Source: Massilia sp. Root351 (GTDB lineage Bacteria; Pseudomonadota; Gammaproteobacteria; Burkholderiales; Burkholderiaceae_D). Taken from it: 64,000 bases of DNA. The stretch covers positions 546,141 to 610,140 of the forward strand of contig NZ_LMDJ01000012.1 of assembly GCF_001425045.1 (NCBI RefSeq), written 5' to 3'. How positions within the stretch are numbered: the first letter of the stretch is position 1; every line of letters starts with the position of its first letter. Made by a program: the position numbers and the translations under genes. Below the pieces are notes generated by a model, which saw only the letters and a program-made list of their open reading frames with translations, did not search any database and was not told where the DNA came from. Positions 1 through 64,000 of the stretch are shown here, piece by piece.

Positions 1-13
1 CTTTGTTAAACAT
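1..13 (-). CDS. pnp: pnp 5' end (polyribonucleotide nucleotidyltransferase), partial
   Basis: Only the first four codons (M-F-N-K) lie in the window, with the start codon at 11-13 and the gene running off the left edge. The identification rests on three things: the start MFNK, which is how betaproteobacterial PNPase begins; a good ribosome binding site (AAAGGGA) just upstream on the minus strand; and the position directly downstream of rpsO, the near-universal rpsO-pnp order. PNPase is the 3'-5' phosphorolytic exoribonuclease of the RNA degradosome. Nothing else of the protein can be checked here. Confidence 0.75.
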
Positions 14-93
14 GGGTAATCCCTTTCTATTTGCCGACAGATTTTCAGGAGCTGTCGTTCACCTCACCACAGACGACGGCCGGGGCCGCCGCC

Positions 94-126
94 TTTACTG
101 CTTATTTTCTGCTTGTTTTCTGCTTG
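94..126. repeat. three tandem 11-bp repeats in the pnp leader
   Basis: Two identical copies of TTTTCTGCTTG (105-115 and 116-126) follow a diverged copy TTTACTGCTTA (94-104). In the transcript (minus strand) this reads as repeated AAGCAGAAAAC-like units in the untranslated leader of pnp, about 80 nt before its start codon. No function can be assigned from sequence; such single-stranded A-rich repeats could be protein or ribonuclease targets. Confidence 0.7.
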
Positions 127-174
127 TTTGCCACTTACTGCGTTGCTACAGGTATTGCCGGATTGCCCTATTTT

Positions 175-239
175 CCCGGCTCAGAATGACAAAATGCCCG
201 CGGCAGAGAACTGACGCAGGCATTTCGGCTCAAGCCGGG
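175..239 (-). promoter_or_regulatory. two-tier inverted repeat in the rpsO-pnp intergenic region
   Basis: An outer stem CCCGGCT (175-181) pairs with AGCCGGG (233-239), and an inner stem AAATGCC (192-198) pairs with GGCATTT (219-225). It starts 12 nt after the rpsO stop codon. In enterobacteria this interval carries the rpsO terminator and the RNase III-cleaved stem used for PNPase autoregulation; by position this long imperfect stem is a candidate equivalent. There is no long U tract on the 3' side, so a simple intrinsic terminator is less likely. Confidence 0.45.
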
Positions 240-250
240 ACGTACAAAAA

Positions 251-520
251 TTACTTACGCAGGCCCAGTTTAGCGATCAGGTCGCGGTAACGGGTTGCAT
301 CTTTGTTCTTCAGGTAGGACAGCAGCGATTTACGACGGTTAACCATCATGATCAGGCCACGACGGCTGTGGTGATCCTTGCTGTGGGCTTTGAAGTGACC
401 GTTCAGTTCGTTGATGCGTGCGGTCAGCAGCGCAACTTGAACTTCTGGGGAGCCGGTGTCGTTCTGGCCACGTGCGTTGTCCGCGATGATCGCGGCTTTG
501 TTGATGTTTTCTACGGTCAT
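251..520 (-). CDS. rpsO: 30S ribosomal protein S15
   Basis: An 89-residue protein starting [11 protein letters not shown], full length for bacterial S15. It binds 16S rRNA in the central domain and forms a subunit bridge. The conserved segments [28 protein letters not shown] and [10 protein letters not shown] are present. I chose the ATG at 518-520 rather than the upstream ATG at 533-535 because it matches the family start and is preceded by GAAAGG. pnp follows downstream, giving the standard operon. Confidence 0.98.
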
Positions 521-609
521 GATATTACCTTTCACATGCGGTATGCGGAGTCTGAACCCTGCGCACCGTGATTACGATTTAAGAAGCTGATCCAAAGACC
601 AGACCCGCG

Positions 610-615
610 AGTATA
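610..615 (-). promoter_or_regulatory. candidate -10 element for rpsO
   Basis: The minus strand reads TATACT about 90 nt upstream of the rpsO start, in an otherwise GC-rich stretch. No convincing -35 hexamer lies 16-18 bp upstream, so this is a tentative promoter. Confidence 0.3.
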
Positions 616-635
616 ACGGATTTGGACGGCGGTGG

Positions 636-1367
636 CTAGAAAGTATTGGGCGTGTCCAGCCTGCGGCCCCAGTCTTCCACTCCGCCGCGCTCCAGGCGCA
701 GGCGGAAATTGGCGCGCCAGTTCTCGGCCAGCGGCGCCAGCGCGGCAGCGGCCTGCCATTCGGCACGCCAGGCCGCAGCGCCGGGCCGGCCAGCCGCGGC
801 GCCCTCGCCGGCCGGACGCGGCAGCAGGAACAAAGCCGCGATCAGCCGCGCCAGCGGCCAGTCCGGCAGTGGTCGCTCTTGCAATTCCAGCAAGTCTGCC
901 GGGGCGATCCAGCCTGGGCGCAGCACGCGGTAGTACCAGCCGGTCAACCCCGAATCCTGCACCGCGCGCGCGGCATCCGGCTGGCCGAAGCGCAAGTTCA
1001 GCTTCCAGCAAGGCTGGCGCCCCTGCGACACCTGCACCAGCGCCGTGCCGACGCGGTACACGTCGCCGACATGGACGTCCCGCTCCGTCATGCCCAGTGT
1101 GGCGATATTTTCGCCGAATGCGCCCGGCCCCTGCAGCGGCGCGGCGGCGCCGAAGCGGCCGCGCCAGTGCGGATAATGTTCCAGCGCATAGTGATGCAGC
1201 GCCTTCTCCGGGCCGCCGTGGTACTGGCGGTCGCCCTGCTCGTCGCCGCGCAGGCCGTCCGCCGCCAGCCATAATGGGCCGCCGGCAGGCAGCTTGGCAA
1301 TGCCGGTGGACACGCCCTGCCCCAGCGCTACCGCCTTGCCCGTTAATAACGCTGTGATTGCATGCAT
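636..1367 (-). CDS. MOSC domain protein, YiiM-like
   Basis: A 243-residue protein of the MOSC (molybdenum cofactor sulfurase C-terminal) family. It has the YiiM-type pattern GDEQGDRQYHGGPEKALHHY near residue 40, followed by FGENI and a conserved GRQPCWKL segment whose Cys is the likely Moco/persulfide ligand. The C-terminal third corresponds to the small helical 3-alpha domain found in YiiM. E. coli YiiM, with YcbX, detoxifies N-hydroxylated base analogues using molybdenum cofactor. The start at 1367 has GGGAGG upstream. It is a single gene, with the lipoprotein gene diverging from it. The assignment to family is firm; the substrate is inferred. Confidence 0.88.
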   Translation of the reverse strand: MHAITALLTGKAVALGQGVSTGIAKLPAGGPLWLAADGLRGDEQGDRQYHGGPEKALHHYALEHYPHWRGRFGAAAPLQGPGAFGENIATLGMTERDVHVGDVYRVGTALVQVSQGRQPCWKLNLRFGQPDAARAVQDSGLTGWYYRVLRPGWIAPADLLELQERPLPDWPLARLIAALFLLPRPAGEGAAAGRPGAAAWRAEWQAAAALAPLAENWRANFRLRLERGGVEDWGRRLDTPNTF

Positions 1368-1498
1368 GGCGCCTCCCGTCGTCGAGCCACGATTATACGG
1401 TGCAAACCCAATTTATGCAGGAGTCCTACCGATACCAGGGAGGCGACGCGCCGCGCGCCGGCGGCTTACAATCCTCATAACACAACTCGGTGAATGAC

Positions 1499-1999
1499 AT
1501 GACCATCAAACGACTAGCCGCGGCATTTCTGCTGCCGGTGCTGCTGGCCGCGTGCGCCGGCCTGGGCGGCCCGCCGCCTGCCATCGGCGAGCGCATGGAT
1601 GCGGTCCAGGCCAAGCTGGGCCGGCCCACCGCCGTCTATCCGGTGGGCGGGGACACGGTACTGGAATACACCACCCAGCCCTTCGGGCAATACGCCTGGA
1701 TGGCCCGCTTCGGCCCGGACGGCGGGCTGAAATCGTACGAACAGGTGCTGACGGACGAAAAATTCGCCACCTTGAAAGTCGGCCTCGCCACGCGCGACGA
1801 GGTGCTGCGCACCATCGGCCATCCGGCCGAGACGAGCTATTTGTCGCTGCGCGACCTCACGGTCTGGTCCTACCGCTACAAGCAGTCCGGCGTATGGAAT
1901 TCCTTGATGCACGTGCACTTCGACCAGGCCGGCATCGTGCGCGAAATGATGGCCGGGCCCGACCCGGCCTACGAAGAAAAGCCGCGCTTCTTCCGCTAG
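1499..1999 (+). CDS. small outer-membrane-type lipoprotein
   Basis: A 166-residue protein with a lipoprotein signal: basic start MTIKRL, hydrophobic core, and lipobox LAAC with Cys19. The mature part holds two copies of a short motif of the BamE/SmpA kind (AVQAKLGRPTAVYPVGGDTVLEY near residue 35 and TRDEVLRTIGHPAETSYLSL near 100), as in beta-barrel assembly accessory lipoproteins. The ATG at 1499 is preferred over a GTG at 1490 or ATG frames nearby, because the signal peptide then starts normally. Function is unknown; BamE-like folding is inference from the repeated GxP motif. Confidence 0.7.
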   Translation: MTIKRLAAAFLLPVLLAACAGLGGPPPAIGERMDAVQAKLGRPTAVYPVGGDTVLEYTTQPFGQYAWMARFGPDGGLKSYEQVLTDEKFATLKVGLATRDEVLRTIGHPAETSYLSLRDLTVWSYRYKQSGVWNSLMHVHFDQAGIVREMMAGPDPAYEEKPRFFR

Positions 2000-2036
2000 C
2001 CCCAGTGTGTCTTGCCCCCGAGGTCAGCCCCCGGCC

Positions 2037-3584
2037 TTACTCGGTTTGCGGGTTCACGCGCTCGATCTTGGAATGCAGCTTGTTCAGGCCGGACAGGTAA
2101 GCCTTGGCCGAGGCCACCACGATGTCCGGGTCCGAGCCGACGCCGTTGACGATGCGCCCGGCATTTGACAGCCGCATCGTCACCTCGCCCTGCGACTGGG
2201 TGCCGGTGCTGATGGCGTTGATGGAGAACAGCACCAGCTCGGCGCCCGATTTGGCCTGGCTCTCGATCGCGTTGACCATGGCGTCCACCGGCCCGTCGCC
2301 CTGCCCTTCGCAGCTGCGCTCCTTGCCGTCCATGGAGAACACCACCTTGGCGTGCGGCGTCTCGCCGGTTTCGGAGCGCTGCGCCAGCGACACGAAACGG
2401 TAGTACTCGTTTTCCTGCGCCACTTCCTCGTCCGCCACCAGCGCCATGATGTCTTCGTCGAAGATCTCGGACTTGCGGTCTGCCAGTTCCTTGAAGCGGC
2501 CGAAGGCGGCGTTGACCTCGGCTTCCGACTCCATCTCGATGCCCAGCTCCTGCAGCCGCTGCTTGAAGGCGTTGCGGCCGGACAGCTTGCCCAGCACAAT
2601 CTTGTTGGCGGTCCAGCCTACGTCCTCGGCGCGCATGATCTCATAGGTTTCGCGCGCCTTCAGGATGCCGTCCTGGTGAATGCCGGAGGCGTGCGCGAAA
2701 GCGTTGGCGCCCACCACGGCCTTGTTAGGCTGCACCGCGAAGCCGGTGATCTGCGACACCATCTTGGAGGCGGCAACGATCTGCGTGGTGTCGATGCCCA
2801 CCGTCAGGTTGTAATACGCCTGCCGGGTGCGCAGCGCCATCACCACCTCTTCCAGCGCGGTGTTGCCGGCCCGTTCGCCCAGGCCGTTGATGGTGCATTC
2901 GATCTGGCGCGCGCCGCCTATCATCACGCCGGCCAGCGAGTTGGCCACGGCCAGGCCCAGGTCATTGTGACAGTGCACCGACCACACGGCCTTGTCGGAA
3001 TTGGGAATGCGCTCGCGCAGGCGCTTGATGGTGGCGCCGAACATTTCCGGCACCGCGTAGCCTACCGTGTCGGGGAAGTTGATGGTGGTGGCGCCCTCGG
3101 CGATCACGCCCTCCAGCACGCGGCACAGGAAGTCCTCTTCCGAGCGGCTGCCGTCTTCCGGGCTGAATTCAATGTCGTCGGTGTGGTTGCGGGCGAAGCG
3201 CACGGCCAGTTTGGCCTGCTCCAGCACCTGCTCGGGCTCCATCCGCAGCTTCATCTGCATGTGCAGCGGCGAGGTGGCGATGAAGGTGTGGATGCGCTTG
3301 CGTTCGGCGGGCGCCAGCGCCTCGGCGGCCCGGGCGATGTCGCGGTCGTTGGCGCGCGACAGTGAACAGACGGTCGATTCGCGCACGTGGGAGGCGATGG
3401 CCTTGATGGATTCGAAATCGCCCTGCGAGGCGGCGGCGAAGCCGGCTTCGATCACGTCCACCTTCAGCCGCTCAAGCTGCTTGGCGATGCGCAACTTCTC
3501 TTCACGCGTCATGGACGCGCCGGGCGATTGCTCGCCGTCGCGCAGGGTGGTGTCGAAAATGATGAGGCGGTTGCTAAGGCTCAT
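2037..3584 (-). CDS. leuA: 2-isopropylmalate synthase
   Basis: A 515-residue LeuA. It condenses acetyl-CoA with 2-oxoisovalerate, the committed step of leucine synthesis. Visible features are the N-terminal [15 protein letters not shown] catalytic signature with the metal-binding Asp, the [13 protein letters not shown] metal site near residue 200, the [18 protein letters not shown] signature near 235, and a C-terminal regulatory domain (about 390-515) that normally binds leucine for feedback inhibition. AAGGAG precedes the start. It follows pssA after about 50 bp on the same strand, consistent with the ilv-pssA-leuA gene group of Burkholderiales. Confidence 0.97.
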
Positions 3585-3637
3585 AACGAATTCTCCTTAT
3601 GGCTGGGATGGAACCGCCTGCATCACATCTGCGCTTG

Positions 3638-4510
3638 CTAGCGGCGTTCGCTTTCGTCGACCGGCTCTTCGTCGGTCTGGATGATGCTCACCGGCTTGCC
3701 CTTGGCCAGGCGCCAGAACGACACCAGGTAGCCGGACAGGCCGTATGCAATAAACAGCGGGAACAATACCTTGGGCGGATCGATCGACACCAGCGCGAAG
3801 AACAGCGCAATCAGGAACACCGCGATAAACGGCACCGACTTGCGGAAATTGACGTCCTTGAAGCTGTAGAACGGCACGTTGGTCACCATGGTCAGGCCCG
3901 CGAACAGAGCGATGGCGAACGAGGTCCAGGCCAGCTGCAGGCCCGGCATCTCCAGATCCACCATCAGCAGCACGAAGCCGCCGACAATGGCCGCCGCCGC
4001 AGGGCTGGGCAAGCCCTGGAAGAAGCGCTTGTCCACCACTTCGATATTGGTGTTGAAACGGGCCAGGCGCAGCGCGGCGCCGGCGCAGTAAACGAAGGCG
4101 GCGATCCAGCCCAGCTTGCCCATGCCGCGCAGCGACCATTCATAGATCACCAGCGCCGGCGCGGCGCCGAAAGACACCATGTCCGACAGGGAGTCGTACT
4201 GGGCGCCGAATTCGCTTTGCGTATTGGTCAGGCGCGCGATGCGGCCATCCAGGCCGTCGAGCACCATGGCGATGAAGATAGCCCAGGCGGCGTGCTCGAA
4301 ACGCTGGTTCATGGCCATGACGATGGCGTAGAAACCGCAGAACAGCGCTCCCGTCGTGAAGGCGTTGGGCAGCAGGTAGATGCCGCGCGAACGCGGACGG
4401 TCGCCGCCGCCCTCGCCCCGGGCCTTGCGCGCGAACCGTGCAAAACGCGAGTTCTTGGGCTTGGCCGGTGCTACGCCATTCTTAGGTCTGCGACGGGGGA
4501 AATTTGCCAT
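3638..4510 (-). CDS. pssA: CDP-diacylglycerol-serine O-phosphatidyltransferase
   Basis: A 290-residue inner-membrane enzyme that makes phosphatidylserine from CDP-diacylglycerol and serine. The CDP-alcohol phosphatidyltransferase motif is intact (DGLDGRIARL, then eight residues on, the GAQYDSLSD part, near residues 85-110). Several hydrophobic segments follow. The basic first 45 residues are cytosolic. It is co-directional with leuA downstream. The usual partner psd (phosphatidylserine decarboxylase), which commonly sits just upstream in this group, is not present in the window. Confidence 0.95.
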   Translation of the reverse strand: MANFPRRRPKNGVAPAKPKNSRFARFARKARGEGGGDRPRSRGIYLLPNAFTTGALFCGFYAIVMAMNQRFEHAAWAIFIAMVLDGLDGRIARLTNTQSEFGAQYDSLSDMVSFGAAPALVIYEWSLRGMGKLGWIAAFVYCAGAALRLARFNTNIEVVDKRFFQGLPSPAAAAIVGGFVLLMVDLEMPGLQLAWTSFAIALFAGLTMVTNVPFYSFKDVNFRKSVPFIAVFLIALFFALVSIDPPKVLFPLFIAYGLSGYLVSFWRLAKGKPVSIIQTDEEPVDESERR

Positions 4511-4607
4511 TGGGTTCCATTTCTAGTGCTGCGGGTGAGTACATTGTTCCACCCTATTATATAAGGGACACCGCAGCAAAAGAAATGAACTGACAACGAC
4601 GCTCTGC

Positions 4608-5369
4608 TTACTTGAACTTGACTTTGCCGACAACACGCATCTCCAGCGTGGTCTCGCCGGGTTCGAAACTCGGCTCGGACACTTCCGCGCTGTCCATGGC
4701 TTTGCCGCGCATCATCATCATGGGCGCTTGCGCGGCCATCGCTTCGCGGGCGTAGGCCCCGGAGCCTTCGAAGTCCACCGTGTCCAGCGTGGCGTCGCTG
4801 ACCTTGCGGCCCATGGCGTTGGCGATCGCGGCGATGCGCTCGTTCAGGTTCTGGTAGGTGGCGGCGATGCGCTGCTCGTCCAGCTTCCTGGTGGCGGCCG
4901 GCGACAGGCCGAAGTTCAGGTTGTTCAGGGTCAGCACCTTCTGCGCGGCGGCCACGGTTTTCGGCAGCTTGTCGAGATTGGTGGTGGTCACTTGCAGGTA
5001 CTGGCCCACGCGCCAGGCGGTCGGCACACGCGGTTTGGGCGCGGCGCCCGGCGCGACCGGGCGGTCTTCCGGGTACACCGGATAGGTGTAGTAACCCTGG
5101 GTTTTCAGGCTGGCCTGCGGATCTTCCTTCTTCACGATATCCAGGCCCTGCTTCATCTTCTGGTTCACGCGCGAGGCGGCGGCGGCCTTGTCCTTGTCCT
5201 GCTCTTCGATGGCCAGCGTGGCGACGGCCTGGTCGTTATTGGCGCGCACTTCGCCCTGGGCGGGAACGATGACCAGGGTGCCGCTGGTCGGGGTTTGCTG
5301 AGCCTGCGCTTGTGCGTGGGCGCCCAGTATCAGCATGGCGGCGGCGAGGATGGTCTTCTTGGCGGTCAT
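4608..5369 (-). CDS. SIMPL domain periplasmic protein (DUF541)
   Basis: A 253-residue exported protein. A Sec signal peptide (MTAKK, hydrophobic core, AQAQA cleavage region) is followed by a SIMPL/DUF541 domain. Typical features are the early GEVRANNDQAVATLAIE strand, a QGYYTYPVY segment near residue 90, and the C-terminal TLEMRVVGKVKF strand. Family members are periplasmic or outer-surface proteins with poorly known roles (oxidative stress links in some). It has no obvious operon partner; pssA is downstream after about 100 bp. The function is not resolved. Confidence 0.85.
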   Translation of the reverse strand: MTAKKTILAAAMLILGAHAQAQAQQTPTSGTLVIVPAQGEVRANNDQAVATLAIEEQDKDKAAAASRVNQKMKQGLDIVKKEDPQASLKTQGYYTYPVYPEDRPVAPGAAPKPRVPTAWRVGQYLQVTTTNLDKLPKTVAAAQKVLTLNNLNFGLSPAATRKLDEQRIAATYQNLNERIAAIANAMGRKVSDATLDTVDFEGSGAYAREAMAAQAPMMMMRGKAMDSAEVSEPSFEPGETTLEMRVVGKVKFK

Positions 5370-5529
5370 TGTGTTGCTCCTTGGTTAAATCGTGGAGCAA
5401 CTTTACCCGAAAATAGCGATGCTCCAAGCACAACTAAGTGAGCGTTTGTAACAGTGCGGAATTTTTTCAGCGTGATAATATGAACAACACCCTGCATCAC
5501 CCCTCAATGCGGTCAACCGGAGAACCATC

Positions 5530-5946
5530 ATGGGATTACTCGATCAACTCGCAGGACAAGTGCTCGGCTCGCTGGGCGCACAGAAACAGGACCCGGTGCC
5601 GCAAGGCGACTTGATCGGCAGCGTGATAGGCCTGATCGACCAGGCCGGCGGCCTGCAGGGGCTGCTGCAGAAACTCCAGGCCAGCGGCCTGGGCGACCAG
5701 GTCGCGTCCTGGGTAGGTACCGGCGAGAACCAGGCCGTGTCGGGCAACCAGATCATGGACGCGCTGGGCGCTGGCCAGCTGGCGCAGATTGCCCAGCAGG
5801 CCGGCCTGGAGCCGGAACACGCCAGCACCGGCCTGGCCCAGCTGCTGCCGCAAATCATCGACCAGCTGACGCCGCACGGCGCCGTGCCGCAGGACGATAT
5901 GGTGGCGCAAGGCATCAGCCTGCTCAAGGGCAAGCTGTTCGGCTAG
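5530..5946 (+). CDS. YidB-like protein (DUF937)
   Basis: A 138-residue soluble protein rich in Gln, Gly and Leu, starting MGLLDQLAGQVLGSL as in YidB. The rest is the family's helical layout (GLQGLLQKLQASGLGDQVASWVGTGEN, then a helix at about 75-95). Family function is unknown; related proteins are small abundant cytosolic proteins. The start ATG at 5530 follows an AGAACC-like weak site. It is convergent with the phosphodiesterase gene, only 10 bp apart, with no obvious terminator between them. Confidence 0.85.
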   Translation: MGLLDQLAGQVLGSLGAQKQDPVPQGDLIGSVIGLIDQAGGLQGLLQKLQASGLGDQVASWVGTGENQAVSGNQIMDALGAGQLAQIAQQAGLEPEHASTGLAQLLPQIIDQLTPHGAVPQDDMVAQGISLLKGKLFG

Positions 5947-5956
5947 ACCGCGAACC

Positions 5957-7756
5957 TCAGGCCAGCGCGCGCAGCAAGCGCCCCTGGCTGTGCGGCGCCA
6001 CCTTGCCGCCGCACCATGCCTGGAAACTGGCCGCCTCCAATGGCCGCGCAAACAGATAGCCCTGCGCCTCGTCGCAGCCTGCCAGCCTCAGGAAGGTGTG
6101 CACTTCGCCGCATTCCACGCCTTCCGCCACCACCCGGTGGCCGAGGTCGCGCGTCAGCGAAATCATGGTGGTCACCAGCGACTGCTTGCGCTGGTCGTCC
6201 TCCAGGCCGATGATGAAGGACTGGTCGATCTTGACCACGTCGGCCGGCATGTTCTGCAAGTACGACAGGCTGCTGTAGCCGGTGCCGAAATCGTCGATGG
6301 CCAGCCGCACGCCGATGGCGGCAATGGCCTCCAGCGTGGCGTGGGCGCGTCCCGGATGCGACATGATGGCGCTTTCCGTGATTTCCAGCTCCAGGCAGGA
6401 GGCCGGCAAGTCATACATGTGCAAACCGTGCTCGACCTGGGCCACAAAATCCGGCTCCAGCAAATTGGCCGCCGACACATTGATCGACAGCAGCAAGTCC
6501 AGCCCGGCGTGGCGCCACAGGCGCTGCTGCCGCAGCGCCGCGTTCAGCACCCAGGCGGTGGTGGCCTGCGCCAGCCCCGAACGCTCGACCACCGGGATGA
6601 ATTCGCCGGGCGACAGGTTGCCCAGCTCCGGGTGTTTCCAGCGCAGCAGCGCTTCGGCACCCACGCAATTCCCGGTTTCCAGGTCCACGCGCGGCTGAAA
6701 CACCAGGCGCAACTGGCCGCCGCTTTCCAGCGCGCCGCCGAATTCATTGAGCAGCAGGAAGCGGCGCTGGCAGGCCGCGTCTTCGCTGCGCGAGTAGACC
6801 GCGATGCTGCCAGGCTGGCCGATCGCGTCATGCGCCGCGCTCTGGGCCGTGCGCAGCACGTCCAGGCAATTCGCCCCGCCCAGCACGAACGGCGCCACGC
6901 CCACCGACGGCGTGGCGATATGGCGCGAGCTGGCGAGACCGGCCGCGCGGCGCAGTTTCTCCTTCAGCACCGGCACATAGTCCTCCACCGTCATGCAGGG
7001 CGGCGCGAACAGCGCAAACTGCGCGTCGCCGACGTGGTACACCCTGCGGCTCAGCCCCAGCTGGCTGCGCATCCACTGCGCCGCCTCGTTCACCAGTTCG
7101 TCCAAGTAAGAGGAGCTCTTGACGCGTGCTGCGCTGTCCAACTGCTCCGGCGTGGCCAGGTTGATCACCGCCACCAGCCGCAGTTCATCGGGCGGGCTGT
7201 CGCGCTGCATGTCCTGGAAGTCTTCGATGAACTGGTTACGGTTGGGCAAGCCGCTGCGCGCGTCGACACGGCCCACCGCATGCCGCAGCTCGATCTGCGC
7301 CATCACCATGGCGGCCAGGTCGGACAGGTAGGCGATTTCCTCCTGCGTGGTGTGGCGCGGCGCCAGGCCCAGCACGCACATGGCGCCCAGGCAGTGGCCG
7401 TCCGCCGTGATCAGCGGCGCGCCGGCGTAGTAACGCACGCCGCTGGCGGCCAGCGGGCTGTCGCGGAATGCATCGTTTTCCAGCAAATCGGGAATCACCA
7501 GCACGCCGGAAGTATCGGCCACTGTGCCACAGGGCGCCTGCAAGCGCGGGATCGAGGTGTGCTCGACGCCCACGCGCGACTTGAACCACTGGCGGTCGAC
7601 GTCGGTGAGCGACACGGCGGCAATGGGCAGGTCGAACACGCGCGCGGCCATGCGCGTGATGCGGTCGAAGGCTTCACAGGGAGGGGTATCGAGCAGGCGC
7701 AGCTTGTACAGCGCGTCAAGGCGGTTCGCTTCGGTCTGGCAGCAGAAAATGGTCAT
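5957..7756 (-). CDS. GAF-GGDEF(degenerate)-EAL c-di-GMP phosphodiesterase
   Basis: A 599-residue signalling protein. Residues 1-170 form a GAF sensor domain, about 175-330 a GGDEF-like domain, and about 345-590 an EAL domain. The GGDEF motif is replaced by VGDAQ, so cyclase activity is not expected. The EAL domain keeps EALLRW, SINVSA, ELEITES, IDDFGTGYSS, KIDQSF and VAEGVE, so it should hydrolyse c-di-GMP; the degenerate domain may bind GTP as an allosteric site. I chose ATG 7756 because the GAF family start (NRLDALYKLRLLDTPP) follows directly; an upstream in-frame ATG at 7843 adds 29 Arg/Pro-rich residues. No membrane segment. Confidence 0.9.
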   Translation of the reverse strand: MTIFCCQTEANRLDALYKLRLLDTPPCEAFDRITRMAARVFDLPIAAVSLTDVDRQWFKSRVGVEHTSIPRLQAPCGTVADTSGVLVIPDLLENDAFRDSPLAASGVRYYAGAPLITADGHCLGAMCVLGLAPRHTTQEEIAYLSDLAAMVMAQIELRHAVGRVDARSGLPNRNQFIEDFQDMQRDSPPDELRLVAVINLATPEQLDSAARVKSSSYLDELVNEAAQWMRSQLGLSRRVYHVGDAQFALFAPPCMTVEDYVPVLKEKLRRAAGLASSRHIATPSVGVAPFVLGGANCLDVLRTAQSAAHDAIGQPGSIAVYSRSEDAACQRRFLLLNEFGGALESGGQLRLVFQPRVDLETGNCVGAEALLRWKHPELGNLSPGEFIPVVERSGLAQATTAWVLNAALRQQRLWRHAGLDLLLSINVSAANLLEPDFVAQVEHGLHMYDLPASCLELEITESAIMSHPGRAHATLEAIAAIGVRLAIDDFGTGYSSLSYLQNMPADVVKIDQSFIIGLEDDQRKQSLVTTMISLTRDLGHRVVAEGVECGEVHTFLRLAGCDEAQGYLFARPLEAASFQAWCGGKVAPHSQGRLLRALA

Positions 7757-8107
7757 GGCTGGTCCGGTCAGGTGTCGATATGGCGCACGCAGACGCGGCA
7801 GCGGCGGCGGGCGGGTAATCAATGCGGGACGGGGCACTGGCACGTGCCGGAGGCGGCACGAGAATTCAATTGCTTGAGCGGGAGTGGGGCTCGGGGGAAA
7901 CTAACTATTGCTGTGTAGAAGGATAGCATGCTGATACGGAAAGTGCACGCGCGGCGTGTACGTAGCCCGTCCAAACACAGCAGGTGTGCGCACGAGACAG
8001 CAAATGTCACATTCCTGCTTAATGGAGAATGTGGACGAGTATGCAATTGCCCGCGCCATGCCCAGCCTGCCAAACTGCTCCCCTCCCCCAGGAATACGCA
8101 CGCCCTA
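7757..8107. other. intergenic region without recognised gene
   Basis: About 350 bp between the phosphodiesterase start and the MFS stop codon. Six-frame reading gives only Arg/Pro/His-rich or shadow peptides. The part 7890-8060 is less GC-rich than the flanks and probably carries the phosphodiesterase promoter, but I cannot name a convincing -35/-10 pair. No tRNA-like fold or terminator with a U tract was seen. Confidence 0.5.
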
Positions 8108-9361
8108 TCACGAGCCTGGGCCGGCGCCGGCCAACGGCTTCTTCAGCATGACGGCCAGCACCGCAGCGGCGATGACGTTAGCCGCAGAACATGCGATTAT
8201 CGTCAGCAAGTCGTCGTGCAAAACGTCGTGCAGGAAGCCGGCGCTGCTGGGTCCGGCCAGCGTGCCGATCGCCACGCTTGTGTACAGCACGCCAATCACG
8301 GCGCCAACGTGCTTGGCGCCAAAAAGGTCGGCCACGACCGCCGGCAGCACGGCCACCCAGCCGCCATAGAACAGGCCGAAAACCAGTGCGAACGCTGCCA
8401 GCGCCAGCCAGGTGCCGCTGGCGGCCCAGATCGCAAGCGCTGCCGCCATCCCCAGATGCATGGCGATCAGGAAGCGTTCCCGGCCAACCTTGTCGGCCAT
8501 CCCGCCCAGCAAGAAGCGGCCGGCCGTGCTGCCCACGCCGATGGCTCCCAGCAGCCATGCGGCGGCAGTAGCCGGTACGCCATGCTCGACCGCATAAGGC
8601 AGCAGGTGGACGAACGGGACGAACACGCCCAGCGAGCCGACCAGGCATGCGATGTAGAGCCCGCGAAACGGCCGTGTCCGCATGGCTTCGCGCACGCTCA
8701 GGCCTTCCTGCCGGCGCGGCACTGAACCCGCTGCCGGACGCTGGCCATCCGGATGCAGCCCCCGGGATGCCGGGTCGCCTTCCATGAACCATGCAGCCGC
8801 ACCGCCCAGCACCACCGCCAGCACGCCCAGGACGAGGTAGGCGTTGCGCCATTCGAGCTGAGCGATGAGCCAGGTGGCCAGCGGCGGCAGGACCAGGGTT
8901 CCGACGCCGATGCCGCTGACCGCCAGGCCGGAGGCCAGGCCGCGCCGCTGGACGAACCAGCGCTGCACGGCGCCCAGCGCCGGCACATAGGCGCAGCCCA
9001 CGCCCAGTCCGACGCCCAGTCCGTAGGCCAGGTAGACTTGCATCAGCGTGCTTGCGCGGCCCGCAAGAATCAGGCCCAGGCCCACCAGCGCCATCCCGGC
9101 GGCCGTCAGCACCCTCACACCCCAGCGGTCCGCGAGCGGGCCGGAAATGGGGCCGAGGGCGAAGTACAGGAATCCGGCAAGCGAAAACACCAGCGACACC
9201 GAGCCGCGCGATGCGCCGAACTCGGCCTGGAAGGCGGCGAGAAACGATGCGAAACTGTAGGCGCTGCCGAAGCCGACAAAGGTGACGACGAAGGCGGCGG
9301 CGACCACAATCCAGCCATGAAATATTCCGGAGACGGCCGTGTCTGGCGAACGCATGATCAT
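8108..9361 (-). CDS. MFS transporter
   Basis: A 417-residue major facilitator with 12 predicted membrane helices. The first helix begins at FHGWIVVAAAFVVTFVGFGS. The loop 2-3 motif reads GPLADRWGVRVLTAAG, matching the MFS G-x-x-x-D-R-x-G pattern, and GGMADKVGRERF repeats it in the second half. This GWIVV start is typical of oxalate/formate or monocarboxylate-like MFS permeases. The start overlaps the amidase stop by ATGA (9358-9361), so translation is coupled. The amidase-transporter pairing suggests uptake of an amide, or import/export of its product; the substrate is unknown. Confidence 0.88.
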   Translation of the reverse strand: MIMRSPDTAVSGIFHGWIVVAAAFVVTFVGFGSAYSFASFLAAFQAEFGASRGSVSLVFSLAGFLYFALGPISGPLADRWGVRVLTAAGMALVGLGLILAGRASTLMQVYLAYGLGVGLGVGCAYVPALGAVQRWFVQRRGLASGLAVSGIGVGTLVLPPLATWLIAQLEWRNAYLVLGVLAVVLGGAAAWFMEGDPASRGLHPDGQRPAAGSVPRRQEGLSVREAMRTRPFRGLYIACLVGSLGVFVPFVHLLPYAVEHGVPATAAAWLLGAIGVGSTAGRFLLGGMADKVGRERFLIAMHLGMAAALAIWAASGTWLALAAFALVFGLFYGGWVAVLPAVVADLFGAKHVGAVIGVLYTSVAIGTLAGPSSAGFLHDVLHDDLLTIIACSAANVIAAAVLAVMLKKPLAGAGPGS

Positions 9362-10800
9362 TGTCCTTGCGCCACGGCGGGCGCGCCCGTATCCGGCAGC
9401 GGCGGACGCCGCCGGTGCCAGCCGGTGGCCGACTGGAATGCGATACCTGCGCGCAGCAGCGTCTGTTCGCCGAAATTGGCGGCCACCAGCTGCAAGCCGA
9501 TGGGCAAGCCGTCTTGCGCCATCCCCGCCGGGAAAGTCAGCGCGGGGTGGCCGCTCATATTGAACGGGCAGGTGTAACGCTGCAGAGCGGCTATCAGTTG
9601 CGGCTGCTCGCCCAGCGTTGCCACCGTCGCCAGGCTGAGCGGCGCGAATGGCTGGACCGGCGTCAGCACCAGGTCCACATCTGAAAACAGCGCCTCGACG
9701 CGGCCACGGAAAGCAGCACGCCGCAACAGGATTTTCTGGTAGTCCAGCCCCGGGACGGCGCGTCCCGCGTCGATCACCTGCGACAGTATCGGCCCGTACA
9801 ACTGCTTGTGCGCCGCATAGCCGGCCTCGTGCGCTACCGCCGCCTCGACGGCGCAATTGCTCACCCAGTCGTGCACGATCCGGGTGGCGTCCGGAAACAC
9901 GACCTCCACCAGCGTGGCGCCCAGCGCGCTGAAGGTTTGCGCGGCGGCGGCCAGCGCCCCGCGCGTCTGCGGTTCGACGCCTTCGCTGTTCCAGTGCGGG
10001 TCGATGCCGATGCGCAAGCCTTGCGCGCCAAGCAGTGCGGCGTCCGCAGGAGCGGGCAGCGGCGCCGGAGCGGCCGTGGGGTCGGCGTCGTCGCGGCCCG
10101 CGATGGCGGCCAGGATGGCGCCCGTATCGGCTGCGGTGCGCGCAATCGCGCCGACATGGTCGAGCGAGGCGGCCAGTTCGAATACGCCATGGCGGCTGAC
10201 GCGGCCCCAGCTCGGCTTCAGCCCGGTGACCCCGTTGGCCGCCGAGGGCCAGCGTATCGATCCGCCGGTATCGGACGCGATGGCGCCGTAGCAAAGACCG
10301 GCGGCGACAGCGACTGCGGAGCCGCTGGAAGAAATGCCGGCCCAGTAGTCTTTGTTCCACGGGTTGACCACCGGCGTGACGGACGGATGATAGTCGGAAT
10401 AGGCGCCCTCGGTGAGCTGCGTCTTGCCGAGCAACACGGCACCGGCTTCCTTGAGCCGGCGCACAACGGTTGAGTCCGTGGGTGGAAGAAAGTGCCGGTG
10501 GACAGCGGTCCCCGCAGCGGTCGGCACACCCTCGATCCAGCACAGGTCCTTGACGGCCAGCGGCACGCCATGCAGCGGACCGCGGCGCAGGCCGGCGGCG
10601 ATCTCCCTGTCGGCGGCGTCCGCCTGCGCCAGCGCCGTGTCCGCCAGTACCTGGGCATAAGCATGCAACTGCCCATCAAGCTTGGCTATGCGGCCAAGCT
10701 GTGCTTCGGTCACCGTTCGCGCGCTCAGCTCGCCGGCGGCGATGCGCTCGCCTACAGCGATCAGGTCCCACATTTGATTGTCAGCCGTGTCGTCCACCAT
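9358..10800 (-). CDS. amidase (amidase signature family)
   Basis: A 480-residue amidase signature enzyme. The Ser-cisSer-Lys catalytic set is visible: Lys in PLAVKDL near residue 83, then GISSSGSAVAVAAGL and ASDTGGSIRWPSA near 155-185. It hydrolyses a carboxamide to acid and ammonia. It lacks gatB or gatC neighbours, so it is a catabolic amidase rather than the GatA tRNA subunit. AGAGGA precedes the start. It forms an operon with the MFS gene and diverges from a LysR-type regulator, which probably controls both. Confidence 0.9.
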   Translation of the reverse strand: MVDDTADNQMWDLIAVGERIAAGELSARTVTEAQLGRIAKLDGQLHAYAQVLADTALAQADAADREIAAGLRRGPLHGVPLAVKDLCWIEGVPTAAGTAVHRHFLPPTDSTVVRRLKEAGAVLLGKTQLTEGAYSDYHPSVTPVVNPWNKDYWAGISSSGSAVAVAAGLCYGAIASDTGGSIRWPSAANGVTGLKPSWGRVSRHGVFELAASLDHVGAIARTAADTGAILAAIAGRDDADPTAAPAPLPAPADAALLGAQGLRIGIDPHWNSEGVEPQTRGALAAAAQTFSALGATLVEVVFPDATRIVHDWVSNCAVEAAVAHEAGYAAHKQLYGPILSQVIDAGRAVPGLDYQKILLRRAAFRGRVEALFSDVDLVLTPVQPFAPLSLATVATLGEQPQLIAALQRYTCPFNMSGHPALTFPAGMAQDGLPIGLQLVAANFGEQTLLRAGIAFQSATGWHRRRPPLPDTGAPAVAQGQ

Positions 10801-10842
10801 GTCGTCCTCTTCGCATCGGTTGGGGTTTTTTCATGCGGCAGA

Positions 10843-10856
10843 TATACTTAAGCATA
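10843..10856. promoter_or_regulatory. candidate operator in the amidase/LysR divergent region
   Basis: TATACTTAAGCATA is a near-palindrome around CTTAAG in an AT-rich patch between the divergent amidase and LysR genes. LysR-type regulators commonly bind such dyads. This is a positional guess. Confidence 0.3.
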
Positions 10857-10954
10857 CCGGCTTGGCATCGTTCGGATAGTGATGGATGCTATCGCAGGTG
10901 GATAAGGCCTACAAACGAGAATATTTACGCGGCATACTTTAGTTTTTCTAATCC

Positions 10955-11887
10955 ATGACACAACGCCTTCCGCCTTTGAACGCACTCAAGGCTTTCGACG
11001 CAGCCGCCCGCCACCTGTCCGTGAAATTGGCGGCGGAAGAGTTGTGCGTCACGCCCGGCGCCGTCAGCCAGATGCTCAAGGGCCTGGAGCGCCATCTCGG
11101 CGTGAAGCTGTTTGAGCGGGTGACGCGCGGCATCTACCTGACGGACAGCGGCCGCGACTACCTGCCGCCGATCCGCAATGCGCTGCGCCAGATTGCGGAG
11201 GCGTCGCGCCGGGTCGCGGCCCCGGCCGCCGGAAGCGGCCTGCTGACCGTCAGCGTCACGCCATTCTTCGCTTCCGCGTGGCTGGTGCCCAGGATGAAGT
11301 CATTCCAGGATGCGCATCCCGACATCGACCTGCAGGTCATCGCCAGCAGCACACTGGCGGACTTCTCCCGCGAAGCAATCGACGTCAGCGTGCGGCATGG
11401 CCTGGGACGCTATGCCGGGCTGCGCAGCGACCGGGTGGTGGCCGTTGAAATGGTTGCCGTCGCAGCGCCGTCGCTGCTTGCGGGCCGGGGCCTGCCTGCC
11501 GCCGCTGCGGACCTGGTGGACTGGCCGAAGGTGCATGACGCCGAGCGCAAGGCGTGGGCAGCCTGGTATGCAGCCAATGCAGTGCACGACAGCAAGCCGC
11601 CGCGCGGGCCGTCGTTCAATGACACGGGGCTGTTGCTGGACGCGATACAAGCCGGCCAGGGCGCCGGCCTGCTGCCGGCCGCCATGATCACCAGCCAGCT
11701 TGCCGACGGCACGCTGCTCCAGTTGCTCGAGGCCCGCCAGGTCGAGGAGTTCGCGTATTACCTGGTCTGCCCCGAGGCCACGCAGAGCCAGCCCAAGATC
11801 GCAGCGTTCCGCGCATGGATGCTGCAGTCGGCCGGCGATGACCGCCCTGCAGAAATGAAAACACCCTATAAGTTCGGGAACTTATAG
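10955..11887 (+). CDS. LysR-type transcriptional regulator, GcvA-like
   Basis: A 310-residue regulator with an N-terminal winged helix-turn-helix (LPPLNALKAFDAAARHLSVK and AEELCVTPGAVSQMLKGLE), followed by a LysR substrate-binding domain from about residue 95. The start wording PPLNALKAFDAAAR is the GcvA/AmpR-type subfamily. It diverges from the amidase-MFS operon, its likely target. The last codons (T-P-Y-K-F-G-N-L-stop) lie in a perfect inverted repeat that also acts as the ilv operon terminator on the other strand. Confidence 0.9.
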   Translation: MTQRLPPLNALKAFDAAARHLSVKLAAEELCVTPGAVSQMLKGLERHLGVKLFERVTRGIYLTDSGRDYLPPIRNALRQIAEASRRVAAPAAGSGLLTVSVTPFFASAWLVPRMKSFQDAHPDIDLQVIASSTLADFSREAIDVSVRHGLGRYAGLRSDRVVAVEMVAVAAPSLLAGRGLPAAAADLVDWPKVHDAERKAWAAWYAANAVHDSKPPRGPSFNDTGLLLDAIQAGQGAGLLPAAMITSQLADGTLLQLLEARQVEEFAYYLVCPEATQSQPKIAAFRAWMLQSAGDDRPAEMKTPYKFGNL

Positions 11888-11891
11888 GGTG
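11852..11891 (-). terminator. intrinsic terminator of the ilvBNC operon
   Basis: A perfect 14-bp inverted repeat (CACCCTATAAGTTC at 11862-11875 and its complement at 11878-11891, 2-nt centre) is followed on the minus strand by TTTTCATTTC. It sits about 40 nt after the ilvC stop codon. The same DNA encodes the last residues and stop of the rightward LysR gene. Confidence 0.75.
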
Positions 11892-11902
11892 CATGAACCA
11901 AG

Positions 11903-11928
11903 GCGCCGGATGCCCGGCGCTTTGCTTG

Positions 11929-11930
<2 letters not shown>
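11903..11930 (+). terminator. candidate terminator of the LysR gene
   Basis: A GC-rich hairpin GCGCCGG (11903-11909) and CCGGCGC (11914-11920) is followed on the plus strand by TTTGCTTGTT, 15 nt after the LysR stop codon. The tail reaches the ilvC stop codon. The U tract is interrupted, so termination may be modest. Confidence 0.5.
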
Positions 11931-12999
<1,069 letters not shown>

Positions 13000-13490
13000 T
13001 TAAACCTTGAGGATGCGCTCGCCGCGTCCGATGCCCGAGCCGCCGGTACGGACGGTCTCCAGGATCGAGGTGCGGTCGATCGAATCGATGAAGGCGTCCA
13101 GCTTGCTCTTGGCGCCCGTCAGCTCGATGGTGTAAGTCTTTTCGGTGACGTCGATGATGCGGCCGCGGAAGATGTCGGCGGTGCGCTTCATTTCCTCGCG
13201 CTCCTTGCCCACCGCCCGCACCTTGATCAGCATCAGCTCGCGCTCGATGTGCTGGCCTTCGGTCAGGTCGACCACCTTGACCACTTCAATCAGGCGATTG
13301 AGGTGCTTGGTGATCTGCTCGATGATGTCGTCCGAGCCGGTGGTGACGATGGTCATGCGCGACAGGGTCGCGTCTTCGGTCGGCGCCACGGTCAGCGTTT
13401 CGATGTTGTAGCCGCGGGCCGAGAACAGGCCCACCACGCGGGACAGCGCACCGGCTTCGTTTTCCAGCAATACAGAAATAATATGTCGCA

Positions 13491-13491
<1 letters not shown>
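13000..13491 (-). CDS. ilvN: acetolactate synthase small (regulatory) subunit
   Basis: A 163-residue regulatory subunit. An N-terminal ACT domain (MRHIISVLLENEAGALSRVVGLFSARG, written here in part) binds valine for feedback inhibition, and the second half is the ALS_ss_C domain. The start ATG at 13491 shares its A with the ilvB stop codon (TAATG), so the two subunits are translationally coupled. An upstream in-frame ATG at 13554 would lie inside ilvB and is rejected. A 48-54 bp gap separates it from ilvC. Confidence 0.97.
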
Positions 13492-15215
<1,724 letters not shown>

Positions 15216-15696
15216 GAAACATTCCTTTCAAGGTCCATAGGAGATTGATCGGATGCTCTTTCCTGGCGAAGCTATGCAATGCGTGGCAGTTCTCCTGGCG
15301 TCCCTTCTTTCTGCGGTCACGTCACTTATTCGCGTACCCATAGATACGGTGCAAAGTGGCGCTAAACGCAACTCGTTTGGCCGGAGTGTCTGCCGCGGTT
15401 GTGCATACCTCTCGCGCTTGTGGCGCGGGTTAGAGCAAACTGCTGACAAATGAAAGCGGGAGTTACCAATGGCAGCGTTGTGTGCTGCCGGGTAAAACCA
15501 ATGGCTTCGTGGTGTGCAAAGCGATCTATACGTTACTGCGCCGCACCAAATTGGTCAAGCAAAATTGTGAGCAACATTCAAAATGATTGCCGTTCTGGTG
15601 CATTTTCATGTTGGAAAGCTGTAAAAACATGCGGAAAGGCCCGTTTTTTGCTAGGATGCAGCCTGTTCATCTCCCCCGCAGTACGCTCCCCGACGC
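15216..15696. other. divergent intergenic region between ilvB and the sigma factor gene
   Basis: About 480 bp that should hold the ilv promoter/leader (leftward) and the sigma-factor promoter (rightward). Reading both strands gives only short Arg/Pro-rich peptides. I see no leader peptide rich in Ile, Leu or Val codons and no attenuator hairpin with a U tract in front of ilvB. The right part (15540-15660) is clearly AT-richer than the flanks; TAGGAT at 15652-15657 is a weak -10 candidate without a good -35. Confidence 0.5.
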
Positions 15697-16269
15697 ATGG
15701 CAACAGACAAAGAATTATCGGACTTCCTCGAGAACGTCGAGCGGCGCGCCTTCAAACAAGCCGTCTACGCGGTACGCAAGGACGAAAGCGCCCTGGACAT
15801 CGTGCAGGACGCGATGATCAAGCTGGCCGAAAAATACGGCGACAAGCCGGCCGCCGAGCTGCCGATGCTGTTCCAGCGCATCCTGCAGACCACCATCCTC
15901 GACTACTTCCGCCGCGAAAAGGTGCGCAACACCTGGGTCAGCCTGTTCTCCGGCATGGGCTCCTCCTCCGGCGCCGAGCATGACGACTTTGATATACTGG
16001 AATCGTACGAGGCCGAGCAGGGCTCCCAGGCCGCCGAGTCCAGCGCCGACAAGGTCGAGCGCATGCAAACCCTCAGCGCCATCGATGACGAAGTACAAAA
16101 GCTTCCAGCGCGTCAACGGGAAGCCTTCCTTATGCGTTACTTACATGATCTGGACGTGGCCGAAACGGCCGAAGCGATGGGATGTTCCGAAGGGAGCGTG
16201 AAAACACATTGCTCAAGAGCAACTCACACTCTCGCCGAAGCGCTCAAAGCCAAGGGAATTAAACTATGA
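15697..16269 (+). CDS. RNA polymerase sigma factor, ECF-type
   Basis: A 190-residue sigma-70-family protein. Region 2 spans about residues 18-85 (LDIVQDAMIKLAEKY, then LQTTILDYFRREKVR), and region 4 about 130-180 (LPARQREAFLMRYLHDLDVAETAEAMGCSEGSVKTHCSRA). An acidic linker with a Ser/Gly stretch lies between. It is first in an operon with DUF3619, DUF3106 and RDD proteins, a grouping common in Burkholderiales. DUF3619 starts inside its stop (ATGA overlap). The membrane-anchored DUF3619 neighbour may act as its anti-sigma factor, which is inference. Confidence 0.9.
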   Translation: MATDKELSDFLENVERRAFKQAVYAVRKDESALDIVQDAMIKLAEKYGDKPAAELPMLFQRILQTTILDYFRREKVRNTWVSLFSGMGSSSGAEHDDFDILESYEAEQGSQAAESSADKVERMQTLSAIDDEVQKLPARQREAFLMRYLHDLDVAETAEAMGCSEGSVKTHCSRATHTLAEALKAKGIKL

Positions 16270-16667
16270 ATACCGACGACCTCAACTTTGCCTATCGGGT
16301 GCGCCACGCACTCAATGAGAAGCTGGACGACCTGCCGGCTTCGACCACCGATCGCCTGGCCGCCGCCCGCAAGGCCGCCATGGCCCGTAAAAAGGCGCAC
16401 GTGCCGGTGCGCGTGACGCAAGCCGAACTGGCCACCTCCGGCGCCGGCGGCTTCTTCAGCAACCCGTTCAGCTGGCTGGGCCGCATGCGCGTTGCCGTGC
16501 CCATGCTGATCCTGGTGGCCGGCATGGTCGGCGTGTACCAGTACGAAGAGCAGCAGCGCATCGCCGAACTGGCCGAGCTGGACGCGGCCGTGCTGTCGGA
16601 CGAACTGCCGCTGTCGGCCTACCTTGACCATGGCTTCAACGCCTATCTTGAGAATCGCGAGCAATAA
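16266..16667 (+). CDS. DUF3619 family single-span membrane protein
   Basis: A 133-residue protein. The N-terminal 70 residues are cytosolic and charged (FAYRVRHALNEKLDDLPAST, then an Arg/Lys-rich run), followed by one membrane helix at about 78-95 (VAVPMLILVAGMVGVYQY) and a short acidic periplasmic tail (LSDELPLSAYLDHGF). The layout resembles small anti-sigma factors, and the gene overlaps the sigma gene by ATGA (16266-16269). The anti-sigma role is inferred from context only. Confidence 0.85.
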   Translation: MNTDDLNFAYRVRHALNEKLDDLPASTTDRLAAARKAAMARKKAHVPVRVTQAELATSGAGGFFSNPFSWLGRMRVAVPMLILVAGMVGVYQYEEQQRIAELAELDAAVLSDELPLSAYLDHGFNAYLENREQ

Positions 16668-16669
16668 GG

Positions 16670-17476
16670 ATGGCGCGTATCAGCTGGACTACGCTGTACC
16701 AGTACAAGGGTGAACTCGTCAGCGTGGCGATATTGGTCTGGGCCGCCGTGGCCTCCGCGCAGAGCGGCCCTGCTCCTGCCGCGGCGCCTGTCGCAGCCCC
16801 GCCCGGCAAGCACGCCGTCGCGCCCATCGCCCTGGAAAAGCCGCTGTGGAAAGACCTCACGCCCGCGCAGCAGCGCGCGCTGGAGCCGCTGTCGGCCGAG
16901 TGGAACAAACTGGAAGGCCTACGCAAGCAGAAATGGCTGGAAATCGCCAACCGCTTCGCCTCGATGAAGCCGGACGAGCAACAGCGCGTGCACGAACGCA
17001 TGCGCGACTGGCTGCGCCTGACGCCCGACCAGCGCCGCCAGGTGCGCGAGAACTTCGCCCGCACGCAGAAGATCACCCCGGGCCAGAAATCGGCCCAGTG
17101 GGAGCAGTACCAGCAGCTGCCGGAAGAGCAAAAGAAACAGCTGGCCGACAAGGCGCCCAAGAAACAGGTCGCCAATCCGCCCACGCCGACCCAGAGCAAA
17201 GCGCCGGTCGTGGCGCCGATCAAGGCCAAGCCGCCGGGCGCGGCATTGGTTCCGGGTACACCGGGCGCCGCCCCTGGCGCCACCGTGCCAGGCAGCGCCG
17301 GCAATGCCGGCAGCCCGGCAGCCGGCCTCGCGGCAGGCGGCAGCGCCGCGCAGATGCCCGGCGCATCCAACGTCGTGCCGGGCTCCATCCCGCCAGCCGC
17401 AGCGCCCGCCGCCGTCCCGGCAGCAGCCAGCGGCACCGCCCTGAACAGCCAGCCCGCATCCGCCAATGTCAAATAG
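16670..17476 (+). CDS. DUF3106 domain exported protein
   Basis: A 268-residue protein with an N-terminal hydrophobic signal (about residues 15-32, ending ASAQS), a DUF3106 core at about 50-160 made of charged helices (LTPAQQRALEPLSAEWNKLE, MRDWLRLTPDQRRQVRENF), and a long Pro/Ala/Gly-rich low-complexity tail from about 165. The LTPxQRxxVR style is periplasmic heavy-metal-sensor-like (CpxP/ZraP-like helices), but family function is unknown. It follows DUF3619 by 2 bp and overlaps the RDD gene by 11 bp. Confidence 0.85.
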   Translation: MARISWTTLYQYKGELVSVAILVWAAVASAQSGPAPAAAPVAAPPGKHAVAPIALEKPLWKDLTPAQQRALEPLSAEWNKLEGLRKQKWLEIANRFASMKPDEQQRVHERMRDWLRLTPDQRRQVRENFARTQKITPGQKSAQWEQYQQLPEEQKKQLADKAPKKQVANPPTPTQSKAPVVAPIKAKPPGAALVPGTPGAAPGATVPGSAGNAGSPAAGLAAGGSAAQMPGASNVVPGSIPPAAAPAAVPAAASGTALNSQPASANVK

Positions 17477-17999
17477 CGCCCTGCTCGACCAGCCCGCACC
17501 GACCGTCAAACGCCGCCTGATCTCCATGGTGTACGAGCTGCTGCTGGCGTTCGCGGCGCTGTTCCTGCCCTTCCTGATCTTTGAAATCGCCTCCGGCGCG
17601 TCGCACACGCAGACGGCCGAGCACATGCGCCAGATGCTGGCCTTCCTGGTGCTGGGCGCCTACTTTATCCACCAATGGGTGCGCCAAGGCCAGACCCTGG
17701 CCATGCGCACCTGGCGCATCAAGGTGGTGCTGCCGGGCCACGCCCACGTGCCGCCCAAGATCGCCGCGCTGCGCTATTTGCTGAGCTGGGGCTGGGTGCT
17801 GCCCGCGCTGCTGGTGAACTATGCCTTCAGCCTGAACCGCTGGCAAGCGCTGAACGCGATCGGCGTCGGCATCCTCGCCTGGTCGCTGACGGCCTTCCTC
17901 AGCAAGGACCGCCAGTTCCTGCACGACCGCCTCGCCGGCACCCGCCTGGTGCAGCTGCCTAAACCCGAGAAGAAAGCGGTTAGCGCTCAAGCAAGCTGA
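17466..17999 (+). CDS. RDD family membrane protein
   Basis: A 177-residue RDD protein. The family Arg-Asp-Asp pattern is spread: Arg in KRRLISMVYE near residue 15, and the Asp pair in FLHDRLAGTRLV near residue 155. Four hydrophobic segments are visible (about 20-40, 58-75, 100-118, 130-145). RDD proteins are inner-membrane proteins, some implicated in ion transport. Last gene of the sigma-DUF3619-DUF3106-RDD operon, overlapping DUF3106. Confidence 0.9.
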   Translation: MSNSALLDQPAPTVKRRLISMVYELLLAFAALFLPFLIFEIASGASHTQTAEHMRQMLAFLVLGAYFIHQWVRQGQTLAMRTWRIKVVLPGHAHVPPKIAALRYLLSWGWVLPALLVNYAFSLNRWQALNAIGVGILAWSLTAFLSKDRQFLHDRLAGTRLVQLPKPEKKAVSAQAS

Positions 18000-18048
18000 C
18001 AAACATCGCTGCCCCTGTGCAGCCAGTTAGTCATCAGAACGAAATACC

Positions 18049-18645
18049 ATGCCCGTCGATGTCATTACGAATGAGTACGCTATCGGAACACTGAACGATG
18101 GCGACGGGGTGCTTCATACCCAATATATCGGGACCTGCACCGCGCTCGTTGGACGCGATGCCGTAAGCGGCACAGTTTTTCTCTGCCACCTGAACACCCC
18201 TCGCAGTATCCTTGCCCTGCCTGAACTTGTGGTCCAGCTGCGCGCGATGGGCCTGGATCTGTCCAACTTTCAGCTTTACAAACTCGGCGGCATCCATCCC
18301 ATGTATATGTGGCTAGGGTCGCTGCCAATGGCCGTGCTTGGCTGGCTTTGGGCACATGAACCTGGCTTCGCCGCGATCTGCGCGCTGCTGCCTTTTCTCT
18401 TTGCCCTGACTCGCCTTAGCCTGCGATATCAGTTGTGGCGTACGGGTGCATTCACACATCGTCCGCGCTCACTAGGATATTGCAGGAAAAGGCTCGGCTT
18501 GGGCAGGACCAGGGTGACGGTAGTGGCTTCGCGAAAAGACCTGGCGCCAAGAGTCGAGTCCTACGCGGACGATCCACGAGACGATGAATTCGCCACCTGG
18601 ACTTACAAGTGGACCAAAATGCGCAAGGCGGCAAACTCCGCCTGA
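18049..18645 (+). CDS. CheD-like domain membrane protein (unknown function)
   Basis: A 198-residue protein without a family I can name by overall identity. The first 85 residues resemble CheD: Thr24, Cys30 and His47 (TQYIGTC, then VFLCHL) keep the exact Thr(-6)/Cys/His(+17) spacing of the CheD glutamine-deamidase triad, followed by a helix (LPELVVQLRAMGLDLSN) and a KLGG turn like CheD's K-x-x-GGA. Residues about 88-125 form two hydrophobic segments, so unlike CheD it is membrane anchored, with a basic C-terminal tail. Two 60-bp blocks I counted at its start are 52 and 57 percent GC, below the neighbours, suggesting transfer. It is a single gene with a weak ribosome site. Confidence 0.6.
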   Translation: MPVDVITNEYAIGTLNDGDGVLHTQYIGTCTALVGRDAVSGTVFLCHLNTPRSILALPELVVQLRAMGLDLSNFQLYKLGGIHPMYMWLGSLPMAVLGWLWAHEPGFAAICALLPFLFALTRLSLRYQLWRTGAFTHRPRSLGYCRKRLGLGRTRVTVVASRKDLAPRVESYADDPRDDEFATWTYKWTKMRKAANSA

Positions 18646-18687
18646 TCTTGAAAGTGCTGTGTGCGGCCGTTGCAGGCCGCCCCCGGT

Positions 18688-19416
18688 TCAGAAGCGTTCG
18701 AAGCCCTGCAGGTAGCGCCACTCGCCGAGCGGCAGGCTGGACATGGCGATGCGGCCGATGCGGATGCGCTTCATGGCCACCACTTTCAAGCCCACCAGCT
18801 TGCACATGTGCTGGATCTGGCCCGGCTTGGGCGACTTCAGCGCGAAGCGCAGGCGCTGCTCGTTCTGCCAGCTGACCTTGATCGGCGGCAGCGGCTTGCC
18901 GTTGTACGGCAGGCCGTGGTTCAGCAGCGCCAGGCCGTTGTCGGCGATGCTGCCCTCCACTTCCACGATGATTTCCTGCTCCAGCCCTTCGCCCAGCTTG
19001 CGCGTGATGCGGAAGTCCTGCGTCAGCACCACCAGGCCGCTGGCCACGGTCTCCAGCGGCGATTCCAGCGACAGGTTGGCCAGGTGGCGCTTGAGGAAGC
19101 GTTCGCCGCGCGCGGACTCGGCGCGGGTGGCTTCGCTCAGCAGGCTGAACACCGGCGGGCCTTCCTTGTCGATGCCGGCGCTGATGCCGGGCGGCTTGTT
19201 GAGCAGGATGGTGACCGGGGCGATCTCCAGCAGCGTGGCGTCCTTGTCCAGCTCCACGGCCTGTTCCGGCGCCACGCGCGCGCCCGGCTCCTCGACCAGC
19301 ACGCCGTCCACGCGCACGAAGGCGCCTTCGATGTACAGCTCGGCCTCGCGGCGCGAGCATGGGAGCATGTCCGCCACGCGTTTGGCGAGGCGGATGGTGT
19401 TGTCTTGTTCGGTCAT
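18688..19416 (-). CDS. pseudouridine synthase-like protein (RsuA/RluF type), catalytic Asp replaced
   Basis: A 242-residue protein with an N-terminal S4 RNA-binding domain (LAKRVADMLPCSRREAELYI and VRVDGVLV, residues 10-60), followed by the synthase domain (LLNKPPGISAG at 71-81). Where the family has G-R-L-D with the essential Asp, this protein has SPLET, placing Glu122 at that position; the following SGLVVLTQD matches the family. Activity is therefore uncertain. The start at 19416 overlaps the ltaE stop by ATGA. The long upstream open frame is not coding. Confidence 0.8.
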   Translation of the reverse strand: MTEQDNTIRLAKRVADMLPCSRREAELYIEGAFVRVDGVLVEEPGARVAPEQAVELDKDATLLEIAPVTILLNKPPGISAGIDKEGPPVFSLLSEATRAESARGERFLKRHLANLSLESPLETVASGLVVLTQDFRITRKLGEGLEQEIIVEVEGSIADNGLALLNHGLPYNGKPLPPIKVSWQNEQRLRFALKSPKPGQIQHMCKLVGLKVVAMKRIRIGRIAMSSLPLGEWRYLQGFERF

Positions 19417-20432
19417 AAGTTGTTGAAATAGGCCGCGAAAACGGCGGCCGTGCGTTCGAGGCCGGCGCGCGGCGCATCGAGATGGGTGACGAGGCGCAGG
19501 CGCGGCGCCATGGAGACGCGGATCTGCGCGGCATGCAGGGCGGCCTGCAAGCCCGCCGTGTGCTGCGGCGGCACGTCCACGTAGAAGATATTGGTTTGCG
19601 GGGTGCTGACTTTCAGGCCGGGGATCCTGGCCAGCTCGGCGGCCAGGAAGGCGGCGTTGGCGTGGTCCTCCGCCAGGCGGCCCACGTTGTGCCGCAGCGC
19701 GTACAGGCCGGCCGCCGCGATCACGCCGGCCTGGCGCATGCCGCCGCCCAGCATCTTGCGCCAGCGCTTGCCCTGCCCGATCAGCGCGCGCGAACCGCAC
19801 AGCACCGAGCCGACCGGCGCGCCCAGGCCTTTCGACAGGCACACGGACACGCTGTCGAAGCCCTGCACCGCGTCGCGCAGGCTGAGGCCCTGCTGCACGG
19901 CGGCGTTGCAGATGCGGGCGCCATCCAGGTGCGTGGCCAGGCCGCGCTGGTGCGCGTAGGCGGTGGCTTGCGCCACGTAGGCCGCCGGCAGCACGCGCCC
20001 GCCGATGGTATTCTCCAGCGCCAGCAGGCGCGAACGGGCGAAATGCACGTCGTCCGGCTTGATGTTCGCTTCGATGTCGGCGATGGCGACGCTGCCGTCG
20101 GCCTGGTTGGGCAAGGGCTGCGGCTGGATGCTGCCGAGCACTGCCGCACCGCCGCCTTCGTAGCGGTAGGTGTGCGCTTCCTGGCCGACGATGTATTCGT
20201 CGCCGCGGCCGCAGTGGGCCAGCAGCGCGATCAGGTTGGACTGGGTGCCCGATGGCGCGTACAGGGCCGCTTCGAAGCCGAACAATTCGGCGGCGGTGTC
20301 CTGCAGCAGGTTGACGGTGGGGTCGTCGCCGTAGACGTCGTCACCGGTATCGGCGGCGCGCATCGCGTCCAGCATGGCGGGACTGGGGCGGGTTACGGTG
20401 TCACTGCGAAGGTCTATCCACTGCTCACTCAT
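19413..20432 (-). CDS. ltaE: low-specificity L-threonine aldolase
   Basis: A 339-residue fold-type I PLP enzyme that cleaves L-threonine or allo-threonine to glycine and acetaldehyde. The start WIDLRSDTVTRPSPAM is diagnostic. The PLP lysine is in VCLSKGLGAPVGS near residue 200, and HLDGARICNAAV near 170 carries the cofactor-contacting Asp. Full length. The downstream pseudouridine-synthase-like gene overlaps by 4 bp and the upstream methyltransferase gene ends 17 bp away, so the three may be one transcript. Confidence 0.95.
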   Translation of the reverse strand: MSEQWIDLRSDTVTRPSPAMLDAMRAADTGDDVYGDDPTVNLLQDTAAELFGFEAALYAPSGTQSNLIALLAHCGRGDEYIVGQEAHTYRYEGGGAAVLGSIQPQPLPNQADGSVAIADIEANIKPDDVHFARSRLLALENTIGGRVLPAAYVAQATAYAHQRGLATHLDGARICNAAVQQGLSLRDAVQGFDSVSVCLSKGLGAPVGSVLCGSRALIGQGKRWRKMLGGGMRQAGVIAAAGLYALRHNVGRLAEDHANAAFLAAELARIPGLKVSTPQTNIFYVDVPPQHTAGLQAALHAAQIRVSMAPRLRLVTHLDAPRAGLERTAAVFAAYFNNL

Positions 20433-20449
20433 GTTCCCGCCCTTTTCGT

Positions 20450-21382
20450 CTATTCAGCTTTGGCTAACTGCTCCGCAAAGAAGCGATTGCCCATTTCTTC
20501 CAGTCCCAGCGTCTCCAGCACCTCCTGCAAGCGCTCCGTCGGACGGCGGCGCGGCAGGTTTTTGTAGCTGGCGATGATGAGTTCATTTTTCATCGAGTGC
20601 TCCCAGCCAACCAGCTCGGTCACGTTGACGTGGTAGCCATGCGCCTCCAGTTGCAAACAGCGCAGCACGTTGGTGACCTGGCTGCCGAATTCGCGCGTGT
20701 GGATGGGGTGGCGCCAGATTTCGGTCAGCGGGCTTTTCAGCTGCTTGGCCTTGTTCTTCTTCAGCACCGTGGCCACTTCGGCCTGGCAGCACGGCACCAG
20801 CACCATGAACTTGGCCTTCTTCTTCAGCGCGAAGGCGATGGCGTCGTCGGTGGCGGTGTTACAGGCGTGCAGCGCGGTGACGATGTCGATCTGCTCGGGC
20901 AGCTCTTTCGACTCGGTCGACTCGGCCACCGACAGCGGCAGGAAGGACATGCCCTTGAAGCCGAACCTGGCGGCCAGCTCCTGCGAGCGCGCCACCAGCT
21001 CGGCGCGCGTCTCGATGCCGTAGATGTGCGAGCCGTCTTCCAGGTGCTTGAAGAACAGGTCGTAGATGATGAAGCCGAGGTAGGACTTGCCGGCGCCGTG
21101 GTCGACCAGCGACACGCCGGGACGCAGTTTCCCCTCCTGGGCCTGTACTTCCCTGAGCAGCGGCTCGATGAACTGGTACAGGTGGTAGACCTGCTTCAGC
21201 TTGCGGCGGCTGTCCTGGTTCAGCTTGCCGTCGCGCGTGAGGATGTGCAGCTCCTGCAGCAAGGCCACCGACTGCCCTTCGCGGATCTCGGGCATGTTGG
21301 CCGCCACTGTGACGGTGTCGCCCAGCGGCGCCGGCCTGGCCGGCTTCGCTGCGGTCTTCACTGCTGTTTTAAGCTGCTTCAT
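20450..21382 (-). CDS. SAM-dependent methyltransferase (Methyltransf_32-like)
   Basis: A 310-residue protein. The SAM-binding site reads VDHGAGKSYLGFIIYDLFF near residue 110, with an acidic residue after the next strand (GIETR). ALHACNTATDDAI and VLVPCCQ near 180-205 match the METTL25/RRNAD1-type methyltransferase family. The substrate is unknown. I chose ATG 21382 (MKQLKTAVKTAAK), because the longer frame upstream covers iscX in another frame and is not protein-like. It overlaps the iscX 3' end by 14 bp, so it may be read through from the isc operon. Confidence 0.8.
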   Translation of the reverse strand: MKQLKTAVKTAAKPARPAPLGDTVTVAANMPEIREGQSVALLQELHILTRDGKLNQDSRRKLKQVYHLYQFIEPLLREVQAQEGKLRPGVSLVDHGAGKSYLGFIIYDLFFKHLEDGSHIYGIETRAELVARSQELAARFGFKGMSFLPLSVAESTESKELPEQIDIVTALHACNTATDDAIAFALKKKAKFMVLVPCCQAEVATVLKKNKAKQLKSPLTEIWRHPIHTREFGSQVTNVLRCLQLEAHGYHVNVTELVGWEHSMKNELIIASYKNLPRRRPTERLQEVLETLGLEEMGNRFFAEQLAKAE

Positions 21383-21563
21383 CGATCCACGCCTGCTGGA
21401 TCGCTTCCAGAACTTTTTCGCCGCCACGGGTGTGGTCGTCGTCGAAGCCATCCAGGTCCACCACCCAGTTGTGCAGGTCGGTGAAGCGGATGGTGATCGG
21501 GTCGATCTCGGGGTATTTGTCGTACAGCGCTTCGGCGATGGCCGTGATGTCACTCCATTTCAT
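21369..21563 (-). CDS. iscX: Fe-S assembly protein IscX
   Basis: A 64-residue acidic protein, normal length for IscX. MKWSDITAIAEALYDKYPEIDP, and the later FTDLHNWVVDLDGFDD segment, are the family hallmarks. IscX binds IscS and iron and modulates cluster assembly. The ATG at 21563 matches the family start; an upstream ATG at 21596 adds eleven residues. Last canonical gene of the isc operon, 10 bp after fdx. Confidence 0.95.
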   Translation of the reverse strand: MKWSDITAIAEALYDKYPEIDPITIRFTDLHNWVVDLDGFDDDHTRGGEKVLEAIQQAWIDEAA

Positions 21564-21573
21564 GCTGCGCTCC

Positions 21574-21915
21574 TCAGTGCCCGCCTTCGCTGGCATGGTT
21601 GATGGTGTACTTCGGAATCTCGACCACCAGGTCTTCGTCCGCCACCACCGCCTGGCACGACAGGCGCGACACCGCTTCCAGGCCCCAGGCCTTGTCCAGC
21701 AGGTCTTCTTCGGTTTCGCTGGCTTCGCTCAGCGAATTGAAGCCTTCGCGCACCAGCACGTGGCAAGTGGTGCAGGCGCAGCTCTTTTCGCAGGCGTGCT
21801 CGATGTGGATGTCATTTTCCAGCATGACGTCGCACAGCGTTTTGCCGGCGGGAGCTTCGACTACCGCGCCTTCAGGGCACAGCTTGGCGTGGGGCAGGAA
21901 TACGATTTGAGGCAT
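21574..21915 (-). CDS. fdx: ISC [2Fe-2S] ferredoxin
   Basis: A 113-residue ferredoxin. The four cluster ligands are Cys42, Cys48, Cys51 and Cys87 (HACEKSCACTTC and LSCQA), identical in spacing to E. coli Fdx. It supplies electrons for cluster assembly on IscU. It lies between hscA and iscX in the isc operon. Confidence 0.97.
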   Translation of the reverse strand: MPQIVFLPHAKLCPEGAVVEAPAGKTLCDVMLENDIHIEHACEKSCACTTCHVLVREGFNSLSEASETEEDLLDKAWGLEAVSRLSCQAVVADEDLVVEIPKYTINHASEGGH

Positions 21916-21938
21916 TGTGTTCTTTCAGATTTTTCAAC

Positions 21939-23822
<1,884 letters not shown>

Positions 23823-23852
23823 AGGTTCTCGTGCTGTATGCCTGGTGGCGAG

Positions 23853-24368
23853 TTACGCCTCGAGGGCGTCGAAGGCGAAGCGGACTTCTTCGCCGAATTT
23901 TTCAAGGAACATCAGCGCGCGCACGCCTTGCGCGGCGGCGTGGAAGTCGCCAGCCGTGATACTGCGCTCGATGTCGGTCAACTGCTCTTTGCGCGCGGCG
24001 CGCAGCTGGCCGTCCAGCTTTTCCAGCAGTTCCAGGTCCTTGCCGCTGCGCGCGTCGTCCAGCTCTTCGCGCCATTCCATCTGCTGCATGAGGAAAGCCG
24101 CCGGCATGGCGGTGTTCGACTCGGTCTGCAAGTCCACGCCATTGAGCTCGCACAGGTATTGCGCGCGCTTCTGCGGGTTTTTCAGGGTCTGGTAGGCTTC
24201 GTTGGCCCGCGTGGCCCATTGCATGGCGACGCGCTTTTCTGCATCGGTGGCGTTGACGAAACGGTCGGGATGGACGCGGCCCTGGACGTCGCGGTAGGCG
24301 CTGTCAAGCGCCTCCTTATCGACGGCGAACTGCTGCGGCAGGTGGAAAAGTTCGAAGTGGTTTTGCAC
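23853..24368 (-). CDS. hscB: co-chaperone HscB
   Basis: A 171-residue J-domain protein. The N-terminal J domain (HFELFHLPQQFAVDKEAL, then the HPD motif in HPDRFVNATD near residue 35) stimulates HscA ATPase. The C-terminal helical domain (about 85-171) binds IscU. 25 bp downstream of iscA and 30 bp upstream of hscA. Confidence 0.96.
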   Translation of the reverse strand: MQNHFELFHLPQQFAVDKEALDSAYRDVQGRVHPDRFVNATDAEKRVAMQWATRANEAYQTLKNPQKRAQYLCELNGVDLQTESNTAMPAAFLMQQMEWREELDDARSGKDLELLEKLDGQLRAARKEQLTDIERSITAGDFHAAAQGVRALMFLEKFGEEVRFAFDALEA

Positions 24369-24393
24369 GGCGCATTACAAAGAAACTGCGGGT

Positions 24394-24717
24394 TTAGATA
24401 CGGAAGCTTTCGCCGCAGCCGCAGGCGTCTTTTTCGTTCGGATTGTTGAACTTGAAGCCCTCGTTCAGGCCTTCGCGCGCAAAGTCCAGTTCGGTGCCGT
24501 CGATGTACGGCAGGCTTTTCGGGTCGACGAACACCTTCACGCCGTGCGACTCGAACACGCTGTCCTCGTCCGTCACTTCGTCCACGTACTCCAGCTTGTA
24601 GGCCAGACCGGAGCAGCCCGTGGTGCGCACGCCGAAGCGCAGGCCGATGCCTTTGCCGCGGCGTTCGATGTAACGGTTGATGTGCTTGGCCGCTTTTTCG
24701 GTCAGGGTAATTGCCAT
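24394..24717 (-). CDS. iscA: Fe-S assembly A-type carrier IscA
   Basis: A 107-residue A-type carrier with the three conserved cysteines Cys35, Cys99 and Cys101 (TGCSG and ACGCGESF). It transfers clusters, mainly [4Fe-4S], to targets. Located between iscU and hscB in the isc operon, 15 bp after iscU. Confidence 0.97.
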
Positions 24718-24732
24718 GCTGTCCTCCGGCGT

Positions 24733-25134
24733 TTAAGCCGCTGTTGCCACTGGTGCCGCGTGTTTGGCCTTGTAGTCTTCAACTGCCGCCTTGATGGCGT
24801 CTTCAGCCAGGATGGAGCAGTGGATTTTCACCGGCGGCAGCGCCAGTTCTTCGGCGATGGCGGTGTTCTTGATGGCCAGCGCCTGGTCCAGGGTCTTGCC
24901 CTTGACCCATTCGGTCACCAGCGACGACGAGGCGATCGCCGAGCCGCAGCCGTAGGTCTTGAATTTCGCATCTTCGATCAGGCCATCGGCGCCGACCTTG
25001 ATCTGCAGCTTCATCACGTCGCCGCAGGCAGGCGCGCCCACCATGCCGGTGCCGACCGATTCGTCGCCCTTTTCAAAGGCGCCGACGTTGCGTGGATTTT
25101 CGTAGTGGTCCAACACTTTTTCCGAGTATGCCAT
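24733..25134 (-). CDS. iscU: Fe-S scaffold IscU
   Basis: A 133-residue scaffold. Ligands are Cys37, Asp39, Cys63, His105 and Cys106 (APACGD, YGCGSA, KIHCS). The LPPVK recognition motif for HscA is present at 99-103. Clusters are built here from IscS sulfur. It follows iscS by 24 bp. Confidence 0.98.
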   Translation of the reverse strand: MAYSEKVLDHYENPRNVGAFEKGDESVGTGMVGAPACGDVMKLQIKVGADGLIEDAKFKTYGCGSAIASSSLVTEWVKGKTLDQALAIKNTAIAEELALPPVKIHCSILAEDAIKAAVEDYKAKHAAPVATAA

Positions 25135-25158
25135 TTTGATGCTCCTGTAATCTTAAAA

Positions 25159-26424
25159 TTAGTGCGCTGCCCATTGGATCGAATTGATGTCGATCCCTTC
25201 TTTGAACATGTCCCACAGCGGCGACAGTTCGCGCAGCTTGCCGACCTTGGACTTCATCAGTTCCACCGCGAAGTCGATATCCTTCTCGGTGGTGAAACGG
25301 CCGATGGTGAAACGGATCGAGCTGTGCGCCAGTTCGTCGCTGCGGCCCAGGGCGCGCAGCACGTAGGATGGCTCCAGCGACGCCGAGGTGCAGGCCGAAC
25401 CGGACGACACGGCCAGGTCCTTGACCGCCATGATCAGCGACTCGCCTTCCACGTAGTTGAAGCTCACGTTCAGGTTGTGCGGCACACGGTGTTCCATGTC
25501 GCCGTTGATGTAGGTTTCTTCAATCTCCTGCAGGCCGGCTGCCAGGCGGTCGCGCAGCGCCTTGATGCGCGCGATTTCGCTCTCCATCTCCACTTTCGCC
25601 AGGCGGAACGCTTCGCCCATGCCGACGATCTGGTGGGTCGGCAGGGTGCCGGAGCGCAGGCCGCGCTCGTGGCCGCCGCCGTGCATCTGCGCTTCGATGC
25701 GCACGCGCGGCTTGCGGCAAACGTACAGCGCGCCGATGCCTTTCGGGCCGTAGGTCTTGTGGGCGGTGAAGGTCATCAGGTCGACCTTGGTCTTCTGCAG
25801 GTCGATCACCACCTTGCCGGTCGCTTGCGCGGCGTCGCAGTGGAAGATGATGCCTTTCGAGCGGCACAGCGCGCCGATCTCGTCGATCGGCTGGATCACG
25901 CCGATCTCGTTATTGACCAGCATGACCGAGATCAGGATGGTATCCGGGCGGATCGCCGCTTCCAGCTGGGCGATGGTGATCAGGCCGTTGTCCTGCGGTT
26001 CCAGGTAGGTGGCTTCGAAGCCCACGCGTTCCAGTTCGCGCACCGTGTCCAGCACTGCCTTGTGCTCGGTCTTCACGGTGATGATGTGCTTGCCCTTGGT
26101 CTTGTAGAACTGCGCCGCGCCCTTGATGGCCAGGTTGTTCGACTCGGTGGCGCCGGAGGTCCAGATGATTTCGCGCGGATCGGCGTTGACCAGCGCAGCC
26201 ACGTGGCCGCGCGCCTCTTCCACCGCTTTTTCAGCGGTCCAGCCGTACATATGGCTGCGGGAAGCGGGATTGCCGAACTGCTCGCGCAGGTAGGGGATCA
26301 TCATGTCGGCCACGCGCGGGTCGATCGGCGTGGTGGCCGAATAGTCCATATAGATCGGGAAGTGCGGCGCGGTCTTGAATTCAACCGGGGCTACCTGGGC
26401 GACGTTTTTTTCTGGGGCGTTCAT
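25159..26424 (-). CDS. iscS: cysteine desulfurase IscS
   Basis: A 421-residue PLP enzyme converting cysteine to alanine and a persulfide. The PLP lysine is in [12 protein letters not shown] near residue 220, and the active cysteine loop is [17 protein letters not shown] near 345. The catalytic core starts at [12 protein letters not shown] near residue 24; the preceding extension (about 17 residues more than E. coli IscS) seems normal for this bacterial group. It also supplies sulfur for tRNA thiolation. Confidence 0.97.
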
Positions 26425-26463
26425 CTATTACTCCAATCAGCGTATCTGCGTACTGCGAATCTA

Positions 26464-26940
26464 TTAACCGACGGCGGCGTTGCGGTGCATCACCACCACG
26501 GCCTGCTCGGCGTGTTTTTGCCTTTGTTGATCGACCAGATCCTGCAGCGATACGGAGTCCAGGTAATCGACCATTTTTTCATTCAATGTGGCCCACAGTT
26601 CGTGGGTCATGCAACGCGCGCCGGTGGCGGCGTCCGCCCCATGGCAGTTTTCCTTGCCGCCGCACTGGGTGGCGTCCAGCGGCTCGTCGACGGCGATGAT
26701 GATGTCCGCCACCGTGACTTTGTCGGCGCGGCGGGCCAGGCTGTAGCCGCCGCCGGGGCCGCGGATCGATTCGACGATCTCGTGGCGGCGCAACTTGCCG
26801 AACAGCTGCTCCAGGTAAGACAGCGAAATGGCCTGGCGCTGCGAAATGCCAGACAGCGTGACCGGGCCTTTGCCTTGGCGCAAAGCCAGATCGATCATCG
26901 CAGTCACTGCAAAACGGCCTTTGGTGGTCAGACGCATCAC
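26464..26940 (-). CDS. iscR: Fe-S cluster regulator IscR
   Basis: A 158-residue Rrf2-family repressor. N-terminal winged HTH (MRLTTKGRFAVTAMIDLAL, residues 2-20) and the recognition region ISQRQAISLSYLEQLF at 32-47. Ligands for its [2Fe-2S] cluster are Cys93, Cys99 and Cys110, with a nearby His113. Holo-IscR represses the isc operon; an IscR-type site overlaps the promoter upstream (26990-27015). Confidence 0.97.
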   Translation of the reverse strand: MMRLTTKGRFAVTAMIDLALRQGKGPVTLSGISQRQAISLSYLEQLFGKLRRHEIVESIRGPGGGYSLARRADKVTVADIIIAVDEPLDATQCGGKENCHGADAATGARCMTHELWATLNEKMVDYLDSVSLQDLVDQQRQKHAEQAVVVMHRNAAVG

Positions 26941-26989
26941 AACCTCGGTTCGGTTAAAATATCGTTCCTTCCAAGCAGTCGAAACCCTG

Positions 26990-27015
26990 ATTAGTTGAAC
27001 GATTTAGTCAAGTAT
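26990..27015 (-). promoter_or_regulatory. IscR type 1 operator
   Basis: On the minus strand the 26-bp site reads ATACTTGACT, then AAAT, then CGTTCAACTAAT. It agrees with the enterobacterial type 1 IscR pattern (ATA-S-YYGACT, AT-rich centre, inverted second half); the first half matches fully and the second half at 8 of 11 positions by my alignment. It directly overlaps and follows the -10 box of the isc promoter. Confidence 0.7.
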
Positions 27016-27039
27016 ACCAAACTTGACCAATTTTGTCAG
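27011..27039 (-). promoter_or_regulatory. sigma-70 promoter of the isc operon
   Basis: The -35 hexamer CTGACA (27034-27039) and -10 hexamer TATACT (27011-27016) are separated by exactly 17 bp on the minus strand, about 70 nt upstream of the iscR start. It is the best promoter in the window and overlaps the IscR site. Confidence 0.75.
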
Positions 27040-27068
27040 GCACCCCTGGCAAGCCGCTTACTTGCCCT

Positions 27069-27845
27069 TCAGGCGCGCAGCAGCCGCAACGGCCCGAACA
27101 GGGCGTGCATGTCGCGGTTGCCGATAAATGACAGGTTATAAGGGTGCTCGGCCACGATCTGCGGCAGCGCCTGCACCACGGGCAAGCGGTTCAGCTGCTC
27201 GGCGATCTTTCCCCACAGGATGAGCGTAGGCTGGGCCGGCTCCAGCGCGGCGATCACCGTTTCAAAGAACGGCAGCCAGGCTTTCGCGTCTTTCACGGGA
27301 GCAACATGCGGACGGAACACCAGCGAGGCGTTCAGCAGCAGGAAGCCGTGCCCGATGAGTTTGTGCTGGATGCCGGCCAGGGTCTGGGTCGCCTGCGCGC
27401 TGCCGCGCGCCTGGGCGGCCACGGCGGCCAGCGCCGCGCCGGCGGTGTTGTCGGCGGCCAGCAGGCCGTCCGCCACCAGCAGCATTTTCATGAAATTGCG
27501 CAGCGAGGTGGCCTTGTTGACCGGCTTGGCCAGGCCGCCACCCGCCTGGTCCGACCACAGCCCTTTGACGGCGCCGTCCATGAAGCAGACGCCGGTGGCG
27601 CTTTCCGCGCGCGGATAGGGCCCCTCGCCCACCAGCACATAGCGCACCCGGTCCAGCGGCAGCTCGAAAGCGGCGAACAGGCGCAATTCAGTGGGCAGGT
27701 AGTTGTCCGCGGCCAGCGCCGGCAGATAGGCCGGATCGGCCGCCGCCATCGCTTCCAGGCCGCGCAACAGGACCGCACGCCAGGAGGCGTCGGCACGGTC
27801 CAGCGCTTGCAGTATGGGGGCTGGGAGGGGCGGTGTATGAGGCAT
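27069..27845 (-). CDS. uracil-DNA glycosylase-like protein with altered motif A
   Basis: A 258-residue protein of the UNG superfamily. The strand LLLNASLVFRP keeps the uracil-contacting Asn, and AEHPYNLSF keeps the His of motif B. Motif A reads VGEGPYPRAES at residues 72-82, where family 1 enzymes have GQDPYH, so the catalytic Asp is Gly75 and the following His is Pro78. A divergent subfamily seems more likely than a decayed gene, because the rest is well kept. Base specificity is unknown. It lies on the same strand as iscR, upstream of it. Confidence 0.8.
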   Translation of the reverse strand: MPHTPPLPAPILQALDRADASWRAVLLRGLEAMAAADPAYLPALAADNYLPTELRLFAAFELPLDRVRYVLVGEGPYPRAESATGVCFMDGAVKGLWSDQAGGGLAKPVNKATSLRNFMKMLLVADGLLAADNTAGAALAAVAAQARGSAQATQTLAGIQHKLIGHGFLLLNASLVFRPHVAPVKDAKAWLPFFETVIAALEPAQPTLILWGKIAEQLNRLPVVQALPQIVAEHPYNLSFIGNRDMHALFGPLRLLRA

Positions 27846-27908
27846 GGGGCAAGATTTTACCTTAGCCCCGCATTCCCCGCTTGCGGCCGCCCCGGCAGGG
27901 CCGCTGAA

Positions 27909-28601
27909 TCAGCTCAGCACGGTGGACTGGTTGATGCCGATCAGCTCCGCGCCGTCGGCGTTGGCCACGGCCAGATGGGTTTCGGCGGCCATCGCGGCCA
28001 CCGGTGTCGGAACGGGATTCCAGTAGTTATCCACCAGCGACTTGATCACGCTTTCCGCCGTGGTGGCGCCAACCGCCCCCTCCAGCACGCGCACCTGGGC
28101 AGCGGCGGCGGCGCCGCTGTATTTGGCGATCTCGGCCGGCGTGTCGATGACGGACGTGAAGTAGGTGGAGAACAGCATTTTGTTGGCAATGGTCGCCTTG
28201 TCGGCCGCGTTGGCGCCCTCCTTGCTGGCGGCAGCGATGATCTGCGTCGCCACCGTGGCGCGGGTGACTTCGTGGTTTTTCAGGGCATCGGTCCAGAACG
28301 TCAGGCCGGCCAGCAAGGGATCGCGTCCCAGCAGATGCTGGTAGGCGGCGGTGACAAAGACGGCATCGGTGACATTGCCGTACAGGGCTGCCGACTCCGC
28401 GCTGCCGCTGAAATTGTTCAGGACGTCCCGCACGCCGCTATGGGTGTTGTAGGACGCCTGCAGGTCCGTCAGATTGGTGGGCGCGTTGGCATTGGCCAGG
28501 TAGGTGGAAAGGGACTTCAAGCCGTTGTAGTCGGCTGGACGCCAAAGGTTGGCCAAATAAAGCTGTTGGGCAAGCAAGGTATAGTCTTCTGCGGTGGCCA
28601 T
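27909..28601 (-). CDS. DUF4214 domain protein
   Basis: A 230-residue acidic protein without signal peptide, rich in Ala, Asn and Thr. Residues 75-115 (VFVTAAYQHLLGRDPLLAGLTFW) are the DUF4214 motif Y-x-x-hL-x-R-x-P-D-x-x-G, found in surface-layer and RTX-type exoproteins of Oxalobacteraceae and Caulobacter. Here it stands alone and lacks the RTX Ca-binding repeats. AGGATA precedes the start. Probably exported by a type I route, but no secretion gene is adjacent; the role is unknown. Confidence 0.8.
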   Translation of the reverse strand: MATAEDYTLLAQQLYLANLWRPADYNGLKSLSTYLANANAPTNLTDLQASYNTHSGVRDVLNNFSGSAESAALYGNVTDAVFVTAAYQHLLGRDPLLAGLTFWTDALKNHEVTRATVATQIIAAASKEGANAADKATIANKMLFSTYFTSVIDTPAEIAKYSGAAAAAQVRVLEGAVGATTAESVIKSLVDNYWNPVPTPVAAMAAETHLAVANADGAELIGINQSTVLS

Positions 28602-28649
28602 GTTTATCCTGGATAGGTGGACTGGCCACCATCATGCATGCACATTGAA

Positions 28650-28664
28650 GATATTGCAAATATC
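28650..28664. repeat. AT-rich inverted repeat upstream of the DUF4214 gene
   Basis: GATATT-GCA-AATATC, a perfect 6-bp inverted repeat with 3-bp centre, about 50 bp upstream of the DUF4214 start and just beyond the argO-type gene 3' end. It may be an operator; no factor can be named. Confidence 0.45.
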
Positions 28665-28674
28665 ATAATACTAG

Positions 28675-29286
28675 TTACTGCAACACGAGTCCGGCCGCCA
28701 GCGCCAGCATGATGCAGCCGGTCAGTGCTTCGATGGTTTTCCAGACCAGGGGGCGCTGGAATACATCCGACAAGCGGCTGGCGCCGAAACCCAGCGCCGT
28801 GAACCAGAGCAGCGAGGCCGTCATCGCGCCCACCGCGAAGCTGGCGCGCTGATGGGCAGGATAGTTGCCGCCCAAGGTACCCAGCAAGACCAGCGTATCC
28901 AGGTAGACGTGGGGGTTGAGCAGCGACAGCGCCAGCACGCTGACCAGGGCGCGCTGCAGGCTGGGCGGCACCGCGCCCGCCTGCAGCTGCAGCGCGTCCG
29001 CGCGCAGCATGGCGGCCCAACTGCGCAGGCCGTACCACACCAGGAACGCCGCCCCGCCCCAGCGCGCCAGGCCCATCAGCAGCGGCGAGTCCTGGATCAG
29101 CGCACCCATGCCGGCCACGCCGGCGCCGATCAGCAGCACGTCAATCAGGATGCAGGTCGCTACCGTTACCGCCACATGCTGGCGCCGCACGCCGACCCGC
29201 AACACGTGGGCATTCTGGGCGCCGATGGCCATGATGAGGCTGGCGCCGAGGCCCAGGCCGTTGAAGAAGACGTGCGTAGTAAACAT
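28675..29286 (-). CDS. LysE/ArgO family amino acid exporter
   Basis: A 203-residue membrane protein with about six helices. The N-terminal FFNGLGLGASLIMAIGAQNAHVLRVGV is the LysE/ArgO signature, and LLNPHVYLDTLVLLG near residue 130 is the second. These export arginine and/or lysine. I chose ATG 29286; an upstream ATG at 29319 adds eleven residues. It diverges from an ArgP-like gene, the classical argP/argO arrangement. Confidence 0.92.
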   Translation of the reverse strand: MFTTHVFFNGLGLGASLIMAIGAQNAHVLRVGVRRQHVAVTVATCILIDVLLIGAGVAGMGALIQDSPLLMGLARWGGAAFLVWYGLRSWAAMLRADALQLQAGAVPPSLQRALVSVLALSLLNPHVYLDTLVLLGTLGGNYPAHQRASFAVGAMTASLLWFTALGFGASRLSDVFQRPLVWKTIEALTGCIMLALAAGLVLQ

Positions 29287-29398
29287 GGCAAGCTCGCTGA
29301 TGAGTGGGGATGCACGCATTTTCCATGGCTTGCCGCCGTAGATGAAGCTGGATTAATATTGTTCAGGATACTTAAGAATCGCTAATCTGGAGATTGCC

Positions 29399-30292
29399 AT
29401 GCTGCCCGACACCCGCCAGGCCGAAGCCCTGCTGGCCATCATCGACACCGGCAGCTTCGAGCAGGCCGCCGCGCTGCTGCACGTGTCGGCCTCGGCCGTG
29501 TCGCAGCGGGTCAGCGCCATGGAGGTGGCGCTGGGCACGCCGCTGGTCATCCGCAGCCGTCCCTGCCGCCCCACCAGCGCCGGCCAACGCCTGGTGCAAT
29601 ACCTGCGCCGCAGCAAGCTGCTGGAAGACGAATTTCTGTCCGCCATGCAAGAGGAGGACGCCCGCCCGCTCAGCGTGTCGCTGGCCGTCAACAACGATAC
29701 GCTGGGCACCTGGCTGCTGCCGGCCCTGGCGCCTTTCCTGATCAAGGAGAACATCCTGCTCGACCTGTCACTGGACGACCAGGACCACACGTACACGCTG
29801 ATGGAGCGCGGCCAGGCGCTGGCGGCCATCTCCACCGAGGCGCAGCCCATGCGCGGCTGCGTGGCTCAGCCGCTGGGCGTGATGCGCTACCGCATGCTGG
29901 CCTCGCCCGCCTTCGCCGCGCGCTGGTTCCCGGGCGGCCTGAGCCGCAAAGCGGCGCTGACGGCGCCAATGATGGTGTTCGACCGCAAGGATTTGCTGCA
30001 AGCGAACTTCATGCAGCGCGAATGCGGCCTGCTGCCCGGCAGCCATCCCTGCCACTACATCCCCGCCAACGAAAGCTTTCTGCGCTGCATAGACCTGAGC
30101 CTGGGGTACGGCATGGTGGCCGAGCAGCAGGTGGGCGACCGGCTGGCCAGCGGCGCCCTGCTCGACCTGGCGCCCGGCAAGTTCAGCGACGTGGCGCTGC
30201 ACTGGCACACCTGGCGCGTGCAGTCGCCGCGGCTGGAGCGCCTGAGCGCGGCCATACTGGAAGCTGGACGGCGCAGCCTGCTGCCGTCGTGA
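29399..30292 (+). CDS. argP: LysR-type regulator ArgP (IciA) homologue
   Basis: A 297-residue LysR regulator. HTH: RQAEALLAIIDTGSFEQAAALLHVSASAVSQRVSAMEVALG, shown here by its start and end only in length terms, spans residues 6-50. The sequence VSASAVSQRV and the length match ArgP, which senses lysine/arginine and activates the exporter argO. The exporter gene diverges immediately upstream, which supports the call. Confidence 0.88.
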   Translation: MLPDTRQAEALLAIIDTGSFEQAAALLHVSASAVSQRVSAMEVALGTPLVIRSRPCRPTSAGQRLVQYLRRSKLLEDEFLSAMQEEDARPLSVSLAVNNDTLGTWLLPALAPFLIKENILLDLSLDDQDHTYTLMERGQALAAISTEAQPMRGCVAQPLGVMRYRMLASPAFAARWFPGGLSRKAALTAPMMVFDRKDLLQANFMQRECGLLPGSHPCHYIPANESFLRCIDLSLGYGMVAEQQVGDRLASGALLDLAPGKFSDVALHWHTWRVQSPRLERLSAAILEAGRRSLLPS

Positions 30293-30341
30293 ACGCGCAG
30301 CGGCGCCCTGCGGCGGCGCCTGCCCCGCACGGAAAAATGGC

Positions 30342-30347
30342 TATAAT
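30342..30347 (+). promoter_or_regulatory. candidate -10 box for the exporter operon
   Basis: A perfect TATAAT lies 28 nt upstream of the adaptor start. No recognisable -35 is spaced 16-18 bp before it. Confidence 0.45.
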
Positions 30348-30374
30348 TGCAAGCAATTCACTCAGAGGTGCCCC

Positions 30375-31598
30375 ATGCCGCCGTCTCCCGATCTCTCCAA
30401 ACTGAAAATCGACCGCGACGCCCAAGCCCAGCTACCGGGCCAGCGCGCGCGCCGGCGCAAGTGGATAAAGATCGCACTGGTGCTGCTGGCGCTGGCGGCG
30501 GCGGGCGTCGTCATCAGCCGCCAGGCCGGCGGCAAGGCGGACGTGGAAACGGTGACGGTGTCGCAGGCTTATCCCTCGCAGAACTACACCTTGCTCAATG
30601 CCACCGGCTATGTGGTGGCACAGCGCAAGGCGGCGCTGTCGTCCAAGGCCACCGGACGGCTGGAGTGGCTGGGTGTGCTGGAAGGCTCGCGCGTGAAGAA
30701 GGACGAGATCGTGGCGCGGCTGGAGAACCGCGATGTGAGCGCCACGCTGGGCCAGGCGCAGGCCAACATCAAAGTGGCGCAGGCCAACCTGGAACAGGGC
30801 CAGGCCGAGCTGCAGGACGCGCAGCAGGCCTACAAGCGCGCCGGCGAACTGCTGGGGCAGAAGTTCATCGCGGCGGCCAGCTACGATACGGCGCAGGCGC
30901 GCTACAACAAGGCCAGGGCCGCCATCGCGGCGCAACGCGCGGCCATCGCGGCGGCGCAGGCCAACGCGCAGGCCGCGCAAGTGGCGCTGGACCAGACCGT
31001 CATCCGGGCGCCGTTCGACGGCGTGATCCTGACCAAGAGCGCCAACGTGGGCGATAACATCACGCCCTTCTCCTCCGCCGCCGACAGCAAGGGCGCGGTG
31101 GTGACCATCGCCGACATGGACACGCTGGAGGTGGAGGCGGACGTGTCCGAGTCCAGCCTGTCGAAGATCAGGGCGGAGCAGCCGGCCGAAATCCAGCTTG
31201 ACGCCTTCCCCGAGCTGCGCCTGGCCGGCGTGGTGTCGCGCATGGTGCCCACCGTGGACCGCAGCAAGGCCACCTTGCTGGTGAAGGTGCGCTTCATCGA
31301 CCGCGACCCGCGCGTGCTGCCGGACATGAGCGCCAAGGTGGCGTTCCTTTCCAAGCCGGTGCCGGCCGAGGACAAGGCGCCGGTGACGGCCGTGCAGCCG
31401 GCCGCCATCGCCACGCGCGGCGGCAAGCCGGTGGTGTTCGTGGTGGCGGACGGCAAAGCGCGGCAAGTGGCCGTGAGCAGCGGCCGCAAGGTCGGCGAGC
31501 TGGTGGAGGTGAAAGGCGTGAAGCCGGGCGACAAGCTCGTGTCGAACCCGGACGCCAGGCTGCAGGACGGGCAGGCAGTGTCGGTGGCGAAGAAATGA
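30375..31598 (+). CDS. periplasmic adaptor (RND/MacA-type membrane fusion protein)
   Basis: A 407-residue membrane fusion protein. One N-terminal membrane anchor lies at about residues 31-48 (WIKIALVLLALAAAGVVI). A lipoyl/barrel-sandwich half (about 65-105) leads into a coiled coil of Ala/Gln-rich heptads (about 115-210), the second lipoyl half (VIRAPFDGVILTKSANVGD near 215), then beta-barrel domains. It couples the ABC transporter downstream to an outer-membrane channel. The adaptor stop overlaps the ATPase start by ATGA. No outer-membrane factor gene is present here. Confidence 0.9.
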   Translation: MPPSPDLSKLKIDRDAQAQLPGQRARRRKWIKIALVLLALAAAGVVISRQAGGKADVETVTVSQAYPSQNYTLLNATGYVVAQRKAALSSKATGRLEWLGVLEGSRVKKDEIVARLENRDVSATLGQAQANIKVAQANLEQGQAELQDAQQAYKRAGELLGQKFIAAASYDTAQARYNKARAAIAAQRAAIAAAQANAQAAQVALDQTVIRAPFDGVILTKSANVGDNITPFSSAADSKGAVVTIADMDTLEVEADVSESSLSKIRAEQPAEIQLDAFPELRLAGVVSRMVPTVDRSKATLLVKVRFIDRDPRVLPDMSAKVAFLSKPVPAEDKAPVTAVQPAAIATRGGKPVVFVVADGKARQVAVSSGRKVGELVEVKGVKPGDKLVSNPDARLQDGQAVSVAKK

Positions 31599-32293
31599 CC
31601 GCGCCCGGCAGCGAAGCGCTGGTGCGCATCGAGCACCTGGTGAAATCCTACCGGCGCGGCGGCCAGCACGTGCCGGTGCTGACCGACATCACGCTCGACA
31701 TCCAGGCCGGCGACTTCACCGCGCTGATGGGACCGTCCGGTTCCGGCAAGAGCACCCTGCTGAACCTGATCGCCGGCATCGACAAGCCGGACTCCGGCCT
31801 GCTGCGCGTGGACGGCCTGGACATCGCTTCCATGTCCGAGACCGACCTGGCGCACTGGCGCGCGGCCAACGTGGGTTTCATCTTCCAGTTCTATAACCTG
31901 ATGCCGGTGCTGTCCGCGTTCGAAAACGTGGAGCTGCCGCTGCTGCTCACGCCCCTGTCCCGCCGCGAGCGGCGCGAGCGGGTGGCGCTGACGCTGTCCA
32001 TGGTGGGCCTGTCGGAGCGCATGGACCACACGCCCAACGAGCTGTCCGGCGGCCAGCAGCAGCGCGTGGCCATCGCGCGCGCCATCGTCACCGACCCCAC
32101 ACTGATCGTGGCCGATGAACCCACCGGAGACCTGGACCGGCAATCGGCCAGCGACGTGCTGGCGCTGATGCAGCAGCTGAACCGCGAACTGGGCAAGACC
32201 ATCATCATGGTCACCCACGACGCCCATGCGGCGCAGCAGGCGCGTACCCTGATCCACCTTGAAAAAGGCGAGCTCATCGCCACGCCCGGGTAG
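31595..32293 (+). CDS. ABC transporter ATP-binding protein (MacB/LolD type)
   Basis: A 232-residue ATPase. Walker A GPSGSGKS (residue about 45), Q-loop FIFQFYNLMPVL, signature LSGGQQQRVAIARA, Walker B LIVADEPTGDLD and His switch VTHDAHA are all present. The FQFYNLMPVL region is typical of LolD/MacB-type ATPases that serve FtsX-like permeases. It pairs with the two permeases downstream. Confidence 0.95.
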   Translation: MTAPGSEALVRIEHLVKSYRRGGQHVPVLTDITLDIQAGDFTALMGPSGSGKSTLLNLIAGIDKPDSGLLRVDGLDIASMSETDLAHWRAANVGFIFQFYNLMPVLSAFENVELPLLLTPLSRRERRERVALTLSMVGLSERMDHTPNELSGGQQQRVAIARAIVTDPTLIVADEPTGDLDRQSASDVLALMQQLNRELGKTIIMVTHDAHAAQQARTLIHLEKGELIATPG

Positions 32294-32327
32294 CCGGCCC
32301 GCGCCACGCATCTGTCACGCAAATGCC

Positions 32328-33485
32328 ATGTACCTGCTCAAGCTGATCTTCAAGAACGCCCTGCGCCACAAGCTGCGCACCGGGCTGACCGTGCTTGGGC
32401 TGGTGGTGGCCACGCTGTCCTTCGGCCTGCTGCAAACGGTGGTGGACGCGTGGTACGCGGGCGCCGAGGGCGCATCCAACACCACGCTGGTCACCCGCAA
32501 CGCCACCTCGCTGGTGTTCCCGCTGCCGCTGGCCTACCAGGCGCGCCTGCGCGCGGTGGACGGCGTGACCGGCGTGGGCTACGCCAACTGGTTCGGCGGC
32601 GTCTACAAGGACCCAAAGAACTTCTTCGCGCAATTCGCCATCTCCGGCCAGAGCTACCTGGACATTTATCCGGACTACCTGCTGCCGGAGGAAGAACGGG
32701 CCGCCTTCCTGCGCGACCGCAAGGGCGCCATCGTCGGCCGCAAGCTGGCCAACCAGTACGGCTTCAAGGTGGGCGACACCATTCCCATCAAGGGCACCAT
32801 CTATCCCGGCCAATGGGAATTCGCGGTGCGCGGCATCTACGACGGAAAACAGGAGTCGACCAACACCGCCACCATGTTCTTCCATTGGGACTACGTGAAC
32901 GAGGGCCTGAAGAAAATCTACCCGCGCCGCGCCAACCAGGTGGGCGTGTACGTGGTGCGCATCGCCCGCGCCGAGGACGCCGCCGCCACCTCCAGCGTGA
33001 TCGACTCGCAGTTCCGCAACTCGCTGGCCGAAACGCTGACCGAAACCGAGAAGGCGTTCCAGCTCGGCTTCGTGTCCATGTCCGAGGCCATCGTGGTGGC
33101 GGTGCGGGTGGTGTCCTTCGTGGTCATCGTCATCATCATGGCGGTGATGGCCAACACCATGGCCATGAGCGCGCGCGAGCGGCTGGGCGAATACGCCACG
33201 CTGAAAGTGCTGGGCTTCGGCCCGGGCTACCTGGCGGCGCTGATCTTCGGCGAATCGCTGCTGCTGTCCGTGTTCGGCGCCGCGCTCGGCATCGCCCTGC
33301 TGTTCCCGCTGGCGGCCATCATCGGCTCGGCCATGGGCACCATGTTCCCGGTGTTCCAGGTGGCGCCGCCCACCCTGCTGCTGCAGGGCCTGGCCGCGCT
33401 GCTGATCGGCGTGGTGGCGGGCATCGCGCCCACCATCCGCGCGGTGCGCGTGAACATCGTCGAGGGCCTGAGGAGCATAGGCTGA
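32328..33485 (+). CDS. ABC transporter permease, FtsX/MacB type (1)
   Basis: A 385-residue permease. One N-terminal helix (about 18-40) is followed by a large periplasmic MacB_PCD-like domain (about 45-250), then three C-terminal helices (FtsX domain, about 262-380). The start ATG 32328 (MYLLKLIFKNALRHKL) gives a normal amphipathic cytoplasmic start; ribosome site weak. The stop overlaps the next ATG (TGATG). The two permeases probably form a heterodimer. Confidence 0.92.
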   Translation: MYLLKLIFKNALRHKLRTGLTVLGLVVATLSFGLLQTVVDAWYAGAEGASNTTLVTRNATSLVFPLPLAYQARLRAVDGVTGVGYANWFGGVYKDPKNFFAQFAISGQSYLDIYPDYLLPEEERAAFLRDRKGAIVGRKLANQYGFKVGDTIPIKGTIYPGQWEFAVRGIYDGKQESTNTATMFFHWDYVNEGLKKIYPRRANQVGVYVVRIARAEDAAATSSVIDSQFRNSLAETLTETEKAFQLGFVSMSEAIVVAVRVVSFVVIVIIMAVMANTMAMSARERLGEYATLKVLGFGPGYLAALIFGESLLLSVFGAALGIALLFPLAAIIGSAMGTMFPVFQVAPPTLLLQGLAALLIGVVAGIAPTIRAVRVNIVEGLRSIG

Positions 33486-34651
33486 TGCGGATCCCCCTCT
33501 CCTATGTCGCGCGCAACCTGTGGGCCAGGCGCCTGACCACCGTGCTGACGGCCGGCGGGCTGGCGCTGGTGGTGTTCGTGTTCGCCACGGTGCTGATGCT
33601 GGACGAGGGCTTGCGCACCACGCTGGTCACCACCGGCGAGTACGACAACGTGATCCTGATACGCCGTTCGGCCGAAAGCGAAGTACAGAGCGGCGTTGAG
33701 CGCGCGCAGGCCAACATCGCCGCCAGCCACGCCGCCATCGCGCTCGGCGCGGATGGCCAGCCCATGATCTCGAAGGAGACCGTGGTGCTGATTTCGCTGC
33801 TCAAGCGCGGCTCGGACAAGCCGTCCAACGTGGTGATACGGGGCATAGACCAGCGCGGCCTGGTGCTGCGCCCGCAAGTGAAGCTGAGCGCCGGCCGCAT
33901 GTTTCGGCCCGGCGCCTCCGAGATCGTGGCCGGGGCCAGCATCGCCAAGCGTTTTGCGGGCGCGGGCATCGGCGAAAAGCTGCGCTTCGGCCAGCGCGAG
34001 TGGACCGTGGTGGGCCTGTTCGACGCCGGCAACAGCGGTTTCGATTCGGAGATATGGGGCGACGCGGACCAGCTGATGCAGGCCTTCCGCCGCAACGGCT
34101 ATTCGTCCATGGTGCTGCGGCTGGCCGACAGCGGGCTGTTCGCGCGCTTCAAGCAGGATATCGAGTCCGACCAGCGCCTGACGCTGGAGGCCAAGCGCGA
34201 GCAAACCTTCTATTCGGACCAGTCGCGCGCGCTGTCCACCTTCATCAGCATACTGGGGCTGACGCTGTCGATCATCTTTTCGATCGGCGCCATGATAGGC
34301 GCGGCCATCACCATGTATGCGTCGGTGGCCAACCGCACCGGCGAAATCGGCACGCTGCGGGCGCTGGGCTACCAGCGGCGCAACATCCTGGCCGCCTTCC
34401 TGGCCGAGTCCATGCTGCTGGCGCTGGCCGGCGGCGCAGCGGGGCTGGTGTTCGCATCCTTCATGCAGTTCCTGTCCTTCTCCACCACCAACTTCCAGTC
34501 CTTCTCGGAACTGGCGTTCGGCTTCCGGCTCGATGGCGCCATCGTCGTCAAGACCTTGCTGTTCTCGCTGGCGATGGGCTTCATCGGCGGCTTCCTGCCC
34601 GCCGTGCGCGCCGCGCGCATGAAGATCGTGGACGCGCTACGGGCGGCCTAG
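33485..34651 (+). CDS. ABC transporter permease, FtsX/MacB type (2)
   Basis: A 388-residue permease with the same layout: N-terminal helix at about 17-39, periplasmic MacB_PCD-like domain (about 42-245), and FtsX domain with three helices (about 260-385; VANRTGEIGTLRALGYQRRN is the cytoplasmic coupling loop). It completes a tripartite exporter with the adaptor and ATPase. The cargo is unknown; MacB-like systems export macrolides, toxins or lipoprotein-like molecules. Confidence 0.92.
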   Translation: MRIPLSYVARNLWARRLTTVLTAGGLALVVFVFATVLMLDEGLRTTLVTTGEYDNVILIRRSAESEVQSGVERAQANIAASHAAIALGADGQPMISKETVVLISLLKRGSDKPSNVVIRGIDQRGLVLRPQVKLSAGRMFRPGASEIVAGASIAKRFAGAGIGEKLRFGQREWTVVGLFDAGNSGFDSEIWGDADQLMQAFRRNGYSSMVLRLADSGLFARFKQDIESDQRLTLEAKREQTFYSDQSRALSTFISILGLTLSIIFSIGAMIGAAITMYASVANRTGEIGTLRALGYQRRNILAAFLAESMLLALAGGAAGLVFASFMQFLSFSTTNFQSFSELAFGFRLDGAIVVKTLLFSLAMGFIGGFLPAVRAARMKIVDALRAA

Positions 34652-34813
34652 CCTTGGCAGATCGCTTGCCTGCGCGCCATAAGCCACCGCAATATGCGTC
34701 GAGATTTTATTAGCGATTTGCAATATATAGACAAGTGTAGACACAATCCCAGATACTTTGTGTCAAACTATATTGACCGTCAGACAAACTTCCGCCGATT
34801 CCACCTTCCCGCC

Positions 34814-36502
34814 ATGCGCTTTCCGCCCCGCCGAGCCTTGCTGTGCCTGCTGCTGATACTGGCCGCACTCGCCACGCTGGGTGCGCGCCACGCGCAGGCG
34901 GCGGGCACGCGCACGGTGCTGGTGCTGTACTCGCTGGGTTCGGACTCCGCGTCGGAGTGGCAGCGGCTGGTGCGCAAGGGCATGGATGACGAACTGGCCA
35001 GCAAGCGCTGGGGCGACGCGCCCGACATCTTCGAGGAGCACTTCGACTCCGTGCGGGTGGGCGAACAGGCGTCGCTGGACAGCATGGCGCCGTACCTGCG
35101 CACCAAATACGCCAGCGTGAAGCTGGACGCCATCGTCACCGAAAACCACCTGGCGGCTGGGTTCCTCAACAGCCACCCGGACCTGTTCCCAGGCGTGCCG
35201 CGCTACTACGTCAACCACGGCCGCCGCAACTGGCGCCCCGGCGACGGCGAAGCACTGGAACTGGCGCCGGACTATGGCCGCATGCTGGGCGTGATCCCGC
35301 TGGTGGCGCCCAGCGTCAAGCGCATCGTGGTGGTGGGCGACCAGACGCCCCGCGTGCAGGAATGGATCGCCGGCGTGCGCGCCGCGTCGCGCCCGTACAG
35401 CAAGCAGATCGCCTTCGACTATTGGGACCAGCAGGGCTTTAGCGAGCTAGTCCGCCGCGCCGCCATGCTGGGCGAAGACACGGCCATCCTGATGTTTGCC
35501 ACCCACCGCGGCCAGGAAGGCGGCGCCGGCACGCCGCCGGATGTGGCGCGCAAGCTGGCGGCGGCGTCGCCGGTGCCGGTGTTTACGCACGTGGAGTCGC
35601 TGGTGCTGCCGGGCGTCGTGGGCGGCTACGTGCTGAGCGGCGAAGCCATAGGCCGCGTTATCGCGCGCATCCTGCAGGGCCAGCCGGCCGACCTGAGCGG
35701 CGTGCAGCGCTACATTTTCGACCACCCCACCGCCGAGCGCCACCAGTTGCGCAACCTGCCGCAGGAAGCGCTGCTGCGCAACCGCCCGGTCAGTGTGTGG
35801 GAGCTGTACCGATGGCAGATTCTCCTGGGCGCCACTCTGATCCTGCTGGAAGCCGCGCTGATCACGGTGCTGGTGCGCGTGCTGCGCTCGCGCCGCAACG
35901 CGCTGGCCGCGCTGAACGACGAGCGCAACAACCTGGAAGACCGGGTGCTGCACCGCACGCTGGAACTGCTCACGGTAAACAGCAAGCTGGAACAGCTGGC
36001 CACCACCGACCCGCTGACCGGCATCGCCAACCGGCGCCGGATGACCGAACAGATTTCCAAGGAACTGGACCGCGCGCGCCGCTACAAGCACCCGCTGGCG
36101 CTGCTGATGGTGGACATCGACCACTTCAAGCGCATCAACGACACCTACGGCCACGACGTGGGCGACCAGGCCATCGTGGCGGTGGCGGGTGCGCTGTCGG
36201 CGGCCATGCGCAGCATCGACCTGGTGGCGCGCTTCGGCGGCGAGGAGTTCGTGCTGCTGATGCCGGAGGCGTCCCTGGAGACGGCCGGCGGCGCGGCCGA
36301 GCGCCTGCGCGAGACCGTGGCGCAGCTGCGCATCGACCTGGACGGCGGACTGACGGTGTCGCTGACGATCAGCGTGGGCGTGGCGGCCTCCTATCCGCAG
36401 GAGGCCCCGGATTCGCCCTCCGCCCTGCTGGTGCGGGCCGACAAGGCGCTGTACCAGGCCAAGAAGGAAGGCCGCGACCGGGTGGTGCTGAGCGCCGCCT
36501 GA
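34814..36502 (+). CDS. diguanylate cyclase with periplasmic ABC-binding-like sensor
   Basis: A 563-residue protein. A signal peptide (ends near ARHAQAAG) is followed by a periplasmic domain of the ABC-substrate-binding-like family (residues about 32-325), a membrane helix at about 335-358 (ILLGATLILLEAALITVLV), a short coiled coil, and a GGDEF domain from about 397. The active motif is GGEEF near residue 475 and the inhibitory I-site RSID lies five residues before it, so a product-inhibited cyclase is expected. The ATG at 34814 is chosen since the signal peptide starts there; an upstream ATG gives 40 more residues. Confidence 0.9.
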   Translation: MRFPPRRALLCLLLILAALATLGARHAQAAGTRTVLVLYSLGSDSASEWQRLVRKGMDDELASKRWGDAPDIFEEHFDSVRVGEQASLDSMAPYLRTKYASVKLDAIVTENHLAAGFLNSHPDLFPGVPRYYVNHGRRNWRPGDGEALELAPDYGRMLGVIPLVAPSVKRIVVVGDQTPRVQEWIAGVRAASRPYSKQIAFDYWDQQGFSELVRRAAMLGEDTAILMFATHRGQEGGAGTPPDVARKLAAASPVPVFTHVESLVLPGVVGGYVLSGEAIGRVIARILQGQPADLSGVQRYIFDHPTAERHQLRNLPQEALLRNRPVSVWELYRWQILLGATLILLEAALITVLVRVLRSRRNALAALNDERNNLEDRVLHRTLELLTVNSKLEQLATTDPLTGIANRRRMTEQISKELDRARRYKHPLALLMVDIDHFKRINDTYGHDVGDQAIVAVAGALSAAMRSIDLVARFGGEEFVLLMPEASLETAGGAAERLRETVAQLRIDLDGGLTVSLTISVGVAASYPQEAPDSPSALLVRADKALYQAKKEGRDRVVLSAA

Positions 36503-36509
36503 TCGCTGC

Positions 36510-37154
36510 TTACTCGGCGTCCGGCTGCTGCGCGGGATGCGCGGCCTGGAACGCGGGCAAGGCCGCGCAATTGGCCGCGATGCGCGCGATGTTGGGATAC
36601 GGCGCCAGGTCTACTTCAAAACGCTCCGCGTTGAACACTTGCGGCGCCAGGCAGCAGTCGGCCAGGGTCGGCGTGTCGCCGTGGCAGAAGCGGCCCGTGG
36701 CGCCGTCGCGCGCCAGGTGCGCTTCGAAGGTGGCCAGGCCCAGGCGCATCCAGTGCCGTATCCATTCCAGCTTGGCCGCCTCGTCCAGCTTGAGCGTGTG
36801 CACCAGGTATTTGAGCACGCGCAGATTGCTGAGCGGATGCGTGTCGCAGGCGATGGTCATGGCCAGCGCGCGCACGCGCGCGCGGCCCGCCGCGTCGGCC
36901 GGCAACAGCGCAACCTGCGGATACTGCTCCTCCAGGTATTCCACGATCGCCAGCGACTGCGTCAGCAGCGTGCCGTCGTCATCGAGCGCGGGCAGCAGCG
37001 CGCCCGGATTGACCTCGCGGTAAGCCTCGCCCAGCTGCTCGCCGCCGCCGCGCAGCAGGTGCACCGGCACCGCCTCGTAAGGCAGCGCTTTCAGGTTGAG
37101 CGCGATGCGGACGCGGTAGGCGGCCGAGCTGCGGAAGTAGGTGTAGAGCTTCAT
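36510..37154 (-). CDS. maiA: maleylacetoacetate isomerase (zeta-class GST)
   Basis: A 214-residue zeta-class glutathione transferase. The SSAAYRVRIALNLK motif near residue 9 holds the catalytic Ser/Cys pocket, and DTHPLSNLRVLKYL in the second half is characteristic of MAAI. It isomerises maleylacetoacetate to fumarylacetoacetate using glutathione. The start ATG overlaps the FAH gene stop by 4 bp, so the two are one operon. Confidence 0.93.
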   Translation of the reverse strand: MKLYTYFRSSAAYRVRIALNLKALPYEAVPVHLLRGGGEQLGEAYREVNPGALLPALDDDGTLLTQSLAIVEYLEEQYPQVALLPADAAGRARVRALAMTIACDTHPLSNLRVLKYLVHTLKLDEAAKLEWIRHWMRLGLATFEAHLARDGATGRFCHGDTPTLADCCLAPQVFNAERFEVDLAPYPNIARIAANCAALPAFQAAHPAQQPDAE

Positions 37155-38176
37155 GCTCCGCGCTCCTGATAGTGCACCACGGTCTGGTCGATGGCGCCGA
37201 AGATGCTGGTGCCTTGCGCGTCGAACATCTCGATGCGCACGCTGTCGCCGAACTTGAGGAAGCCGGTGGCCGGCTTGCCGCCTTCAATGGTTTCGTACAT
37301 GCGCACTTCGGCCAGGCAGCAGTAGCCCACGCCGCCGTTGGCGATGCTGGAGCCGTGCAGGCTGCCCTGCTTGTTGGACACGGTACCCGAACCGATGATG
37401 GTGCCGGCCGCCAGTTCGCGCGTCCTGGCGGCGTGCGCCACCAGCTGGGCGAAGCTGAAGGTCATGTCTTCGCCGGCGTTCGGCTTGCCGAATGGCTGCG
37501 CGTTCAGGTGCACGGTCAGCGGCAGGTGCAGCTTGCTGTCCGCCCAGTGCGCACCCAGTTCGTCCGGCGTGACGGCCACCGGCGAGAACGCGCTGGCCGG
37601 CTTGGAGTTGAAGAAGCCGAAGCCCTTGGCCAGCTCGTTCGGGATCAGGTTGCGCAGCGAAACGTCGTTTACCAGCATCACCAGGCGGATGGCCTGGGCC
37701 GCGTCGGCCTCGCTGGCGCCCATCCTGACGTCGCCGGTGACCACCGCCACTTCGGCTTCCAGGTCGATGCCCCACTCTTCGCTCAGCGCATAGATGTTGT
37801 CGCGCGGGCCGACGAAGCTGTCCGACCCGCCCTGGTACATCAGCGGATCGGTGTAGAAGGAAGCCGGCACGTCGGCGTTGCGCGCCTTGCGCACCAGCTC
37901 CACGTGGTTGATGTAGGCCGAGCCGTCGGCCCACTGGTAGGCGCGCGGCAACGGCGAATGGCAGGCGCTTTGGTCGAAGGGCTGCGCATCGGCGGCGCGG
38001 CCTTCGTTCAGGGCGGTGTACAGGGCGGCCAGTTGCGGCGCGCTGAAGTCCCAGTTGTCCAGCGCGGCCTGCAGCGTGGGCGCGATGCCGGCCGCGCTGA
38101 CGCACTGCTTCAGGTCGCGGCTGACGATAAGCAGGGCGCCGTCACGGCTGCCGTTTTTCAGGGTGGCGAGTTTCAT
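37151..38176 (-). CDS. fumarylacetoacetate hydrolase family protein
   Basis: A 341-residue FAH-family enzyme. The acidic metal site is in EEWGIDLEAEVAVVTGD near residue 130, GSDSFVGPRDN lies just before, and the N-terminal half resembles FAH of the two-domain kind. It hydrolyses fumarylacetoacetate or a related acylpyruvate. It sits 3 bp after the VOC gene and overlaps maiA by 4 bp. In the usual pathway it finishes tyrosine/homogentisate or gentisate breakdown. Confidence 0.9.
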   Translation of the reverse strand: MKLATLKNGSRDGALLIVSRDLKQCVSAAGIAPTLQAALDNWDFSAPQLAALYTALNEGRAADAQPFDQSACHSPLPRAYQWADGSAYINHVELVRKARNADVPASFYTDPLMYQGGSDSFVGPRDNIYALSEEWGIDLEAEVAVVTGDVRMGASEADAAQAIRLVMLVNDVSLRNLIPNELAKGFGFFNSKPASAFSPVAVTPDELGAHWADSKLHLPLTVHLNAQPFGKPNAGEDMTFSFAQLVAHAARTRELAAGTIIGSGTVSNKQGSLHGSSIANGGVGYCCLAEVRMYETIEGGKPATGFLKFGDSVRIEMFDAQGTSIFGAIDQTVVHYQERGA

Positions 38177-38179
38177 TGT

Positions 38180-38716
38180 TTATGCTCCGGTGGCGGGTGC
38201 GTGCATCCAGGCGGCGTGCTTGGGCGCTTTCTTGGTCCTGGACCATTCTTCCAGCATGTCCCATTTGACCTGGTCCAGCTTGCGCATCATTTCCGGCGTG
38301 CCGGTGTTGACCGACAGCTCCAGGCGGTGGCCGTTCGGATCGAAGAAATAGATGGATTTGAAGATGGTGTGGTTGACGGGGCCGATCACGTCGATGCCGG
38401 CGGCGCTCAGGCGCTGCTTGGCTTCCAGCAGCTCGTCCATCGTCTCCACTTCCATGGCCAGGTGCTGCACCCAGGCCGGGGTGTTGTGGTCGCGGTCCAT
38501 GGCCGGCTGGGTGGGCAGTTCGAAGAAGGCCAGCACGTTGCCGTGGCCGGCGTCCAGGAACACGTGCATATACGGGTCCGGCGCCTTGGTGGACGGCACT
38601 TCGTCTTCGGCGATGGCCAGCACGAAGTCCATGTTCAGGTGCTTGACGTACCACTCGACGGTTTGCTTGGCGTCCTTGCAGCGGTAGGCGACGTGGTGGA
38701 TTTGCTTGATCTTCAT
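38180..38716 (-). CDS. VOC superfamily metalloprotein (glyoxalase-like)
   Basis: A 178-residue vicinal-oxygen-chelate protein of two beta-alpha-beta-beta-beta modules. Candidate metal ligands are His8 (QIHHVAY), Glu66 (FFELP), His85 (VQHLAME) and Glu133 (HRLEL). This four-ligand His-Glu-His-Glu arrangement resembles glyoxalase I and related lyases/isomerases more than two-His-one-Glu dioxygenases. GGGAGA precedes ATG 38716. It is first in the VOC-FAH-maiA operon, so it probably makes or isomerises the compound that feeds them; the reaction is unknown. Confidence 0.88.
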   Translation of the reverse strand: MKIKQIHHVAYRCKDAKQTVEWYVKHLNMDFVLAIAEDEVPSTKAPDPYMHVFLDAGHGNVLAFFELPTQPAMDRDHNTPAWVQHLAMEVETMDELLEAKQRLSAAGIDVIGPVNHTIFKSIYFFDPNGHRLELSVNTGTPEMMRKLDQVKWDMLEEWSRTKKAPKHAAWMHAPATGA

Positions 38717-38804
38717 GATGGTCTCCCGGGGATATGTCGATATTAGAATCCAGAATGAGATATCATACAAACGGTATTTTTCAATCGATTTATCGGATTT
38801 CCCA

Positions 38805-39698
38805 ATGAGTCCTACCCTGCGCCAGATGCGCGCCCTGGTCGCCATCGCCAAGACCGGCAGCTTTACGCTGGCGGCCGAGTACCTGAACCTGACGCAATCC
38901 TCGCTGAGCGGCCAGATCAAGGAACTGGAGCAATTGCTGGGCGTTAAGGTAGTGGAGCGCAATACCCGCCGCGCGCAGCTCTCCGAGCTGGGGCGCGAAC
39001 TGTATCCGCTGTTCGACAAGATGATCGAGGACCTGGACGGCGCCATGGCCGACATCGCCAACCGCAAGGCGCTGAAAAAGGGCACCGTGCGGGTGGCCGC
39101 GCCGCAGATGATGGCCTGCACCCTGCTGCCGGAGGTGATTGCCGCCTACCGCGCGGCCTACCCGGCAGTGCAGGTGATGCTGGTGGACTGCCCGGTGGAA
39201 AACGTGTCCGGCCGCGTGTTCAGCGGCGAGGTGGATTTCGGCATCGGCCCGGAACGCGACCCGGCGGCGGAGATCGCGGCGCAGTTGCTGTTCGAGATGC
39301 CATTCGTGCTGGTGCTGCCGGTGGCGCATCCGCTGGCCGACAAGCCGAGCGTGACGTGGAGCGACGTCAACGAGCATCCGCTGATCGCGCTGCAGGGCCA
39401 GTTCACCGAGCGGCTGCTGCGCGACGTGGCGCTCAATCCCTACAACGAGGTCACTTTCATGACCACTGCGCTGGCCATGGTGAACGCCGGCCTGGGCGTG
39501 ACGGCCTGCCTGCCGTACGCGGCGCCGATGGTGAAGCTGTACGGCTTGCAGATGCGCCTGCTGCAGGAGCCGGAACTGACGCGGCGCTTCTTCGTCTATA
39601 CCAAGAGTGCGCGCTCGCTGTCGCCGGCCGCGCAGAGCTTTGCCGACTTCCTGTTCCAGTTCGTGGCGGCGCACGAGTGGAATATTCCGCAGTCCTAG
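38805..39698 (+). CDS. LysR-type regulator of the VOC-FAH-maiA operon
   Basis: A 297-residue LysR regulator. HTH MRALVAIAKTGSFTLAAEYL with LTQSSLSGQIKELEQLLG spans residues 8-50. It diverges from the VOC gene across 88 bp of AT-rich DNA, the classic arrangement for self- and target-control. ATG 38805 (MSPTLRQM) starts the HTH correctly; the open frame upstream is AT-rich promoter DNA. Confidence 0.9.
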   Translation: MSPTLRQMRALVAIAKTGSFTLAAEYLNLTQSSLSGQIKELEQLLGVKVVERNTRRAQLSELGRELYPLFDKMIEDLDGAMADIANRKALKKGTVRVAAPQMMACTLLPEVIAAYRAAYPAVQVMLVDCPVENVSGRVFSGEVDFGIGPERDPAAEIAAQLLFEMPFVLVLPVAHPLADKPSVTWSDVNEHPLIALQGQFTERLLRDVALNPYNEVTFMTTALAMVNAGLGVTACLPYAAPMVKLYGLQMRLLQEPELTRRFFVYTKSARSLSPAAQSFADFLFQFVAAHEWNIPQS

Positions 39699-39707
39699 GC
39701 CTGGACC

Positions 39708-40622
39708 TCAGGCAAGGCAGCAGTTGCTCTGGTAGCCCAGCACCAGTTCATCGAGCAGGCCGCGCACGGCCGGCACCAGGCCGCGGCGCGACGGGAACAC
39801 CGCGTGCACCAGGCGGAACGGGAAGTTCAGCTGAGGCAGCACGCGCTCCAGCAGGCCGCTGTCCAGGTCCGCCTGCACCTGCGCCTGCGGCAACTGGGCC
39901 ACGCCCAGGCCGTCGATGGCGGCCAGCTTCAAGGTCGGCATATCGTCCGTCACCATGCGCGGCGCGTGCGTGACGCTGACGCTGGCGCCGGCCACGTTGA
40001 TGAAGTTCCACACGAATTTGTCGCCCGGCCGCGCCATGGCCAGCGTGGGCATGTGCGCCAGGCCGGCCGCGTCCATGGGGCGCGGCAGCTGCTCGAACAG
40101 GCGCGGACTGGCCACCAGGATGGGTTCGGACCGCGCCAGCACCCGCACCGCCAGGTCGCTGTCGTCCAGCGGCGGCGTGCGCACCCGCAGCGCGATGTCG
40201 ATACCCTCCTCGATCACATCGACGCGGCGGTTGGTGGCGTCTATCGCCACGCGCACCAGCGGGTTGGCGGCCAGGTACCTGGAAATGATGCAGCCGACGC
40301 CGTTTTGCAGCAGCCCCAGCGGGGCGCTCAGGCGCACCAGTCCCTGCGGCGTGGAACGGGTGCGCTCGATGGCGTCGCGCGCGGCCTGGGCCTCGGCAAC
40401 CACGGCGGCGCAATGGCGGTAGAAGGTCTGGCCCGCTTCTGTGACGGAAATACGACGCGTGGTGCGGTTCAGCAGGCGCACGCCCAGGTCCTGTTCCAGG
40501 GCTACGATATGCCTGCTGAGACGGGATGCCTGCATGCCCAGCGCCGACGCGGCAGCGCTGTAGCCGCCATGTTCGACAACTTTAGCGAAAAGATACATGT
40601 CGTTAAGGTTTTCCGCTGCCAT
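39708..40622 (-). CDS. LysR-type transcriptional regulator
   Basis: A 304-residue LysR regulator with HTH LNDMYLFAKVVEHGGYSAAAS and MQASRLSRHIVALEQDLG at residues 6-48, and a substrate-binding domain from about 92. The MAAENLNDMYLFAKV start and TRRISVTEAGQTFY place it in the large CrgA/AaeR-type group. It diverges from azoR across 112 bp and probably regulates it. It is convergent with the previous LysR gene, 9 bp apart. Confidence 0.9.
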   Translation of the reverse strand: MAAENLNDMYLFAKVVEHGGYSAAASALGMQASRLSRHIVALEQDLGVRLLNRTTRRISVTEAGQTFYRHCAAVVAEAQAARDAIERTRSTPQGLVRLSAPLGLLQNGVGCIISRYLAANPLVRVAIDATNRRVDVIEEGIDIALRVRTPPLDDSDLAVRVLARSEPILVASPRLFEQLPRPMDAAGLAHMPTLAMARPGDKFVWNFINVAGASVSVTHAPRMVTDDMPTLKLAAIDGLGVAQLPQAQVQADLDSGLLERVLPQLNFPFRLVHAVFPSRRGLVPAVRGLLDELVLGYQSNCCLA

Positions 40623-40734
40623 TTCGTCAAGTCCGATTATTCTATTTTTGCAAAAGTGATTTGCATTATCCCCTCTTCCGCGTTGATTGTTGCAGGTATA
40701 CCCTGCCCAAATTGTTTTATTTATTGCGACCATC

Positions 40735-41349
40735 ATGAATATCTTGCACATCGATTCAGCTTGCCTGGGCGATAACTCTGCTTCCCGCCAATTGAGCGCC
40801 GCCGCCGTCGAGGCGCTGTGCGCGGGCGCGCAAGCCAGCGTGGTCTACCGCGACCTGTCGGCCGCGCCGCTGTCGCACGTGAACGGCCCGCTGATGCAAG
40901 TGATGCGCTCCGAATGGAACACGGCGCTGCCGATGAACGCCGAGCTCAGCGCGGAAGCGCTGCTGACCGAGTCGCTGCTGGCCGAGTTCATGGCCGCCGA
41001 CGTGCTGGTGCTGGGCGCGCCCATGTTCAACCTGTCGGTGCCGTCCACGCTGAAGGCCTGGCTGGACCGCGTGCTGCTGCAGGGCCGCACCTATGACGTG
41101 GGGCCGGACGGCCGCACCGTCGGGCTGGCGACGGGCAAGCGCGTGGTGCTGGTCTCGACCCGTGGCGGCCAGCCGCACGAGATGCTGGCAGACCACCAGG
41201 AGTCCTACCTGAAGGCCGTGTTCGCCATCATGGGCGTGGCGCAGGTGGACGTGGTGCGCGCCGAAGGCATTGCGCTGGGTGCGGAACTGCGCGCGCAAGC
41301 CATCCAGGGCGCGCTGCGGCAGGCTGCCCAATTGCGTGTGGCGGGATAG
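40735..41349 (+). CDS. azoR: FMN-dependent NADH-azoreductase
   Basis: A 204-residue flavodoxin-like reductase. MNILHIDSACLGDNSASRQLS is the FMN-phosphate loop start, and PMFNLSVPSTLKAWLDRVL and STRGGQP are AzoR signatures. It reduces azo dyes and quinones with NADH, often protecting against quinone/thiol stress. ATG 40735 fits the family start. A divergent LysR regulator lies upstream. Confidence 0.94.
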   Translation: MNILHIDSACLGDNSASRQLSAAAVEALCAGAQASVVYRDLSAAPLSHVNGPLMQVMRSEWNTALPMNAELSAEALLTESLLAEFMAADVLVLGAPMFNLSVPSTLKAWLDRVLLQGRTYDVGPDGRTVGLATGKRVVLVSTRGGQPHEMLADHQESYLKAVFAIMGVAQVDVVRAEGIALGAELRAQAIQGALRQAAQLRVAG

Positions 41350-41393
41350 CACGCCGGCGTCCCGCAGCGGCTGCCGCGCGCGGCGCTGTTCGC

Positions 41394-41399
41394 TATAAT
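41394..41399 (+). promoter_or_regulatory. -10 box abutting the cyclotransferase start
   Basis: A perfect TATAAT ends 6 nt before the ATG at 41406. If it is used, transcription would start at or next to the ATG, giving a leaderless mRNA. Confidence 0.45.
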
Positions 41400-41405
41400 T
41401 TGCCC

Positions 41406-42005
41406 ATGTCAGCCAACACTATCGAGATCAACCGGCAGATGGACAAGTTCGCCGGACACCACAGCGTGTGGGTGTTCGGCTATGGCTCGCTGATCTACAA
41501 GGCGGACTTCCCCTATCTGCAGCGGCGCCCGGCCAGTATCGCCGGCTGGTCGCGGCGCTTCTGGCAAGGCTCGCACGACCATCGCGGCACGCCCGCCGCG
41601 CCGGGCCGGGTGGTCACCATCATCCCCGAGGCCGGCGCCATCTGCCATGGCATGGCTTACCTGATCACGCCGGCCGTGTTCGAGCACCTGGACTACCGGG
41701 AAAAGAACGGCTACTTGCGGGTGGCGGTGGAGATGGCGTTCGACGACGCGGACGCGGCGACGGCGGGTGCGGCCGACGCCGCCGAAGGCGTGGTGTACGT
41801 GGCGCGCGAGGACAACGAAGCCTTCCTGGGCGAAGCGAGCGAAGAGGAAATCGCCCGCCACATCGCCCGTTCCGCCGGCCCCAGCGGTCCCAACAGCGAC
41901 TACCTGACCCACCTTGCCATCGCCCTGCGCGAACTCGGCAAGCACGACGCCCACGTCTTCACCATCGAGCAATACCTGCTGGAACTCATCGCCAGCAACA
42001 CCTAG
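41406..42005 (+). CDS. gamma-glutamylcyclotransferase (ChaC-type)
   Basis: A 199-residue protein. VWVFGYGSLIYKADFPY near residue 22 is the ChaC glutathione-degrading signature, and the catalytic Glu is likely in LDYREKNGYLRV near 98. ChaC enzymes split glutathione into 5-oxoproline and Cys-Gly. The start at 41406 lies next to a TATAAT box; a second ATG at 41439 (MDKFAGHH) is possible and would have a normal leader. Confidence 0.92.
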   Translation: MSANTIEINRQMDKFAGHHSVWVFGYGSLIYKADFPYLQRRPASIAGWSRRFWQGSHDHRGTPAAPGRVVTIIPEAGAICHGMAYLITPAVFEHLDYREKNGYLRVAVEMAFDDADAATAGAADAAEGVVYVAREDNEAFLGEASEEEIARHIARSAGPSGPNSDYLTHLAIALRELGKHDAHVFTIEQYLLELIASNT

Positions 42006-42114
42006 CACGCGGCGGGCAACCGGCCGGCGGCAGCGTGAGAATGTGTGCATTTTCCATGTATACAAGCTGATATTCTCTCGTTACCGGCCAGGCTAGGCCA
42101 TCTGAGGGCGCGCG

Positions 42115-43137
42115 ATGAAACTACCTCCCCTGACCCACGGTATTGCGCAGCTGAGCGTTCATGAACTCGTGCAAGCCATGCAATGCATGCCCGTGGGCGT
42201 GACCATCATCGACAGCGCTTTGACGATGCGTTTCTGGAACGATGCCTTCTGCCGTCTGCTGAACTTTACGGCAGACGTCATGCGTCCCGGCGTAACGCTG
42301 CCGGACTTGTTTTACTTTAACGCCCGGCGCGGCGAATTCGGGCCGGGCGATCCGGAACGGCAAGTCGAGGAGCGCATTCAGCTCAGCAAACAATTCCAGC
42401 CCCATCATTTCACCCGCACGCGCCCCGACGGCACGGTGCTCGACATCACCGGCAGCGTCATCCACGACGAGAACGGCGAGGCCCAGGGTTTCGTCACGAT
42501 CTATCAGAACGTGACGCTGGAACACCAGCACGAGCAGCGTCTGCTTGCCGCCAACCAGGAACTGCAGATTGCCTATGACGACTTGAAGCAGGCGCAAATC
42601 GGCTACGCGGAGATGGAGGAGGACAGGCGCCGCTATTACCAGCTGGCGGCGCGCGATCCGCTGACCGGTTTGTTTACGCGCTACTACATGGAAGATGCGG
42701 CGGCCCGCATGATCGAATTGCACGAGCGCGAGGAGTCAGCGCGGCTGGCCTTATTACTGTTCGATATAGACCATTTCAAAGACATCAACGACGCGTGCGG
42801 GCACCTGAGCGGCGATGTCGTGCTGCGCCGCGTGGGCCAGCTGCTGGGCGGCTTGTCGCGCCGGGCCGATGTCGCGGTGCGCTACGGCGGCGACGAATTT
42901 GCCATCTTCCAGTCCGGCGTCAGCGCCAACGATTGCCTGGCCTTCGCCGAGCGGTTCCGCGAAGCGGTGCAGGCACTTCGCTTCGACGGCAACCTGGCCG
43001 GGCGCCGGCTCTCCATCAGCGCCGGCGTCGCCGAGCACCGCATCGGCGAATCCATGAACGACCTGATCGAGCGCGCCGACGCCGCGCTGTACGTGGCAAA
43101 GCGCGCCGGCCGCAATTGCTCGCGCAAGGCGCCGTAA
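42115..43137 (+). CDS. PAS-GGDEF diguanylate cyclase
   Basis: A 340-residue cytosolic protein. A PAS domain (about residues 15-135; AMQCMPVGVTIIDSAL then DLFYFNARRGEF) precedes a short coiled coil and a GGDEF domain from about 180 (AARDPLTGLFTRYYME). Active motif GGDEF near residue 260, with I-site RRAD five residues before it, so a product-inhibited cyclase. No membrane segment. It is a single gene. Confidence 0.93.
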   Translation: MKLPPLTHGIAQLSVHELVQAMQCMPVGVTIIDSALTMRFWNDAFCRLLNFTADVMRPGVTLPDLFYFNARRGEFGPGDPERQVEERIQLSKQFQPHHFTRTRPDGTVLDITGSVIHDENGEAQGFVTIYQNVTLEHQHEQRLLAANQELQIAYDDLKQAQIGYAEMEEDRRRYYQLAARDPLTGLFTRYYMEDAAARMIELHEREESARLALLLFDIDHFKDINDACGHLSGDVVLRRVGQLLGGLSRRADVAVRYGGDEFAIFQSGVSANDCLAFAERFREAVQALRFDGNLAGRRLSISAGVAEHRIGESMNDLIERADAALYVAKRAGRNCSRKAP

Positions 43138-43197
43138 GCCCTTAACGCATCGAAACCAGTACCACCGGCAAACCACCCCAGGCGATAGCTACCCCGT

Positions 43198-43362
43198 TCA
43201 ACTTGCCTGCCGTACCGCTCGGCAGAGCACGATCACACGGATCACACGGGTGTGATCGCGCAATTTCGTACAGGGCCGATGCGCAGAATCCGATTGCCAC
43301 CCAGCAGAGCTGGCCATCGGCGCTAGCAGCGGCAGGATGATACTGATCCATCGCCAGCCCAT
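43198..43362 (-). CDS. small ORF with signal peptide-like start
   Basis: A 54-codon ORF starting MGWRWISIILPLLAPMASSA, a plausible signal peptide, after a very strong ribosome site (AGGGGAGG, 5 nt spacing). The rest is Arg-rich and without recognisable family. A second frame overlaps it and stays open to 43142. Together this could be a small secreted peptide, or the remnant of a frameshifted gene between the cyclase and the radical SAM gene. I did not find support beyond the start signals. Confidence 0.3.
   Translation of the reverse strand: MGWRWISIILPLLAPMASSAGWQSDSAHRPCTKLRDHTRVIRVIVLCRAVRQAS
43240..43257. repeat. GATCACAC direct and inverted repeats
   Basis: GATCACAC occurs at 43231-43238 and again at 43240-43247, and its complement GTGTGATC follows at 43250-43257. 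The last two form a perfect 8-bp inverted repeat with GG between. It resembles an operator or small hairpin but has no U tract. The 240 bp between the cyclase and the radical SAM gene holds little else. Confidence 0.6.
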
Positions 43363-43377
43363 CTATCCTCCCCTTGC

Positions 43378-44547
43378 TCAGAACAGGTCCATCTGCCCCG
43401 CCGCCGCTGCGGTCCTGGCTTTGGCGCCCAGCGCCGGGACCACCAGCGGGCGCTTGAACTGCGTGGCGTCGAGCTGGCTGAAGCGGCTGCCGCGCTTTTC
43501 CATGCCGAAGCGGCGGATGGCCTTCTCGGCGCGCTGCCGTATCAGCTCGGCCCACACGCCCTCGCCCTTCATGCGCTTGCCGAAATCGCTGTCGTAGTCC
43601 TTGCCGCCGCGCATGTCGCGCACGCGGTTCATGACGCGCTGGGCGCGGTCCGGGAAGTGCGCTTCCAGCCATTGCTGGAACAGCGGGTTCACTTCCCACG
43701 GCAGCCGCAGCACGATGTAGTTGGCGTGCATGGCGCCGGCCTCGAAGGCCGCTTCCATCACCCGCTCCAGGTCCGGCTCGGTAACAAAGGGAATTACCGG
43801 CGCGATGCTGACGCCCACCGGTATGCCGGCCTCGGCCAGCATGCGGATGGTGCGCAGGCGCCGCGCCGGGGCCGCCGCGCGCGGCTCGAGCGTGCGGGCG
43901 ATGGCCGGGTCCAGCGTGGTGATGGTGATGGCGGCCGAGGCCTGCCCCCTGGCCGCCATGGCCGCCAGCAGGTCGATGTCGCGCTCGATCAGCGCGGACT
44001 TGGTGATCAGCCCCACCGGATGCCCGCATTCGTGCAGCACCTCCAGCACGCGCCGCGTGATGCGCAGGCTGCGCTCGCAGGGCTGGTAGGCGTCCGTGTT
44101 GACGCCCAGCGCGATTGGCTCCGGCACGTAGGCCGGCCGCGCCAGCTCCTGCCGCAGCAGCTCGGGCGCGTTCACCTTGGCGAAGATCTTGCTCTCGAAG
44201 TCCATGCCGGGCGACAAGCCCAGGTAGCTGTGCGTGGGCCGCGCAAAACAATAGATGCAGCCGTGCTCGCAGCCCCGGTAAGGGTTGAGCGACACGCTGA
44301 ACGGAATGTCCGGCGAGCTGTTGCGGGTAAGTATGGACTTGGCCACTTCGTCCGTGACGTGCGTCTTCCACACGCGCGGAGCGGCGGGGTCGTCCTCCTC
44401 GTGTTCCCAGCCGTCGTCGAACTGCTCGCGCCCGTAGGCCTCGTAGCGGCCCTGCAGATTGCTGAGCGCGCCGCGCCCCTTCTGCGCGCGCAGCGGCGCC
44501 GGCGGCAGCATGGCTTGCCCTTCAAAGTCGTCTTCATCCATGGCCAT
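43378..44547 (-). CDS. radical SAM protein, PA0069 family
   Basis: A 389-residue radical SAM enzyme. The cluster-binding Cys motif is CEHGCIYC near residue 93, preceded by NPYRGCEHG. The C-terminal part carries GKDYDSDFGKRMKGEGVW. The family matches Pseudomonas PA0069, a LexA-regulated gene related to spore photoproduct lyase; the lesion or substrate is unknown. A LexA box and promoter lie directly upstream. An alternative start ATG at 44541 (MDEDDF) is better spaced from a GGA ribosome site. Confidence 0.93.
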   Translation of the reverse strand: MAMDEDDFEGQAMLPPAPLRAQKGRGALSNLQGRYEAYGREQFDDGWEHEEDDPAAPRVWKTHVTDEVAKSILTRNSSPDIPFSVSLNPYRGCEHGCIYCFARPTHSYLGLSPGMDFESKIFAKVNAPELLRQELARPAYVPEPIALGVNTDAYQPCERSLRITRRVLEVLHECGHPVGLITKSALIERDIDLLAAMAARGQASAAITITTLDPAIARTLEPRAAAPARRLRTIRMLAEAGIPVGVSIAPVIPFVTEPDLERVMEAAFEAGAMHANYIVLRLPWEVNPLFQQWLEAHFPDRAQRVMNRVRDMRGGKDYDSDFGKRMKGEGVWAELIRQRAEKAIRRFGMEKRGSRFSQLDATQFKRPLVVPALGAKARTAAAAGQMDLF

Positions 44548-44554
44548 TCCAATA

Positions 44555-44570
44555 CTGTATGCATATACAG
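44555..44570. promoter_or_regulatory. LexA (SOS) operator
   Basis: CTGTATGCATATACAG is a perfect LexA box of the CTGT-N8-ACAG type. It lies between the promoter (44572-44600) and the radical SAM start codon, so LexA binding would block transcription start. The chemoreceptor gene diverges about 110 bp away and might be affected. Confidence 0.85.
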
Positions 44571-44571
44571 C

Positions 44572-44600
44572 ATTCTATGCCGCATGGCGCGTCCGCGCAA
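44572..44600 (-). promoter_or_regulatory. sigma-70 promoter of the radical SAM gene
   Basis: On the minus strand, TTGCGC (44595-44600) and TAGAAT (44572-44577) are 17 bp apart. The start of transcription would fall within the LexA box. Confidence 0.6.
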
Positions 44601-44681
44601 CAGTGATTATTGGAGAGATTTCCCCTCCGGACGGCAGCGCATAATCACCGAGGTCACTCGATTATCCGACAGGGAATTCCC

Positions 44682-46865
44682 ATGCTGAAAAACCTGAAGA
44701 TCGCCACCCGCCTGGGTTTCGGCTTTGGCAGCGTCGTTTTGCTGCTGCTCATTTTGTCCATCATAAGTGTCCAGCGCCTGGGCACCATCAACGAAAGCAC
44801 GCGCGTCATCTACGAGGAACACTACGCCAAGGTAGTGCTGATCAACGGCGTGCTGACCAACAGCATGGACAACGCGCGCCAGATGCGCAACATCCTGCTC
44901 TCCACCAGCGATGCCGAAGTCGAAAAATACCGGCGCCTGGTCGATGCCAACCGCAGCGAAATGACGGACGGCCTGGGCAAGGTGCAAAAACTGCTGAGCA
45001 CGGACGCCGGCAAGCAGATGTACAAGAACATCATCGACAAGCGCGAACTGGTGGCCGCCAAGTACGAGCCCTTCTACGCGCTCGTGAAGAGCGACCGCAA
45101 AGCCGCCATCGACTTCCTGAAGACCGATTTCGTGCCCACCAACGACGTGTTCTGGGCCGCGCTGGAAGCGCTGGCCAAATCGCAGGGCGAGCTGATGGAC
45201 AAGGCCGCCAGCGAGGCCGCCGCCACCTACGAGTCGACCCGCACGCTGGTGATCGCGCTGGCGGCGCTGGCCATCATCCTGGCGGTGGCCATCGCGGCCT
45301 GGATCACGCTCAGCATCGTGCGCCCGATCCGGCAAGCGGTGCAGGTGGCCGAACGGCTCGAAGCGGGCGACTTGTCGATTGAAATCAACGACAGCTCCAA
45401 GGACGAAACCGGTCAGCTGCTGCGCGCCATGCGCAACCTGGTGGCCAAGCTGAACCAGGTGATTTCCGGCCAGAAGCGCGCCGTCGAGGCCGCCAACCGG
45501 GGCAACTTCGACAGCCGCATCGACCTGAACGGGCTGCAAGGCTTCCAGAAGGACTTGGGCGAAGGCCTGAACCAGCTGATGGTGACCACCGGCGCCAGCA
45601 TCGACGACGTGGTGCGCGTGATGGGCGCGCTGTCGGAAGGCGACCTGAGCAAGACCATCACCAAACCCTACGAGGGCGCGTTCGACGACCTGAAGCGCTA
45701 CGCCAACAACACGGTGGAGAAGCTGGGGCTGGTGATCGACGGCCAGCAGCGCGTGGTGGCGGCCGCCAACCGGGGCGACTTCCAGGCGCGCGTGGAACTG
45801 GCGGGGCTGCAAGGCTTCCAAAAGGAACTGGGCGAAGGCCTGAACCGCCTGATGGTGACCACCGGCGCCAGCATTGCCGACGTGGTGCGCGTGATGGGCG
45901 CGCTGGCGGACGGCGACCTGAGCAAGACGATCGACAAGCAGTACGAAGGCAGCTTTGCCGAGCTGAAGGAATACGCCAACAACACCATGGCCAAGCTGCT
46001 GCAGGTGGTGACGGAAGTCAATTCCGGCGCCCAGTCGCTGGCCAGCGCGTCCGAGCAAGTGAGCGCCACGGCGCAGGCGCTGTCGCAGGCTTCCAGCGAA
46101 CAGGCCGCCAGCGTGGAGGAAACCAGCGCCTCCATCGAGCAGATGACCTCCTCCATCGCCCAGAACACCGACAACGCCAAGGCCACCGACGGCATGGCGG
46201 CCAAGGCTTCGCAGGAAGCCAGCGAGGGCGGCGAGGCGGTGGACGCCACCGTGGCGGCCATGAAGCAGATCGCGCGCAAGATCGGCATCATCGACGATAT
46301 CGCCTACCAGACCAATCTGCTGGCGCTGAACGCGGCCATCGAGGCGGCGCGGGCCGGCGAGCACGGCAAGGGCTTCGCGGTGGTGGCGGCCGAAGTGCGC
46401 AAGCTGGCCGAGCGCAGCCAGGTGGCGGCGCAGGAGATCGGCGAAGTGGCCACCAGCAGCGTGGAACTGGCCGAGCGGGCCGGCGTGCTGCTGGAACAGA
46501 TGGTTCCCAACATCAAGAAGACGTCGGGACTGGTGCAGGAGATCGCCGCCGCGTCCGAGGAGCAGTCGGCCGGCGTGGCGCAGATCAACTCGGCGGTCAA
46601 CCAGCTCAGCCAGACCACGCAGCAGAATGCCAGCAGCTCGGAGGAGCTGGCCGCCACGGCCGAGGAGATGAGCAGCCAGGCCGAACAGCTGCAGCAGACC
46701 ATGGGCTTCTTCAAGGTGAACGCGGCGCCGCAGGCGCCGCGCCGGCAGGCCCAGGCGCCGATGCGCAAGCCGACCGCCGTCAAGATGGTGCGCAACCGCG
46801 ACCTGTACGCGTCGGCGGCGCCGGCCGGCGAAGAGCTCGACGAGGCCGAGTTCGTGCGATTCTGA
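44682..46865 (+). CDS. methyl-accepting chemotaxis protein with duplicated linker repeats
   Basis: A 727-residue chemoreceptor. Membrane helix 1 spans about 11-31, a four-helix periplasmic sensor 35-185, and helix 2 about 187-210. A HAMP domain (about 211-265) follows. Then two tandem 91-residue repeats (about 260-350 and 351-441, [15 protein letters not shown] and [15 protein letters not shown]) of HAMP-like character precede the signalling domain, whose hairpin tip is [24 protein letters not shown] near residue 545. The start is ATG 44682. Confidence 0.92.
45459..46004 (+). repeat. two tandem 273-bp coding repeats in the chemoreceptor
   Basis: Units 45459-45731 and 45732-46004, each 91 codons, are strongly similar in both DNA and protein (for example [20 protein letters not shown] against [20 protein letters not shown]). 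They encode extra HAMP-like modules between HAMP and the signalling domain, the product of an in-frame duplication. Confidence 0.85.
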
Positions 46866-46893
46866 GCGGCCCCGCCCTGACGCGGGGCCGCTC
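46864..46893 (+). terminator. strong hairpin after the chemoreceptor gene (1)
   Basis: A perfect 12-bp stem (GAGCGGCCCCGC and its complement, 6-nt loop) overlaps the last base or so of the chemoreceptor stop. A T-rich tail (CGTTTTCC repeated) follows about 8 nt later. Likely an intrinsic terminator. Confidence 0.6.
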
Positions 46894-46924
46894 CGTCCTG
46901 CGTTTTCCGCTGCGTTTTCCCTTG

Positions 46925-46950
46925 CCCGCCCCGCCACGCAGCGGGGCGGG
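46925..46950 (+). terminator. second hairpin after the chemoreceptor gene
   Basis: CCCGCCCCGC at 46925-46934 pairs perfectly with GCGGGGCGGG at 46941-46950 across a 6-nt loop. Between the two hairpins lies a direct repeat of CTGCGTTTTCC (46898-46908 and 46910-46920). No U tract follows, so its role as terminator is uncertain. Confidence 0.45.
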
Positions 46951-47113
46951 AGCTTCGCTGCCGGGCCGCTAGCTGGTATCATGCGCACTGTCCCAGGTGC
47001 CGTGCGCCCGGCGCCGATGCGCCGCGCACGCTATCCGATGTCACCAACACCGCCAGCCCATGGCCGCGCTCCCTGCTGCGGCGGGCTGCTTTTTGACCCG
47101 AATCGACCACAAC

Positions 47114-47737
47114 ATGACCAATACGAACAACAATCTGCCTTCGCTTGGCGCCCGCATCGCGCTCGCCTTCGGCACCTTCTTCCGCACGCTGTCGGACCCG
47201 CAGTTCGCCGCCCGCCTGCAGCGCATCAACTCGCGCGTGGCCGGCGCCACCGCAGCAGCGCCCACCGCCGCGCCCACTGCCGCACCGACCGCCGCCCCCA
47301 CCCCGGCGCCAACGGCCGCGCCCACCGCGCCGCCGGCCCCCGTCATCCTGCGCGAAGCCACGCCGGACGCCGCCTTGCAGCTGCTTAGCCTGCTGCAGCG
47401 CGAAGCGCGCCTGATCGACTTCACCCAGGAAAACCTGAGCGCCTACGCCGACGCCGATATCGGCGCCGCCGCGCGCGTGGTGCACGAAGGCTGCGCCAAG
47501 GTGCTGCGCGAGCACTTCACCATCGAACCGGTGCGCGCCGAAGCCGAAGGCACGCGCGTCACGCTGGAGGAAGGCTTCGATGCGGCCGCCGTGCGCCTGA
47601 CCGGCAACGTGGTCGGCAAGGCCCCGTTCAAGGGCAGCTTGAGCCATCGCGGCTGGCGCGCCACCAGCGTGCGCCTGCCGAAGCTGGCCGAGGCGCATGA
47701 CGCCAAGGTACTGGCACCTGCGGAGGTGGAACTGTGA
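47114..47737 (+). CDS. DUF2760 domain protein
   Basis: A 207-residue soluble protein. Residues about 45-75 are a Pro/Ala/Thr linker with repeated APTA units; the DUF2760 domain follows (about 80-205; ALQLLSLLQREARLIDFTQENL, then GKAPFKGSLSHRGWRATSVRLP). Family members occur next to a pair of Hsp70-like genes, as here. It overlaps the first Hsp70 gene by 4 bp. The function is unknown, probably a cofactor of the chaperone pair. Confidence 0.88.
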   Translation: MTNTNNNLPSLGARIALAFGTFFRTLSDPQFAARLQRINSRVAGATAAAPTAAPTAAPTAAPTPAPTAAPTAPPAPVILREATPDAALQLLSLLQREARLIDFTQENLSAYADADIGAAARVVHEGCAKVLREHFTIEPVRAEAEGTRVTLEEGFDAAAVRLTGNVVGKAPFKGSLSHRGWRATSVRLPKLAEAHDAKVLAPAEVEL

Positions 47738-49620
47738 GCGAGAATCTGAATAACAACGCGCACACCCCGCGCTACGCCATCGGCATCGACCTTGGCACCA
47801 CCCACAGCGCGCTGTCCTATGTAGACCTGCAGGCCAGCGACGGCGAGAAGACCGCGCAATCGGTGCTCGGCGTGCCGCAGCTGACCGCGCCAGGCACGGT
47901 GGAAGAACTGCCGCTGCTGCCCTCCTTCCTGTATCTGCCGCACCCGGACGAATTGGCGCCGGGCCAGCTGGCGCTGCCATGGCAGGCCGACGGCGAAGGC
48001 GAGGCACCCACCGCCGTGGCGGGCGAAATGGCGCGCAGCCGCGGCGCCACCACGCCGATCCGCCTGGTGTCCAGCGCCAAGAGCTGGCTGTGCCACCCCG
48101 GCGTGGACCGCCGCGCCGCCATCCTGCCGAACGACGCGCCGGAAGAAGTGACGCGCGTGTCGCCGCTGGAAGCGTCCACGCGCTACCTGTCGCACCTGCG
48201 CCAGGCATGGGACGCCGCCCATCCGGATGCCCCGTTCACGGAGCAAGCCGTCACCGTCACCATCCCGGCCTCGTTCGACCCGGCCGCGCGCGAGCTCACG
48301 GCCGACGCGGCCAAGGCCGCGGGCTACCAGGCATTGACCTTGCTGGAGGAGCCGCAAGCGGCCCTGTACAGCTGGATCCAGGGCAGCGAAGGCCGCTGGC
48401 GCAAGGAAGTCAAACCCGGCGACATCATCCTGGTGGTGGACGTGGGCGGCGGCACCAGCGACTTCTCGCTGATCGCCGTGCTGGAACGGGACGGCGTGCT
48501 GGAACCGCACCGCGTGGCCGTGGGCGACCATATCCTGCTGGGCGGCGACAATATGGATCTGGCGCTGGCCCACCTGGTGGCGCGCAAGCTGGCCGCCAAC
48601 GGCACCCAGCTGGACGCCTGGCAGCTGCGCGCGCTCACCTACGGCTGCCGCGCCGCCAAGGAAGCCCTGCTGGCCGACGCCAGCGTGGAAAGCTGGCCTA
48701 TCGTGGTGCCGAGCCGCGGCTCGAAACTGATCGGCGGCTCGATCCGCACCGAGCTGACGCGCGCCGAAGTGAGCACCTTCATCCTGGACGGCTTCTTCCC
48801 GCAGGTGGAAGCCTCGGCCCGCCCTGCCGTGCGCACCCGCGCCGGCTTGACGCAGCTGGGCTTGCCGTATGCGCAGGACGCCGCCGTCACGCGCCACCTG
48901 GCGTCCTTCCTGGCGCGCCAGCTGGGCGCCACCAGCGAGCTGCAAGGCTATGAAGGCAGGCAGACCGCCGATGCCACGTTCCTGCACCCGACCGCCGTGC
49001 TGTTCAACGGCGGCGTGTTCAAATCCGAACTGCTGGCCAAGCGCGTGATGGACACCATCAACGACTGGCTGTACCTGGAAGGCGCCGAACCGGCCCGCAT
49101 GCTGGGCGGCGCGGACCTGGACCTGGCGGTGGCGCGCGGCGCGGCCTACTACAGCTACGTGCGCCGTGGCAGCGGCGTGCGCATTCGCGGCGGCACGGCG
49201 CGCTCGTACTACGTGGCGGTGGAATCGTCGATGCCGGCCATCCCCGGCATGGAGCCGCCGATCCAGGCGCTGTGCGTGGCGCCGTTCGGCATGGAGGAAG
49301 GCAGCGAGATGGAACTGCCGGGCCAGGAATTCGGCCTGGTGGTCGGCGAGCCGGTGGACTTCCGCTTCTTCGGTTCCTCCACCCGCCGCCAGGACCAGAT
49401 CGGCGACATGCTGGACTTCTGGGGCCCTGAGGAACTGCAGGAGCTGAACGCGATCCAGATGACGCTGTCGCCGGAAGGCCGCCAGCCGGGCGACGTGGTG
49501 CAGGTGCGCCTGCACGCCCAGGCAACGGAGTCGGGCACGCTGGAGCTGCTGGCGGTTTCCAACGACAATGGCCAGCGCTGGAAGGTGGAGTTCGACGTCC
49601 GCGCAACCGTCGGCGAGTAA
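47734..49620 (+). CDS. Hsp70 family protein (1 of a pair)
   Basis: A 628-residue DnaK-like ATPase. Nucleotide motifs: IGIDLGTTHSALSYVD at residue 10, VVDVGGGTSDFSLI near 232, LFNGGVFKSELL near 425. The canonical lid/substrate-binding half is replaced by a shorter beta-rich region (about 500-628). It overlaps DUF2760 by 4 bp and shares the last base of its stop with the next ATG (TAATG). Chaperone of unknown client. Confidence 0.92.
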   Translation: MSENLNNNAHTPRYAIGIDLGTTHSALSYVDLQASDGEKTAQSVLGVPQLTAPGTVEELPLLPSFLYLPHPDELAPGQLALPWQADGEGEAPTAVAGEMARSRGATTPIRLVSSAKSWLCHPGVDRRAAILPNDAPEEVTRVSPLEASTRYLSHLRQAWDAAHPDAPFTEQAVTVTIPASFDPAARELTADAAKAAGYQALTLLEEPQAALYSWIQGSEGRWRKEVKPGDIILVVDVGGGTSDFSLIAVLERDGVLEPHRVAVGDHILLGGDNMDLALAHLVARKLAANGTQLDAWQLRALTYGCRAAKEALLADASVESWPIVVPSRGSKLIGGSIRTELTRAEVSTFILDGFFPQVEASARPAVRTRAGLTQLGLPYAQDAAVTRHLASFLARQLGATSELQGYEGRQTADATFLHPTAVLFNGGVFKSELLAKRVMDTINDWLYLEGAEPARMLGGADLDLAVARGAAYYSYVRRGSGVRIRGGTARSYYVAVESSMPAIPGMEPPIQALCVAPFGMEEGSEMELPGQEFGLVVGEPVDFRFFGSSTRRQDQIGDMLDFWGPEELQELNAIQMTLSPEGRQPGDVVQVRLHAQATESGTLELLAVSNDNGQRWKVEFDVRATVGE

Positions 49621-52556
49621 TGAAGCCTTACCTCGTCAGCATCGACCTGGGCACCACCAACACGGTGCTGGCCTACTGCGAGCCCGGCTCGGACGAGGTC
49701 AAGCTGTTCGACATCGACCAGCTGGTGGCGCCCGGCGAGATAGGCACGGCGCCGCTGCTGCCGTCGCTGCGCTACCACCCGGCCGAGGGTGAGCTGGCGG
49801 CGGGCGAGCTGCAGCTGCCGTGGCGTGAGCCCGACGTGGCCGGCGTGGCCGAGGTGGCTAGCGGGCGCCTGGCGCGCAAGCTGGGCGCGCAGGTGCCGGG
49901 CCGGCTGGTGGCCAGCGCCAAGAGCTGGCTATCGCATCCCAATGTGGACCGCATGGCGGCCATCCTGCCGTGGGGCGCGGAGCCCGACGTGGCCAAGGTG
50001 TCGCCGGTGGCGGCCAGCGCCGGCTACCTGGCGCATCTGCGCGCGGCGTGGAACCAGCGTTTCCCCAAGCAGCCGCTGGAACAGCAGCAGATCGTGCTGA
50101 CGATACCGGCCTCCTTCGACGAGGGCGCGCGCGCGCTGACGCTGGAGGCGGCGCGCATGGCGGGCCTGCCCAAGCTGCGGCTGCTGGAAGAGCCGCAGGC
50201 CGCATTCTACGACTGGCTGTACCGCCACCGCGCCACGCTGGCGCAGGACCTGGCGCAAACGCGGCTGGTGCTGGTGTGCGACGTGGGCGGCGGCACCACG
50301 GATTTCAGCCTGATCAAGGTGGAACTGCCCGCCGGCGGCGGCGATCCCCTGCTGACGCGCATTGGGGTGGGCAACCACCTGATACTCGGCGGCGACAATA
50401 TGGACCTGGCGCTGGCGCGGCGGGTTGAAGCCCGCCTGGCCGGCAGCGACGCGGGCAGCACGCCTGCGGTGCGCCTGTCGGCGGCGCGCATGGCGCAGCT
50501 CACGGAGCGCTGCCGCGCCGCCAAGGAACAGCTGTTGGCGGCCGATGCGCCGGACAGCGTGGCCGTGACGATGCTGGGCTCGGGCTCCAAGCTGGTCGGC
50601 GGCTCGCGCTCGGTCGAGCTGACGCGCGAGGAAGTCGAGGCCATGGTGGTGGACGGCTTCTTCCCGCTGGGCGCGGCGGACGAGGAAGCCAGGCGCACGC
50701 GCGGCGGCATCGTGGAGTTCGGCCTGCCCTACGCCAGCGACCCTGCCATCACGCGCCACCTGTCCAGCTTCCTGCACCAGCACGCGGCCGCCGCACGCGC
50801 GGCCTTGGGCGCGGCGCCGCACGCCAGCCTTGCGGTGCCGGACACCCTGCTGCTGAACGGCGGCGTATTCAGGGCCGACGCGCTGGCGGCGCGGCTGGAG
50901 GCCACGCTGTCCGCCTGGCGCGGCGCGCCGGTGCAAGTGCTGCACAACGATAATCCGGACGTGGCTGTCGCACGCGGCGGCGTCGCTTACGCCATCGGCA
51001 AGCAAGGCCGCGCCCCCACCATTGGCGGCGGGTCCCCGCGTTCCTACTTCCTGCTGCTCGACAGCGATGCCGCCAGCAACGGCGCAGCAAGCGGCGCAGG
51101 CGCGGCCGCTGCGGACGCGCCCGCTGCGGCCGATGCCGGAGACGACGCCGGGGCGCTCGTGCGCCACGCACGCCGGGCCGTCTGCATCCTGCCGCGCGGC
51201 GCGCAGGCCGGCAGCGAAGTCCGTCTTGCGGAACGCACCTTCGCGCTGCGCCTTGGCCGGCCGGTACGCTTCCACATCGTCTCATCGACCGCCGATTCGG
51301 GCGCCGCGCCGAGCGCGGGGGAGCTGGTTGAACTCGATCCATCCTCCTATGTGCGCCTGCCGCCCATCGCCACCGTGCTGCGCGACAGCGGCGACGCGGC
51401 GGCACGCAAGGAAATCCCGGTCCAACTGGCCGCATCGCTGAGCGAAGTGGGCACGCTGGAAGTGCATTGCGTAGCCAGCGAAGGCGGCAAGCCACAGCGC
51501 TGGCTGCTCGAATTCCAGCTGCGCGCCCACGGCGCCCCCTCGGCCGAAGATGGCGCCGATGAGATCACCCTGCCGCCCCGCTACAAGGACGCGCTGGAGA
51601 GAATCGAGCGCATCTTCGGCAGCCGCGCGCAGCAGGTGGACAGCAAGGAAGTGCGCCAGCTGGGCCGCCAGCTCGACCACTTGCTGGGCGCGCGCGAGTC
51701 CTGGCCCACGCCGCTGCTGCGCCACCTGTTCGACGCGTTGCTGCAGCGGGCCAAGGGCCGCCGCCGCTCTGCCGAGCATGAACGCGCCTGGCTCAACCTG
51801 GCCGGCTATTGCCTGCGGCCCGGCTTCGGCCATACGCTGGATGCCTGGCGCATCGAGCAGCTGTGGGCCATGTTCGACAGCGGCCTGCAGCACCACAAGG
51901 ACAGCCAGGCCTGCTCGGAATGGTGGACCTTGTGGCGCCGCGTCTCCGGCGGGCTGGACGCCACGCAGCAACTGCGGCTGCTGGACGATTTCGCCTTCAA
52001 CCTGCAGGCCGACGAGCAGGAGCGCGGCCGCCGTCCCGTCACGCTGGTCAACGGCAGCGAGGAAGACATGCTGCGCCTGGGCGCATCGCTGGAACGCATC
52101 CCGTCGGCCTACAAGGGCGAGATCGGCGAATGGCTGCTGGGCCAGGTGCAGCAGCTTGCCACGGCGTCTGCAGCCAAAGCCGACAAGGCCGAAGCGGCGC
52201 TGGGCCGCTTCCTGTGGGCACTGGGCCGGGTGGGCTCGCGCCAGCCTTTCCACGGCAGCGCGCACGACGTGGCGCCGGTGGAAACGGTTGAGCAGTGGCT
52301 GGCGGCGCTGCTGACGCTGGACTGGAAGAAGGTGGAACCGGCAGGCTTCGCCGCCGCCCACCTGGCGCGCATGACGGGCGACCGCACGCGCGACATCAGC
52401 GAAGAACTGCGCGCGCAGATCCTGCAGCGCATGGAAGCGACGCGCGCGCCGGCCGCCTGGAGCGCCATGGTGCGCGAGGTGGTGCAGCTCGACCAGGCCA
52501 TGGAGAAGCGCATGCTGGGCGAGGCGCTGCCGCCGGGGCTGAAACTGCTCAGTTGA
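49620..52556 (+). CDS. Hsp70 family protein with C-terminal DUF3731 region (2 of a pair)
   Basis: A 978-residue large Hsp70. ATPase motifs SIDLGTTNTVLAY (residue 5), LVCDVGGGTTDFSLI (near 218) and LLNGGVFRADAL (near 412) are present; a low-complexity Ala/Gly/Asp insert sits near 490-515. Beyond about residue 640 it has a helical C-terminal region (DUF3731-like; RAWLNLAGYCLRPGFGH, EQERGRRPVTLVNGSEED). It starts inside the stop of the first Hsp70. The pair plus DUF2760 form one operon, presumably one chaperone machine. Confidence 0.9.
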   Translation: MKPYLVSIDLGTTNTVLAYCEPGSDEVKLFDIDQLVAPGEIGTAPLLPSLRYHPAEGELAAGELQLPWREPDVAGVAEVASGRLARKLGAQVPGRLVASAKSWLSHPNVDRMAAILPWGAEPDVAKVSPVAASAGYLAHLRAAWNQRFPKQPLEQQQIVLTIPASFDEGARALTLEAARMAGLPKLRLLEEPQAAFYDWLYRHRATLAQDLAQTRLVLVCDVGGGTTDFSLIKVELPAGGGDPLLTRIGVGNHLILGGDNMDLALARRVEARLAGSDAGSTPAVRLSAARMAQLTERCRAAKEQLLAADAPDSVAVTMLGSGSKLVGGSRSVELTREEVEAMVVDGFFPLGAADEEARRTRGGIVEFGLPYASDPAITRHLSSFLHQHAAAARAALGAAPHASLAVPDTLLLNGGVFRADALAARLEATLSAWRGAPVQVLHNDNPDVAVARGGVAYAIGKQGRAPTIGGGSPRSYFLLLDSDAASNGAASGAGAAAADAPAAADAGDDAGALVRHARRAVCILPRGAQAGSEVRLAERTFALRLGRPVRFHIVSSTADSGAAPSAGELVELDPSSYVRLPPIATVLRDSGDAAARKEIPVQLAASLSEVGTLEVHCVASEGGKPQRWLLEFQLRAHGAPSAEDGADEITLPPRYKDALERIERIFGSRAQQVDSKEVRQLGRQLDHLLGARESWPTPLLRHLFDALLQRAKGRRRSAEHERAWLNLAGYCLRPGFGHTLDAWRIEQLWAMFDSGLQHHKDSQACSEWWTLWRRVSGGLDATQQLRLLDDFAFNLQADEQERGRRPVTLVNGSEEDMLRLGASLERIPSAYKGEIGEWLLGQVQQLATASAAKADKAEAALGRFLWALGRVGSRQPFHGSAHDVAPVETVEQWLAALLTLDWKKVEPAGFAAAHLARMTGDRTRDISEELRAQILQRMEATRAPAAWSAMVREVVQLDQAMEKRMLGEALPPGLKLLS

Positions 52557-52562
52557 TCGCCG

Positions 52563-52590
52563 GCCCGGCTGATGCTCTACTCAGCCGGGC
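52563..52590. terminator. bidirectional hairpin between Hsp70 and DTW genes
   Basis: A perfect 10-bp inverted repeat (GCCCGGCTGA at 52563-52572, TCAGCCGGGC at 52581-52590) sits between the two convergent genes and overlaps the DTW gene 3' end. No U tract on either side. Confidence 0.4.
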
Positions 52591-53206
52591 GCCCCGCCCG
52601 GACGTAGCCTTGCTGCTGCGCCACGAACCCGTCGAACGCCGCGATCAGCGGCGCGAACTTTTCCTCGTCGCCTTCCAGCTGCGCCAGCGCGTACGCCGTG
52701 GCTTCCAGCGTGGACAGCTGGTCCGGCGCGTGCGCCTTGCGGATCAGGTAGTGCGACGCCGGGACCTCGCGCAGCGGCAAGCGCGGCAGGCGCTGCAAGG
52801 CCGGGTTCAGATAAAGCATCTTGCGGCTCTTGCGCCAGGTGGCGTCCAGCACCACCAGCTTCAGGGAGGCCGGCTCGCCGGCCCAGGCCGGATCGAACGG
52901 CGGCGCGGGGGCGATGCCCAGCGAGGCGCCGCCCGGCGTTTCAGGATACAGCAGCAGCGCACGGCGCGCGCCGCCCAGCAAGGCGTCGAGCCGCTCCGGC
53001 TCGAAACTCTCGCCCACTTCCAGGCGGCTGTCCGGCAGGGACAGATGCAGCAGCCGCGCGCTGTTCTTGGCATTGGCCACTTCCAACGGATGCTGGAGTA
53101 TCAGCACTTCGGCGGCGCTGGCGAGCGGCGCAATCCAGCGGCAGATGCAGCCCGATTGCGGCCGCAGGCAGGCCGCGCACATGGGACGTTTGTTTGAGGA
53201 AGACAT
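52577..53206 (-). CDS. DTW domain tRNA aminocarboxypropyltransferase-like protein
   Basis: A 209-residue protein. The signature VVLDATWRKSRKM near residue 120 is the DTW motif. An N-terminal Cys cluster (MCAACLRPQSGCIC near residues 9-22) probably binds zinc. E. coli TapT/TuaA-type enzymes put an acp group on uridine in tRNA. The start at 53206 follows a weak site. Convergent with the Hsp70 operon. Confidence 0.88.
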   Translation of the reverse strand: MSSSNKRPMCAACLRPQSGCICRWIAPLASAAEVLILQHPLEVANAKNSARLLHLSLPDSRLEVGESFEPERLDALLGGARRALLLYPETPGGASLGIAPAPPFDPAWAGEPASLKLVVLDATWRKSRKMLYLNPALQRLPRLPLREVPASHYLIRKAHAPDQLSTLEATAYALAQLEGDEEKFAPLIAAFDGFVAQQQGYVRAGRPAE

Positions 53207-53236
53207 GTGCGATTGTAGCGCATGCCCTCCCGGCGG

Positions 53237-54865
53237 CTAAGTCAGCCGCGCCAGTTCGCGCCCGGCCACCGCGCGCCGCGCATGCCGTCCCGGCAGCGCC
53301 GCGCCGGCCAGGCCGCCAGTCTGCGATTCGGACAATTTGAACACGCTGACCGACTGCGCCAGCTGCGCCGACTGCTCCTGCATGGCCGCTGCCGCAGCGG
53401 CAGCCTGCTCCACCAGCGCCGCATTCTGCTGCGTCACCTGGTCCATCTGCGTGATGGCGAAGTTGACCTGCTCGATGCCGACGCGCTGCTCCTCGCTGGC
53501 GTCCGCGATCTCGGTCATGATGCCGGACACCTTGGCAATGCTGGCGACGATATCGTCCATGGTGCGCCCCGCCTTGTCCACCAGTCCGGTGCCCGCCTCC
53601 ACCTGGTGCACCGAGGTGTCGATCAGCTGCTTGATTTCCTTGGCCGCCGAGGCGGAACGCTGCGCCAGCGTACGCACTTCGGACGCCACCACCGCGAAGC
53701 CCCGGCCCTGCTCACCGGCGCGCGCCGCTTCCACGGCCGCGTTCAGCGCCAGGATGTTGGTCTGGAAGGCGATCCCGTCGATGACGCTGATAATGTCGAC
53801 GATTTTGCGCGACGAATCGTTGATCGAGCCCATCGTCGCCACCACTTCCGACACCACCGCGCCGCCGTGGCTGGCGATCTCGGACGCCTCTACTGCCAGC
53901 TGGCAGGCCTGGCGCGCGTTCTCGGCGTTGATCTTGACGGTCGCCGTCAGCTGCTCCATCGAGGACGCCGTCTCCTCCAGCGAGCTGGCCTGTTCTTCGG
54001 TGCGGGCCGACAGGTCCAGGTTGCCGGCCGCGATTTCGCTCGACGCTTCAGCCATATTGTCGGTGCCGCCCCGCACCTGGCCGACAATATTGACCAGGTT
54101 GGTGTTCATATTCTTCAGCGCGTGCATCAGCTGGCCCGTTTCGTCATTGGACGCCACCACGATGTCGCTGGTCAGATCGCCGGCGGACACCGATTCGGCC
54201 ACCTTCACCGCTTCGCTGATCGGCCGCGTGATGGTGTGCGTGATGTACCAGGCAAAGCCCACCCCCAGCGCCACCGCGGCCAGGCCCAGCATGATGAGCA
54301 TATTGCGCCCGCTCTCATAACCCTGCTGGATTTTGGCCGCCATCTCGTCGAGCTGGCGCTTCTGCGTGTCGGCCAGCTTCTGCAGCGCGGCCAGGTAGAC
54401 GATGCGGTTGCGCTCCATGTCCTGCTCGAAGATGCGCTTGCCCAGTTCCAGGTCGCCGTCCGCCTTGGCCTTGAAGACCACCTTGCGCGCATCCACGTAG
54501 GCCTTGCGCGCCGCCAGGATGGCGGCGTGTTCAGCCTTGCCGTCCGGGTCCTGCAGGATGGTGCCGAGCGCGTCCTGCAATTCGGTGGCGCGGCCCGAGG
54601 CCTGTGCCATCTGCTGTTCAAAGCCTTTCTGGTCGGCCGCGTCCTGCACCTTCCAGGCGGCCGTGGTGCGGGCGGCGTTCACTTCCACCACCTTCTGCCA
54701 CTCGGCCACCATGCGCTCCACCCGCACGTGGTCGCGCAGCAGCGCGTCGGTCATGGCGCTGGCCTGTTGCATGCGCACGATGCCGACCAGGGTCAGCGCC
54801 GTCAGCAACAGCAGCACGACAGTGAAAGCCAATCCCAGCCGGACCCCGATCTTCAGATTCTTCAT
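53237..54865 (-). CDS. methyl-accepting chemotaxis protein
   Basis: A 542-residue receptor. Membrane helix 1 at about 11-30, a four-helix-bundle periplasmic sensor (35-185), helix 2 at about 190-212, HAMP to about 265, and the signalling domain whose tip is [27 protein letters not shown] near residue 380. GAGGAG precedes ATG 54865. The upstream frame is an unused open frame crossing tssA. It is downstream of tssA on the same strand, after 116 bp of AT-rich DNA that should hold its own promoter. Confidence 0.95.
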
Positions 54866-54981
54866 CCCAGTCTCCTCGTGCCAAGTTTTAGTGTCTTTTA
54901 GGCAGTCTGAGCGCATTTCTATTGGAATGCAACAATTAACTGAAAGCAATTTTTCCAGATTGACCAGGACAAAGACGCAAA

Positions 54982-56046
54982 CTAGGCTGGCGGCGGGACG
55001 GTGCCCAGCAGTTCGTCCATGTGTGCAAGGACGCCGGGGTCCTTCAGCACCGCGCGCAGCCACAGGTGCAGCGGCAGGTCGCCCCAGCCGGCGGCCTTCT
55101 CGGCCAGGTACGCCACCGGGCTGTGCGGCTCGGTCTGACGGAAGAACGCCGCCACCTGCCGCAGCTGGGCCAGCGCTTGCGCGCGGTCCAGGGGTGGGCC
55201 GCCGGCTTGCGCGCCGTGCGCGCTGCCCGGCGTGCCGGCCGCGTTTGCGGCGGCCTGCACGCCGGCACCGGCTGCGGGTGTGGCCAAGGGCGCGACAAAG
55301 TCGATGGCGTTGAGCAGCGCCTCGCGCGCGGCGCCAAAGCCCGGCCCGTCCGCGCCCAGTTGCGTCTCCACCACGCGTTCCAGTTCCTGCAACGAGGCCA
55401 GGCAGTAGCGCGCGTCGGCCAGCAGGGCGTCGTTGAACCGGGGCCGGTTGCGGCGCCGCTCCGCATCCAGTTCGGCCAGGCCCGGCCCGGCCGGCGCCGC
55501 CAGCGCCCGGGGGCTCCAGCCGGCATGCTCGGCGCCGGCCGCGCAGGCGGCGTTCAGGCGCTGGCGCGCCGCATCGAAGCTGGCCATGCACACGGCGCCG
55601 TCTTCGGTCACCGCGATCTCTTGCACCAGCTGCGGCGTGCGCGCCAACAGCCAATGCAGGTTGCCGGCGCGCTGTTCGGTGTCGCCATCCTCGATGGCGG
55701 GATGCAGAGCGTCCCAGTAGCGCTGGCACAGGCCGGCCAGCAAGGCATAGCCGTCGCCCAGGCCCCGAAAGCCGCGCGTGCGCGCGTGCGCCTCCGCCAG
55801 CCACACGGCCAGCCGCAGGTCCTTGCTGCGGCACTCGATCAGCGCGGCGCAGCGCACAGCCACGAAGGGCCAGTCGGCCTCTTTCAGCGCCGTCACCCAC
55901 TCGCCCTGGTCCAGGGTGGGATCGTCCGCCAGCCGCGCCCTGACGATGTCGTCCACTTCGCTGCTGAAGGAAATGTCTTCGCCGCAGGCTTGCGACGTGC
56001 TGATGGGTTGCAGTAGTTGCGCGAGGTTGAACACAGGCGTCGGCAT
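54982..56046 (-). CDS. tssA: type VI secretion protein TssA
   Basis: A 354-residue TssA with an N-terminal ImpA_N domain ([20 protein letters not shown] through to [21 protein letters not shown], residues 9-115) and a variable C-terminal half with an Ala/Gly-rich stretch near 260-285. TssA caps the sheath/baseplate. It follows tssH by 12 bp in the leftward T6SS operon. Confidence 0.93.
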
Positions 56047-56058
56047 GGCGCGCTCCCT

Positions 56059-58682
<2,624 letters not shown>

Positions 58683-58686
<4 letters not shown>

Positions 58687-59147
58687 GCATGTGCTCCGCT
58701 GTGGTGGATGGCGTAGTGCAGCGTGGACGGCTGCAGCACGGCGTCGAAGTTGACCTGTTCGAAAGCGGGAGAGACCGCCAGCACGCCGCTGATGACGAAG
58801 TTGACCCGGTTGATGCTGCCGGCCTGCAGTTCGATGCGCGTCCGCACCTGCCCCAGGCGCGGCTCGTGGCGCTCGATCGCCGCCTTCAGGCTGGCGCAGA
58901 TGCGAGCCCGGTCGTCGCTGCTGCTCAGGCACATGCCGGCAAAATCGACCAGGCCGTAGTTGATGATGGAGGCGGCGCACTCCGGATAGTCTTCCAGCAG
59001 CGACTCCGGCAGCGCGGCGCGCGTGTTCAGCAAGTCCTCCAGGTCGCGCGCGACGGCCTCCTTCAGTTGGCCGGCCGCAGCACCGGCCGCCGCCTGGCTG
59101 CGCGCGCCCATCAAGCGGTCCATCAGGCCGGGAACATGGGTACCCAT
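58683..59147 (-). CDS. tssE: type VI secretion baseplate protein TssE
   Basis: A 154-residue gp25-like (GPW) protein. The family pattern is visible in VARDLEDLLNTRAALPESLLEDYPE, split here, and SIINYGLVDFAGM, plus the C-terminal INRVNFVISGVL. The start ATG 59147 (MGTHVPGLMDRLMG) with GAGAGGAG upstream is preferred over a TTG at 59162. It overlaps tssH by 4 bp; tssF and tssG, usual neighbours, are absent between them. Confidence 0.93.
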
Positions 59148-59160
59148 GGCTGCTCCTCTC

Positions 59161-59192
59161 AAAAAAAAATACCGCAGTGGCTTGCACTGCGG
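59161..59192 (-). terminator. intrinsic terminator between hcp and tssE
   Basis: On the minus strand, CCGCAGTG (loop CAAGC) CACTGCGG is followed by TATTTTTTTTT, a textbook Rho-independent terminator, 20 nt after the hcp stop codon. The tssE ribosome site follows directly after the U tract. It likely lets hcp be made in excess of the downstream genes. Confidence 0.85.
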
Positions 59193-59211
59193 CGTTGCGC
59201 TTGCCAGGCGC

Positions 59212-59703
59212 TCAGGCGATGCGGTTGGCGGACAGGTCCCAGCCGCCGGACGTGTTGCCGCCCGCGCCGCCGGTGATTTTCTGCTGCGTGTATTTCCAGC
59301 GCACCTTGGAGAACTTGAAGCCGACTTGCTCGGTCAGGATGTCGCCTTCTTCCACCGATGGCGCCACTGCGCCGATCAGCACGTTCTCGATCTCGATCTC
59401 GAAGTACTTCACGCGCTCGCCCTGCGCGTCGGCCCGCATGAACTCGAACTTGGCCTTGGGGATGGTGCGGCCGGCCGAGCAGGTTTGCAGCAGGATGGGC
59501 GAGGCCAGGTCGGCCAGTTTGGAGATCACGATGTCGCGGTGCTCGCAGCGCTCGGCCGTATGGCCGCCGCCGGTGGAGGCGGTGGCGGACTTGGGCTGCT
59601 CGACACCGAAATTGACCGACTTGCATTCGATCCAGTCCTTGTGGCGGTCATCCGCCGATTCGCCCTTGATGCCATCAATGTACAGATAGACGTCGATTGC
59701 CAT
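59212..59703 (-). CDS. hcp: type VI secretion tube protein Hcp
   Basis: A 163-residue Hcp1-type protein (MAIDVYLYIDGIKGESADD, then a GGHTAERCEHRDI turn and VKYFEIEIENVLIG strand). Hexamers stack into the inner tube of T6SS. AGGAGC precedes the start. It follows tssC after 20 bp, and a strong terminator follows it. Confidence 0.96.
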   Translation of the reverse strand: MAIDVYLYIDGIKGESADDRHKDWIECKSVNFGVEQPKSATASTGGGHTAERCEHRDIVISKLADLASPILLQTCSAGRTIPKAKFEFMRADAQGERVKYFEIEIENVLIGAVAPSVEEGDILTEQVGFKFSKVRWKYTQQKITGGAGGNTSGGWDLSANRIA

Positions 59704-59723
59704 TGCATGCTCCTAGGTGAGGT

Positions 59724-61214
59724 TTAGGTGTTGGTCGATTGAGGCAACTCCGCGACCAGTCGGAGGGAAACGGAGAGTTCGTCAAGCTGGAAATGCGGCC
59801 GCAGGAAGGACACCGCGCGGTACACGCCGGGCCGCCCAGGCACTTCATGCACCTGCACCGACGCCTCGCGCAGCGGGAAGCGCGCCTTCTGGTCCTGGCT
59901 GGCGCTGTCGTCCAGCAGCACATACTTCATCAGCCAGCGGTTCAGGAAATCCTCCACGTTGGAGGCGGCGGCAAAGCTGCCGACCTTGTCGCGCATCATG
60001 GCTTTCATGTAGTGGGCGATGCGCGACACGGCGAAGATGTACTGCAGCTGGGACGACAGTACGGCGTTGGCGTTGGCCGCATCGGAGCTGTACTTGCGCG
60101 CCTTCTGCGCCGACTGCGCGCCGAAAAAGGCGGCATAGGCGGTGTTCTTGCAGTGCACCAGGGAGATGAAACCAAGGTCGCTCAGCTCCTTCTCGCGGCG
60201 GTCCGTGATCGCCACCTCGGCCGGGCACTTCAGGGCGACCTCCCCCTCGTCGGTCTTGAAGGTGTGGGTCGGCAGGTCGTCCACCAGGCCGCCGCCTTCC
60301 ACCCCGCGGATGGCGGCGCACCAGCCGTAATCGGCAAAAGCACTGGTCAGCTTGGCGCCGAAGGCGTAGGCCGCGTTGCACCACAGGTATTTGTGATGGT
60401 CGGTGCCGTCCACTTCCTCGACGAAATTGAAGCCTTCCACCGTATTGCCGTCGACCGGGTTAAATGGCAGGCGGCCCAGGAAGCGCGGCAGGGTCAGGCC
60501 CACGTAGCGCGCATCTTCGGATTCGCGGAACGCTTTCCACTTGGCGTATTCCACCGTATCGAATACCTTGGCGAGGTCGCGCGGCCGCCCCAGTTCGCCA
60601 TAGCTTTCCAGCCCGAACAGCTCGGGCGAGGCGGCGCTGACGAAGGGGGCGTGCGCGGCGGCGGCCACGTGCGACATCTGCTCGACGAAGTAGATGTCCT
60701 CTGGCTGGCGCGAGATTTCGAAGTCGCCCAGCAGGGCGGCGTATGGCGCGCCGCCGAAGGTACCGAATTCTTCCTCGTAGACCTTCTTGAACATGCTGCT
60801 CTGGTCAAACTCCAGCGCGCCCTGGAAGTCCTTCACCAGTTCGCGCTTGGTGGCGTTGAGCATGCGGATCTTCAGGTTCTGGCCGGTGGTGGAGTTCTTC
60901 ACCAGGTAATGCAGGCCGGTCCAGCTCTGCTCCAGCTTCTGGAACGCCGGCGCATGCATGATGGCACTGAGCTGCCTGGAAATCATCGCGTCCAGTTCCG
61001 CCACGCGCGCGTCCAGTGTGCCGCTCAGGTTGTGCGATACCGGCATGCTGCCTTCCAGTACCTGGTTCACCAGCTCGGCGATGATGTCCTTGGCGCGTTC
61101 GTGTTCCACGCTGGACTTGGCCACCTTGCTTTGCTCGACGATCTCGTCGAGCAGGCCGGCGCTGTGTCCCGCGCCCGTTGGCGCGCCCTGCGGCTGCTGC
61201 AGTTGTGCCGACAT
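59724..61214 (-). CDS. tssC: type VI secretion sheath protein TssC
   Basis: A 496-residue sheath large subunit. QLSAIMHAPAFQKLEQSWTGLHYLV near residue 85, FGGAPYAALLGDFEISRQP near 155, and the C-terminal ARFPLREASVQVHEVPGRPG region match the EvpB/VipB family. Starts 1 bp after the tssB stop, AAGGGGGA upstream. Confidence 0.97.
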   Translation of the reverse strand: MSAQLQQPQGAPTGAGHSAGLLDEIVEQSKVAKSSVEHERAKDIIAELVNQVLEGSMPVSHNLSGTLDARVAELDAMISRQLSAIMHAPAFQKLEQSWTGLHYLVKNSTTGQNLKIRMLNATKRELVKDFQGALEFDQSSMFKKVYEEEFGTFGGAPYAALLGDFEISRQPEDIYFVEQMSHVAAAAHAPFVSAASPELFGLESYGELGRPRDLAKVFDTVEYAKWKAFRESEDARYVGLTLPRFLGRLPFNPVDGNTVEGFNFVEEVDGTDHHKYLWCNAAYAFGAKLTSAFADYGWCAAIRGVEGGGLVDDLPTHTFKTDEGEVALKCPAEVAITDRREKELSDLGFISLVHCKNTAYAAFFGAQSAQKARKYSSDAANANAVLSSQLQYIFAVSRIAHYMKAMMRDKVGSFAAASNVEDFLNRWLMKYVLLDDSASQDQKARFPLREASVQVHEVPGRPGVYRAVSFLRPHFQLDELSVSLRLVAELPQSTNT

Positions 61215-61215
61215 G

Positions 61216-61719
61216 TCATTCCCCCTTGTCCGCAGGCGCGGCCAGGCTGTTGAGCTGGTCCGTGTTATTCAGCACATTGTTCAGGATGTCTTCCAGCCTG
61301 TCGTTGCCGGCCAGTTTGTTGCGCAGGTCGGCCAGCTTGCTGCGTGCGTCCAGCAGCCGGCTTAACGAGGGCACCTGCCGCACCACCGATTCGGGACGGA
61401 AGTCCGCCATGGCGTGGAATTGCAGCTCGACCGGGAAGTAGCCGCCGCCGGCCAGCTCGTTGGCCACCTGGAAGCGCGCCACCGGCGCCACGCCGGCCAG
61501 CACCTCGTCGAAGTTGTCGGCATCGATGTTGACGAACTTGCGCTCCTTCAGGCGCTTTGGCCCGGCCCCGGCGCTGCCGCCGAAATCGCCCACCACGCCA
61601 ACCACGAAGGGCAGCTCCTTGTGCTCGATCGCGTCGCCGATCTCGACGTCGTAACTCATCTGCACGCGCGGTGCGCGCACCTTGCCCAGCCGTTTCTGGA
61701 CGCTGTCGCCACTAGCCAT
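61216..61719 (-). CDS. tssB: type VI secretion sheath protein TssB
   Basis: A 167-residue sheath small subunit. RVQMSYDVEIGDAIEHKELPFVVGVVGDF and RKFVNIDADNFDEVLAGVAP (given in part) are typical VipA/ImpB. It pairs with TssC, its immediate downstream neighbour. Confidence 0.97.
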   Translation of the reverse strand: MASGDSVQKRLGKVRAPRVQMSYDVEIGDAIEHKELPFVVGVVGDFGGSAGAGPKRLKERKFVNIDADNFDEVLAGVAPVARFQVANELAGGGYFPVELQFHAMADFRPESVVRQVPSLSRLLDARSKLADLRNKLAGNDRLEDILNNVLNNTDQLNSLAAPADKGE

Positions 61720-61737
61720 TTTGGTTCTCCTTCAGGG

Positions 61738-62316
61738 TTATTTGAGCGCGCCGAACGGATCGGCAGCGTTGGATGCGGCCGGTTTCGCCGCCGGCTGCGC
61801 GCGCCGCGCCGGCGCCGCCACCGGCCTGCGCGGAGCGGCAGCCGGCGGCACCAGCACTTCCTCGCCCAGGCTGGTGCGCAGCAGGCGCGCCAGGTCCTTG
61901 GCCTCGGTGCGCAGCGAGCCGCTCAGGTTGTTCTGCTGGCTCAGATCCGCCAGCGCCTTGGTCGACAGGCGCAAGCCGCTGACGGCGATGATGCTGTTGC
62001 CAAGCTGGTCGCCGGGGTCGCGCTGCAGCGCTTCCTGCGCGTCCAGGATGGCTTCGCCGTAGCTGGCGCGGTCGAACTTCATCTGCGCCATCGACAGCCA
62101 CGGCCCTTTTTCAGCCGGATAGCTGCCGGCCGCGCTGCGCAGCAGGCTCAGTGCCTTGTCCTGCTGGCCGGAGGCGGCCACGCGGCTCGCTTCGGTCAGC
62201 GCGCCGGCCAGCGTGGCGGCGGCAGGTGGGTCGGGTCGCAGCGGCGGCCCCTCGGCGGCGCAGGCGGACAGCAGCAGCGCGCATGCAAGACTGGGGAGTG
62301 TCGTTCCGGGCTTCAA
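61738..62316 (-). CDS. T6SS-associated TPR-like lipoprotein
   Basis: A 192-residue lipoprotein. The signal peptide ends in lipobox LLSAC with Cys19. The mature part (about 35-150) has TPR-like helical pairs (ASGQQDKALSLLRSAAGSYP, then YGEAILDAQEALQRDPGDQL), and the tail is Ala/Pro-rich. First gene of the leftward T6SS operon, 18 bp before tssB. Its role may be in T6SS membrane complex assembly; this is inferred from location. Confidence 0.75.
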   Translation of the reverse strand: MKPGTTLPSLACALLLSACAAEGPPLRPDPPAAATLAGALTEASRVAASGQQDKALSLLRSAAGSYPAEKGPWLSMAQMKFDRASYGEAILDAQEALQRDPGDQLGNSIIAVSGLRLSTKALADLSQQNNLSGSLRTEAKDLARLLRTSLGEEVLVPPAAAPRRPVAAPARRAQPAAKPAASNAADPFGALK

Positions 62317-62382
62317 GATGGTCTCCTTCGATGCTGGTGAAGGTCATTATTGAGGCAAGAATGACAACGGCGATTGCGATTG

Positions 62383-62398
62383 CGCAAGACCGGCGCCG
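62383..62398 (-). promoter_or_regulatory. weak sigma-54-like promoter match
   Basis: The minus strand reads CGGCGCCGGTCTTGCG; the GG and GC elements are 10 bp apart, as in sigma-54 promoters, and TTGC matches. The surrounding 14 bp (GACCGGCGCCGGTC, 62388-62401) form a palindrome, so it could be chance. It would serve the leftward T6SS operon. Confidence 0.25.
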
Positions 62399-62505
62399 GT
62401 CCATGGGAAGCGTGGCGGCGCGGCTTGCGCTGGCTCAAACACGCGTCGGCGCCGCTTGGTTTTAATGAATCCACGCCAAGCCCGCGCGCGCCAAAGGGAG
62501 TCCTC

Positions 62506-63057
62506 ATGAAACACACCGCAGCAGCAGCGATCCTCTCCGCCCTGGCCTTGTCCGGTTGCGCCGCAGGCACGATAGCCGGCGCCGCCATGGAGCTGGCCGG
62601 ACTGCGCAAGGCGCCCGAGCTGCCCGAGCTGCAAAAGCCGCCGCGCCAGGTGGCGATACGCCTGCATGCCAGCGGCAACCTCAACGCCGGAGGCGACGGC
62701 CAGCCGCTGGCGCTGTCGGCGCGCATCTACAAGCTGCGCCAGAGCGCCGCCTTCGAGCGCGCCAGCCTCCACGGTTTTCTCAACGCGCTGACCGAACGCG
62801 AGCTGCTGGGCGCGGACCTGGTCGAAGTGAAGGAAGTGCAGCTGATACCGGGCCAGCGCTACGAGGCGCTGGAAAGCGTGAGCCGCGAGGCGACGCGCAT
62901 CGGCGTGGTGGCGCTGTTCCGCAAGCCGGCGCCGCAGCGCTGGCGCGCCGTCTTCTCTGCGGCGGAGGCGGAAAAGAGCGGCATCACCATCGGCCTGCAC
63001 GCCTGCGCGCTGAGCGTGCCGGGCCAGCCGCTGGCGGGTACGCGCTGCCAGCCCTGA
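62506..63057 (+). CDS. tssJ: type VI secretion lipoprotein TssJ
   Basis: A 183-residue lipoprotein. Lipobox LALSGC with Cys18. Mature part is the TssJ beta-sandwich (VAIRLHASGNLNAGGDGQPLALSARIYKL in length terms near residues 48-76, then the YKLRQSAAFERAS loop). It anchors TssM to the outer membrane. GGAG lies 6 nt before ATG 62506. It diverges from the TPR lipoprotein and is followed by tssK. Confidence 0.93.
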   Translation: MKHTAAAAILSALALSGCAAGTIAGAAMELAGLRKAPELPELQKPPRQVAIRLHASGNLNAGGDGQPLALSARIYKLRQSAAFERASLHGFLNALTERELLGADLVEVKEVQLIPGQRYEALESVSREATRIGVVALFRKPAPQRWRAVFSAAEAEKSGITIGLHACALSVPGQPLAGTRCQP

Positions 63058-63105
63058 CGCAATCTGTCACTTCATCCCGACAAAACCCATGAGCAAGGAG
63101 AACCT

Positions 63106-64000
63106 ATGAGCACCGCGGCAAAAGTACTTTGGGGCGAAGGCCTGTTCCTACGCCCGCAGCACTTCCAGCAGCAGGACCGCTACCACGAGACGCGCTTGCA
63201 GCGCACCGCGCAGGCGCTGCAGCCCTACCTGTGGGGAGTGCTGGCGCTGGAATGGGACACGCCGGCGCTGCAAGCGAACCTGCTGCGGCTGCGCGCGCTG
63301 TCGGCCATCTTCCGCGACGGCGAGTTGAGCGACGCGCCCGCCAGCGACCCGCTGCCGCCGGCGGTGGACCTGGGCGCGCTGCCGCCCAGCGTGCAGGAAG
63401 TGACCTACTACGCCGCGCTGCCCTCGCTGGCGCCGGACAGCAGCAACTGCGCCCCTGCCGGGGCGCGCTACGCGCAAACGGAGCGCAGCACGGCCGATAT
63501 CTACACCCAGGCGGCGCCGGCGGAGTTGAGCTATCTGCGCAAGGCGGTGCGCCTGGTGTCGGACCAGGAGCCGCGCGGCGGTTTCGAGTGCTTCCCGCTG
63601 ATACGGCTGCGCCGTGTGGTTTCCGGGGTGTTCGAGCCCGATCCCGCATTCATCCCGCCCAGCCTGTCGGTAGCCGCCGCGCCGCGCCTGAAGATGCAGC
63701 TGGAACAGCTGATGGATGCGCTGCAGGCCAAGCTCAACGCGCTGCAGGGCCACATGCGGGAACCGAGCCGCAACGTGATCGAGTTCCGCTCCGGCGACGT
63801 CTCTGCCTTCTGGCTGCTGCATACCGTGAGCACCGCCAGCGCCACGCTGACGCACTACTTGCGCCATCCAGCGCTGCATCCCGAGCGCCTGTTCGAGGCC
63901 ATGCTCGGACTGGCCGGGGCGCTGATGACCTATTCCAAGGCCTACACGCTGGCCAGCCTGCCAGCCTACCAGCATGACCATCCCGGCCCCTGTTTCGCGC
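63106..64000 (+). CDS. tssK: type VI secretion baseplate protein TssK, 3' truncated by the window
   Basis: About 298 codons of TssK, open to the window end. MSTAAKVLWGEGLFLRPQHFQQQDRYHE is the defining start, and the first shoulder domain follows. TssK links baseplate and membrane complex. AAGGAG lies 6 nt before the ATG at 63106. tssL and tssM are expected beyond the window. Confidence 0.96.
   Translation, partial: MSTAAKVLWGEGLFLRPQHFQQQDRYHETRLQRTAQALQPYLWGVLALEWDTPALQANLLRLRALSAIFRDGELSDAPASDPLPPAVDLGALPPSVQEVTYYAALPSLAPDSSNCAPAGARYAQTERSTADIYTQAAPAELSYLRKAVRLVSDQEPRGGFECFPLIRLRRVVSGVFEPDPAFIPPSLSVAAAPRLKMQLEQLMDALQAKLNALQGHMREPSRNVIEFRSGDVSAFWLLHTVSTASATLTHYLRHPALHPERLFEAMLGLAGALMTYSKAYTLASLPAYQHDHPGPCFA

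Follow-up and report, generated by a model that had tools for sequence, protein, structure and literature searches.

A CheD-like catalytic half joined to a membrane segment in an orphan protein of Massilia sp. Root351: a putative membrane-tethered amidohydrolase

CheD is a soluble protein without membrane helices. What, then, is encoded by a gene that appears to join the catalytic half of CheD to a membrane segment and a basic tail? An initial annotation of the DNA had proposed a membrane-bound, CheD-like deamidase, possibly acting on chemoreceptors. The gene lies in a stretch of 64,000 nucleotides from Massilia sp. Root351, the whole of which is called the window here.

18049 to 18645, plus strand: orphan gene encoding 198 amino acids (an N-terminal half resembling CheD, then a membrane segment and a basic tail); 6 of 5,000 base shuffles leave the frame open, codon score the highest of the six frames

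By all appearances, this 198-codon frame is a genuine gene. Besides staying open so rarely when the bases are shuffled, it has a codon score that none of 5,000 shuffles equaled. The score is negative when ten neighboring genes serve as the standard, and the codon usage is thus unlike theirs. Composition deviates as well: GC content is 57.5% as against 66.0% for the whole window, and third-position GC is 64% as against 73 to 93% in the ten neighbors. This agrees with the annotated impression that the gene differs from its surroundings. Immediately upstream, a gene that encodes a small membrane protein (17466 to 17999, plus strand), which we take to be RDD, ends 49 bp before the orphan gene. The downstream neighbor, presumably pseudouridine synthase-like, is convergent, with its stop at 18688 on the minus strand. 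A consensus scan found no promoter-like site 5' of the orphan-gene start.

How good is the resemblance to CheD? It concerns the first part of the protein.

18049 to 18291, plus strand: CheD-like half, residues 1 to 81 (residues 9 to 81 aligned to PDB 2F9Z; residues 18 to 81 compared by hhalign with 56 CheDs)

The initial annotation had named Thermotoga CheD (PDB 2F9Z) as the target before any testing, so the score against this one structure is a fair single test. Residues 9 to 81 align to it with a score of 63 and two gaps; the aligned region begins at Glu-Tyr-Ala in the first strand and runs as far as the Gly-Gly turn. That score was reached by 0 of 5,000 shuffles and by 0 of 3,295 overlapping 90-residue translated tiles (real and spurious frames from 42 sources), the best of which scored 52. 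With hhalign against an alignment of 30 CheDs, Thr24, Cys30, His47, and the Gly-Gly turn fall in register and 0 of 300 shuffles did as well; the same count was obtained for residues 18 to 81 against 56 CheDs, the distinct sequences of a reference set of 61 loci. A HMMER profile of the CheD N-terminal half placed the orphan half 4th of 2,001 when ranked against shuffles. Pairwise comparisons with 30 natural CheDs were more uneven: for 11 of the 30, no more than 10 of 200 shuffles scored as well, and the other 19 did no better than the top 5% of shuffles. The best of them, to the CheD at locus L033, was equaled by 0 of 3,000 shuffles and corresponds to a BLASTP E value of 1.2e-4 within the 30-CheD set at sensitive settings. 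A stricter BLASTP run returned a single CheD, other than L033, at an E value of 4.7. At the sequence level, the N-terminal half resembles CheD more closely than chance allows, and its triad lines up with that of CheD.

Could the likeness nonetheless be an accident? Three results lean that way. Whole-CheD HMMER profiles gave nothing significant, ranking the N-terminal half 5th and the whole protein 28th of 854, or 9th and 38th of 1,002 with a second profile, in neither case above good shuffles. A phmmer search of the PDB (E values up to 10) found one unrelated chain and not 2F9Z. The spacing of the triad by itself arises in 153 of 20,000 shuffles of the orphan protein, so the bare motif is weak evidence, whereas the domain alignment is not. 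Against a target fixed beforehand, the shuffle and tile counts lead us to reject a chance resemblance, and an independent Pfam match to the same superfamily (PF14736, described below) also speaks against it; we consider it very improbable.

Even so, the protein departs from an ordinary CheD. Pfam model PF03975 for CheD (cut-off of 25 bits, E values up to 10) did not match it, and a search of the host genome with that model gave four CheDs above the cut-off and one weak match elsewhere, with the orphan gene not among them. The annotated label of CheD-like protein is supported, as sequence, for the N-terminal half. Is the gene a recent copy of a host CheD? This was rejected on two grounds. A protein search of its own genome (E values up to 10) returned the orphan gene alone, and the residue five places before the catalytic cysteine (C-5) is Thr in three of the host CheDs (L001 to L003) and Ala in the fourth (L004), while the orphan protein has Gln. 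L004 (G000:C23:518076-518378) is itself divergent, combining this Ala with a Pfam score (59.8 bits) below those of the other three host CheDs.

The three residues of the presumed active site are encoded as follows.

18118 to 18120, plus strand: Thr24 codon, matching CheD Thr21 and NTAN1 Ser69
18136 to 18138, plus strand: Cys30 codon (nucleophile position), matching CheD Cys27 and NTAN1 Cys75
18187 to 18189, plus strand: His47 codon, matching CheD His44 and NTAN1 His92

Thr21, Cys27, and His44 are given as the triad residues of CheD in PMC7022378. The alignment sets Thr24, Cys30, and His47 onto them with identical spacing (C-6 and C+17), confirming what the annotation had read from the sequence. 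How typical is this arrangement? The Cys-to-His distance of 17 places in the orphan protein (C, C+17) is the usual one, GSC-x16-H occurring in 55 of the 56 distinct CheDs. Thr at C-6, the Thermotoga spacing that the orphan protein also has, is found in 14 of the 56; Thr at C-5, where the orphan protein has Gln, is found in 98% of them. Likewise, 98% carry Lys three places before the Gly-Gly (GG-3), the place of Tyr77 in the orphan protein. The annotation had also claimed a match of the following helix and a K-x-GG turn. The helix and the Gly-Gly do align, and the lysine is one place off.

What about other members of the superfamily? The sole Pfam match of the orphan protein is the N-terminal asparagine amidohydrolase family (PF14736), with E values of 0.033 (whole protein) and 0.0069 (residues 1 to 90 alone). 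The corresponding scores, 13.8 and 16.0 bits, lie under the 24-bit cut-off, and the pairwise comparison with human NTAN1 is weak (85 of 2,000 shuffles as good). According to PMC7022378, human NTAN1 has the triad Ser69-Cys75-His92, in which Cys and His substitutions abolished activity. The same source names CheD as its closest structure by DALI (Z of 13.6) and assigns both proteins to the CNF1/YfiH-like cysteine hydrolase superfamily. A Tox-CNF domain of the CNF1/YfiH-like fold is described among polymorphic toxins (PMC3482391).

Beyond the CheD-like half, the protein turns hydrophobic and then basic.

18301 to 18423, plus strand: membrane segment, residues 85 to 125, with a weaker first helix (about 85 to 103) and a clear second helix (107 to 125)
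18424 to 18642, plus strand: C-terminal tail, residues 126 to 198 (residues 122 to 160 hold 10 Lys/Arg and no Asp/Glu)

Hydropathy averages 1.99 over residues 107 to 125. Since the twelve most hydrophobic 19-residue windows of the protein all begin at residue 95 or later, the first helix is judged the weaker, and of the two membrane helices annotated here it is the second that is clear. Strongly basic sequence follows the membrane segment, as expected on the cytoplasmic side, where we place it.

Where does this leave the catalytic half? If the second helix alone crossed the membrane, the tail would be cytoplasmic and the Cys-His half periplasmic, with an extracytoplasmic amide or ester as the target. 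The strong hydrophobicity of that one helix fits such a topology, as does the distribution of charge, with 4 Lys/Arg and 7 Asp/Glu in residues 1 to 85 and the basic part following the membrane. Thiol enzymes of the CheD/NTAN1 fold are normally cytoplasmic, however, and a low-confidence model of the whole protein has a separate helix (85 to 100) ahead of the clear one (106 to 131). We think a periplasmic catalytic half improbable and prefer a membrane hairpin with both ends in the cytoplasm. The model in question came from AlphaFold2 run without an alignment and had a mean pLDDT of 46; a second such model, of residues 1 to 87, had 55. The order of strands and helices in the whole-protein model fits CheD. 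Fold searches with both poor models gave no significant fold match and no CheD among the matches listed; with models of this quality, the result carries no weight either way.

Is the rest of CheD present in the tail? When residues 128 to 198 were compared with the CheD second half, 63 of 250 shuffles did as well by hhalign and the HMMER rank was 174 of 2,001. The CheD-like domain may therefore be incomplete, its second half being unrecognizable. In a MAFFT alignment with the 56 CheDs, the membrane stretch becomes an insertion and the tail falls under the last CheD strands (in nine CheD rows), with Thr-Arg-Val-Thr-Val-Val under a late strand, a placement that is suggestive and no more. A bolder reading takes it at face value: a CheD-fold domain would be split by the membrane hairpin after the Gly-Gly strand, the tail would supply the last strands, and the protein would be a membrane-face deamidase of a lineage not derived from the host CheDs. 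We hold this tentatively and think it rather unlikely.

How widespread is the gene? Relatives were sought in overlapping genome samples of the genus (74 genomes), family (392), order (399), and class (274). Aside from the gene itself, the genus protein search (E values up to 0.1) gave two short, weak matches, both outside the catalytic half; the family search and the order search, the latter with the first 90 residues (both at E values up to 0.01), gave three weak matches each; and the class search (E values up to 0.001) gave nothing further. Open reading frames at two weak-match loci (L006 and L012) showed nothing CheD-like by eye. Pattern scans of genome contigs and viral contigs, which require near-exact short stretches and which distant relatives would escape, yielded no confirmed relative, and a PF14736 search of 398 genomes of the phylum gave six weak matches, none above the cut-off. 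NCBIfam had no match to the protein. A phage, plasmid, or known defense gene is not supported: plasmids, phages, viral contigs, PHROGs, and PADLOC gave no hit. With no convincing relative in the collections searched, the gene counts as a one-genome orphan.

What do congeners carry at this place? We compared 24 congener loci centered on the upstream gene, and in 9 of them its downstream neighbor is conserved within the available stretch. The gap between the two genes measures 688 bp at the orphan locus. In six of the nine it is 28, 54, 83, 92, 147, or 191 bp, and in the other three 436, 551, or 1,184 bp. The seven congener gaps longer than 60 bp were searched with the orphan protein, the best result being 16 residues at an E value of 0.038, and among downstream open reading frames of at least 90 codons in the 24 loci the best match had an E value of 0.092. 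Given these gap sizes and the lack of a relative in the junctions, the orphan gene is an extra in a junction that accepts extras. In one congener (L061, about 2000 to 3180), the same junction carries a different extra frame of 392 codons, whose start resembles a secretion signal by eye. In two others (L050 and L063), the gaps after the upstream gene contain, by eye, inverted repeats like GGGGTCAG / CTGACCCC, perhaps small repeated elements.

The chief rival explanation is that the gene is a remnant or chimera in which the N-terminal half of a CheD was joined to unrelated membrane-coding DNA, encodes no enzyme, and has been retained in one genome by chance. The undetectable second half, the absence of a convincing relative among the 74 genus genomes, the low third-position GC with codon usage unlike the neighbors, and the lack of a promoter-like site all favor it. 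Two points speak against it: a frame of 198 codons seldom stays open when its bases are shuffled, and the catalytic three and the Gly-Gly turn are retained although general identity has fallen, unlike what free decay would leave behind. We regard a remnant as unlikely, though it deserves to be taken seriously, and return to a functional enzyme as the preferred reading.

Might that enzyme serve chemotaxis, as the initial annotation suggested? The window does hold the two chemoreceptors mentioned there, as receptor-domain matches at 46194 to 46676 and 53432 to 53902. These lie about 28 and 35 kb from the orphan gene, while each of the four host CheDs is 0.7 to 1.4 kb from a receptor-domain match. 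The host genome has 56 such matches, a number that includes fragments of the same gene. No chemotaxis genes were noticed by eye among the open reading frames at 12 to 25 kb of the window. Action on chemoreceptors is not supported. Two of the host CheD genes (G000:C36:266654-268169 and G000:C20:1418-3384) adjoin receptor domains of 88 and 121 bits, scores under most of the 56.

For Bacillus subtilis CheD, PMC3513319 describes a binding role that outweighs deamidation, with Met101-Phe102 at the binding interface. The orphan protein might similarly be a CheD-fold binding protein for a membrane partner (a chemoreceptor or a CheC-like protein), with catalysis minor. After the Gly-Gly, 2F9Z reads GGASMF, the Met-Phe of which probably corresponds to the B. 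subtilis pair, and the orphan protein reads GGIHPMY, with Met85-Tyr86 one place later. The distance of the receptors, the position of all four host CheDs beside a receptor, and the gene's surroundings count against such a role, which we find as improbable as the periplasmic topology; a receptor function through Met85-Tyr86 is possible but unsupported.

The best explanation, to which we give an even chance, is that the protein adopts the CheD/NTAN1/CNF1 fold and acts as a cysteine amidohydrolase, tethered by a hairpin to the cytoplasmic side of the inner membrane. The resemblance of residues 9 to 81 to CheD is beyond chance and the hydrophobic segment is present; fold, hairpin topology, catalysis, and substrate are what we infer from them. 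How would such an enzyme work? The cytoplasmic N-terminal half would bear the Thr24-Cys30-His47 triad, in which Thr24 would orient His47 and His47 would activate Cys30 for attack on an amide, either of a side chain or at an N terminus. The hairpin would keep these residues close to the membrane on its inner side, and the basic tail would likewise be cytoplasmic. The substrate would probably be a membrane or membrane-bound protein and not specifically a chemoreceptor.

Why does this matter? We know of no membrane-anchored member of the CheD/NTAN1/CNF1 deamidase fold, and among the entries listed from open-licence literature none describes a membrane CheD in its title or displayed abstract. If the proposal is true, a membrane-anchored member with no part in chemotaxis would imply that bacteria have recruited the fold for modifying membrane proteins, and such an amidohydrolase would pose a testable substrate question. 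Additionally, this one-genome orphan illustrates that a recognizable catalytic half can persist after the rest of a protein has become unrecognizable.

How, finally, does the protein compare with known systems? With CheD (PF03975; 2F9Z), residues 9 to 81 share the Glu-Tyr of the first strand, the Thr-Cys-His register, the helix, and the Gly-Gly turn. The differences are several. The orphan protein has Gly-Thr-Cys where CheD has Gly-Ser-Cys, lacks the Gly-Gly-Met-Asn that precedes the His in CheD, and carries Tyr in place of the Lys before the Gly-Gly. It also falls outside the CheD profile, and it has an unrecognized second half, a membrane segment, and no receptor nearby. With NTAN1 (PF14736; PDB 6A0E), it shares the C-6/C+17 spacing of the triad, Thr24 replacing Ser69 as in CheD, but it scores below the family cut-off and weakly in pairwise comparison. 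NTAN1 has a C-terminal specificity region with Ser254, Thr255, and Glu260. Through NTAN1 and CheD, and by the published placement of these two in one superfamily, the orphan protein would be linked to the CNF1/YfiH-like cysteine hydrolases.
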